NCBI GenBank assembly: GCA_002938035.1
Contig: PTLH01000006.1
Coordinates: 1-39,884 of the forward strand
Reading direction: 5' to 3'
Source of the DNA: Alphaproteobacteria bacterium MarineAlpha3_Bin6
GTDB taxonomy: Bacteria; Pseudomonadota; Alphaproteobacteria; Rhodospirillales; UBA2165
Length of the DNA stretch: 39,884 nucleotides
Shown: positions 1 through 39,884 of the stretch, one piece after another
Layout of the letters: each line of letters opens with the position of its first letter
How positions within the stretch are numbered: the first letter of the stretch is position 1
Notes under the pieces: generated by a model
Told to the model about the DNA's origin: nothing
The model's database searches: none
The model's input: only the letters and a program-made list of their open reading frames with translations
Translations under genes and position numbers: made by a program

Positions 1-1
1 C

Positions 2-661
2 ACCGATCTGATCGATCTAGCCGGGGCAGGCCTTAGCGGTATTTCAGTGGAAGGCACAACCGTTACCATTGGAGCGATGACACGGCATGTGGATGTAGCA
101 TCATCAAAGGAAGTTGTGAATGCTATACCGGCTCTGTCTGGCTTGGCCAGCAGCATTGGAGACCCACAAGTTCGTAACCGGGGGACCATTGGAGGATCTG
201 TTGCAAATAATGATCCAGCCGCCGATTATCCCGCGGCATGCTTAGGGTTGGGAGCAATGATTAAAACAAACGATAGAGAAATCTCTGCAGATGATTTTTT
301 TACGGGCTTATTTACAACGGCGTTAAAAGAAGGGGAAGTAATTACCTCGGTCGGTTTTCCGATACCGGAAAGGGCTGCCTACGTTAAATTTCCCAACCCG
401 GCAAGTCGTTATGCGTTGGTGGGTGTGTTTGTTTCCGACGGTCCTATGGGAATCCGTGTCGCAGTGACCGGAGCAGGCATTAGTGGTGTTTATAGAGAAT
501 CCAGTTTCGAAAGCGCTTTATCAGGAGCTTGGGAATCAGCCACATTGGATGGTGTTAAAGCCGATGAAAGTTCAATGGCGTCAGATATTCACGCGGCAGC
601 AGACTATAGAGCGCACTTGGTTGGTGAAATCGCTCGTCGGGCGGTTGCCGCTAGCGTATAG
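2..661 (+). CDS. coxM: FAD-binding subunit of a CO dehydrogenase/xanthine dehydrogenase-type molybdenum hydroxylase (5' truncated)
   Basis: The frame is open from base 2, so the gene begins before the window; the ORF-track GTG at 47 is not the real start. The visible part (about 219 residues) carries the CoxM/XdhB-type FAD contact TIGGSVANNDPAADYPA and the preceding DPQVRNRGTIGG segment, followed by a CO_deh_flav_C-like C-terminal domain. In this family the medium subunit passes electrons from the Fe-S small subunit to the respiratory chain through FAD; it acts at the cytoplasmic face of the membrane. Full-length homologues have about 260-290 residues, so roughly 50-70 residues are missing. 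The downstream coxD- and coxE-like genes favour a cox-type cluster. With M last before D and E, the order would fit the S-L-M arrangement of form II enzymes, but S and L lie outside the window. Substrate (CO or another) cannot be decided here. Confidence 0.85.
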   Translation, partial: TDLIDLAGAGLSGISVEGTTVTIGAMTRHVDVASSKEVVNAIPALSGLASSIGDPQVRNRGTIGGSVANNDPAADYPAACLGLGAMIKTNDREISADDFFTGLFTTALKEGEVITSVGFPIPERAAYVKFPNPASRYALVGVFVSDGPMGIRVAVTGAGISGVYRESSFESALSGAWESATLDGVKADESSMASDIHAAADYRAHLVGEIARRAVAASV

Positions 662-690
662 TTAACTCAAATAGTTTTTTCCTTTAATTT

Positions 691-722
691 CCCCTCCTGT
701 CCAAAATTATGGACAGGAGGGG
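691..722 (+). terminator. Perfect 12-bp hairpin after the coxM-like gene
   Basis: CCCCTCCTGTCC, an 8-nt loop, then GGACAGGAGGGG form a perfect 12-bp inverted repeat 29 bp after the coxM stop. The T-rich stretch after it (GTTTTCTATGCTTTT) is interrupted, so it is a modest intrinsic terminator. It could instead partially attenuate transcription into coxD, or stabilise the 3' end of the upstream message. Confidence 0.6.
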
Positions 723-773
723 AAGTGTTTTCTATGCTTTTCATAATTCTCAATAAACGAAAAAGGGATAAAT

Positions 774-1691
774 ATGACTGAGCTCCCCCAATCGGTGGAC
801 GCTACATCGGATTTGTTGCGTTCTGGTGACTATCTCGCCAATCGTAGTCTGGCTACCGCGCTCTACTTGTCTCTTTCCCTCGGACGTCCGTTGTTTCTAG
901 AAGGAGAAGCAGGGGTAGGTAAAACAGAAATAGCGAAGGTGTTATCTGAAACATTAGGCCGAAAATTATTACGTTTGCAATGCTATGAAGGTCTTGATGT
1001 TACGACAGCAGTTTATGAATGGAATTATTCTCGCCAAATGGTGGAAATCCGAATGGCAGAAGCTGCGGGAGAACGAGATAGGGATAAACTTGAAGCTGAT
1101 CTCTTCGGCGACGCATTTTTGATTAAACGACCGCTTTTACAGGCATTGGAAGTACAGCCATCGGGACCGCCAGTTTTGTTGATTGACGAACTCGATCGTA
1201 CCGACGAGCCTTTTGAAGCCTATTTGTTAGAGGTTCTTTCTGATTTTCAGGTTACCATACCCGAACTTGGTACCATAACGGCTAAGGACCCTCCGCTGGT
1301 TGTGATTACTTCCAATCGAACTCGCGAGATTCATGATGCTTTGAAACGCCGTTGTTTCTACCATTGGGTGGATTATCCGAGTGCCAACCGCGAATTAGAA
1401 ATCATAAAGATAAAAGCTCCGGGAGCATCGGAAACATTGTCGGCAGAAGTTGTGGGCTTTGTTCAGCAGTTACGTGGGATGGATTTGTTTAAGCAACCGG
1501 GAGTGGCCGAAACTATAGACTGGGCTCACGCTCTTACCCAACTTGACTGCATGGCACTCGATCCAGAAATGGTTAACGATACTTTGGGCACTTTATTGAA
1601 ATATCAAGACGATATCGTCAAAATAGAAGGTAGCGAAGCCAGTCGTATCCTCAAGGAAGTAAAAATGGAAATCGCAACGGCAGGTGCCTGA
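774..1691 (+). CDS. coxD: MoxR-type AAA+ ATPase, CoxD-like
   Basis: This 305-residue protein has Walker A GEAGVGKT (about 44-51), Walker B LLIDELD (about 135-141) and a sensor-1 TSN (about 179-181). The segment LRLQCYEGLDVTTAVYEWNY is typical of the CoxD branch of MoxR ATPases. In carboxydotrophs CoxD is a membrane-associated chaperone ATPase needed to build the [CuSMoO2] centre of CO dehydrogenase; MoxR proteins generally act with a VWA-domain partner, which follows here after 3 bases. The ATG at 774 has an AGGGA ribosome-binding site 5 bases upstream. The gene is separated from coxM by a hairpin, so it may be expressed at a lower level or from its own promoter. Family assignment is firm; the CO-specific role depends on the truncated upstream cluster. 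Confidence 0.88.
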   Translation: MTELPQSVDATSDLLRSGDYLANRSLATALYLSLSLGRPLFLEGEAGVGKTEIAKVLSETLGRKLLRLQCYEGLDVTTAVYEWNYSRQMVEIRMAEAAGERDRDKLEADLFGDAFLIKRPLLQALEVQPSGPPVLLIDELDRTDEPFEAYLLEVLSDFQVTIPELGTITAKDPPLVVITSNRTREIHDALKRRCFYHWVDYPSANRELEIIKIKAPGASETLSAEVVGFVQQLRGMDLFKQPGVAETIDWAHALTQLDCMALDPEMVNDTLGTLLKYQDDIVKIEGSEASRILKEVKMEIATAGA

Positions 1692-1694
1692 TCC

Positions 1695-2960
1695 ATGACT
1701 GTCAGGTCCTTTGAGGATGATGGTCGTAAGGATAATAACCGCGGTTTGCCGCGTATCGGTTTAGGTGGTCGCCTTTCAGAAAATATTATGCATTTTGGTC
1801 GGGTTTTACGCCGTGCCGGTCTTCCCATTGGCCCGGGTCAGATAATAGGTGCTATCAATGCTGTGACCCAAGTTGGTCTTGGAAACCGAGGGGACTTTTA
1901 TTGGGTTCTTCATTCTGTATTTGTAAACCGACAAGACCAGCGTGATATCTTTGACCAGGCATTTCATATATTTTGGCGCAATCCCGAAATCTTGGAAAAG
2001 ATGATGCAAATGATTTTACCGGACATCGGATCCCCAGAGGCTATGGCGAATAGAGATGAGATCTCTCGACGAGTTTCTGAAGCCTTGTCCCAGAGCCAGA
2101 AGGAGGCATCTGGAGAAGAGCAGCAGGAGGAAAAGGAGTTTGATGCGGCTTTGACGTGGAGTGCTGGAGAAGTACTAAGTCAGAAAGATTTTGAAAAAAT
2201 GTCTTCAGATGAAATGAGGGAGGCAAAAGAGGCTATTAAACGTTTGCGTCTGCCGATCATGGAAGTGCCAACGCGACGATTTCGTTCATATTCTTCAGGT
2301 CCACGCGTAGACATGCGCCGAACACTTCGGGCCGCTTTACGATCGTGTAACGGCTACATACCACTGATGCGTAGAGAAAGGCGAACCCGCCGCCCACCTT
2401 TGGTCATAATTTGCGATATTTCAGGCTCTATGGAGCGCTATTCCCGGATGATTCTCCACTTCATGCACACCGTAATTAATGATCGGGATCGAGTATATAC
2501 CTTCGTTTTTGGAACGCGATTAACAAATGTAACACGTTATTTGCGCTACAAAGACGTAGATATGGCTTTATCTAGCATAGGTGAAGAAGTAGTGGATTGG
2601 TCAGGGGGTACGAGGATAGGCAGGTGCTTACACGATTTTAACCAAAATTGGTCACGGCGAGTTTTGGCACAGGGAGCGGTGGCCATCATCATCTCAGACG
2701 GCCTTGACCGTGATGAGGGAACGGGTCTGGAGTTGGAGATGATACGTCTACATAAGTCCTGTCGAAGACTTATATGGCTAAATCCACTTCTCAGGTACGA
2801 AGGTTTCCAACCAAAGGTTATTGGAATTAGAGCTATGCTCCCTCATGTGGATGAATTTCGGACGGTTCATAATTTAGAAAGTTTGCAAGATCTTACTCGC
2901 GTTCTGGGAGATGAACCGGTTAGCCATTTGAATAGCACTCAATCGGTGATGATCAGTTAA
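1695..2960 (+). CDS. coxE: VWA-domain protein, CoxE-like
   Basis: This 421-residue protein belongs to the VWA_CoxE family. The metal-ion-dependent adhesion site is visible as DISGS at residues 241-245, with the later conserved WSGGTRIGRCL and IIISDGLDR segments of the VWA fold. A Glu/Gln-rich charged stretch (about 132-150) and the Arg-rich RRERRTRRPP just before the VWA strand are typical of the family. CoxE is thought to work with the MoxR ATPase CoxD in maturing the Cu-Mo active site of CO dehydrogenase. The ATG lies 3 bases after the coxD stop, indicating one transcript and likely translational coupling. No coxF or later cox gene follows; the next gene (der) is on the other strand. Confidence 0.87.
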   Translation: MTVRSFEDDGRKDNNRGLPRIGLGGRLSENIMHFGRVLRRAGLPIGPGQIIGAINAVTQVGLGNRGDFYWVLHSVFVNRQDQRDIFDQAFHIFWRNPEILEKMMQMILPDIGSPEAMANRDEISRRVSEALSQSQKEASGEEQQEEKEFDAALTWSAGEVLSQKDFEKMSSDEMREAKEAIKRLRLPIMEVPTRRFRSYSSGPRVDMRRTLRAALRSCNGYIPLMRRERRTRRPPLVIICDISGSMERYSRMILHFMHTVINDRDRVYTFVFGTRLTNVTRYLRYKDVDMALSSIGEEVVDWSGGTRIGRCLHDFNQNWSRRVLAQGAVAIIISDGLDRDEGTGLELEMIRLHKSCRRLIWLNPLLRYEGFQPKVIGIRAMLPHVDEFRTVHNLESLQDLTRVLGDEPVSHLNSTQSVMIS

Positions 2961-3050
2961 TTCGATTTCTGGGAGTTTTTAATAAAGACGATAATGTTCA
3001 TATAGAATAGGGCTATTATTGTAATTTAAAGTCGGATTTGGGAGTTAATT

Positions 3051-4424
3051 CTATTTATAGGGGTTGTTTCCTTGTCTTACGAGCAACCGGATTGGAATAC
3101 CCGGTAGCTCGAAACTTTCTCTAATTCCGTTAACTAAATATCGGCGGTAATCTTCTGGGAGGGAATTTCCTCGGCTTGAAAATACAACAAAAGTTGGTGG
3201 ACGCGTCTTCGCTTGGGTCATATAGCGTAGACGTATGCGATGGCCGCTGACTAATGGGGGAGGGTGCCTTTCTAACATTACTTCAAGCCACCGATTGAGT
3301 TGGCCTGTTGGTATACGCTGGTTCCAAATATCGAAATACTTGAACGACTCGGGTAATAGCTTCTGTACTCCTTTTCCCGTCAAGGCTGAGAGTATCACTA
3401 CAGGTACACCGCGTATCTGGGGTAGTGACGTTTGTAGGCGGTATTCTAGATCTTTTAGTGACGATGCACGGTTTTTGACACTATCCCATTTGTTAACAGC
3501 TACAACCAGGATGCGGCCCTCGTCAATAACCTCTCTGGCTATAGTCAAGTCTTGTTTTTCCAGCATTGTATTTGCGTCTAAAACTAAAACCACTACTTGA
3601 GCAAACTGGATAGCACGATGGGTATCAGATGTTGATAAACTCTCAACCTTGTCAGTTACTTTGGACTTGCGTCTCAGTCCTGCCGTGTCTATCAGCCGGA
3701 TTGGCCGGCCCTCATAGTCCCACTGAACGGTGATGGCATCACGAGTGATACCAGCCTCAGGCCCCACGAGTAAGCGTTCTTCACCAATGATTTGATTGGC
3801 AAGGGTTGATTTTCCAACGTTTGGTCGCCCCACAATTGCCATATGGAGGGGTGATTCCGCAATTTTATCTGGCAATATTTCACCAAACTTAATGTCGTCT
3901 TCGAAGTCACCGCCATCCAACTGGGTGTAATCCTCGATAAATGGTGCGAGCGAATCATATAAGCTTCCCATACCCTCGCCATGCTCTGCAGAGATCGCAA
4001 TCGGTTCGCCTAAACCAAGTCTCAAGGTCTCAGATAAAGCATATTTATTAATAGATCCCTCGCATTTGTTAGCAACCAAGATGATGGGAATCTCTTGCCT
4101 GCGAAGCCAATTGGCAAAATATTCATCGAACGGCGTGATGCCCGTCCGGGCATCAACCAAAAAAAGGGCCACATCTGCTTGTTCGACAGCTTGATTGGTC
4201 TGTTTGCGCATTCGAGCTTCAAGACTATCATCATTATAGTCTTCAAACCCGGCAGTATCTATCAAAGTTAAATCTAAATCACCCAATTTTCCTTTAGCTT
4301 CACGCCGATCTCTCGTAACGCCTGAAGTTCGATCAACGATGGCTAATTTTTTTCCAGCTAGGCGATTAAACAAAGTAGATTTTCCGACGTTGGGACGCCC
4401 GACAATTGCGAGGCTTAAACTCAT
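3051..4424 (-). CDS. der: Ribosome-associated GTPase Der (EngA)
   Basis: The 457-residue product has the tandem GTPase pair unique to Der. The first P-loop GRPNVGKS is at residues 9-16 with DTAGF at 56-60; the second GRPNVGKS is at about 199-206 with DTAGL and a VNKWD G4 motif. An acidic linker (about 163-181) separates the G domains, and a KH-like domain forms the last ~110 residues. Der is an essential GTPase in 50S subunit maturation in the cytoplasm. Length matches the family (about 440-490). It is the last gene of yfgM-bamB-der, 22 bases after bamB, an order widely conserved in proteobacteria. The ATG start gives an N-terminus that runs straight into the first P-loop, as expected. Confidence 0.97.
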   Translation of the reverse strand: MSLSLAIVGRPNVGKSTLFNRLAGKKLAIVDRTSGVTRDRREAKGKLGDLDLTLIDTAGFEDYNDDSLEARMRKQTNQAVEQADVALFLVDARTGITPFDEYFANWLRRQEIPIILVANKCEGSINKYALSETLRLGLGEPIAISAEHGEGMGSLYDSLAPFIEDYTQLDGGDFEDDIKFGEILPDKIAESPLHMAIVGRPNVGKSTLANQIIGEERLLVGPEAGITRDAITVQWDYEGRPIRLIDTAGLRRKSKVTDKVESLSTSDTHRAIQFAQVVVLVLDANTMLEKQDLTIAREVIDEGRILVVAVNKWDSVKNRASSLKDLEYRLQTSLPQIRGVPVVILSALTGKGVQKLLPESFKYFDIWNQRIPTGQLNRWLEVMLERHPPPLVSGHRIRLRYMTQAKTRPPTFVVFSSRGNSLPEDYRRYLVNGIRESFELPGIPIRLLVRQGNNPYK

Positions 4425-4446
4425 GAGTTAAGGGATACTGGAACTA

Positions 4447-5778
4447 TCAGCGATAGGCAATGAGGTCTGCATCGTCACTGAGAAAATATATTGTATCTCG
4501 CGCTACTATAGGTCCGATAGTAATACCATCTGGCATTTCTATCTTACCAAGAGTTTGACCGCTATAGGGTGAAATTGAAAGGGCTTCGCCGGTCGATCCT
4601 GCTACAATCAGTCGATCACTGGTAAGGACTGGACCAGTCCAGATAATTCTGCCAGTTTTGTCCTCTGGATCTTCCCATTTTGCAAGATTATTGACCCAGT
4701 AAATATTTCCTTTTTGCCGCGAAAGCGCTACAAGTTCGGAATTGTTAGTTAAAACAAAAATAAAATCACCTGCTACCCATGGGCTTTCTATCCCACCGAT
4801 ACTTCGTTCCCAAATACGTTTTCCTGTTCGTAGATTTATTGCTGTCAATCGACCATTGTTGCTGATGACAAAGACTAAGCCCCTGTCAATTATGGGGCGA
4901 CCACGAATAGTTGTAAATGTTGTTGCCGAGTTTGTCTTTCTCGCACCAGCTAAAGAGTCCGTCCATAATTCTTTTCCATTTTCAACCTTGAGAGCGGCCA
5001 CCTCACCAGAAGAGTAAGTTACAACAACAACGCCAGCGTCGACAGCGGGATTAGCACCGCCAATTAAATTTGTGGGTTCTTCAATGCCCGAGTGGGTCCA
5101 TATAGTTTGACCGTTAGATCCATAAACAGCATATAGTTTATTAGCCAAGGTCACTGCATATACCCGGTTGTTACGAACGGTTGGTGCCGTCCTAAACGGG
5201 TTATCCATCTTGCGGCGCCATATAATTTTACCCGTGTTAGCATCCAGACATATCAGTTCCGCAAATCCTGTGGCAACAAATATCCTACCAGCTTCGAAAG
5301 CTAATCCACCTCCGATGTAGCCCTCTTCTTCATCTTCAGGAGCTAACTCCAAGCGCCATATCTCGTCCCCTGAGATGGCATTAAACGCGGCTATTACTGT
5401 TTCGGCATCCATGGTGTACACGCGACCATCGGCCATGATCGGTTGGGCGATCAGCCAGTCAGTATCATTTGTACCCGATCCAATATCGATGCTCCAAGAT
5501 TCTTTAATATTGGGGCTAATTTTGATGTGGTGCATAGCATGGTTGGCGTATCCGCCCGCTTGTGGCCATTCATTGTTGGAAGTTGGGGCAGGCAAGAGGA
5601 TTTTTTTTCCGGTTGTAATGGAATCGGCTTGTAATGTCTGTTCTTGCGCCAAAATTGAAATTCGTTTTCCGGGAAGTGGGGGTTTTTCGGTAGTACCAAG
5701 AAAAGGTAACGAACCGCATCCAGAGACCAAAAGAATGCCCGCAAAGATTATGAATGGTCGTATAAAGAAAAAAATCAC
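4447..5778 (-). CDS. bamB: Outer-membrane beta-barrel assembly lipoprotein BamB
   Basis: The 443-residue protein begins with a lipoprotein signal peptide ending in lipobox VSGC, with the acylated cysteine at residue 21. The rest is a run of PQQ-like beta-propeller repeats, recognisable as DANTGKIIWRRK, NLRTGKRIWERS, NAISGDEIWRLE and SPYSGQTLGKIE. BamB is the propeller lipoprotein of the BAM complex that helps insert barrels such as LptD, encoded in this window. The start is GTG (5776-5778), supported by AGGGA 9 bases upstream, which overlaps the yfgM stop codon; the two genes are 12 bases apart. Residue 2 after the lipid-bearing Cys is Gly, not Asp, so Lol-dependent outer-membrane sorting is expected. 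Confidence 0.93.
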   Translation of the reverse strand: MIFFFIRPFIIFAGILLVSGCGSLPFLGTTEKPPLPGKRISILAQEQTLQADSITTGKKILLPAPTSNNEWPQAGGYANHAMHHIKISPNIKESWSIDIGSGTNDTDWLIAQPIMADGRVYTMDAETVIAAFNAISGDEIWRLELAPEDEEEGYIGGGLAFEAGRIFVATGFAELICLDANTGKIIWRRKMDNPFRTAPTVRNNRVYAVTLANKLYAVYGSNGQTIWTHSGIEEPTNLIGGANPAVDAGVVVVTYSSGEVAALKVENGKELWTDSLAGARKTNSATTFTTIRGRPIIDRGLVFVISNNGRLTAINLRTGKRIWERSIGGIESPWVAGDFIFVLTNNSELVALSRQKGNIYWVNNLAKWEDPEDKTGRIIWTGPVLTSDRLIVAGSTGEALSISPYSGQTLGKIEMPDGITIGPIVARDTIYFLSDDADLIAYR

Positions 5779-5790
5779 TAATTATATTCC

Positions 5791-6456
5791 CTAGTTGCTC
5801 AAAATGGCCGACACCTCCGCAGCGCGAGCCCGAATACCTGCCGGGGCTGTAACATCATCTGCTAACTCTTTATATAATTGGACTGCCTGCTTAATATTTC
5901 CGGACTTTTTTGCAAGGAGTGCCACCAGTTCCCTAGCGGTATGTCGCCATGGGTTAGAGGGTAAAATCAGGTGCTGGATCTGGTTGGTTAATTCAACTGG
6001 ATCACCATTATCCAAATTATGCATCGTCGATAGAATAAGTGCCAAGTCACGGAAAATTTCATTTATTTTGGTGTCATTTGCAATAGACAAGTAGGCTGTA
6101 GCGGCCCCAGTGGCGTCGCCAGAGCGGGCAATCAATCCCGCTTGATTAAGCTGAGCAAGAATTGAATATCCTGTAGTACCGTCCTTAGTAAGGCGAGCTA
6201 AAGCTGAAGTAGCGTCATTCGTTTTGTTTTGGCTTATTGCATTTAAAGCAGAGGCATATAGTGCACTGTCATTGCTACGTCTACTTAGATCATACCCTTT
6301 CCAACCCTGGTATGCGGCAACGGAAGCAACAAAAATAACCGCAATACCAATCAAGTATTTACCATACTTTTTCCAGAGTTTGGCATAACTTTCTTGTCGC
6401 AGTTCTTCATCTATCTCTTTAAAGAAACTATCTTTTTCCGGATTTTGGTCCGCCAT
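5791..6456 (-). CDS. YfgM/AncA-like single-pass TPR membrane protein
   Basis: A protein of about 221 residues with a charged cytoplasmic N-terminus, one transmembrane segment (GKYLIGIAVIFVASVAAYQG) and a helical TPR-like remainder (TPR_21/DUF2133 family). YfgM-type proteins are inner-membrane anchored, face the periplasm and associate with SecYEG and periplasmic chaperones. The position immediately before bamB and der is the family's classic context. Three consecutive ATG codons lie at 6454-6462. The AAGG upstream sits 7 bases from the third ATG but only 1 base from the first, so I place the start at 6456, giving N-terminus MADQNPEKD. Family recognition rests on topology and context, because TPR sequence is weakly conserved. 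Confidence 0.85.
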   Translation of the reverse strand: MADQNPEKDSFFKEIDEELRQESYAKLWKKYGKYLIGIAVIFVASVAAYQGWKGYDLSRRSNDSALYASALNAISQNKTNDATSALARLTKDGTTGYSILAQLNQAGLIARSGDATGAATAYLSIANDTKINEIFRDLALILSTMHNLDNGDPVELTNQIQHLILPSNPWRHTARELVALLAKKSGNIKQAVQLYKELADDVTAPAGIRARAAEVSAILSN

Positions 6457-6516
6457 CATCATACCTTATGTGCAGACAAGTAGACGGTTGAAAAATATAA
6501 GGGTTAATGCGACTGG

Positions 6517-6545
6517 ATTTTAGTGGACGTATAAATAACTTGCAA
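6517..6545 (-). promoter_or_regulatory. Candidate sigma70 promoter for yfgM-bamB-der
   Basis: On the minus strand, TTGCAA (6545-6540) is followed after exactly 17 bases by TAAAAT (6522-6517), a 5/6 match to the -10 consensus. This predicts a start near 6509 and a leader of about 50 bases before yfgM. It is the best-spaced pair in this divergent gap. By eye only. Confidence 0.45.
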
Positions 6546-6723
6546 ACGTTGATAACGCAAACCCTGGACCAAAACAAGCTAGGTTGTTTTGATAAGAATA
6601 ATAGTTAGGCACTTAAGTTGTCACTTAGGTTGCAATAATGTTTTGAGAGATTAAAGGTTCTTTAAGTTTGCGATATGTATAACAAAGTTTAAACGGGTAT
6701 ACTGTTACTGATGGCTTGCTAGA

Positions 6724-7086
6724 ATGAAACAAAACCTTTTAATGCCTGCTATTCTGATTGCAACGGTGGTTGGTGTCTCCGGTTGTACAGAGACTGCTGC
6801 GACAGCACCCTCATTTTTCCCTTTTCCCCAAGCGATGGGTTTAGAGGGGGCGGCAGTTTTGAGTACGGGAAAAACAATTAGTGACCACATTGTATCATTT
6901 TCAACTGGTAAAAATTGTTCTACCGTCCGAAAAAACATAGGACTTCACTACTGTGAAGAGGATGAAGTGCAGAACCCGGATGAAGTTTTTTGTTACAATA
7001 CGCTAGGTAATGTAAGCTGTTACGCGTCACCGGCGCCCCATGGCGAAACCCAACGTCATCTTGGGCAAACAAACGCCACGCGGTAA
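6724..7086 (+). CDS. Small cysteine-containing lipoprotein, function unknown
   Basis: A 120-residue protein with a lipoprotein signal peptide: hydrophobic LLMPAILIATVVGV and lipobox VSGC with Cys21. The mature part has the pattern STGKTISDHIVSFSTGKNC, then Cys77, Cys90 (VFCYNTLGNVSCY) and Cys99. I recognise this TGKT...DH...C...YC...C.xTLG.V.CY layout from small conserved hypothetical proteins of alphaproteobacteria, but know of no assigned function. The four mature cysteines (65, 77, 90, 99) could pair as two disulfides in the periplasm. It is transcribed alone, divergent from yfgM. TATACT at 6698-6703 could be a -10 box, but there is no good -35 and the ribosome-binding site is weak. The minus-strand ORF at 6705-6938 is its shadow. 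Confidence 0.75.
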   Translation: MKQNLLMPAILIATVVGVSGCTETAATAPSFFPFPQAMGLEGAAVLSTGKTISDHIVSFSTGKNCSTVRKNIGLHYCEEDEVQNPDEVFCYNTLGNVSCYASPAPHGETQRHLGQTNATR

Positions 7087-7447
7087 AGAATTGTCACGTT
7101 AATTTTCTCCTTTCCTCATTTTTTTGTCTCTGAAACTGTTAAGAAACTAAAGCACCGTATCGGCCTGTTTTGATGGCCAGTAGAGGCTTCAGGTAGTTAC
7201 CAAAGTCAACTTTACTAATCTTGGTCTGAAGGTGTTATGGTGGCGTTGGTGTTCGCGAATGATATTAAAAACTTTTACAATTGGAATACTTATTTAGGTG
7301 GAGTTATAATTTTGAGATGCAAATACTACAGTCGATGATACTGTTCTGGTTCTTTCTATGCGTAGAAACACTTGCCTTAAGTTAGTCAAACCAAAGTTTG
7401 TTAGCATTCTCTAATTTACCAATATAAAGACTTGCTGGGAATATTGC
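7087..7447. other. 361-bp AT-rich convergent intergenic region
   Basis: This gap lies between the lipoprotein (+) and the RND pump (-). I found no tRNA, no convincing ORF (the longest ATG frame, near 7237, is about 33 codons with a poor ribosome-binding site) and no GC-rich terminator. CAAAC-CAAA-GTTTG at 7387-7400 is a weak 5-bp stem without a U-tract on the pump's strand. Confidence 0.5.
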
Positions 7448-10400
7448 CTAAGCTTCAACTAAAGCTTCTTGGCGTTTACCTGATTTTTCAATCAAGCCCA
7501 AAGTAAAAGACATGATTGGCGGAACAAGTGCCATGGTCAGTACGGCGGATAGGGATAAGCCTCCGAGTACTACAGATCCTAAACCGCGGTATAGCTCAGA
7601 ACCAGAACCTGGGAAAATTACTAGTGGCAACATACCGAATACTGAGGTTAAAGTTGACATAAATATTGGTCGAATTCTATTGCGAGTAGCTTCTTCAATG
7701 GCTTCAGAAGCCTGCTTACCCTCTTCACGGATGTGATATAACGTCTGGTGTACAAGTAGGATCGCGTTATTGACCACAATGCCAACTAAAATGATGAAAC
7801 CCATCATAGTAAGCATGTCCAAGGATTGGTCGACGAACATATTAAGTATTGCTAAACCCATAAGGCCACCCGCTGCGGCGACCGGAACGGAGAGCATCAC
7901 AATTAAGGGGTAAATAAAACTCTCAAACAGCACCGCCATTACCAAATAGACGATAACTATTGCCAATAATAGGTCGAATGTTATTTCTTGCCACGTTTCG
8001 GTCAGCTTGTCAGCGCTTCCTGAAATACGCAAACGAACACCGTCAGGTAGTCCCTTTTTAATCATTGGTTGGACAACGCCGTCTCGTATTGTGTCAATTG
8101 CTTCCTGCAGCGGAATATTATCACGCGGGCTCAACTGTATTGTGACGGTTCGATACCGATCTATTCTTCGAATTTGAGTAGGACCATTAGTAACGATAAT
8201 ATCACTCAAACTTTCCACCGGCATTATGCGTCCATCACGGGTTACAATGGGTAGTTCATTGATGCGTTGCGTATGTTCTTTCCCTTCCCTTGGTCCCATC
8301 AACGTTAAGTCAATGCGTTTTCCCTCGAACGTTACTTCGGTAACGCGCAGGCCGTCGTTGAAGGCGTCTATCGTTTGACCGAGTTCTCCGGCTGAAACGC
8401 CATTATCCATTAACTTAAGTCGGTCAGGTATTACGCGAATTTCCGGTTCTCCAAGCGCGAGGCCCGGTTTTGGTCTAATTCGATTTCCTTGAGATGGAGG
8501 GAACTTACCTAGAAGTCGGAAGAATATCGACCGAGCAACTGTGTAATTGGTTTCTAAGTCTGGTCCCGATACATCTAAATTAATTCCTCTACCCGAGCCA
8601 ATAGATCGGCCCCACAATGTGGGTTGAAAGACAAAGGCGAGTACACCGGGCTCTTCTCTCGCAGGATTTTGCAGGAGTGGGATAAGTTCGTGGGCCTTGC
8701 TAGGATCGACATGTGATGCTGCCATGAACGCTCTACCGCGGAGGGATACTACAAAAAATCGATCGATCTTCCTTTCAATATCGTTAGCTACTTTATTTAC
8801 AGAATTGCCTGCATTTTCTAGGGTTGTAGACCATAATTTGCGAGTTTTCTCCTGGACCCGTGTCATGATGGCATCCATTGTGTCCAGATTGTAACCGGCA
8901 GGTGGTTGCACAAAACCGATAACGAGGTTGCGGTTGCCAGTCGGCAAGTAGTCAATCTTGGGCATTGCAACCCAAGAAAAAATAGTTGCAGCTAACGTTA
9001 TTACAAACACGATCACTCCAGCTTGGATCTTATTTTTAACAACATAGATAGCGAACCTACTCCAAAATGCGGCAAAGCCCACGGCAAATGGGTCCAGTAA
9101 GGGTATCCTGGTCCTTAGTTTTGAGCCGAAAGATTCAGATTGAAAGATCCGGTTAGAGAGCGCTGGTATTAAGGTTACAGAAATTAGCAAAGACAATGTT
9201 ACAGATACTGAAATCGCCACGCCGATATCACGAAAAAGCTGCCCAGCTTCTAATTCCATATAAAGGATTGGAATAAACACCATAACCGTGGTCAGAGAGG
9301 AGACCAATACTGCCGGCCATACTTGAGCAGTGCCTTTATACGCTGCTTCGCCTGCCGACATACCACTTTGCCGTAGTCGAAATATATTTTCTAGAACAAC
9401 AATAGCGGCGTCAACGACCATACCTACAGCAAATGCGATCCCAGCGAGGCTAACTACGTTCAAAGAACGACCGAGGATAGCCATGGCAACAAATGTGCCA
9501 ATAACTGAAACTGGAATAGCAGCGGCTATCACAATTGTCGGGCGCCAGGAGCGAAGAAACAACAAAAGTATGATAATTGCTAGTGCGCCGCCATAATAAA
9601 TATTTTGGGTCACTAGGGAGATAGATGAATTGATATACTCTGTCTCGTCATAAATCTGGCGTAAAATCAAACCGGCTTGCTTGATTGGGCCTTCAGCAAG
9701 TTCTTTAGTGACCGAACGAATTTCTTTCATTGTTTCCAATACGTTGGCACCTTGTTCCCGGGTCAGATTAAAACCTAGTGCCGGCACACCAAGTTGACGA
9801 GCGCGAGCAAAGCGTTCCTTATATGCGACATGTACGGTAGCTATGTCGCCGACGGTTACTCGGCCAAAGCCTCCTTCAAACCTCTCAGATCTTTCACTGC
9901 CCGACCTTGTTGATTTTTCGCTCCGAAGCAAAATGTTACGCACATCACTAGGAGTATTCAATTCTCCATCAGTGCGCACTACGTAGCGTCTTTTCCCTTC
10001 ATTGACATCACCTCCTGTTACGGCAGTATTCTCTGCTCGTAACCGTTGAATGACCTCCGGGATGGTTAAACGATAAAATGCCAGTTTTGCAGGATCTATG
10101 ATTACCTGTAATTCACGCTCGTTGTCACCGTAAAGGTTAACCCCGCCGACCCCATTTATCCGCTCATAACGTCCTTCTATCACGTCTCTTAAAAAGTCGC
10201 CGTAGGTACCCATTGGGCGTTCGTTATCTTTGGTGCGGGTAAGCGTAAACCATGCAATAGCGTTATCGTCGGTTCCGGATGTGCTGATGGTTGGTTCATC
10301 CGCCTCTTCGGGGTAACCTGTCACTCTATCAAGGCGATTGGCTGTAAGGAGAAGTGTCCGGTTGAAGTCAAGTCCAGGGTTAAACTCTAAGGTTACAACA

Positions 10401-10666
10401 CCTTGGTTGTGTTTGGCTTCACTTACAATGCGTTTTACGCCTTCCAGTCCCTTAAGTTCTTCCTCCTGTTTTGTCACGATCTCTCGTTCTACTTCCGATG
10501 GTGCCGCACCGCGCCAGTTGGTTTTTATTATGATAACTGGTTGGCGTACATCAGGAGCCATTTGGATTGGGACCTTTTGGAGGGATACCCAACCAAACAG
10601 CACAATCATCAAAACCATTGCTACAACGGCTGTTGGTCTTTCAATGGAGAGACGGATTAAATTCAT
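7448..10666 (-). CDS. RND efflux transporter, inner-membrane pump (HAE1/AcrB-like)
   Basis: This 1072-residue protein has the full AcrB-type layout: TM1 at 12-30, a first large periplasmic loop, TM2-6 from about 355, TM7 near 550, a second periplasmic loop, and TM8-12 at about 895-1060. Conserved landmarks include the N-terminal FGWVSLQKVPIQMAPDV and GMVVDAAIVVLENIFR in TM4. It should be the proton-driven trimeric pump of a tripartite exporter, partnered by the adaptor encoded 45 bases upstream; no TolC-like gene is in the window. The proton-relay residues differ from E. coli AcrB: TM4 has Asp419-Ala420 where AcrB has Asp407-Asp408, and TM10 has Asn966 where AcrB has Lys940. Substrate cannot be predicted; drug, lipid or metabolite export are all possible. 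Confidence 0.93.
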   Translation of the reverse strand: MNLIRLSIERPTAVVAMVLMIVLFGWVSLQKVPIQMAPDVRQPVIIIKTNWRGAAPSEVEREIVTKQEEELKGLEGVKRIVSEAKHNQGVVTLEFNPGLDFNRTLLLTANRLDRVTGYPEEADEPTISTSGTDDNAIAWFTLTRTKDNERPMGTYGDFLRDVIEGRYERINGVGGVNLYGDNERELQVIIDPAKLAFYRLTIPEVIQRLRAENTAVTGGDVNEGKRRYVVRTDGELNTPSDVRNILLRSEKSTRSGSERSERFEGGFGRVTVGDIATVHVAYKERFARARQLGVPALGFNLTREQGANVLETMKEIRSVTKELAEGPIKQAGLILRQIYDETEYINSSISLVTQNIYYGGALAIIILLLFLRSWRPTIVIAAAIPVSVIGTFVAMAILGRSLNVVSLAGIAFAVGMVVDAAIVVLENIFRLRQSGMSAGEAAYKGTAQVWPAVLVSSLTTVMVFIPILYMELEAGQLFRDIGVAISVSVTLSLLISVTLIPALSNRIFQSESFGSKLRTRIPLLDPFAVGFAAFWSRFAIYVVKNKIQAGVIVFVITLAATIFSWVAMPKIDYLPTGNRNLVIGFVQPPAGYNLDTMDAIMTRVQEKTRKLWSTTLENAGNSVNKVANDIERKIDRFFVVSLRGRAFMAASHVDPSKAHELIPLLQNPAREEPGVLAFVFQPTLWGRSIGSGRGINLDVSGPDLETNYTVARSIFFRLLGKFPPSQGNRIRPKPGLALGEPEIRVIPDRLKLMDNGVSAGELGQTIDAFNDGLRVTEVTFEGKRIDLTLMGPREGKEHTQRINELPIVTRDGRIMPVESLSDIIVTNGPTQIRRIDRYRTVTIQLSPRDNIPLQEAIDTIRDGVVQPMIKKGLPDGVRLRISGSADKLTETWQEITFDLLLAIVIVYLVMAVLFESFIYPLIVMLSVPVAAAGGLMGLAILNMFVDQSLDMLTMMGFIILVGIVVNNAILLVHQTLYHIREEGKQASEAIEEATRNRIRPIFMSTLTSVFGMLPLVIFPGSGSELYRGLGSVVLGGLSLSAVLTMALVPPIMSFTLGLIEKSGKRQEALVEA

Positions 10667-10711
10667 CTTTGTTAACCAATCAAAATGACGACAAACTGAT
10701 TTTAAGTAGGT

Positions 10712-12328
10712 TTATCGAACAACTCTAACTTTACCCCCACCTCCGAGACGTTCATTGCCTCGTACTACTACTTTCTCACCGGCTTTAAGGCCACTTAATA
10801 TTTGGAAACGATCCCCAATCCCCCGTCCTATACGAACACTTCTCATTGAAGCGGTAGCTCCTTTTACCACATAGACAACATTACCATTTGCCCGGCGAAT
10901 TACCGCATCTTTGGAGACAGTGAGAATGGGCCGATCAGAAGTCAGTGATAATTCAACAAGGACGGCCTGATTGTCAGCGAGTGGTTTAGTGGTGGGCTTC
11001 ACTTCGGGTCTCAAACGAACCGGTCGTGTGCGGGTTCGCAAATCTTCTCTGGGGATTATAGCCCGCACAACCGCTGATACCCTGTCACCATCATCAAGTA
11101 TTACACTTGCCAGGGTATTCGTTTTCAATGTGTTGATGCGGGCACTTGGGACGTCGATCTCTATTTCTAATAAGCGGTCGTTTATAAGAGTTACAATAGG
11201 TGCTCCGGTGTTTACATAGGTCCCCACCTCGACGTGTTTCTGAATAATAATACCTTCAAAAGGCGCTCGAATTGTTGCGTCACGAATATCTATATCTATG
11301 CGCTCGAGTGACGCCGAAGCCTCCGCAACCTGGGCATTCTTCTCTAAAACCTGTGCCGTCTTTTCTGATACAAGTCCCTCAAGATCTTCAAAACGCGCAC
11401 GCGAAAAAGCAGCTGACTTAAGTAAACTCTCCATTCTGCTGAATTCCCGTTTTGCATTTTTAAGCGCAGTTTTTTGGACCCGGAGTACAGCATTCTGGCG
11501 GTTTAACAAAGCTACCGCTCTTTTGCGCTCTATGATCAGTCGACCAGCTGCTAATGTTGCTACCATTGAACCTTTTTTTACTCGTTCTCCGACAGCAACA
11601 GAGACGAGGTTAATGGTACCACTTATCCGAGCGGATAATACTCCTGATTGGAGGGCTACAACTCTGCCGACGATTTGATAGGTTTCACTGCTAAGCTTAG
11701 ACACCACATCACCAAGCTTGACTGCTTGAGGTGGTCTACCCCGAGGAGCAGGTTTTTTACCCTGCGACGTTATTTTTTTTGCCGTTTTCAACTTGTCTGG
11801 GTCTTTAATCGCCTTTTCTGGGCATCCAGAACCAGAGAAAAAGCCTTTAATTTCGGCACCATCCAGGCCGCCATTTTTATCGCAATCCATGTCGTCAAAA
11901 TTGGCCGCAAGTGGCCCCCGGGCCTCACTCTCCTGGATTAGTCCGTCTTTATTCGTATCAGAAGCCTTACTCCGCTCCGAAAGAGGGGGGAATTTTGACT
12001 TAGCGAGGGTTGTAGTGGAGGCGGCGGCCGGTTGTTCCTTTGGGCATCCAGACCCGCTGAAGAAACCGCTAATTTCGGCACCATCCAGGCCGCCATTTTT
12101 ATCGCAATCCATGTCGTCGAAATTAGCTGCAAGTGGCCCCCGGGCCTCACTCTCCTGGATCAGTCCATCTTTATTCGTATCTGCCGCCTTCCCCCGCTCT
12201 GAAAGTTCTTTTCCTTGAGCATTAACTGGCTTTGGGGTCATAACTAACATCGATGTTCCGAAAAACAACGTCAATAAAATCACAAAACTAGAATGCAAAG
12301 TTTTCGTTATTTCCACCGTAATTCCCAT
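10712..12328 (-). CDS. RND periplasmic adaptor (membrane-fusion protein) with a duplicated N-terminal EF-hand block
   Basis: A 538-residue protein. A signal peptide probably ends at VNA-Q (37/38). Four canonical EF-hand loops follow: DTNKDGLIQESE at 50-61 and 124-135, and DCDKNGGLDGAE at 74-85 and 148-159. Each keeps Asp1, Asp/Asn3, Asp/Asn5, Gly6, a hydrophobic 8 and Glu12. After a basic Pro-rich linker (about 175-202) comes a normal MFP: lipoyl half, alpha-hairpin (about 265-345), second lipoyl half (ATIRAPFEGIIIQKHVEVG), beta-barrel and membrane-proximal domain. The MFP core alone would be of usual size; the roughly 140-residue EF-hand block is extra. It should bridge the pump encoded 45 bases downstream to an outer-membrane channel. 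Periplasmic Ca2+ binding is inferred from the loops. Each block also carries two cysteines (75/95 and 149/169) that could form disulfides. Confidence 0.9.
   Translation of the reverse strand: MGITVEITKTLHSSFVILLTLFFGTSMLVMTPKPVNAQGKELSERGKAADTNKDGLIQESEARGPLAANFDDMDCDKNGGLDGAEISGFFSGSGCPKEQPAAASTTTLAKSKFPPLSERSKASDTNKDGLIQESEARGPLAANFDDMDCDKNGGLDGAEIKGFFSGSGCPEKAIKDPDKLKTAKKITSQGKKPAPRGRPPQAVKLGDVVSKLSSETYQIVGRVVALQSGVLSARISGTINLVSVAVGERVKKGSMVATLAAGRLIIERKRAVALLNRQNAVLRVQKTALKNAKREFSRMESLLKSAAFSRARFEDLEGLVSEKTAQVLEKNAQVAEASASLERIDIDIRDATIRAPFEGIIIQKHVEVGTYVNTGAPIVTLINDRLLEIEIDVPSARINTLKTNTLASVILDDGDRVSAVVRAIIPREDLRTRTRPVRLRPEVKPTTKPLADNQAVLVELSLTSDRPILTVSKDAVIRRANGNVVYVVKGATASMRSVRIGRGIGDRFQILSGLKAGEKVVVRGNERLGGGGKVRVVR
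11819..12205 (-). repeat. Tandem duplication encoding the EF-hand pairs, 222-bp period
   Basis: Two copies of a 165-bp unit (12041-12205 and 11819-11983) lie in tandem, 222 bp apart, inside the adaptor gene. Their core (112 nt, 12070-12181 versus 11848-11959) differs at five positions, all synonymous, so the encoded 37 residues from DTNKDG to DGAEI are identical. The intervening linker differs. This indicates a fairly recent in-frame duplication or gene conversion, with selection on the protein. Confidence 0.9.
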
Positions 12329-12537
12329 ACTTCAACTTTCTAGGAGTTGGTTCGTTAAAGATATTCCATTAGATTTTCAAGGTTGCGCCGATTATTCGTA
12401 CGTTAGATTTGAATTTACAGATCACCTTTGAAATTCTTACACTGCTAATTTTTAAAACTTGGTTCTATTGACTAGCTACGTACGAAAAGCTTCGGAGTTT
12501 AAGCATACTAGGTTTCAACAGTAAAACCCTGGATTGC

Positions 12538-13263
12538 CTATTTTGGGTTGACCGCCGTTACTATTTCTCCATTAACCGCATATGAAGGGAGGGTCATCTT
12601 AACAATTTGATCAGCAATATGTTCCGGCGTTTTTAGTGTCATAGGGTCTTCTCCCGGAAAGGCTTCTGCGCGCATACGTGTGCGAGTGCCACCAGGATTA
12701 AATAAATTGACGTTTATATTAGTTTTTTCCACTTCATGTGCGTAAGTTTTAACCAGCATTTCTAAGCCTGCCTTGCTGACAGCATAGACACCCCAATAGG
12801 CACGGGAACGATGACCTGCTGTTGATGTAATAAAAACAGCTCGACCCGAACTAGATTGACGGAGTAAAGGGTCAAGGCTTCTGATCAGCCACCAGTTGGC
12901 GGTAAGATTGACGTCCATTGTTTGCTGCCAGACTTTAGGGTCAATATGGTTAATAGGCCCAAGAGTGCCTAAAAGGCCTGCATTTCCGATTAAAATATCC
13001 AGTTTTTTATAGCGCTCAAATAGAGCAGAACCTAATTGGTTAATTTTAACCCCTTGAGACAAGTCCAGTGGGGTCAAAGTCGCGGTACCTCCGATCGAGC
13101 GGATTTTGTCATCGACTTCTTCGAGGCCAGCTTTAGTGCGGGCGACAAGTATTAAGTGTGCGCCAAGTTCAGCAAGCCGGACGGAGACGGCTGCCCCAAT
13201 CCCCCGCGAAGCCCCTGTCACTAGCGCGACGCGGTCTTTCAATGGTTTGCTGTTTTCTGTCAT
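12538..13263 (-). CDS. SDR-family NAD(P)-dependent oxidoreductase
   Basis: A 241-residue classical short-chain dehydrogenase/reductase. The cofactor motif TGASRGIG spans residues 17-24, NAG is at about 94-96, and the catalytic set is Ser147, Tyr160 and Lys164 (YAVSK). The remainder, with NLFNPGGTRTRMRAEAFPGE, resembles the SDR commonly found directly after purF in alphaproteobacteria. The substrate is unknown; SDR sequence alone does not define it. Its ATG overlaps the purF stop by 4 bases (ATGA), implying co-transcription and translational coupling, though no purine role is established for the family. Confidence 0.88.
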   Translation of the reverse strand: MTENSKPLKDRVALVTGASRGIGAAVSVRLAELGAHLILVARTKAGLEEVDDKIRSIGGTATLTPLDLSQGVKINQLGSALFERYKKLDILIGNAGLLGTLGPINHIDPKVWQQTMDVNLTANWWLIRSLDPLLRQSSSGRAVFITSTAGHRSRAYWGVYAVSKAGLEMLVKTYAHEVEKTNINVNLFNPGGTRTRMRAEAFPGEDPMTLKTPEHIADQIVKMTLPSYAVNGEIVTAVNPK

Positions 13264-14729
13264 ACTTGTTCGGTTAAAAGCGAGAGTTGAGCAGGTAAGG
13301 GGCCACCGTTTCGGTCAGTCAATTCTATAGGATATTCACCAGAGAAACAGGCGTCACAGTATTGTGGATTTTCAGGGTTTCTATCAGTTTCTCCGATGGC
13401 TCTATAAAGCCCCCGCATTGAAATGAAAGCAAGGCTATCGACACCGAAATGTTTTGCCATTAAATCGATATCCATTCTTGATGCTAAAAGCTGTTCAGGC
13501 TCTGGAGTATCAATACCGTAATAGCATGAGTGGGTTGTTGGTGGACTTGAGATTCGCATATGGATTTCTTTTGCGCCTGCGGCTCGAACCATTGCTACGA
13601 TTTTTTCTGATGTAGTTCCCCTCACGATAGAATCATCCACTAAGATGACACGCTTTCCTTCGATGTACCCGCGGTTTGCATTGTGTTTTAGACGTACACC
13701 GAGATGTCGGATTTGGTCCGTTGGTTCAATAAAAGTGCGGCCCACATAATGATTCCGTGTAATGCCAAGTTCGAAATTGATGTTGCTTTGTTCTGCATAT
13801 CCGAGTGCTGCAGGGACCCCGGAATCTGGCACTGGAACGATTATATCTGCGTCCACATGGCTCTCTTTTGCTAGTTCTGCGCCAATACATTTTCGCACGT
13901 CGTAAACGTTGCGGCCTTCAACCTGGCTGTCAGGCCGGGCAAAATAAATATATTCGAATATGCAGAAACGCTTATTTTTCTTGTTAAATGGCTTTATACT
14001 GCGTATGCCCTTTGCCGAAATGACAACAATTTCGCCGGGTTCTACGTCACGTATGTATTCGGCTCCGATAATATCTAGTGCACAGGTCTCAGAACAAAGG
14101 ATATTAGCACGATCTATCCGGCCCAGAACCAACGGGCGAACACCTAGCGGGTCCCTCAAACCGATCAACGCATCTTCCGTCATTGCGACTAAAGAATATG
14201 CTCCCTGTATTTGATTTAAAGCATCTATCATCCTGTCTAAAACGTCGGAGAATTGGCTAATCGCGATTTGATGAACAATAATCTCTGTATCTAAGGTGGA
14301 CTGGAAAATGCAACCGCGTTTCACTAATACTTTGCGGAGAGCGCGGGCGTTAGTAATGTTTCCATTATGTCCAATAGCGAGACCGCCAAAATCAAATTCA
14401 GCAAATAACGGTTGAACATTTCGTAGAGTAGTTTCACCTGTTGTAGAGTATCTGTTATGTCCGATTGCTACCTCGCCGGGTAAGCGTTCCATCACTTTCT
14501 CGGAACTAAAGTTGTCCCCAACTAGTCCCAGTGATCTGTGCGCGTTGAAGTGCGTACCATCATAACTAACTATTCCAGCAGATTCCTGACCACGGTGTTG
14601 GAGGGCATGAAGGCCCAGGGCGGTGTGTGCGGCGGCATCCTTATGGCCGAAAACACCAAAAACACCGCATTCATCGTGAAACTTATCTTCTTCCAAATCA
14701 TTTGGATGTAATGGATGTGTTGTAATCAT
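13260..14729 (-). CDS. purF: Amidophosphoribosyltransferase PurF
   Basis: PurF commits PRPP to de novo purine synthesis by making phosphoribosylamine from glutamine. The class II glutaminase domain starts at the mature Cys in DECGVFGVFG, with HNRYSTTG and HNGNITNA glutamine-site segments; the PRTase domain has the PRPP loop VILVDDSIVRGTT. The ORF track starts at 14825, but that extension overlaps the cvpA coding region and reads as non-homologous sequence. I place the start at ATG 14729 (489 residues). This gives a 20-residue propeptide removed to expose Cys21, the usual arrangement for this branch, and leaves 13 bases after cvpA. No clear ribosome-binding site precedes it, so coupling to cvpA translation is likely. 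The cvpA-purF pairing is also classic in gammaproteobacteria. Confidence 0.96.
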   Translation of the reverse strand: MITTHPLHPNDLEEDKFHDECGVFGVFGHKDAAAHTALGLHALQHRGQESAGIVSYDGTHFNAHRSLGLVGDNFSSEKVMERLPGEVAIGHNRYSTTGETTLRNVQPLFAEFDFGGLAIGHNGNITNARALRKVLVKRGCIFQSTLDTEIIVHQIAISQFSDVLDRMIDALNQIQGAYSLVAMTEDALIGLRDPLGVRPLVLGRIDRANILCSETCALDIIGAEYIRDVEPGEIVVISAKGIRSIKPFNKKNKRFCIFEYIYFARPDSQVEGRNVYDVRKCIGAELAKESHVDADIIVPVPDSGVPAALGYAEQSNINFELGITRNHYVGRTFIEPTDQIRHLGVRLKHNANRGYIEGKRVILVDDSIVRGTTSEKIVAMVRAAGAKEIHMRISSPPTTHSCYYGIDTPEPEQLLASRMDIDLMAKHFGVDSLAFISMRGLYRAIGETDRNPENPQYCDACFSGEYPIELTDRNGGPLPAQLSLLTEQV

Positions 14730-14742
14730 AAAACGTGTAATT

Positions 14743-15426
14743 TCACTGTGATCTATTATTGAAAAGGTCAATAGCACGTTCCAAATTATTGCGCTCTTTT
14801 TTATCATACCCGGCGCGATCTTCATTCAAGGAGTTTAAAGGATCTGGACGGACCAGACGGTCATAGACACCTTTTTCTAAAACCTTCTTCGCTTGGTCGG
14901 CGGTTCGTTCAATAGATCCAGTGCCAAGATGTTCAAGGTTTTTTGGTAGTGCTTCGCTTAAAAAACGAGCACTAGCGATAACGATGGGCAAAGATTTTGC
15001 CTCCTTAACAATCTCCAGTCTTTTGTCTCCCGGCAATATGTTTTCCATAATCAAAAACGCACCAGTTAGCAAGAATACGGAAGTTGCTGTACCAGCCACC
15101 ATGCCTAGGGACCGGTCGAGAGCATTTAAACGACTATCTCTTACCCATCCACCGACTAATGAACTTAGTAAAAATAGTGCAATTAGTGTCAAAAGGAAAA
15201 TAGTTACCCCAGTGCATAAGTCTGCGAAAAACTTATCTTCTATATGTTGCCTAGCGAAGTACCGAACTGACGGTAGACCAAACAGGGTAGCAAGACCGGC
15301 TCCCGACCAGGAAGCAACGAAAAGTCCGGCTCTGACGAAGCCTAGAGCCAGACCAATCAAGCTTCCCATTAAGAGAACAATTAGTGCACCAATGTCCAAG
15401 AGGTTTATCGATAGATTTTCAAGCAT
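14743..15426 (-). CDS. cvpA: CvpA family membrane protein
   Basis: The protein has about four hydrophobic segments in its first ~150 residues (INLLDIGALIVLLMGSLIGL, AGLFVASWSGAGLATLF, TGVTIFLLTLIALFLLSSLV, MVAGTATSVFLLTGAFLIME) and a hydrophilic C-terminus, as in the CvpA (colicin V production) family. The amphipathic RDSRLNALDRSLG stretch is a family hallmark. CvpA proteins are inner-membrane proteins linked to envelope homeostasis; the mechanism is unknown. The ORF extends to 15504, which would overlap radA by about 70 bases; the ATG at 15426 (227 residues) begins just before the first TM and leaves 7 bases after the radA stop, so it is preferred. Confidence 0.9.
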   Translation of the reverse strand: MLENLSINLLDIGALIVLLMGSLIGLALGFVRAGLFVASWSGAGLATLFGLPSVRYFARQHIEDKFFADLCTGVTIFLLTLIALFLLSSLVGGWVRDSRLNALDRSLGMVAGTATSVFLLTGAFLIMENILPGDKRLEIVKEAKSLPIVIASARFLSEALPKNLEHLGTGSIERTADQAKKVLEKGVYDRLVRPDPLNSLNEDRAGYDKKERNNLERAIDLFNNRSQ

Positions 15427-15433
15427 AATAAAT

Positions 15434-16864
15434 TTACAGTTGTTTATCCACTGTTTGGAGGTTTGATATGGAAGGTTTAGGGCGTAATAGATCCAAGAGC
15501 TCATTTAAAGTAGACAATTCTATAACCTTAATTCCTTTTTTAATCGAAGTAGCGGAATTCCTACTGCCGTCATTATAAGGGAGGCTTGGCGTAATTGCTC
15601 GGGCAAACCCCAGTTTTGCTGCTTCCTTTAGGCGCGATTCATACCGGCTAACGGCCCGTATTTCGCCGGAAAGCCCAATTTCTCCAAAAATTATTGCATC
15701 ATGTAGGAAGGGAACATTGCTCAGTGAGGATACCAAAGCAGCCGCGACAGCGAGGTCGGCGGCAGGTTCTGTTATTCGTAAGCCTCCTGCCACATTAAGG
15801 TAAACGTCCTGTGTGCTAAAAGAGAGATCACAACGTGCTTCAAAAACGGCTAGGATCATGTTTAGGCGACCAGTATCCCAACCGACTACAGCACGTCTAG
15901 GCGTTCCAAACGACGTCGGTGCCGTTAGAGCCTGAATTTCTAACAGCATGGGTCGGCTTCCTTCGTTTCCAGCAAAAACACATGAGCCACTGATTTCTCG
16001 GCCGCGGTCTGACAAAAACAGGGCTGACGGGTTCGAGACTTCAGCAAGTCCTGTATCCATCATTTCAAAAATACCATTTTCATCTACTGCACCAAAACGA
16101 TTTTTAACCGCCCTTAAGATCCGAAACTTATGGCCTCGCTCACCTTCAAAATATAAAACCGTATCTACCATATGCTCCAAGATTTTTGGTCCAGCAATCA
16201 TTCCTTCTTTAGTGATATGGCCGATTAGAAATAATGTGAACCCTTTGCGTTTGGCAAGGCGGATTAATTCTTGGGCTGACGCCCTAACTTGGGCAACCGA
16301 GCCGGGCGCAGAATCTAAGTTGTCAACATATAGGGTTTGGATAGAGTCGACTACTACTACTTGGGCATTCTGTGTGCCTTCGAGTGTGGTGGAAATATCA
16401 CGAACATTAGTGGCGGTAGCCAGTTCCACTGTGGCATCAGATAATCCCAAGCGGTGCGCCCGCAGACGCACCTGATCGATGGCTTCCTCGCCTGAAATAT
16501 ATATAGAGCGGGCTGTTCGATCTTTATTTGCGAAGGCGGCTGCTACTTGCAATAGTAAGGTTGATTTGCCTATTCCAGGATCCCCGCCAACTAACAACGT
16601 CGCACCGGGAACTAGCCCCCCTCCGCAAACCCTATCAAATTCAGTGATACCAGTTGGAATTCGGTATGTCTTTTTCTCTGACCCTTTTAAGCCAACAAAT
16701 TCTATCTTTTGACCATTACCCTGGCTCAATCCTTTTGGACTTCGTTCATTCGTATGTTCTTCAATGAGAGTATTCCATGCTCCGCATTTATCACACTGCC
16801 CTGCCCACTTGGATTGGGTAATACCACATTCTCGGCAGATAAATTGGGAACTGTTCATTGCCAT
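15434..16864 (-). CDS. radA: DNA repair/recombination protein RadA (Sms)
   Basis: RadA is a RecA-like ATPase that promotes branch migration during recombinational repair. The N-terminal zinc finger shows two CxxC pairs (CREC, CDKC), followed by Walker A GGDPGIGKST, the RadA-specific KNRFG motif, and a C-terminal Lon-like domain. Length (about 476 residues) is normal. The ORF begins at 16903, but Met codons at 16864 and 16858 place the zinc finger 8-10 residues from the N-terminus, as in known RadA proteins; I chose 16864 without a decisive ribosome-binding site. It lies between alr (about 256 bases upstream) and cvpA, the usual alphaproteobacterial order. Confidence 0.96.
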   Translation of the reverse strand: MAMNSSQFICRECGITQSKWAGQCDKCGAWNTLIEEHTNERSPKGLSQGNGQKIEFVGLKGSEKKTYRIPTGITEFDRVCGGGLVPGATLLVGGDPGIGKSTLLLQVAAAFANKDRTARSIYISGEEAIDQVRLRAHRLGLSDATVELATATNVRDISTTLEGTQNAQVVVVDSIQTLYVDNLDSAPGSVAQVRASAQELIRLAKRKGFTLFLIGHITKEGMIAGPKILEHMVDTVLYFEGERGHKFRILRAVKNRFGAVDENGIFEMMDTGLAEVSNPSALFLSDRGREISGSCVFAGNEGSRPMLLEIQALTAPTSFGTPRRAVVGWDTGRLNMILAVFEARCDLSFSTQDVYLNVAGGLRITEPAADLAVAAALVSSLSNVPFLHDAIIFGEIGLSGEIRAVSRYESRLKEAAKLGFARAITPSLPYNDGSRNSATSIKKGIKVIELSTLNELLDLLRPKPSISNLQTVDKQL

Positions 16865-17120
16865 CAGTTTCGCAAATTCATCTGTCCGCGACCACCACTG
16901 CATCTATGAATGTATTGATCCACCTGACCACTCCCATTATTGGCAATGTAAACGGACGAGGGAAATATCCATTTCAATAATTTTCCAGACGTCAATCTGA
17001 TGGCGATATAGCGGCATTACTGCCTGCAACATAGTTCGGGATGCAAAATTAGTAATCCGATTAATATCGGCAGGAACTGCAAATGAGATAGAGCCAATTG
17101 GTCTTATAAAGATCAAGTGC

Positions 17121-18227
17121 TTAATGACCTCCGATATATTCACGGTGAAACCGTTGGCCAAGACGTGTCAGAAACTCGTAGTCGATCGTACCTGCAGAAA
17201 GGGCAATTTGATCGATAGTTTGACTAGGGCCAATGAAGTCCACAAACGCACCAACCTGGGTTAGATGAGTAGGCACTGAAGTGACATCCACGGTAGTTAA
17301 ATCCATCGATATGCGCCCTACCACCTGGATCTCATAGGTCTCGATCCAAGCCTTCCCAGTGTTGCTTAGGGAGCGCAGGTAACCATCCCCATACCCAATT
17401 GCTACGGTCGCAATGCGCATCTTTCCGGGTACCTTGTAGGTGGCACCATAGCCAACGACCTGTGGAGTGTCAACGGAACGAACTTGCAGTATTTTTGCTC
17501 GTAAGCGTATGACTTGCGCCATAGGATTGGGCTTGCCCGGCAATGGATTCCCGCCATATAAAGCAATCCCAGGGCGTACTAACTCAAAATGGTAATTAGT
17601 CCCCAAAAATATTCCTGAAGATGCCGCCAGACTGAAGCGTTTTGACTTGAAGAGTTTTGTGATTGCTTGAAACTTATTTAACTGCTCTAGGTTCATCTGA
17701 TGGTCAGAGTTGTCGGCGTTAGAAAGGTGGCTTAACACCAAATCCAGCTTAATTGTATTTGAATAAAGAGGCGTCTGTAAAAATTTTTCAACCTCATTGG
17801 GGGGTAATCCCAGTCTTGACATGCCCGTATCAATGTGGAGGTCAGCGACAAGAGTTGTTTGCATGTTTTGCGCATGTTTATGCCAAAGGTTGACTTGTTC
17901 GAGACTATTGAGAACTGGACGTAATCTATGTTCGATCATTACCTTAGGCCAACCAGGTAGAATACCATTAAAAACGTGAATTTCAGCATGTGGTAGAATT
18001 GAACGCAATTGGACCGCTTCATCTAACGTTGCGACGAAAAAAATATTACAACCTGAATTTTGAAGTAATGGAGCAATCTTATCGGCTCCTAATCCGTACG
18101 CATTTGCTTTTACAACAGCTGCGACTTTGGTTGGATTGGCTGTCTCTCTAAGTATCCGATAGTTGTCCGCTATGGCGTCGAGATCGATAGTCAGAATGGA
18201 GCCACGTAAGCAATTTTGGAATGCCAT
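17121..18227 (-). CDS. alr: Alanine racemase
   Basis: The enzyme converts L-alanine to D-alanine for peptidoglycan using pyridoxal phosphate. The PLP lysine is Lys40 in AVVKANAYGLG; the second catalytic residue is Tyr260 in VVGYGATY; the IGYGDGYLR segment and HIDTGMSRLG region are also present. At 368 residues it has the usual length. It is a fold-type III enzyme of the cytoplasm. It precedes radA on the same strand, separated by about 256 bases, so the two may not be tightly coupled. A well-matched -10 box lies about 40 bases upstream. PLP for this enzyme depends on the pathway that includes pdxA, also in this window. Confidence 0.96.
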   Translation of the reverse strand: MAFQNCLRGSILTIDLDAIADNYRILRETANPTKVAAVVKANAYGLGADKIAPLLQNSGCNIFFVATLDEAVQLRSILPHAEIHVFNGILPGWPKVMIEHRLRPVLNSLEQVNLWHKHAQNMQTTLVADLHIDTGMSRLGLPPNEVEKFLQTPLYSNTIKLDLVLSHLSNADNSDHQMNLEQLNKFQAITKLFKSKRFSLAASSGIFLGTNYHFELVRPGIALYGGNPLPGKPNPMAQVIRLRAKILQVRSVDTPQVVGYGATYKVPGKMRIATVAIGYGDGYLRSLSNTGKAWIETYEIQVVGRISMDLTTVDVTSVPTHLTQVGAFVDFIGPSQTIDQIALSAGTIDYEFLTRLGQRFHREYIGGH

Positions 18228-18266
18228 GTTAGTTTATTATATCTAATTCTCAGAATTTCACGTGTC

Positions 18267-18297
18267 ATTATAGCGATATTTGGAAAATAAGCAGCAA
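18267..18297 (-). promoter_or_regulatory. Candidate promoter for alr
   Basis: The minus strand has a perfect TATAAT (18272-18267) with TTGCTG (18297-18292) upstream at a long 19-base spacing. The alr ATG is about 40 bases downstream of the -10. The -10 is convincing; the -35 is not. Confidence 0.4.
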
Positions 18298-18485
18298 ACG
18301 AGGCTACTAAATATCAATTTAAAGACGTTAAAAAAGTGCTATTTTACATTTGACGTCTCACGCGATTAGCAGATACGAATAATGGAAAAGGTATAAGGTA
18401 GACTTTAGAGCCGATACGTAAAAGAAGCTAAATTTTTGAAGAAGTTTTTCAGATAGGGAGAACCAAACGTACTGAAGCGCTAAAG

Positions 18486-18725
18486 ATGGTGAGTATGCTG
18501 TATAAGAAATTTGGCTTCACGACAGGAAGGTTGAGAGAGGTTTTGGCTGATAAAAGATTGAACAAGATCATTTCTCATGGCAAGAAAAGTATAAGTTTAA
18601 TGTTTTTTCTTCGATTGCAAAATCAAGCATTTGCGCGAGGATTCAATTGGCTGCGCGTTGCGGCTGAAATGGGCCAATTCAAATTGACCGAGGCTAAGGG
18701 TTTGATTGGGAGGGGGTTGGTTTGA
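18486..18725 (+). CDS. Doubtful 79-residue hypothetical ORF
   Basis: I do not recognise this ORF. The predicted peptide is basic, with no signal peptide or clear membrane segment, and has a plausible amphipathic region (RLREVLADKRLNKIISHGKK). There is no good ribosome-binding site for the first ATG; a GGTGAG sits only 2 bases before a second ATG at 18495. It is in the gene-poor gap upstream of the exporter and could be a small protein, a decayed gene remnant or chance. Conservation in relatives would decide. Confidence 0.2.
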   Translation: MVSMLYKKFGFTTGRLREVLADKRLNKIISHGKKSISLMFFLRLQNQAFARGFNWLRVAAEMGQFKLTEAKGLIGRGLV

Positions 18726-18748
18726 TCAATATTACTTTTTTCTATAAT
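18722..18748 (+). promoter_or_regulatory. Candidate promoter for the MMPL exporter
   Basis: TTGATC (18722-18727), 15 bases, then a perfect TATAAT (18743-18748). The spacing is shorter than the optimal 17. The gene's ATG is about 125 bases downstream, giving a leader of roughly 115 bases. Confidence 0.35.
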
Positions 18749-18873
18749 CGGTCAGGCAGCTATCCCGTCCTGGCGTCTGAAATTGGACGTCACTTCTCTG
18801 GGAAAAGTTCACATAAAAAGGGCTGGTACTGTTGTTCTCCTAGCTGATCAAATTTGCTTAAAGAGGTAACTCC

Positions 18874-21381
18874 ATGACGTCTCGTTGCGTGCAGGCCTAT
18901 GACACTCTGGTGCTCCATAATCCAAAATCAATTCTGGTTGTGCTGCTCTTAATTGCGGTTTTCTTCGGTTATCACACAAAAGATTTTAAGTTGGATGCAT
19001 CGGCCGATTCCTTGCTGTTAGAAGGTGACATCGATCTCAAGGTGTTCAGGAAAATACACGAGCGATATCCGAGTAGCGACTTACTCATTGTGACGTATAC
19101 CCCAGATAAAGATCTCTTCTCTGACCAGGCATTAAAGCCTCTGAAGCAACTCCGGGGAGAGCTCAAGAAAGTTGCTAGCGTGGAGACAGTGTTCACGATA
19201 CTCGATGCCCCCCTAGTCAAAAGTTCGGACGTGCCACTGACGGAAATGATCCACGACATACCTAACCTGGAGAAACCCGGTATTGATCGGGCCAAAGCTA
19301 AGGACGAGTTACTCAATAGCCCTATTTACCGCGAACTTATAGTTAGTGCAGATGGTCGAACCACTGCTCTACTATTGGGACTAGTCGAAGATCTACAGTA
19401 CAACAAGTTACGCCAAACTCGCAGTAAATTGCGTGCCAAACAAAGAAATAGAGATCTCTCCCAAAAAGAAAGGCAATCTTTAGAACGCATTGAAACCGAA
19501 TATGATCAGGCGCATGAAGCGATAAACAATCAACGCCGTTTAGATATTGCACACATCAGAGATATCATCGAACCTTACCGGCGGCATGGCGTTCTATACC
19601 TCGGTGGCGTGCCGATGATTGCTGACGACATGGTGTCATTTGTGCGTAAGGACCTGGTTATCTTTGGTAGCGTTGTTCTTATATTCCTTATTATCGTTCT
19701 CACTGCTATTTTCCGCGAATTGCGTTGGATCGTTCTCCCTTTACTCAGCTGTTTTTATGCCGGATTAATCATGCTGGGTGTTCTGGGATTGATTGGTTGG
19801 AAGGTTACAGTCATTTCATCCAATTTTCTCGCCCTTATGTTGATCATCACTATTTCAATGAATATCCATCTGATTGTCCGTTACCGGCAACTCAATCGAG
19901 ATAATAGTGGTGATGACCAGTTGTCTCTTGTTAGAGCCACTATGCATAAGATGGTGAAACCCTGTTTATATACGGTTCTGACTACCATTATGGGTTTTAG
20001 CTCTCTGGCCGTTAGCGAAATCAAGCCGGTAATGGACTTTGGGTGGATGATGAGTGCGGGTTTGGCGGTGGCATTTGTTACATCGTTCGTACTATTTCCC
20101 GCGTTGTTGATGGTCACGGGGAAATCTGGATCTAAACCCATTTCCGATAATGACCGCTTTACTTTACCGGCATATTTAGCCCGTCTGACCGAGAGCCAGG
20201 GCAACAAGGTCTTAGTGTTGGCGGTGATATTGACTGTCGTGAGTGTAGCGGGAATTACCCAGTTGCGTGTCGAGAATAGTTTCATCAATTACTTCAGTGA
20301 AGACACGGAGATATTTCAAGGTCTCAAGCTAATTGATGAACAGCTCGGGGGCACTACTCCACTAGAAATTGTCGTAAAAATTGATGATGACTTTGACGAC
20401 GTTCCGGATCCTGAGGACCTTAAGGGGTTAACCGAGGAGGAGATAGAAATGGAGCGGGAGTTTGCTGAAGAACAGGCTAATTCACCGCAGTATTGGTTTA
20501 CACCCGACAAAATCCAACGCATTAAAGAAGTACACGACTATCTAGATGGATTACCTGAAATTGGCAAAGTTCTCTCTCTTGCTTCGACAGTGCGGGTCGC
20601 TGAAGACTACGCCGAAGAGGTGTTGGACGGAATGCAACTGGCACTGTTGTATACTAAGCTACCACCCAAAGTAAGAGAGGACCTCATCGATCCTTATGTC
20701 TCTATCGATAATAATGAGGCACGGTTCCTTGCACGCGTGTTGGATTCAAAACATGATTTACGACGCGATGAGTTGTTGAAAACGGTTCGCAGTGACCTTG
20801 TGAAGAAGCTCGGATTTGAGAAAGAGAACGTGATCGTGAGTGGGCTTCTGGTTCTCTACAATAATATGCTGCAGAGCTTGTTCAGGTCACAGATTAAAAC
20901 CATAGGTGTAGTGATGCTGGGAATTGCGATCATGTTCCTCGTGTTGTTTCGTTCAATAAAATTGTCGATTATCGGCATTCTGCCAAACCTGCTAGGCGCC
21001 GGGGTGGTTTTGGGGGTAATGGGATGGGCGGGTATACCAATGGATATGATGACAATCACGATTGCGGCCATTACCATTGGTATAGCAGTAGACAATGGTA
21101 TTCACTATATCTACCGTTTCAGAGAAGAGTATGCACTTAATCACAGTTATGTGGAAACCTTGCACGTTTGCCATTCCAATATAGGTAGAGCTGTGTTCTA
21201 CACGACTATGACCATAATTTTCGGTTTTTCCATCTTGGTGTTTTCCAACTTTATCCCTACAATTTATTTTGGAGTGTTAACGGCAGCGGCGATGCTAATC
21301 GCCCTTTTAGCGGCACTCACGGTACTGCCAAAGTTAATTTTACTTTGGAAACCATTCGCCCGATACGAGGGATCAAATTAG
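18874..21381 (+). CDS. RND-superfamily MMPL-type exporter (COG1033-like)
   Basis: An 835-residue membrane protein with two repeats of one TM, a large periplasmic domain and five TMs. TM1 is at about 18-33, a first cluster at about 260-415, TM7 near 440-460, and the last cluster from about 690. The TM10 motif GIAVDNGIHYIYRFREE carries Asp740, the likely proton-relay acid. The matching TM4 segment TISMNIHLIVRYR has no acidic residue, so the two halves are asymmetric. The first periplasmic domain has a charged helical hairpin (about 175-225), and the second an acidic stretch (about 505-545). Homologues export lipids or hydrophobic compounds; the cargo here is unknown. The start has AGAGG 8 bases upstream. 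The gene lies against its neighbours' direction, between dnaB and alr. Confidence 0.88.
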   Translation: MTSRCVQAYDTLVLHNPKSILVVLLLIAVFFGYHTKDFKLDASADSLLLEGDIDLKVFRKIHERYPSSDLLIVTYTPDKDLFSDQALKPLKQLRGELKKVASVETVFTILDAPLVKSSDVPLTEMIHDIPNLEKPGIDRAKAKDELLNSPIYRELIVSADGRTTALLLGLVEDLQYNKLRQTRSKLRAKQRNRDLSQKERQSLERIETEYDQAHEAINNQRRLDIAHIRDIIEPYRRHGVLYLGGVPMIADDMVSFVRKDLVIFGSVVLIFLIIVLTAIFRELRWIVLPLLSCFYAGLIMLGVLGLIGWKVTVISSNFLALMLIITISMNIHLIVRYRQLNRDNSGDDQLSLVRATMHKMVKPCLYTVLTTIMGFSSLAVSEIKPVMDFGWMMSAGLAVAFVTSFVLFPALLMVTGKSGSKPISDNDRFTLPAYLARLTESQGNKVLVLAVILTVVSVAGITQLRVENSFINYFSEDTEIFQGLKLIDEQLGGTTPLEIVVKIDDDFDDVPDPEDLKGLTEEEIEMEREFAEEQANSPQYWFTPDKIQRIKEVHDYLDGLPEIGKVLSLASTVRVAEDYAEEVLDGMQLALLYTKLPPKVREDLIDPYVSIDNNEARFLARVLDSKHDLRRDELLKTVRSDLVKKLGFEKENVIVSGLLVLYNNMLQSLFRSQIKTIGVVMLGIAIMFLVLFRSIKLSIIGILPNLLGAGVVLGVMGWAGIPMDMMTITIAAITIGIAVDNGIHYIYRFREEYALNHSYVETLHVCHSNIGRAVFYTTMTIIFGFSILVFSNFIPTIYFGVLTAAAMLIALLAALTVLPKLILLWKPFARYEGSN

Positions 21382-21514
21382 ATTTACCTAGAGTTGGGTA
21401 ACACTTAAAAAAAAGTTTTACCGAAAATAACCAATCCACCTCCTCTCGTTACCCTAAAACAGGGGAGTGAATTTCATATTTTTCTAAAAGCTCCGCTTAC
21501 AAACCAGTACACAT

Positions 21515-23038
21515 TTAAATTACATCAGTGTGCTGGGTGTCTAAGTTACCAAATCGGGTAAACATACCATCGAAATAGAGTTTAACCGTACCCGTCGGAC
21601 CGTGACGCTGCTTGGCGATAATCAATTCTGCGTGATGGCGAACATCGTTAAGATGTGTTTCCCAGCGATGAAGGCGCTCTCCATGCTTATCAGCGGACTC
21701 GTCTTGGCGCAGTATTGGTTCAGCACGTTCTAAATAATACGCTTCACGGAATATGAACGTAACAACATCTGCATCCTGCTCTATTGCACCAGATTCACGT
21801 AAATCGCTGAGTTGGGGTCGTCGATCTTCTCGCTGCTCTACGGCGCGAGAAAGCTGAGAAAGGGCAAGAACAGGCACATCGAGTTCTTTGGCCAATGTCT
21901 TTAGGCCTCTGGTGATCTCCGCGATTTCTTGAACCCTATTCTCCGTTCTTTTGGAACTTTCCATTAACTGAAGATAATCAACAATGACCAAACCTAGGCC
22001 GTGTTCCCGTTTTAACCTCCGTGCGCGAGTGCGTAGCATACTAACAGATAAGGCTGGCGTATCATCAATGTAGATGGGAAGGTTATGCAGTTGTTGGCTA
22101 GCGACAACCAGCCTGTCAAACTCATCGTTTGTAAGTTTCCCTTTCCTCATCTTGTCTGAAGCGATTTCCGTTTGTTCAGATAGGATGCGGGCCGCAAGTT
22201 GCTCAGCTGACATTTCGAGGGAGAAAAATCCTACCACAGCGCCATCGATAATCTTCTTTCGTCCCTCGCTATCTGTTTCGTTTTTATAGTCATAAGCGGC
22301 ATTGAATGCGATATTAGTTGCCAATGCCGTTTTACCCATGGAGGGTCGAGCAGCTAGAATAACTAAATCCGAGGGATGAAGCCCTCCGAGAATTGTATCT
22401 ATATCCCTTAGACCCGTGGCTACGCCGGCAACTTTTCCATCACGTTTATGAGCAGCTTCCGCCATTTCGATAGCTGAAACGATAGAAGACTTAAATTCTT
22501 TAAAACCTCCCTCAAATTCACCCGTGGTAGCCAGGTCGTAAAGGGTCTGCTCCGCTTTTTCAATTTGGGTAATTGCCAAATCGTCCACATCACGTGAGTA
22601 AGCGCTGTTGACTACATTCTCACCTAATTCAATAAGTTGTCGTTTTAGGTGAAGGTCATAAATTGTCCGGCCGTATTCAGCAGCATTAATCACGTTGACC
22701 ATGGATGCAGCTATTTCGACAAGATACTGGGCACCACCGATATCAGTTAGCGCACTATCTTGTTCAAAAAAGCTTTTTAATGTGATTGGATCAGCGATTT
22801 GGCCGCGTTCAATTAACTTTGATGAGGATTCATATATACGTCCGTGAATGGGATCAGCAAAGTGGGTCGGTCGGAGAAAGTCGGCAACACGATCGTAGGC
22901 GTTGTTGTTTGCGAAAATTGCACCGAGAAGAGCTTTTTCAGCTTCAAAATTGTGCGGAGGCATACGTAATGAAGATAGATTATTTTCATTTTCTGGTAAC
23001 GCCGAAATCGAGGTGGAATTTGGTTGGGGAGTTATCAT
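21515..23038 (-). CDS. dnaB: Replicative DNA helicase DnaB
   Basis: The hexameric 5'-3' helicase of the replisome, 507 residues. The N-terminal domain starts with NFEAEKALLGAIFANNNAYDRV. The RecA-like domain has Walker A ARPSMGKT (about 230-237), VIVDYLQLM (Walker B region) and ALSQLSRAVEQREDRRPQLS (H3/H4 region). No intein or insertion interrupts it. A low-complexity N-terminal tail of about 25 residues precedes the conserved start. In many alphaproteobacteria dnaB follows rplI directly; here cfa lies between them, and an exporter separates dnaB from alr. The ATG at 23038 has only a distant GGGAG upstream. Confidence 0.97.
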   Translation of the reverse strand: MITPQPNSTSISALPENENNLSSLRMPPHNFEAEKALLGAIFANNNAYDRVADFLRPTHFADPIHGRIYESSSKLIERGQIADPITLKSFFEQDSALTDIGGAQYLVEIAASMVNVINAAEYGRTIYDLHLKRQLIELGENVVNSAYSRDVDDLAITQIEKAEQTLYDLATTGEFEGGFKEFKSSIVSAIEMAEAAHKRDGKVAGVATGLRDIDTILGGLHPSDLVILAARPSMGKTALATNIAFNAAYDYKNETDSEGRKKIIDGAVVGFFSLEMSAEQLAARILSEQTEIASDKMRKGKLTNDEFDRLVVASQQLHNLPIYIDDTPALSVSMLRTRARRLKREHGLGLVIVDYLQLMESSKRTENRVQEIAEITRGLKTLAKELDVPVLALSQLSRAVEQREDRRPQLSDLRESGAIEQDADVVTFIFREAYYLERAEPILRQDESADKHGERLHRWETHLNDVRHHAELIIAKQRHGPTGTVKLYFDGMFTRFGNLDTQHTDVI

Positions 23039-23227
23039 GGTGAATAAAATACTCCCATTAGTGAGGCGGGTGAAGCCATAATCGATTCACAGCCCTGAGG
23101 ATATCGGGGATAAGTTTATTCCATTAAGCTTTTTTGAACGGGAGATGATTAAGGCGCCAAATTCTTGCGAGTGGGGATCCGGTAATGGCCAGAGTTATTC
23201 TAATTGGCTCTTTTTAACACCCGAGAA

Positions 23228-24433
23228 TTACATTTCATTTTCTAGTTTTTCGATATAGTCCCGTTTTAAGGGAAGCAATCGGCTTTTCTTAACCATCTGA
23301 ATTTGGAAGACTGTCATCCCAAGAAAGCGGAAGGAGACTTCACTACTGGCAAGGTAGAATTCCCACATCCTACAAAAACGCTCGTCATAAATCGTTTTGA
23401 TCGTGTCCCTGTTAGTGTTGAAGCGGGTTCGCCAATGGCGAATTGTTTCGGCATAATGTGCGTGCAAAATTTCTACATCAGTGACGATCAATCCAGTTTT
23501 TTCGATGGCTGGGAGTACTTCCGATAGGGCCGGAATATAGCCCCCAGGGAAAATGTATTTGCGAACCCACGGATCTGTGACACTTGGTGGACTGCTCCGG
23601 CCTATGGTATGCAGAAGTGCGATCCCATTATCTGCTAACAAATTTTTGTATGTCATAAAAAAATTTGGGAAATGGCCAATGCCCACATGCTCAAACATTC
23701 CTACCGATACAATCCGCTCGAAGGTACCTGCCTGGTCCCTGTAATCTCGTAAATAGAAATCGATTAGATCGGTAAGGCCTTCATTTTTTGCTTTCTTATG
23801 AGATTCTTCTAATTGATTTTCTGATAAAGTAATGCCGGTTACCCTGGCTCCAATCGTCTTAGCAAGAAATATGGCGAGACCACCCCATCCAGATCCTATA
23901 TCTAGGACACTTTGACCAGGCGATATCATTAATTTAGCAGCAATATGGCGCTTCTTGTTTTCTTGTGCGGTTTCTAGATCTGTCTCCGGAGATTCGAAAT
24001 ATGCACAAGAATATTGTAGGTCTGGGTCCAGAAACAACTCATATAGTTTCTGTGAAAGGTCATAATGATGTGCCACATTTTTTTTTGACAGTAGTTGCGG
24101 GTTAAATTGCTGGAATCGTTTAAATAATCTGCTCACCATTTCAACCATTAAGTGAAAAGGGTGTTGTCCGTGGGTTTCGATATTTTGTCCTAGAAGCGAT
24201 AGAAAATCATAGATTGTTCCATCTTCAACCGTCAGATGGCCCTCCATATAGCCTTCTCCTATGGCCATGGTTGGAGTTATTACCATACGCCATGGAATAA
24301 ATTTATTATGAAGGTGGACTTTAACGGTGGACCCACTTCGGCCCGAGAATATATGGAGCCGACCACTTGCATCAACAATGGTTAGCGTCCCAACTCTTAT
24401 TAATTTTTTCAGGATTGTTTTAAGAACCAACAA
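23228..24433 (-). CDS. cfa: Cyclopropane-fatty-acyl-phospholipid synthase
   Basis: The enzyme transfers a methylene group from S-adenosylmethionine to double bonds of membrane phospholipid acyl chains. The 401-residue protein has a short N-terminal lipid-binding domain and a class I methyltransferase domain with SAM motif VLDIGSGWGGLA (about 176-187), GITLSENQ, and family-typical YSCAYF and HAHYAETIRHWRTRF segments. The start codon is TTG at 24433, backed by GGAG 9 bases upstream. This GGAG lies across the spacer of two GAATTC palindromes (separate entry). The N-terminal domain begins somewhat differently from E. coli Cfa, but length and motifs fit alphaproteobacterial homologues. Some family members methylate rather than cyclopropanate, so the precise product is open. 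Confidence 0.92.
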   Translation of the reverse strand: MLVLKTILKKLIRVGTLTIVDASGRLHIFSGRSGSTVKVHLHNKFIPWRMVITPTMAIGEGYMEGHLTVEDGTIYDFLSLLGQNIETHGQHPFHLMVEMVSRLFKRFQQFNPQLLSKKNVAHHYDLSQKLYELFLDPDLQYSCAYFESPETDLETAQENKKRHIAAKLMISPGQSVLDIGSGWGGLAIFLAKTIGARVTGITLSENQLEESHKKAKNEGLTDLIDFYLRDYRDQAGTFERIVSVGMFEHVGIGHFPNFFMTYKNLLADNGIALLHTIGRSSPPSVTDPWVRKYIFPGGYIPALSEVLPAIEKTGLIVTDVEILHAHYAETIRHWRTRFNTNRDTIKTIYDERFCRMWEFYLASSEVSFRFLGMTVFQIQMVKKSRLLPLKRDYIEKLENEM

Positions 24434-24437
24434 TTCT

Positions 24438-24452
24438 GAATTCTCCGAATTC
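24438..24452 (-). promoter_or_regulatory. GAATTC-N3-GAATTC inverted repeat overlapping the cfa ribosome-binding site
   Basis: On the transcribed strand the sequence reads GAATTC GGA GAATTC just before the TTG start. The ribosome-binding GGAG is made of the 3-base spacer plus the first G of the second arm. As RNA the arms could pair (6 bp, 3-nt loop) and hide the site; as DNA it could be an operator. It may also be chance. Confidence 0.35.
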
Positions 24453-24587
24453 CTAAATAATAGGGTGCCTAATTTTTTTTATAATTATTAAGAGCGCAGG
24501 CAAAAAATAAAAAACAGATCCAGAGGAGGTAAACTTTTTTGATTTCAAATGGATGCATAAAATTTTGCCTTCTTTAACTTCAGAATA

Positions 24588-25241
24588 TTAATTTTCTAGC
24601 GTGATATCAATATCAGTCGTTTCTTCCGACTTTTCTTCCAAATCTTCCTCAGGGTCTTTTTGCTCATCTTGTGGGTTCTGTTTTTGCATAGTTTCCCGTG
24701 CATCTGCTTCTGCAAGTACTGCCGTAACCAAGTTCTCCGTCTCTGATTCAGCGGCAATTATTGCTTCGCCTGTCTTTTCCTGAAGTTTGGCTTCATCCTC
24801 TGAGCGGGCTACATTTGCCGTGACGGTAACCACTACTTCTGGATGGAGGGCTACTTTGATTGGGTGCAATCCAACTGTCTTGATTGGTCGCTCAAGACTT
24901 ATCTGGATTCGGTTAACGTTGAAACCTATCTCTACTAACCCGTCAGCAACATCTCTAGCGTTCACTGAGCCATAAAGATTACCATTCTCACCTGCCTGGC
25001 GGACCATGGTTACGAGATTCCCATCTAATTTTTTCCCAATATTTTCTGCTTCATTTTTTGTTTCGAGGTTTGTAGCTTCATACTCGTTCCGTTTATTTTC
25101 AAACTGTTCTTTGTTTGTTGCAGTTGCAGAAATTGCTTTATTTTTTGGCAGCAAATAGTTGCGGGCATACCCTGGCTTGACATTTACTACGTCACCCATC
25201 AGGCCAAGCTTTTCAACCCGTTCTAAAAGTATTACTTCCAT
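24588..25241 (-). CDS. rplI: Large ribosomal subunit protein bL9 with long acidic tail
   Basis: bL9 binds 23S rRNA near the L1 stalk. The 217-residue product starts with the canonical MEVILLERVEKLGLMGDVVNV and PGYARNYLLPKNKA, and the C-terminal domain is seen in GNLYGSVNARDVAD. The usual bL9 ends near residue 150; here about 65 more residues follow, ending in an Asp/Glu-rich tail (DPEEDLEEKSEETTDIDI) likely to be disordered. Its strong ribosome-binding site (GGAGGAG) lies within the last codons of the DUF2232 gene, and the two coding regions overlap by 10 bases, indicating coupled translation. Confidence 0.96.
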   Translation of the reverse strand: MEVILLERVEKLGLMGDVVNVKPGYARNYLLPKNKAISATATNKEQFENKRNEYEATNLETKNEAENIGKKLDGNLVTMVRQAGENGNLYGSVNARDVADGLVEIGFNVNRIQISLERPIKTVGLHPIKVALHPEVVVTVTANVARSEDEAKLQEKTGEAIIAAESETENLVTAVLAEADARETMQKQNPQDEQKDPEEDLEEKSEETTDIDITLEN

Positions 25242-26185
25242 TTTTTCTCCTCCTGGGCGTCAGTGTTTTGACAATCGTAACGTCTTTGCAGTTTAGTCCA
25301 TGGTTCAAAAAACCCAAGGCCTGCCACAGCTAATATAGGCCAACCTAAAATTATCACAAAAATATAGAAAGCCGTCAAAGCCAAATTCGGCGATGCAATT
25401 CTCCTAACCATCCCATGTATTATTCCCAATCCAATGTAAAAAAAGGTTGCGGCAAAAACAATAGCCAGATTCCGACCAACGTATTCGTAGGGCCCTTTAC
25501 CTATTAGGGCGATTGTTGCTGAAGCGACTAGTGCCCAATATAGCCACTCAGGTGCTGTAAGGTTGGAATAGGAGGGAGTTGGGCGCAACTCCACGCCTTT
25601 CCAAGTTAATATAGCCTGAGCGAAAACGGAATTTAGGGACAAAATTAAAAGCCAAACTACAACTGCGATGCTTGGGAAAAAGGATACTATTTGATACTTC
25701 AGGTCAGAAACATTCAGTTGGCCACCTATTGTTAACCGTCTTTCAAATATGTCGGCAATTAACTTATCAATGACGCCTCTGAATCCATTTTCCGTGTCAA
25801 AACTTACTGTTGCCGCTAGGATAAGGACCATAGCACCGTAACCAACTAAGTTGGACAAAATGTAGCCCACAGGATACCAATCGGTATATCCTTGCGCTAA
25901 TTTGCGGTTCAGTAGAGCATGACGTACTACAAACCAGCATGGAAAAGCTATAGTAATTCCATATAAACAGCCGCTAAAAATATCGGTAATTGATATCACT
26001 GTAAAAACGCCGCATAACGCTGCGATAGAAGCATTTCGCGTCCCGTAACCTAAACCGACTGTGATTATGGGAAGCATAGCAAAATGGGCAAAAACAATAA
26101 CAATTGCGGTATTTGATTGTCCAGCTGCTGATAGAACACCGCTGCTGATCCCACACGCTAAAGCTAACAAACTAATCATAATCAT
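25232..26185 (-). CDS. DUF2232 multi-pass membrane protein
   Basis: About 317 residues with eight or more hydrophobic segments, e.g. ISLLALACGISSGVLSAAG, IVIVFAHFAMLPIITVGLGYG, YGAMVLILAATVSF, FFPSIAVVVWLLILSLNSVF and LTAFYIFVIILGWPILAVAGLG. The position between rpsR and rplI is the standard place of DUF2232 proteins in alphaproteobacteria; function is not known, and a small-molecule transport or envelope role has been guessed from topology only. The ORF begins at a GTG (26197); ATG codons at 26185 and 26179 are alternatives, and I chose the first ATG. The end overlaps rplI by 10 bases. Ribosomal-operon membership suggests growth-linked expression. Confidence 0.85.
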   Translation of the reverse strand: MIMISLLALACGISSGVLSAAGQSNTAIVIVFAHFAMLPIITVGLGYGTRNASIAALCGVFTVISITDIFSGCLYGITIAFPCWFVVRHALLNRKLAQGYTDWYPVGYILSNLVGYGAMVLILAATVSFDTENGFRGVIDKLIADIFERRLTIGGQLNVSDLKYQIVSFFPSIAVVVWLLILSLNSVFAQAILTWKGVELRPTPSYSNLTAPEWLYWALVASATIALIGKGPYEYVGRNLAIVFAATFFYIGLGIIHGMVRRIASPNLALTAFYIFVIILGWPILAVAGLGFFEPWTKLQRRYDCQNTDAQEEKKWK

Positions 26186-26233
26186 TATTTCGCCCACAAT
26201 CGCAGAAGTAAAAGGGGCTGCAATTGGATATGA

Positions 26234-26524
26234 TTAATGCGATCCGTAGGGTAGGAGGGCTAAGAAACGAGCACGTTTTATTGCTTTGGCCAGTTCCCTT
26301 TGTTTTTTACCTGATACAGCCGTGATCCGGCTTGGTACTATTTTCCCACGTTCCGAAATATAACGTGAGAGCGTTCTAACGTCCTTATAATCAATCTTGG
26401 GTGCATTTCTTCCCGAGAATGGGCACGTCTTACGTCTGCGAAAAAAGGGACGTCGTCCCCCTCCGTCTGATCGTTTTTGGCGGTTTTCATCTTGCTTTTG
26501 TCCATAATCATTCGGTGGGGTCAT
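26234..26524 (-). CDS. rpsR: Small ribosomal subunit protein bS18
   Basis: bS18 pairs with bS6 on the 30S platform. Core motifs are present: [59 protein letters not shown] (cited here as a whole region). The long ORF begins with GTG at 26533; the ATG at 26524 (96 residues) is preferred because GGA lies 5 bases upstream, but both starts overlap the end of rpsF (by 17 or 26 bases), so coupling to rpsF is expected. A basic, Gly/Arg-rich N-terminal extension of about 25 residues precedes the core, common in alphaproteobacteria. Confidence 0.95.
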
Positions 26525-27050
26525 TTTTTCCACTTTCTTGTTCTGTAGTGTTATTCAGAATGTCTGGGTCAGACGAAGGCTGGTCCGTCCCAATCGATTC
26601 TGGATCGATAATAGGACCGCTGTCACTCTTCTCGATTGACAAGTCTTCAGCCGGTTCGTCAGGAGCTTGTTTCTCCGGAACCCGTGCTTTGAATTCACCG
26701 CTATCCCGATCTTCATGAGAGCGGTTTGTTTTAACTTGGGCTTGCACAGACGGTTCATCAGATAATTCGTCTAGGCGGATGGTTAGATGCCGCAGCACAT
26801 CTTCATTTAGGCCCATTTGCCGTTCCATTTCATGGACAACGTCAGCCGGAGCATCAATATTGAAGAGAATGTAATGGGCCTTGCGACTTTTCTTAATCTT
26901 GTAAGCTAAGGTTTTGAGACCCCAATTCTCCCGTTTGGTGATCTTGCCGCCACCATCTTTTATTATTTCAGAAAAGACGTCCGCAATTGCATCTACTTGT
27001 TGTGTCGATATTTCCTGACGCGCAATGAATACATTTTCGTAATACGGCAT
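26508..27050 (-). CDS. rpsF: Small ribosomal subunit protein bS6 with long acidic tail
   Basis: bS6 binds bS18 on the 30S subunit. The core is recognised by [36 protein letters not shown] and [12 protein letters not shown]. The protein is 180 residues, whereas the conserved domain ends near residue 97. The extra ~80 residues are rich in Asp, Glu, Ser and Pro and look disordered. A good AAAGGGGA lies 8 bases before the ATG. It is the first gene of rpsF-rpsR-DUF2232-rplI. In some bacteria a bS6:bS18 complex binds the rpsF leader to repress the operon; I could not identify that structure in the ~300-bp upstream gap. Confidence 0.95.
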
Positions 27051-27349
27051 CCAAAATCCCCTTTCGGATTATCTCAACTCACTGAATAATGTATCTTTTC
27101 AGGAGCATAGCCAATCAAGATAAAGGCTTGAAAGGCAAGGAGTTAAAGACACGGGAATATACACATAACACCTCATGGTGCAAGTAGTAGAAATGAAGTG
27201 GATGAAAAATTGCAAAAATACGATTTTTTATACAATTTCAGATGTACTACTTTGGTTTTGTATTGCGTCAAAGAAGTTAACTCCGTCTGGCTTGACACTT
27301 TAGGTGTAAACGCTATCAGTAATTATACCTGAACGAGAGTGGGCGAGGC
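27051..27349. other. 299-bp divergent region between rpsF and fabD
   Basis: Both operons must start here. The fabD side has a good promoter (listed). The rpsF side has an AAAGGGGA ribosome-binding site and a loose TTGATT/TACATT pair (19-base spacing, 27118 to about 27090), which I do not consider firm. No ORF or RNA gene is seen. Confidence 0.5.
27292..27319 (+). promoter_or_regulatory. Candidate sigma70 promoter of the fab operon
   Basis: A perfect -35 TTGACA (27292-27297), 16 bases, then TATCAG (27314-27319, 4/6 to consensus). The fabD ATG is at 27350, so the leader would be only about 25 bases. Confidence 0.55.
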
Positions 27350-28291
27350 ATGACTAGGGCATTTATTTTCCCGGGGCAAGGTACCCAAGTGGTGGGGATG
27401 GGTAAGGAAATTACAAAGGCTTTTCCTGCAGCGAAGCACGTATTTGAAGAAGTGGATGAAGCCTTAAAGCAAAAATTGTCAAAGGTAATATTCGAAGGTC
27501 CCGAGAAAGAACTTTTACTAACTGAAAATGCCCAACCTGCGGTAATGGCGGTTAGCATGGCGCTCATTAGAATTCTCCAATCGGAGGCAAGTTTTAATAT
27601 TGTGAAAGATTGTAAGTTTGTAGCAGGGCACTCTCTAGGTGAGTACTCGGCTCTTACGGCTGTGCAGGCGATTGAATTGCAGGATACGGCCCGAGTATTG
27701 AAAGCTAGGGGGCGTGCAATGCAGGATGCCGTTCCCCAGGGAGTAGGAGCAATGGCGGCTTTAATCGGTATAGACCTTGACTTAGCGAAGGAGATAGCTT
27801 CGGAAGCAGCTAAAGGTGAGGTGTGTGTGGCGGCTAATGATAATGCACCTGGGCAAATCGTTTTGAGTGGGCATGTTGGTGCAGTGCAGCGTGCAGTCGA
27901 AATTGGAAAGAAAAAAGGCGCTAAACGTAGCATATTGTTAGCTGTTAGTGCGCCCTTTCATTGCTCCCTGATGGCCCCAGCGGCAGATATAATGGCTGGC
28001 GTTTTGGCTGAGGTACAGTTAAATGTACCGATGATTCCAATAGTTGCGAATGTTACCGCTGCGCCTGAGGTGGAACCCCTACAAATTCGAAGACTTCTAG
28101 TAGAACAGGTCACCTCACCGGTACGTTGGAGAGAGAGTATTATGAAAATGAAGAAACTTGGGGTACGTACATTTGTTGAGGTAGGGGTGGGAAAAGTACT
28201 GACTGGAATGGTTAAACGTATTGATCGTGAATTGAAAGGCTTCTCGATTCAGTCGGCTGACGATATCGATGAATTCTTAAATTCTACATGA
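27350..28291 (+). CDS. fabD: Malonyl-CoA:ACP transacylase FabD
   Basis: FabD loads malonyl groups onto acyl carrier protein, supplying chain-extender units for type II fatty acid synthesis. The 313-residue protein has FPGQGTQ near the N-terminus, the nucleophile Ser95 in GHSLGEYSAL, and the partner His204 in SAPFHCSLM; GQIVLSG is another family mark. It is the first gene of fabD-fabG-acpP-fabF. A GAGG is only 1 base from the ATG, while GAGAG lies 10 bases upstream and is the likelier ribosome-binding site. The minus-strand ORF at 27316-27933 is a shadow. Confidence 0.97.
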   Translation: MTRAFIFPGQGTQVVGMGKEITKAFPAAKHVFEEVDEALKQKLSKVIFEGPEKELLLTENAQPAVMAVSMALIRILQSEASFNIVKDCKFVAGHSLGEYSALTAVQAIELQDTARVLKARGRAMQDAVPQGVGAMAALIGIDLDLAKEIASEAAKGEVCVAANDNAPGQIVLSGHVGAVQRAVEIGKKKGAKRSILLAVSAPFHCSLMAPAADIMAGVLAEVQLNVPMIPIVANVTAAPEVEPLQIRRLLVEQVTSPVRWRESIMKMKKLGVRTFVEVGVGKVLTGMVKRIDRELKGFSIQSADDIDEFLNST

Positions 28292-28319
28292 AACCGTATT
28301 TTTTTTTGGGAATTGAAAG

Positions 28320-29057
28320 ATGTTTGATTTTTCAGGCAAGCGGGCGCTGATTACCGGTGCTTCTGGAGGTATAGGGAGCAAAATTGCCGAGTCTCTTCAC
28401 TTAAAGGGTGCAACAGTCACACTTTCTGGTACTCGTGAACGGGCATTGGATGCATTAGCCTCTAAATTGGGAGAACGGGTGCATGTGGTCGTTGGCGATC
28501 TGTCATCGGTTAAAGATTCTCAGTATTTGTTGGATGCTACGAATAATTCAATGGGGGAAATTAATATACTGGTAAATAATGCAGGTATTACAAAAGATAA
28601 GCTTGCAATGCGTATGACGGATGAAGATTGGCAGCTCGTGTTAGAAGTGAATTTGGGCGCTGTGTTTCGTTTATCCCGGGGGTGTCTGCGAAGTATGATT
28701 AAGAGACGATGGGGACGTATTGTAAACATTACCTCGGTTGTTGGTGCTTCAGGAAACTCTGGCCAGGCCAATTATGCTGCGGCTAAGGCGGGTACGACAG
28801 GAATGACTAAAGCCATAGCAGCTGAAGTGGCATCCAGAGGAATTACTGTGAATTGTGTGGCCCCAGGTTATATAGTGACGCCGATGACTGACAGCCTCGA
28901 TAATTCGCAAAAAGAATCTTTGCTTACTATGATCCCAATAGGACGGTTAGGGAAGCCCAAAGACGTTGCAGCTTGCGTATCTTTTTTGGCCAGCGATGAG
29001 GCTGCTTACGTTACAGGCCAAACTCTCCATGTAAACGGTGGTATGCTGATGATTTAG
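28320..29057 (+). CDS. fabG: 3-oxoacyl-ACP reductase FabG
   Basis: FabG reduces the beta-ketoacyl-ACP with NADPH in each elongation round. This 245-residue SDR has TGASGGIG (12-19), NNAG (86-89) and the tetrad Asn111, Ser139, Tyr152, Lys156. The end YVTGQTLHVNGGMLMI is the typical FabG C-terminus. It follows fabD by 28 bases and precedes acpP. The operon context and the conserved C-terminus separate it from the generic SDR at 12538-13263. Confidence 0.96.
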   Translation: MFDFSGKRALITGASGGIGSKIAESLHLKGATVTLSGTRERALDALASKLGERVHVVVGDLSSVKDSQYLLDATNNSMGEINILVNNAGITKDKLAMRMTDEDWQLVLEVNLGAVFRLSRGCLRSMIKRRWGRIVNITSVVGASGNSGQANYAAAKAGTTGMTKAIAAEVASRGITVNCVAPGYIVTPMTDSLDNSQKESLLTMIPIGRLGKPKDVAACVSFLASDEAAYVTGQTLHVNGGMLMI

Positions 29058-29206
29058 AACCATTTGTTGTCAAATCTTTATGTCCAGATGTAAGCTGGCC
29101 ATTGGAAATAAAGTGTGTTAGGAAACGCCGAACATGTAAACCCTAAGAAAAATACATTTTTGATTAAGGGTGTCAGTAATAATTATTTGAGTTGGGGATT
29201 TAGAGA

Positions 29207-29440
29207 ATGAGCGACGTTGCCGAGCGAGTTAAAGCTATAATTGTCGAACACCTTGGTGTTGGTGAAGATAAGGTGACAAACACCGCAAGTTTTATAGATG
29301 ATTTGGGTGCAGATAGCCTTGATACCGTTGAGCTTGTGATGGCATTTGAAGAGGCGTTCGATTGCGAAATTCCTGATGATGCTGCAGAAAAGATTCTCAC
29401 TGTTAAAGATGCAGTTGATTTTTTGGCAAGCAAGACTTAG
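29207..29440 (+). CDS. acpP: Acyl carrier protein AcpP
   Basis: A 77-residue acidic four-helix protein that carries growing acyl chains on a 4'-phosphopantetheine arm attached to Ser37 in [12 protein letters not shown]. Length and motif are canonical. It sits 149 bases after fabG, a larger gap than its neighbours have, consistent with an additional internal promoter for this abundant protein; an imperfect hairpin (CCCTAAG...TTAAGGG, about 29141-29170) lies in the gap. Two minus-strand ORFs over it are shadows. Confidence 0.97.
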
Positions 29441-29542
29441 CCGACGCACTTAATTTGTAGCTAGAATCTTGGAAGAACATTTCGAGTGTAGTACTAGTCA
29501 ATTTACTAGCGAAGTATTTATAGCAAAGTATCGCAATTTATC

Positions 29543-30817
29543 ATGAGACGAGTGGTTGTCACAGGAATTGGTCTTGTAACGCCGTTGGCTTGTGGTGTCG
29601 AGGAGTCCTGGAGCAGGCTAATAAGCGGAAAATCGGGTCTCAATGCGATTACTGATTTCGACGTTTCCGATATTCCCTCCAAAATTGCGGGGCAGGTGCC
29701 CCGGTCGGAGGACCCAAATGCGAGTGCACTAGGGGCTTTTAATCCAGACGAATGGATAACTCCTAAAGAGCAACGCCGCATGGATACTTTCATACAATAT
29801 GGTCTAGTAGCGGCAAGTTACGCTGTTGAAGATTCCGGATGGAAACCTATAGACGAAGAAAGCTTTACGCGTACCGGAGTAATGATTGGTTCGGGTATTG
29901 GTGGTTTGCCAGAGATTGAAAAAAGCGCACGGGTTGTGCTTGAAGGAAATATAAGGCGGTTAAGCCCCTATTTTATTCCGGCAAGTTTGATTAATTTAGT
30001 ATCAGGGCAAGTGGCAATTAAATATGGCTTTAAAGGTCCTAACCATGCTGTTGTTACTGCCTGCGCGTCAGGTGCCCACGCTATCGGCGATGCGGCACGG
30101 TTGATTGAGTTTGACGATGCTGATGTAATGATAGCCGGCGGAGCGGAGGCGGCAATCTGTCGTTTGGGCATAGCCGGATTTGCGGCAACTCGTGCATTAT
30201 CTACAAACTTCAATGATATGCCTGAAAAAGCGTCCCGACCTTGGGATACGCGCCGAGACGGCTTTGTTGTGGGTGAGGGTGCCGGAATTGTTGTACTTGA
30301 AGAACTAGAGCACGCTAAGAAACGAGGTGCAAATATTTATGCGGAAGTTTTGGGTTATGGCATGTCTGGAGATGCCTATCATATTACTGCTCCTGCCGAA
30401 GACGGTGACGGCGGTTATAGGTCCATGAGGGCCGCATTGAAGCGAGCCAGATTAAACCCCGAAAGTATTGATTATATAAATGCCCACGGAACTTCAACAC
30501 CGTTAGGAGACGAAATAGAGCACGCAGCTGTCAAGCGTCTGTTTGGTAACGCTGCATACAAGCTCGCGATGTCATCAACAAAATCAGCGATTGGTCATTT
30601 GTTGGGAGCAGCTGGATCTGTTGAGGCAATTTTTTCTATCTTGGCTATTAATAATGGGATGGTACCCCCTACACTCAATTTGGAGAAACCTTCTGATGGG
30701 TGCGATTTAAATTTGGTACCCCATACTGCCCAGGAAAGAAACATTAACGTTATTTTATCAAACTCCTTTGGATTTGGGGGCACTAATGCGAGCTTGGTAC
30801 TTGGCGCCCTAAGTTAA
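29543..30817 (+). CDS. fabF: 3-oxoacyl-ACP synthase II FabF
   Basis: FabF condenses malonyl-ACP with acyl-ACP to lengthen the chain. The 424-residue thiolase-fold enzyme has the Cys-His-His triad: Cys174 in VTACASGAHA, His315 in NAHGTSTPLGD and His352 in KSAIGHLLGAAG. The C-terminus SNSFGFGGTNASLVLG is typical. It lies 102 bases after acpP and only 6 bases before mltG. No clear ribosome-binding site precedes the ATG, but it aligns well with the family N-terminus (MRRVVVTGIGLVTPL). Confidence 0.97.
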   Translation: MRRVVVTGIGLVTPLACGVEESWSRLISGKSGLNAITDFDVSDIPSKIAGQVPRSEDPNASALGAFNPDEWITPKEQRRMDTFIQYGLVAASYAVEDSGWKPIDEESFTRTGVMIGSGIGGLPEIEKSARVVLEGNIRRLSPYFIPASLINLVSGQVAIKYGFKGPNHAVVTACASGAHAIGDAARLIEFDDADVMIAGGAEAAICRLGIAGFAATRALSTNFNDMPEKASRPWDTRRDGFVVGEGAGIVVLEELEHAKKRGANIYAEVLGYGMSGDAYHITAPAEDGDGGYRSMRAALKRARLNPESIDYINAHGTSTPLGDEIEHAAVKRLFGNAAYKLAMSSTKSAIGHLLGAAGSVEAIFSILAINNGMVPPTLNLEKPSDGCDLNLVPHTAQERNINVILSNSFGFGGTNASLVLGALS

Positions 30818-30823
30818 CTTTAA

Positions 30824-31813
30824 ATGAATCGCAAAAACAGCTGGGTAACTGCTCTAATATTGATTACTTTTGCTGCAGTCGGTGGCGGCGGTCTATTTGG
30901 CTATATGAATTTTACCCAACGTGGATCCCTTAAAAGTGATTTGATTATCATTATTCCAAAAGGAAGCGGAATTGATTTTATTTCCAGACTACTGGAGCGC
31001 AAGGGCGCGATATCGCAACCAATTCTTTTTAAATTAACAGTACTCATCTTGAGATTAGAAAAGGTTATGCGGGCAGGGGAATTTTCTATACCGAAAGAGT
31101 CAAGTCCAAGAGACATTCTATCAATCTTACGATCTGGTAAAATGGTAATTCGTCGGTTCGTAGCAGTGGAAGGGCTTTATACCGCTGAAATACTTGGTCA
31201 TTTAAGGAGAACCGACGGGTTGACGGGAATTGTGACGGAAACTCCAAAAGAGGGGGAGTTGTTGCCAGAGACATATCATTATAATTTTGGTGATAACCGC
31301 AACGATTTAGTTAGACGAATGAAAGTTGCTATGAAAAACGTGTCTGAGGAGTTGTGGTTGCTACGTGAGGTCGGACTACCCATAAAAACTCCTTTGGAAG
31401 CCATAATACTCGCTTCTATAGTAGAAAAAGAGACTGGACTTGTTGAGGAGCGTCGTAGGGTAGCTAGTGTATTTATTAACCGATTAAGGCTTGGTATGCG
31501 GCTTCAATCCGACCCTACAGTTATTTATGGTTTGACCAATGGCAATCGTAGGCTGAGCCGTCCTCTAAAACGGAAGGATTTAAAAAGCCTAAATCCCTAT
31601 AACACTTACCTTAATAAAGGGCTACCACCTGGACCCATCGCAAATCCGGGTCGAGCCTCGATCAAAGCCGTTCTCAACCCTATTGAAAGCACGGATCTTT
31701 ATTTTGTTGCTGATGGGAAAGGAGGCCACGCATTTTCTACAACCTTAAGCGAACATAATAAAAATGTTAAAGTTTTGAGAAAACTGGAGAGGGAAAAAAT
31801 GCAAACACGATAA
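30824..31813 (+). CDS. mltG: Endolytic murein transglycosylase MltG
   Basis: MltG (YceG family) cleaves nascent peptidoglycan strands at the periplasmic face of the inner membrane and influences glycan length. The 329-residue protein has one N-terminal TM (VTALILITFAAVGGGGLFGY), a LysM-like region, and the catalytic domain with Glu201 in ASIVEKETG, followed by RRVASVFINRLRLGMRLQSDPT and NPYNTYLNKGLPPGPIANPG. Placement right after fabF is common in alphaproteobacteria. The spacing of 6 bases and the lack of a strong ribosome-binding site suggest coupling to fabF. Confidence 0.95.
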   Translation: MNRKNSWVTALILITFAAVGGGGLFGYMNFTQRGSLKSDLIIIIPKGSGIDFISRLLERKGAISQPILFKLTVLILRLEKVMRAGEFSIPKESSPRDILSILRSGKMVIRRFVAVEGLYTAEILGHLRRTDGLTGIVTETPKEGELLPETYHYNFGDNRNDLVRRMKVAMKNVSEELWLLREVGLPIKTPLEAIILASIVEKETGLVEERRRVASVFINRLRLGMRLQSDPTVIYGLTNGNRRLSRPLKRKDLKSLNPYNTYLNKGLPPGPIANPGRASIKAVLNPIESTDLYFVADGKGGHAFSTTLSEHNKNVKVLRKLEREKMQTR

Positions 31814-32161
31814 TATTATTGTGGTATTTGTATCAGTGTTGCGCATTTAACAAATTAAAAAAAGTTCAAGTTGCCAAAAAGATGCATAAAGTAAAATGCG
31901 ATACTTTCATGGTTTGTTTGAATTTAAGTTATTTTCACTGATCTATATTGCCAGCGATTCTATCAAGTTCTGAACCTTGAGTGTATTAAATATTGTGAAT
32001 GGTTTTTTTAGAAACCTGGACAGGTTGAGTTCACGCCAATGTGGAATTGATAATGGTATCCTCTCTAGACTTCCCCATTTGTTCTCAAAAAATAATTATT
32101 ACAAATTTTGAGTTTTGCCAGAGTTGTTGATTTAAAAAAGAGAATCACATATCCATTGAAA
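31814..32161. other. 348-bp AT-rich gap between mltG and yicC
   Basis: No ORF with a reasonable start, tRNA or strong terminator is visible. A short palindrome AACCTG-GA-CAGGTT (32013-32026) follows a T-run; with a 2-base spacer it fits a protein-binding site better than an RNA hairpin. A promoter for yicC-gmk would be expected here, but no pair of boxes stood out. Confidence 0.45.
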
Positions 32162-33064
32162 ATGTCTACTATGCCCAAAATATTCAGTATGACAGGATTT
32201 GGGAGATCAGCGGGGAGCTTTGGTAAATTTAGCTGGAACTGGGAAACGAAAAGTGTCAACGGGAAGGGCCTCGATATTAAGTGTCGGCTACCGCACGGGT
32301 TAGAGAATTTGGATCTGAAGGCTAGAAAGATAGCCGGTCAAAAATTTAGCCGGGGCAATATAAATCTTACTCTTACAATAAAGGAAAACGGCAATCCACC
32401 CAGTTACAGAGTAAACCGAGAACTCCTTGATGAGCTTATTAAGACAGCTAGGGAAATGTTTGAAGGCACAGACAGTTTTGGCCCTCTAAGACCAGATAGT
32501 TTTTTAGCGGTTAAAGGTGTTATTGAACCTGTTGAAGAGGAGCCAGATGTTGATGTAATCCAGGAGAGAGATAATTTAATAATTGCGGACCTTGAGAAAG
32601 CGCTTTCCGAGTTGTCATTGGCGAGAAAGGTTGAAGGGACAAACATTTCCCAAACATTGGAATTGCAGCTTGCTGAAATTCAAGCATTAATTGAGCGTGC
32701 GGGTCGTAATTCCGAATCCCAGCCCCAGGCTATTCGTGAGCAATTGAAACAGCAAATGGAGATTCTTCTTGACGCAACACCAGCTTTGCCAGAGGAGCGA
32801 ATTACTCAGGAAGCGGTAATGCTTATGATTAAGGTGGATGTGCGTGAAGAACTCGATCGACTAAGGGCTCACACCTCGACAGCCAGAAAACTCCTCATTG
32901 ATGGCAGGGTTATTGGCCGTAAGCTTGATTTCCTGTGTCAGGAACTTAACAGAGAAGTTAATACTCTTTGTTCAAAGGCGAATAATATTGAGCTTTCTAA
33001 TATTGGGTTAGATTTAAAGGCACTGATTGAACAATTTCGAGAGCAGGTGCAAAATATTGAATAA
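32162..33064 (+). CDS. yicC: YicC family endoribonuclease
   Basis: About 300 residues; the N-terminus IFSMTGFGRSAGSFGKFSWNWETKSVNGKGLDIKCRLP (region) is the classic YicC_N signature, and the C-terminal DUF1732 domain shows KVDVREELDRLRAH and GRKLDFLCQELNREVNTLCSKAN. E. coli YicC is an endoribonuclease connected to sRNA decay; activity here is inferred from family. The ORF track opens at a TTG (32108), but ATG codons at 32162 and 32171 match the family start; I use 32162, and 32171 is nearly as good. It overlaps gmk by 8 bases if gmk starts at its TTG. Confidence 0.93.
   Translation: MSTMPKIFSMTGFGRSAGSFGKFSWNWETKSVNGKGLDIKCRLPHGLENLDLKARKIAGQKFSRGNINLTLTIKENGNPPSYRVNRELLDELIKTAREMFEGTDSFGPLRPDSFLAVKGVIEPVEEEPDVDVIQERDNLIIADLEKALSELSLARKVEGTNISQTLELQLAEIQALIERAGRNSESQPQAIREQLKQQMEILLDATPALPEERITQEAVMLMIKVDVREELDRLRAHTSTARKLLIDGRVIGRKLDFLCQELNREVNTLCSKANNIELSNIGLDLKALIEQFREQVQNIE
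33045..33059 (+). promoter_or_regulatory. Ribosome-binding site deciding a TTG start for gmk
   Basis: AGGTG at 33045-33049, inside the end of yicC, lies 7 bases before TTG at 33057. The resulting N-terminus (about 13 residues before GLMLVLSSPSG) matches the length usual in alphaproteobacterial guanylate kinases. The ORF-track TTG at 33027 has no such site. Confidence 0.55.
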
Positions 33065-33713
33065 TCACGCTAATTCTAATGTCTATGCGCGGCGCGGGTT
33101 GATGCTGGTTCTCTCATCACCGTCTGGTGCGGGAAAAACAACCCTCGCCAAGGCACTTTTGGCTCGCGAAGAAAACCTCCGAATGTCCATCTCCTTTACC
33201 ACTAGGTTGAGACGGGCAAAGGAAGTGGATGGAGAAGACTATAATTTTGTTAATAAAACTAAGTTTAAGAAGATGGCAGAAGCGGGGGAATTTCTTGAAT
33301 ATGCTCAGGTATTCGGTAACTATTATGGAACACCTAAAATACCTATTGAGAAAGCGCTCGCCTCAGGTTCAGATATTCTATTTGACATTGATTGGCAGGG
33401 AACACAGCAATTGGAAGGAGATAAGACTGCCGGAAAAGATCTTGTAAGTGTATTTATATTGCCGCCAGATAATGATGAGCTTGAAACTCGTCTCAGGACA
33501 CGGGCGCAAGATACTGATGAAGAGGTTAAAATCCGCATGGCTAAAGCGGCTGATGAATTGAGCCATTACCGTGAGTACGATTATATTATTGTAAATCGGT
33601 ATGTAGAAGAGAGTGTTCAAATGTTACAGAAGATACTCGGAGCGGAACGGCTTCGGGCAAATCGTCAGTCAGGGTTACATAAATTTGTCCAAATATTAAG
33701 GGGCGAAACTTAA
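33057..33713 (+). CDS. gmk: Guanylate kinase
   Basis: Gmk phosphorylates GMP to GDP with ATP. The protein (218 residues from the preferred TTG) has P-loop SPSGAGKTTL near residues 21-30, the GMP-binding segment SISFTTRLRRAKEVDGEDYNFV, and IDWQGTQQL. It overlaps the yicC end by 8 bases, implying coupling. Its TAA stop shares bases with the stop of the convergent rsmA gene (TTAA), so there is no room for a terminator between the two operons. Confidence 0.95.
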   Translation: MNNHANSNVYARRGLMLVLSSPSGAGKTTLAKALLAREENLRMSISFTTRLRRAKEVDGEDYNFVNKTKFKKMAEAGEFLEYAQVFGNYYGTPKIPIEKALASGSDILFDIDWQGTQQLEGDKTAGKDLVSVFILPPDNDELETRLRTRAQDTDEEVKIRMAKAADELSHYREYDYIIVNRYVEESVQMLQKILGAERLRANRQSGLHKFVQILRGET

Positions 33714-34543
33714 TCCCTAATACTGCGAGCTAACTGGCAAAACTGCTCAACGGTTAAATTTTCAGCCCGCAAGGTCGGATTTATACCCAATGATGGGAAG
33801 TCTAAATTGAATTTTTTCAGAGAAGATCGTAGCATTTTTCGTCGTTGATTAAACGCCGCAAAAGTGACCTTTTCCAATTTGAGCCAGTCCGCGGGTGCGC
33901 TTGGCTTGTCTCGTGGTAACAAAGTAACAACGCTAGAGACAACCTTGGGAGGAGGTACAAAGGCTAGGCTGTCAATATTAAACTGAATATTCACGTTACA
34001 AAGCCATTGGGTTATGACGGATAACCTGCCATATGCTTTGGTCGATGGTGAAGCGACTAACCTGTCCGCTACTTCCTTTTGAAATGTTAAAGTCATTTGG
34101 CTGATGGATTTGATCTTCTGGAGCCAACCGATCAGTAAAGGGATAGATATATTATAAGGTAGGTTTGCGACAATGTTAAACGGTTTTGAACTAATTTGGG
34201 AAAGATCTATATTCATAGCATCTGCCTCTACGATAATAAGGCTTTCGGAATAAAAGCTCTGCAGTTCAAGTAAAGCCGCTAGACATCTTGGGTCTTTTTC
34301 AATTGCGATTATTTTTTTTGCACCATTCATTAACAAGGAACGGGTTAGTCCTCCTGGGCCCGGTCCGATTTCAATTACAGTTGAGCCCTTTACATTTGCA
34401 ATCCTAGCAATTTTGTCAGTTAAATTAGTATCTAATAGAAAATGTTGACCTAGAGATCTTTTTGCATAAATCTCGTGCTTCGACATTACCTTGCGAAGTG
34501 TTGGAAGAAAATCTTGATCAGAGGAATTCTGATACTCACGCAC
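33710..34543 (-). CDS. rsmA: 16S rRNA dimethyladenosine transferase RsmA (KsgA)
   Basis: RsmA dimethylates two adjacent adenines in helix 45 of 16S rRNA, a late 30S-assembly checkpoint. The 277-residue protein has RSLGQHFLLD (about 29-38), SAM motif EIGPGPGGLT (58-67) and the catalytic NLPY at 127-130. The start is GTG (34541-34543), sharing its G with the pdxA TAG stop; the N-terminal LPTLRKVMSKHEIYAKRSLGQ matches family members, so the later ATG at 34486 would truncate conserved sequence. Stop codons of rsmA and gmk overlap. Confidence 0.96.
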   Translation of the reverse strand: MREYQNSSDQDFLPTLRKVMSKHEIYAKRSLGQHFLLDTNLTDKIARIANVKGSTVIEIGPGPGGLTRSLLMNGAKKIIAIEKDPRCLAALLELQSFYSESLIIVEADAMNIDLSQISSKPFNIVANLPYNISIPLLIGWLQKIKSISQMTLTFQKEVADRLVASPSTKAYGRLSVITQWLCNVNIQFNIDSLAFVPPPKVVSSVVTLLPRDKPSAPADWLKLEKVTFAAFNQRRKMLRSSLKKFNLDFPSLGINPTLRAENLTVEQFCQLARSIRD

Positions 34544-35568
34544 TAATTTACGACCTTGTAATGTTTTTCCGAACGATTTTTCAGCATTTGACTGGCTAGT
34601 TGGATAGCTGCAACTAGGCTAGTCTCCTGTGCGGTACCGGTACCTGAAATATCCAAAGCAGTGCCATGATCGGGAGAAGTTCGAATAAAAGGAAGACCCA
34701 ATGTTACATTAACAGCCCTTTCAAAGTCTAAAGTCTTTATGGGTATCAAGGCCTGATCATGGTACATGCATAACACCGCGTCATACTTATTTCTCGCTTC
34801 GGAATGAAATAGAGTATCTGCAGGAAGAGGACCATAGGTATCATATCCCATAATATTTAGTGTTTTGACAGCCGGTTCTATGATCATATTTTCTTCCTGG
34901 CCCATTGTTCCATCCTCACCGGCGTGGGGATTAAGACCTGCGATTGCCAGCTTAGGACGACTTATCCCAAAATCCTTTTTAAGAGCGGATAGTGTGGTTT
35001 CGGCCGTTTCAATGATCAATTTCGGAGAAAGCAGCCTAACTGCCTCCATCAAACTAACATGCCTAGTAACGGGTACTACTCTCAATTTTTCCGAATACAG
35101 CATCATAATTGGCTTAGAATTAACATTTGCAAGATGGGCTAAATATTCAGTGTGCCCGGGGAACGAAAATCCCATACTGTAAAGAACAGATTTTTGGATA
35201 GGATTGGTTACTACCGCACCAACTTTTCCAGAGAGGGCTAAGGTTGCAGCCTTTGTTATGGAACTGATGACTGCTGTTCCATTAGCCGGATCGGGTTGTG
35301 TTATAGTCGATCTTACTCTTTTTCCTAATGGTAAAACCGGCAAACATTTTGAGAAGTAATTGAATGTCTCGTCAGGTTTATCAATTACAGCAATATCAAT
35401 TTTCCAACCCAAAGAGAGGGAAATTTCTCGTATGCGTTCGGGGTCATCGATGACAAAAAACGGCTGAAGCCGGCCATGGTGATCCCGCCATGCCTTAAGT
35501 GTAATTTCTGCGCTAATTCCGGCTGGTTCGCCCATAGTCAGAGCTATAGGGGATGAGCAGGTTTTCAT
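34543..35568 (-). CDS. pdxA: 4-hydroxythreonine-4-phosphate dehydrogenase PdxA
   Basis: PdxA oxidises 4-phosphohydroxy-L-threonine with NAD in the DXP-dependent pathway to pyridoxal phosphate, the cofactor of Alr. The 341-residue protein has TMGEPAGISAEI at the N-terminus, the metal ligands His170, His215 and His270 (offset by exactly 4 from the E. coli positions), GLNPHAGEDG, and SPDHGTALDISGTG near the end. Its ATG overlaps the surA stop by 4 bases (ATGA), and its stop shares a base with rsmA's start. The order surA-pdxA-rsmA is conserved across proteobacteria. Confidence 0.96.
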   Translation of the reverse strand: MKTCSSPIALTMGEPAGISAEITLKAWRDHHGRLQPFFVIDDPERIREISLSLGWKIDIAVIDKPDETFNYFSKCLPVLPLGKRVRSTITQPDPANGTAVISSITKAATLALSGKVGAVVTNPIQKSVLYSMGFSFPGHTEYLAHLANVNSKPIMMLYSEKLRVVPVTRHVSLMEAVRLLSPKLIIETAETTLSALKKDFGISRPKLAIAGLNPHAGEDGTMGQEENMIIEPAVKTLNIMGYDTYGPLPADTLFHSEARNKYDAVLCMYHDQALIPIKTLDFERAVNVTLGLPFIRTSPDHGTALDISGTGTAQETSLVAAIQLASQMLKNRSEKHYKVVN

Positions 35569-36863
35569 TCGCGTGTTTCGATAAATGCCGACCGCCTTAA
35601 ATCTAGCAACTCACGGCGGGAAATCAATTCAGCTCGCCGTTGGGAAATATATTGGGCAACCCTACGACGTGCCTTTTCTTCGTCTTCATCAAACGTTCTG
35701 CTGCAGACCATTAATATTAGAATTCCTGCTTTGCTCCGGATTGGATTACTTGCCTTGCCAATATCTAAATTCTGAGTTGCCTTCCTAATACTGGGTAACA
35801 AGTTCGATAACTTGACCCCTAGGATCTTACCCGTTTTAGGTATTCCAATCTCTTTTTCCAAGGCTTCCATATCTTTACAATTTTGTACACTTCTTGAAAT
35901 CGATTGTGCGAGTGTTAGCTGGGCCTGCACCTCTGATTTTGCCGCATTGTTTTTAAGAGGTAGTAATATCTGCTGTATTGAAACCGAAGTTTCACCCAAA
36001 ATAAGACCGTGCGCTAGTCTCTTGTTTTTTAGTAGGAGTATATAATATCCATCAGGGGCCTTGACCGGAACTGATAGTTCATCTCGTTGTAAATTTGATA
36101 TAATCTTTGCCAGGTTTGGATCTAGCTGATCTTCACGAATCCAACCTAAATTTCCATTTCGCGCTGCAGAAGCACTTTCGGAAAATGACCTAGCGACCTG
36201 ACCAAATGGTGTTCCGTCTTTGATTTGTTGATAAAGTCGGTTCACCAGTTGTTGCTCTTTAAGGTCTGATCTTCCCGCATCAAAAGAAATAAATATTTCG
36301 GCTACTAAGTACTCAGGCCTTCCTTTATAATTTCGTATCAAGCGGATCTGGGCATTGATGTTTTCTTCATCTAACTCGCCAGATTTTGCCAATTTATTCC
36401 GAATAATTTGACCCCAAGCAATTTTAGCTTCAACCTGTCGCTCGTAAGTGAGTGTATCCATATTATTCTTGTTCAGTAGTTTTGCCATGTTCCCTTTCAA
36501 CATTCCGTTTTGCTTTTCCACTTGACCAATAAACTCACCTATTTGTTTGCGGGAAACATTAATTTTTTTCTGCTTAGCTTGTTGAAGCATCAATTTTTGG
36601 TTGATGAGGTTATTTAGAATTCTGTATCGAATACGCTTTCTCTCGTTAGGGTTATTAGGTAATCCAGATGAGAATAATATAAAATCTATCCTAGACTGAA
36701 GGTCATAATCTGAGATTATTTCGTCATTGACGATAGCGACGATATTTAGAGACGACTGTCCGATTGCGGAAAATGCGAATGTAAGGCTTAGAAGAACCAA
36801 GGCGCAACTGACTATAAGATTTGTTTTAATTTTTGTACAAACACATGAAGAAGATATCTTCAT
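35565..36863 (-). CDS. surA: Periplasmic chaperone/peptidyl-prolyl isomerase SurA
   Basis: SurA escorts unfolded outer-membrane proteins through the periplasm to BAM, LptD being a major client. From the ATG at 36863 the protein has about 432 residues: a signal peptide (LIVSCALVLLSLTFAFSAIGQ), the SurA N domain (NIVAIVNDEIISDYDLQSRI), one clear parvulin domain (YLVAEIFISFD ... GNLGWIREDQLDPNLA), and a second, degenerate parvulin-like domain (VSIQQILLPL ... SKAGILILMVCSR). The ORF-track start at 36914 is a TTG inside the lptD end. An AGGA directly abuts the ATG, so translation may depend on lptD coupling. Confidence 0.92.
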   Translation of the reverse strand: MKISSSCVCTKIKTNLIVSCALVLLSLTFAFSAIGQSSLNIVAIVNDEIISDYDLQSRIDFILFSSGLPNNPNERKRIRYRILNNLINQKLMLQQAKQKKINVSRKQIGEFIGQVEKQNGMLKGNMAKLLNKNNMDTLTYERQVEAKIAWGQIIRNKLAKSGELDEENINAQIRLIRNYKGRPEYLVAEIFISFDAGRSDLKEQQLVNRLYQQIKDGTPFGQVARSFSESASAARNGNLGWIREDQLDPNLAKIISNLQRDELSVPVKAPDGYYILLLKNKRLAHGLILGETSVSIQQILLPLKNNAAKSEVQAQLTLAQSISRSVQNCKDMEALEKEIGIPKTGKILGVKLSNLLPSIRKATQNLDIGKASNPIRSKAGILILMVCSRTFDEDEEKARRRVAQYISQRRAELISRRELLDLRRSAFIETRE

Positions 36864-36891
36864 TCCTAATAATCCAAATTTAGATTTCCAT

Positions 36892-39033
36892 TTAGCCGTC
36901 TTTTGAAACACCAAATTTAGACTCCCCCAGCGTTTTAAAAGTTAGCTGAAAAAGTATTGTATCGCTTGGCTTCAGATCCCTATCAACGAAAAAATCTCGT
37001 TTTAATGTAGTGCTGAACGTGAAACATTCGCACTCAAAGGTGGCATTGAGGGCAATAGCCTGAAGATTACCTTCCTCCTGCAAGTTGTATCGGCCAGAGA
37101 GGCTGCCCCTCCATAGTCGGTTCAGTTGGGACTTAATTGAACCTGACAATTCATCCCTGCCGCCGAACTCAGAGTTTGGTTGAGACTCGAAAAATACATA
37201 GTTGGTTGTGGCTCTAAGTGCCGGTGGTCCAGCCGCCAATTGAACCTCATTCTTGCTGGGAGAAAGATCTTCATGGGATAATCTTGTTCTGTAATTTAAA
37301 TCAAAGTATTTACCAGGCGAGATATTTATTCTACTCACTATATCTGAGAAATTATCTTCCAGCCCGGAGCCTGGGCCGAAGGTGTCGTCGGATTTGATAC
37401 GATAACTCTGCCCCACAAAAAGGGAACTGCTGCCACCATTTTGCCCATAAGCTCCCCACTTGATACCGTAGCCAAGTCTTGGTCCTCCCTCAACGCGATC
37501 AAGACCGGTAAAGCGGTTCTCACTAAATACGTTGGTGTCATCAAATTCGAAGTCTACACTATCTTCATTTGGAATATCATTGGGGTTTCCACCATATGGG
37601 CTAATAATAAGTGAAGCCAAAGGTTCAAGTGTTTGGGTTACGCGACCGCGAGAATTTGACATTGGGTATCCCCAATTAACCGATGCTTGCGGATGAATTC
37701 GGCCACTAATGCCTTTGTTAGAACCCTGTCCGTTTGAATTGACCAAATTTGTAACATGGTACATGTCGCCGCGAATAGATAGATTTACATCAAGAACTTC
37801 ACCTAGTGAGCCAATTCGAGGCAGGTGCCAGCCATAACCAAGTGATAGCCGTTTAGTGTCGTTACCGTCAGTACGGGTAAGCGCTAACGCGTTAGCTGTA
37901 ATTGAGTTTGTAGCGCCTAACCTATTTGGTCTGCTAATATGGCTGAAATCTAGCATTGGCAGGACGATGGGTATTTCTCCTGGGTCATCTGTCTCCTGCA
38001 ATCCTTGAAAATAGTACGAGTCAATTTTTAAATAATCGCGGCCTTTAAATGCCTCCCCAAAGGCCCTTGTCGTCATATCTGGCCTTGATGAAATCTTATA
38101 ACGTCTCATATACGTGTCATCAATTGCTCTTTGTATATCAATTCCCATTCGCCAGACATCGTTAACATTCTTCCGATATTTGGTGTCAATGTGGCCAAAT
38201 AGATCGTCATTTGAATCAAGGGTAATGCTAGTATCGCTTTCTAGCCGACTGTTGGGGCCAATGTCTCGGTATTCAGCAGCTAAATGGACCCTTTCTTTCG
38301 ATGTAAACGTGGGCGTAATCGTCAGGTCTTTATTTGCTGCAATATCAAAAAAATAGGGAGTTGAGAGTGTGGGTCCCAATGCCGATGAACTACCGAAGCT
38401 TGGGGTAATGAATCCGGATTTTCGCTTAACTGTCGGGTCTGGGTGGTAAAAGAAAGGAATGTAAGCGATTGGGACACCAAAGAGTTCTAGATATGCGTCT
38501 GTGTATTCAATTACCTGCTCTTTTTCATCGTGAACTACCTTTTTTGCCTTTAACTGCCATAAAGGTTTGTCGTCTGATTGATCAGCGCAGTCTTGACAAG
38601 GAGAATATACAGCGTTTCGCATTTCCGTAGAAATTCCGGCAGACCTGCGTGCTCCAGTAGCTGCGATTCTTGAGTTATCGGAAAGTCTAATTCTTAGGTC
38701 TCTAATAATTCCGTCTTTTAAATCACCAGTGAGTTTCATCGTTTCAGCAAATAAAACGTTTCCCGAAGCCTCTAATAGGCTTACTCCCCCGGTAGCAGTC
38801 ACAACATTTTCTATTTGGTTGTACGTTACAGAGTTGGCTATGAGGACCCGCTGTTCATGAGAAACCTCAACGTTTCCAGTGGCTCTAACAATTCCGCTTT
38901 TTTTGTCGTGGGTTACTTCATTAGCTGAAAAAAGCAGTGGTCGGTTGCCGGATTGCAGGTCCTGTCCTGCAACTAAGAATGGAACCAAGGCTATCCCAAG
39001 AGTTTGGATCATTATTAATCGAAATTTATTCAT
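36892..39033 (-). CDS. lptD: LPS-assembly outer-membrane protein LptD
   Basis: LptD is the barrel that, with LptE, inserts LPS into the outer leaflet. From ATG 39033 it has about 713 residues: a signal peptide (LIMIQTLGIALVPFLVAG), an OstA/LptA-like jellyroll (VTHDKKSGIVRATGNVEVSHEQ), and a large OstA_C barrel with many alternating strands. Two cysteine pairs are present: PCQDC (146 and 149 in this numbering), after the jellyroll, and ECEC (668 and 670) in a late strand. They are the likely partners for the inter-domain disulfides needed for LptD function. The ORF-track extension to 39105 runs into lptG and is rejected; the ATG lies 5 bases after the lptG stop. No lptE is in the window. Confidence 0.94.
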   Translation of the reverse strand: MNKFRLIMIQTLGIALVPFLVAGQDLQSGNRPLLFSANEVTHDKKSGIVRATGNVEVSHEQRVLIANSVTYNQIENVVTATGGVSLLEASGNVLFAETMKLTGDLKDGIIRDLRIRLSDNSRIAATGARRSAGISTEMRNAVYSPCQDCADQSDDKPLWQLKAKKVVHDEKEQVIEYTDAYLELFGVPIAYIPFFYHPDPTVKRKSGFITPSFGSSSALGPTLSTPYFFDIAANKDLTITPTFTSKERVHLAAEYRDIGPNSRLESDTSITLDSNDDLFGHIDTKYRKNVNDVWRMGIDIQRAIDDTYMRRYKISSRPDMTTRAFGEAFKGRDYLKIDSYYFQGLQETDDPGEIPIVLPMLDFSHISRPNRLGATNSITANALALTRTDGNDTKRLSLGYGWHLPRIGSLGEVLDVNLSIRGDMYHVTNLVNSNGQGSNKGISGRIHPQASVNWGYPMSNSRGRVTQTLEPLASLIISPYGGNPNDIPNEDSVDFEFDDTNVFSENRFTGLDRVEGGPRLGYGIKWGAYGQNGGSSSLFVGQSYRIKSDDTFGPGSGLEDNFSDIVSRINISPGKYFDLNYRTRLSHEDLSPSKNEVQLAAGPPALRATTNYVFFESQPNSEFGGRDELSGSIKSQLNRLWRGSLSGRYNLQEEGNLQAIALNATFECECFTFSTTLKRDFFVDRDLKPSDTILFQLTFKTLGESKFGVSKDG

Positions 39034-39038
39034 TTGAA

Positions 39039-39884
39039 CTAACCATCTTCGAGATGGAACACCATTGCAAGTCCCAATAAAGCACTGATACCTGCAGGGG
39101 CCCATGCGGCAAGTACAATTGGGATACTCTCCCTTAATCCTAGTGCGGAAACAACATCCAAAAAGAAAAAGAGGAAAAAACCGGTCAGAATACCACCAAT
39201 TATCATAATGCTCGTCCTGGACCTTGGTGATTGTTTTAAAGTAAATGTTGCCGCTATTAAAACCATTGCAAGTAATAACAGCGGTGTGGCTAGCAATGAA
39301 TGCCAGTAGAGCCTATGTCTGACAGCTGAAAATCCCGCTTTATCAAGATTAGAAATGAAGTCAGGTAGGCTCCAAAATGAGAGAGTTTCAGGTGGAGAAA
39401 AACTATCGTGAAGGTTGTTGAGTGTTATATCTGTAGGTAACCAATGTTCCTTTTTATGCATAGGTAATTCTTTATCTCGTTCATGTATCCAAACATCCGA
39501 GAGGAGCCAAAATCCATCTTCTAGCTCGGCTTTAATGGCGCTCAGTCTTTGCCGGTATTTGTTCGAACCTTGGTAACTAAAAATAGTAACGTCTTTAAGT
39601 TTAATAGAATTTTTACTCAGGTCTAATGTTGTGGAGTGAATTACCGATTGATTTTGTTTATTTGTCTCCCTTAGCCATAGTCCATTTGGAGATAAAGCAA
39701 GTAAGTTTGTTTGTCCCTTAATATGGATTGCATTGAGACGATCAAATTTAGACAACAGTGCTGAAGCTAAAGGATTTAATGCGGTAATTTGCAACGTACC
39801 GAGGATAAGCGCTAAGCCCAAAACGGGTAAGAGGAATTGCCATGCTGAAATACCAGACGCGCGCGCCACCACTAACTCATGGTT
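39039..39884 (-). CDS. lptG: LPS export ABC transporter permease LptG (5' part beyond window)
   Basis: The frame is open to the window edge, beginning with NHELVVARASGISAWQFLLPVL, a classic LptF/LptG segment following TM3. The ORF-track start (GTG at 39872) is internal. About 281 residues are visible of an expected ~360: one TM, a periplasmic beta-jellyroll (about 55-155), then three C-terminal TMs (LATPLLLLAMVLIAATF, MIIGGILTGFFLFFFLDVV, IVLAAWAPAGISALLGLAMVF). LptG forms the LptB2FG extractor that feeds LPS to LptA and LptD. I call LptG rather than LptF because it directly precedes lptD, where lptF-lptG-lptD is the usual order. Confidence 0.9.
   Translation of the reverse strand, partial: NHELVVARASGISAWQFLLPVLGLALILGTLQITALNPLASALLSKFDRLNAIHIKGQTNLLALSPNGLWLRETNKQNQSVIHSTTLDLSKNSIKLKDVTIFSYQGSNKYRQRLSAIKAELEDGFWLLSDVWIHERDKELPMHKKEHWLPTDITLNNLHDSFSPPETLSFWSLPDFISNLDKAGFSAVRHRLYWHSLLATPLLLLAMVLIAATFTLKQSPRSRTSIMIIGGILTGFFLFFFLDVVSALGLRESIPIVLAAWAPAGISALLGLAMVFHLEDG

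Follow-up and report, generated by a model that had tools for sequence, protein, structure and literature searches.

An EF-hand extension on an RND adaptor

The window, the whole stretch of DNA that was analyzed, comprises 39,884 nucleotides from Alphaproteobacteria bacterium MarineAlpha3_Bin6. On its minus strand, an open reading frame at 10712-12328 encodes a 538-aa RND adaptor, which TIGR01730 (RND_mfp) recognizes with 191.8 bits over residues 204-536 (cut-off 94.9). The protein begins with a Sec signal peptide, continues with four intact EF-hand loops and a basic linker, and ends in a normal adaptor core. A preliminary description of this DNA had placed about 140 residues and a basic, proline-rich linker ahead of the core. 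Both are there: the EF-hand region spans about residues 38-171, a Lys/Arg/Pro linker follows at residues 172-200, and the core starts at about residue 201. The features are as follows.

10712-12328, minus strand: RND periplasmic adaptor gene with N-terminal EF-hand modules, 538 aa (profile matches)
12218-12328, minus strand: Sec signal peptide, residues 1-37, without lipobox Cys (sequence; cleavage VNA/QG judged by eye)
12038-12217, minus strand: EF-hand module copy 1, residues 38-97 (module profile, E 1.9e-35; pLDDT about 88-91)
11816-11992, minus strand: EF-hand module copy 2, residues 113-171 (module profile, E 2.0e-35; AlphaFold)
12146-12181, minus strand: EF loop 1, DTNKDGLIQESE, residues 50-61 (loop motif scan)
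12074-12109, minus strand: EF loop 2, DCDKNGGLDGAE, residues 74-85 (loop motif scan)
11924-11959, minus strand: EF loop 3, DTNKDGLIQESE, residues 124-135 (loop motif scan)
11852-11887, minus strand: EF loop 4, DCDKNGGLDGAE, residues 148-159 (loop motif scan)
12044-12106, minus strand: predicted disulfide of module 1, Cys75 (loop position 2) with Cys95 (GCP tail) (cysteine co-occurrence, 70 modules)
11822-11884, minus strand: predicted disulfide of module 2, Cys149 with Cys169 (cysteine co-occurrence)
11729-11815, minus strand: disordered basic Lys/Arg/Pro linker, residues 172-200 (pLDDT below 50 for residues 172-193)
10715-11728, minus strand: adaptor core, residues 201-538, with membrane-proximal, barrel, lipoyl and hairpin domains (profiles, AlphaFold)
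11279-11545, minus strand: alpha-hairpin, residues 262-350; the tip R298-L302-S309 is conserved (alignment, AlphaFold)
7448-10666, minus strand: RND permease of 1072 aa, the next gene downstream from the adaptor (profile matches; order kept in relatives)

Four loops from one duplicated pair

The four 12-residue loops (DTNKDGLIQESE at residues 50 and 124, DCDKNGGLDGAE at residues 74 and 148) are not chance motif matches. In 20,000 composition-preserving shuffles, such loops average 0.001 per protein, and no shuffle has more than one. Nor are they four independent EF-hands. A direct repeat of 165 nt (11819-11983 and 12041-12205, spacing 222 nt) is 88% identical between its copies. What was duplicated in tandem is a single EF-hand pair, some 60 residues long and here called the module. 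The four canonical loops reported earlier are thus present, far above the shuffles, but as tandem copies of one pair they represent only two independent loop types.

All four loops keep ligand positions 1, 3, 5 and 12, as had been claimed, with Asn at position 3 of the first loop and at position 5 of the second. The Pfam EF-hand model (PF00036) stays just short of its gathering score on the adaptor (23.3 vs 25.4) and exceeds it on a module-bearing relative, L089 (28.1). Copy number varies among adaptors: there is one module in G001, L012 and L013, two in most and three in G006. The three tandem modules of the last belong to adaptor L010 (G006 C9), where position 6 of loop 1 is Asn instead of Gly in two modules; the assembly bases are ambiguous there.

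Asp and Glu occupy loop positions 1 and 12 in 70 of 70 distinct modules, a figure inflated by an extraction pattern that demanded acidic or amide residues at several ligand positions. Position 3 is Asn or Asp, position 5 is Asn, Asp or Ser, and 12 residues separate the two loops of each module. In L101 and L113, a two-residue insertion hid the second module from this pattern, yet these modules likewise keep the ligand residues. Degenerate ligands in homologues had been named as one observation that would speak against the proposal; the ligands proved to be conserved family-wide. Strong conservation extends to non-ligand positions, for example in ARGPLAANF and GFF.G.GCP.

G001, a genome of the same genus, has only one module. 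Compared with window copy 1 over 56 codons, it shows nine synonymous and no nonsynonymous differences, while the adaptor cores of the two genomes have a dN of 0.028 and a dS of 0.13. The codon comparison points strongly to purifying selection on the module. Between the two module copies within the window gene dS is 0.46. Since this exceeds the dS between the two genomes, the duplication probably predates their split. G001 has probably lost one copy, or its copies were collapsed by assembly.

A module may have two cysteines, the first at position 2 of its second loop and the second in the GCP tail; 39 of the 70 modules have both and 30 have neither. The one module with an unmatched cysteine (second only) sits in an unrelated protein. 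The co-occurrence is suggestive of a disulfide in the oxidizing periplasm. Cysteine-bearing modules form one clade within the module-bearing adaptors. Hence the 39 cysteine pairs are not 39 independent events.

An AlphaFold model of the adaptor, built with 21 rows, contains two confident EF-hand units (pLDDT about 85-91), each module being a helix-loop-helix pair. Residues 98-110 and 172-193 are disordered. The core is confident, with hairpin helices at 262-301 and 310-350 as well as beta domains, most blocks having a pLDDT of about 90. Foldseek searches with the module pair lead to calmodulin-type proteins at modest E-values (best E 2e-4). By its conserved ligands and predicted fold, the N-terminal region is a real, non-degenerate EF-hand domain, with Ca2+ presumably the metal.

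Module-bearing adaptors form one branch

The module alignment (A1) served as the query for genome searches. In the window's own genome, which is 89% complete, the module is found only on the adaptor at 10712-12328. Order-wide, among 317 genomes, strong matches occur only in the window's family. Among 385 alphaproteobacterial genomes, two further families have strong modules (f60, three genomes; f132, four genomes). Named genome contigs added MAGs of Rhodospirillales and Alphaproteobacteria, many of them marine, and three Defluviicoccus MAGs. Outside Alphaproteobacteria no strong module was found in 399 phylum-wide genomes, where the best matches (E 7e-10) are proteins of 177-238 aa. A close homologue of the adaptor core exists in 74 of the 385 class genomes, seven of which, including the window's, carry the module.

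A search for the architecture across genomes had been recommended. It yields 26 module-bearing adaptors from several families of marine and freshwater Alphaproteobacteria, Defluviicoccus among them. With many assemblies represented, including named MAGs and near-complete genomes, a genome-specific oddity or an assembly artefact can be rejected. In a tree of 71 adaptor cores, the 26 adaptors with the module lie on one side of a single branch (98/95) and the 45 without it on the other. No module-less adaptor falls among the 26, and the same holds without the extra sampling. The root of this tree is arbitrary, so either side may be the ancestral one. L014 was considered as an adaptor that had lost its module. 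This was rejected, as its reading frame is cut by the contig end, and L014 was left out of later trees; the first tree, which included it, seemed to need two changes.

A different N-terminal addition occurs on a set of paralogous adaptors (L015, L017, L019, L021, L022, L029, L046, L048, L049 and L052), which form one clade (100/100). It consists of a short helical S.DERQKFF.MS.E.KQKF segment and an Arg/Gly/Pro linker, and most of these proteins also have a longer C-terminus.

A drug-type pump with an ordinary core

The permease next to the adaptor is an ACR_tran protein (E 3.9e-196), and its place beside the adaptor is conserved in relatives. Drug-type models score higher than heavy-metal models on this permease, which lies under the cut-offs of both. 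A heavy-metal pump (CusBA or CzcBA) was rejected (adaptor model TIGR00999, 125.4 vs 319.3; permease model TIGR00914, 276.6 vs 701.5). Two outer-membrane-factor matches lie elsewhere in the window's genome.

With the TIGR01730 class (AcrA, MexA, MdtA) the adaptor has in common the core domains, the R-x3-L-x6-S spacing at the hairpin tip and the adjacent permease. The tip residues R298, L302, S305 and S309 are kept, and R, L and S are spaced as in the TolC-docking motif of AcrA. Unlike this class, the window adaptor has a 140-residue EF-hand extension and no lipidation site. An inner-membrane anchor, either a lipid or a transmembrane helix, is usual among such adaptors but does not strictly define them. 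Adaptor signal peptides in our set have no lipobox, with or without the module; the sole match belongs to an extension upstream of L016. By its look the window adaptor's signal peptide is cleavable, though it may be an uncleaved signal anchor, and module-less relatives look alike. Because module-less adaptors also lack the lipobox, the module is no simple replacement for an anchor.

The TM4 signature of the permease, VDAAIVVLEN, is identical in relatives with and without the module. Hence the module marks no different transport mechanism. The motif is common to the whole permease set. In the window permease it is accompanied by GIVVNNAILLV, whereas the AcrB-type counterparts are VDDAIVVVEN and a second motif containing a Lys; going by these residues, the proton relay may differ from the AcrB type. 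Beside the pump genes, on the opposite strand, a short reading frame (6724-7086) starts like a lipoprotein (VVGVSGCTET) and matches no Pfam model. Farther along the window, an MMPL-family protein of 835 aa is encoded on the plus strand (18874-21381).

The same module on other exported proteins

The module is not confined to pumps. It matches with E-values of about 1e-28 to 1e-35 on adaptors, TRAP binding proteins, a dienelactone hydrolase and a metallo-beta-lactamase-fold protein. All passenger types in sister genomes carry it immediately after the signal peptide, and the passengers are supported by Pfam. In L107 it heads a DctP-type TRAP binding protein with DctP-DctQ-DctM gene order, and L089 is a second such binding protein. 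The dienelactone hydrolase (L033, L098) and the metallo-beta-lactamase-fold protein (L042, L086) are headed in the same way. The TRAP gene group of L107 (3923-7040) consists of the module-bearing binding protein followed by the likely small and large membrane subunits. Other metallo-beta-lactamase-fold proteins (L118:2700-3761, L119:3551-4612 and L120:845-1894) have an EF-hand pair of similar spacing, located inside the fold (about residues 141-189) and not at the N-terminus.

These passengers bear on the idea of a calcium switch, in which Ca2+ on the EF-hands would alter adaptor assembly or permease activation and transport would depend on periplasmic Ca2+. Metal-binding additions at the N- or C-terminus of the heavy-metal adaptors CusB and SilB offer a precedent (PMC4446572). 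They too are extra metal-binding parts of an RND adaptor, but they belong to heavy-metal pumps and use Met clusters or a CusF fold to bind Cu or Ag, whereas the window combines EF-hands with a drug-type pump. A switch would fit the intact ligands, the strong purifying selection and an adaptor N-terminus that adjoins the permease. The module on non-pump passengers is the main reason to doubt one that is specific to the pump. Moreover, the long disordered linkers are poor at relaying a conformational change, module copy number varies, and the permease signature stays the same with or without the module. We consider the switch, which would be comparable to the way metal triggers activation via the CusB N-terminal region, unlikely.

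The calcium-responsive pump that the preliminary description had suggested is not supported, given the unchanged permease signature and the non-pump proteins. Its seawater-Ca2+ sensor fares no better. Seawater holds about 10 mM Ca2+, and external millimolar Ca2+ is expected to saturate the module, which also speaks against a switch. Defluviicoccus, which is not a typical marine genus, carries the same module, and this argues against a marine speciality. We prefer the other half of the earlier proposal, a pump that calcium may stabilize.

Alternatively, the module may be a passive tag that aids the secretion, folding or stability of its passenger in a Ca2+-rich periplasm and has no specific partner. 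Its position right after the signal peptide, the unrelated passengers, the variable copy number and the disordered linkers would all suit such a tag. A pure folding tag would, however, apparently need less conservation than is seen at the non-ligand positions (ARGPLAANF, GFF.G.GCP), and a dN of 0 over 56 codons also counts against it. This alternative deserves consideration, though we would not expect it to be correct.

Relation to lanmodulin and other EF-hand proteins

Lanmodulin (NF053806) is the best solved relative of the module (E about 5e-6, ungapped over 46 residues). The two share Sec export and an EF-hand pair with exactly 12 residues between the loops. Adjacent EF-hands in lanmodulins are 12-13 residues apart, compared to about 25 in usual Ca2+-responsive proteins, and at least one loop has Pro at position 2 (PMC10232371). 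With 12 residues the module has the lanmodulin spacing. It differs in having two loops per module, no Pro2 and, in loop 2, a Cys at position 2, as well as in being fused to other proteins. Position 2 is Thr or Cys in the adaptor, and Pro is not among the commonest residues there over the 70 modules. The lanmodulin model scores 43.3 bits on the adaptor (cut-off 135), and no family genome passes this cut-off. Among the 24 family genomes, a PQQ methanol/ethanol-type dehydrogenase (TIGR03075) was detected in one; the window's genome (89% complete) gave no match. Lanmodulin membership was rejected on the missing Pro2, the model score and the lack of a detected lanthanide enzyme in the window's genome. 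As far as sequence can tell, the module is lanmodulin architecture without lanmodulin membership.

The module could still derive from lanmodulin and load a lanthanide or another metal for export or scavenging. The solved relative, the NCBIfam match and the common 12-residue spacing point that way. The missing Pro2, the low lanmodulin scores in the adaptor and throughout the family, the near absence of the PQQ alcohol dehydrogenase (1 of 24 family genomes) and a permease closest to drug-type RND pumps point the other way and make metal capture very improbable.

Dockerins resemble the module as small Ca2+ modules of EF-hand type that are attached to many different exported proteins. Loop position 12 is Glu in the module but Asp in dockerins. 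Dockerin and cohesin identity was rejected: the Pfam dockerin model matches the adaptor under its cut-off (E 0.092), and cohesin occurs in none of the 24 family genomes. EfhP of Pseudomonas aeruginosa has two canonical EF-hands and binds Ca2+ (PMC9132961); it has no described transporter role and is not an adaptor fusion.

A proposed calcium-loaded tether

To explain the module, we propose that it is a portable, constitutively Ca2+-loaded tether or docking handle. We favor this reading over its rivals but hold it tentatively, as something a little short of an even bet. After Sec export, the EF-hand pair would fold around its metal, presumably Ca2+. In the window's lineage, a disulfide would probably lock the pair. 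Flexible, basic linkers would then suspend one to three such beads from the adaptor at its membrane-proximal end. If six adaptors form a ring, as in known pumps, the two modules of the window's adaptor would surround the pump base with 12 beads and 24 sites. The beads may hold or position the non-lipidated adaptor in the envelope, while adaptor core and permease would operate like those of ordinary RND pumps. The analysis shows the domain order, the conserved ligands, purifying selection on the module, its confinement to a single branch of adaptors, its presence on other exported proteins and a predicted EF-hand fold, whereas Ca2+ as the metal, the disulfide, the docking role and the ring geometry are inferred. 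The variable copy number, the paired cysteines and the missing lipid anchor also speak for the tether.

In a broader scenario, a disulfide-locked EF-hand plug on transporter parts and enzymes would be gathered by a putative receptor into a common periplasmic docking system that depends on Ca2+, in principle a counterpart there of dockerin and cohesin. Cohesin, the only named receptor family tried, is absent from the 24 family genomes, which counts against the docking role of the tether as well. Furthermore, since the module occurs only on the adaptor in the window's genome (89% complete), that genome gives no evident sign of shared docking. We regard this scenario as quite improbable.

Implications

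Few bacterial envelope proteins have been studied as well as RND adaptors. The preliminary description knew of no characterized adaptor with this architecture, and no account of it was found in the open-licence literature on EF-hands in RND adaptors or TRAP proteins, on lanmodulin in efflux, or on metal-binding additions to adaptors. Such proteins may well have received automatic annotations in databases. In a review of adaptors, additional metal domains at the N- or C-terminus are mentioned for heavy-metal pumps only (PMC4446572). The lanmodulin survey retained only proteins of less than 200 residues (PMC10232371); hence EF-hand fusions would have been left out.

The adaptors described here form a stable drug-type subfamily with intact EF-hands, on one branch and in several families, which makes the use of Ca2+ by a pump, in its assembly or its activity, directly testable. 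Lanmodulin-like spacing without a detected lanthanide enzyme also provides a natural comparison for the lanthanide selectivity of lanmodulin.
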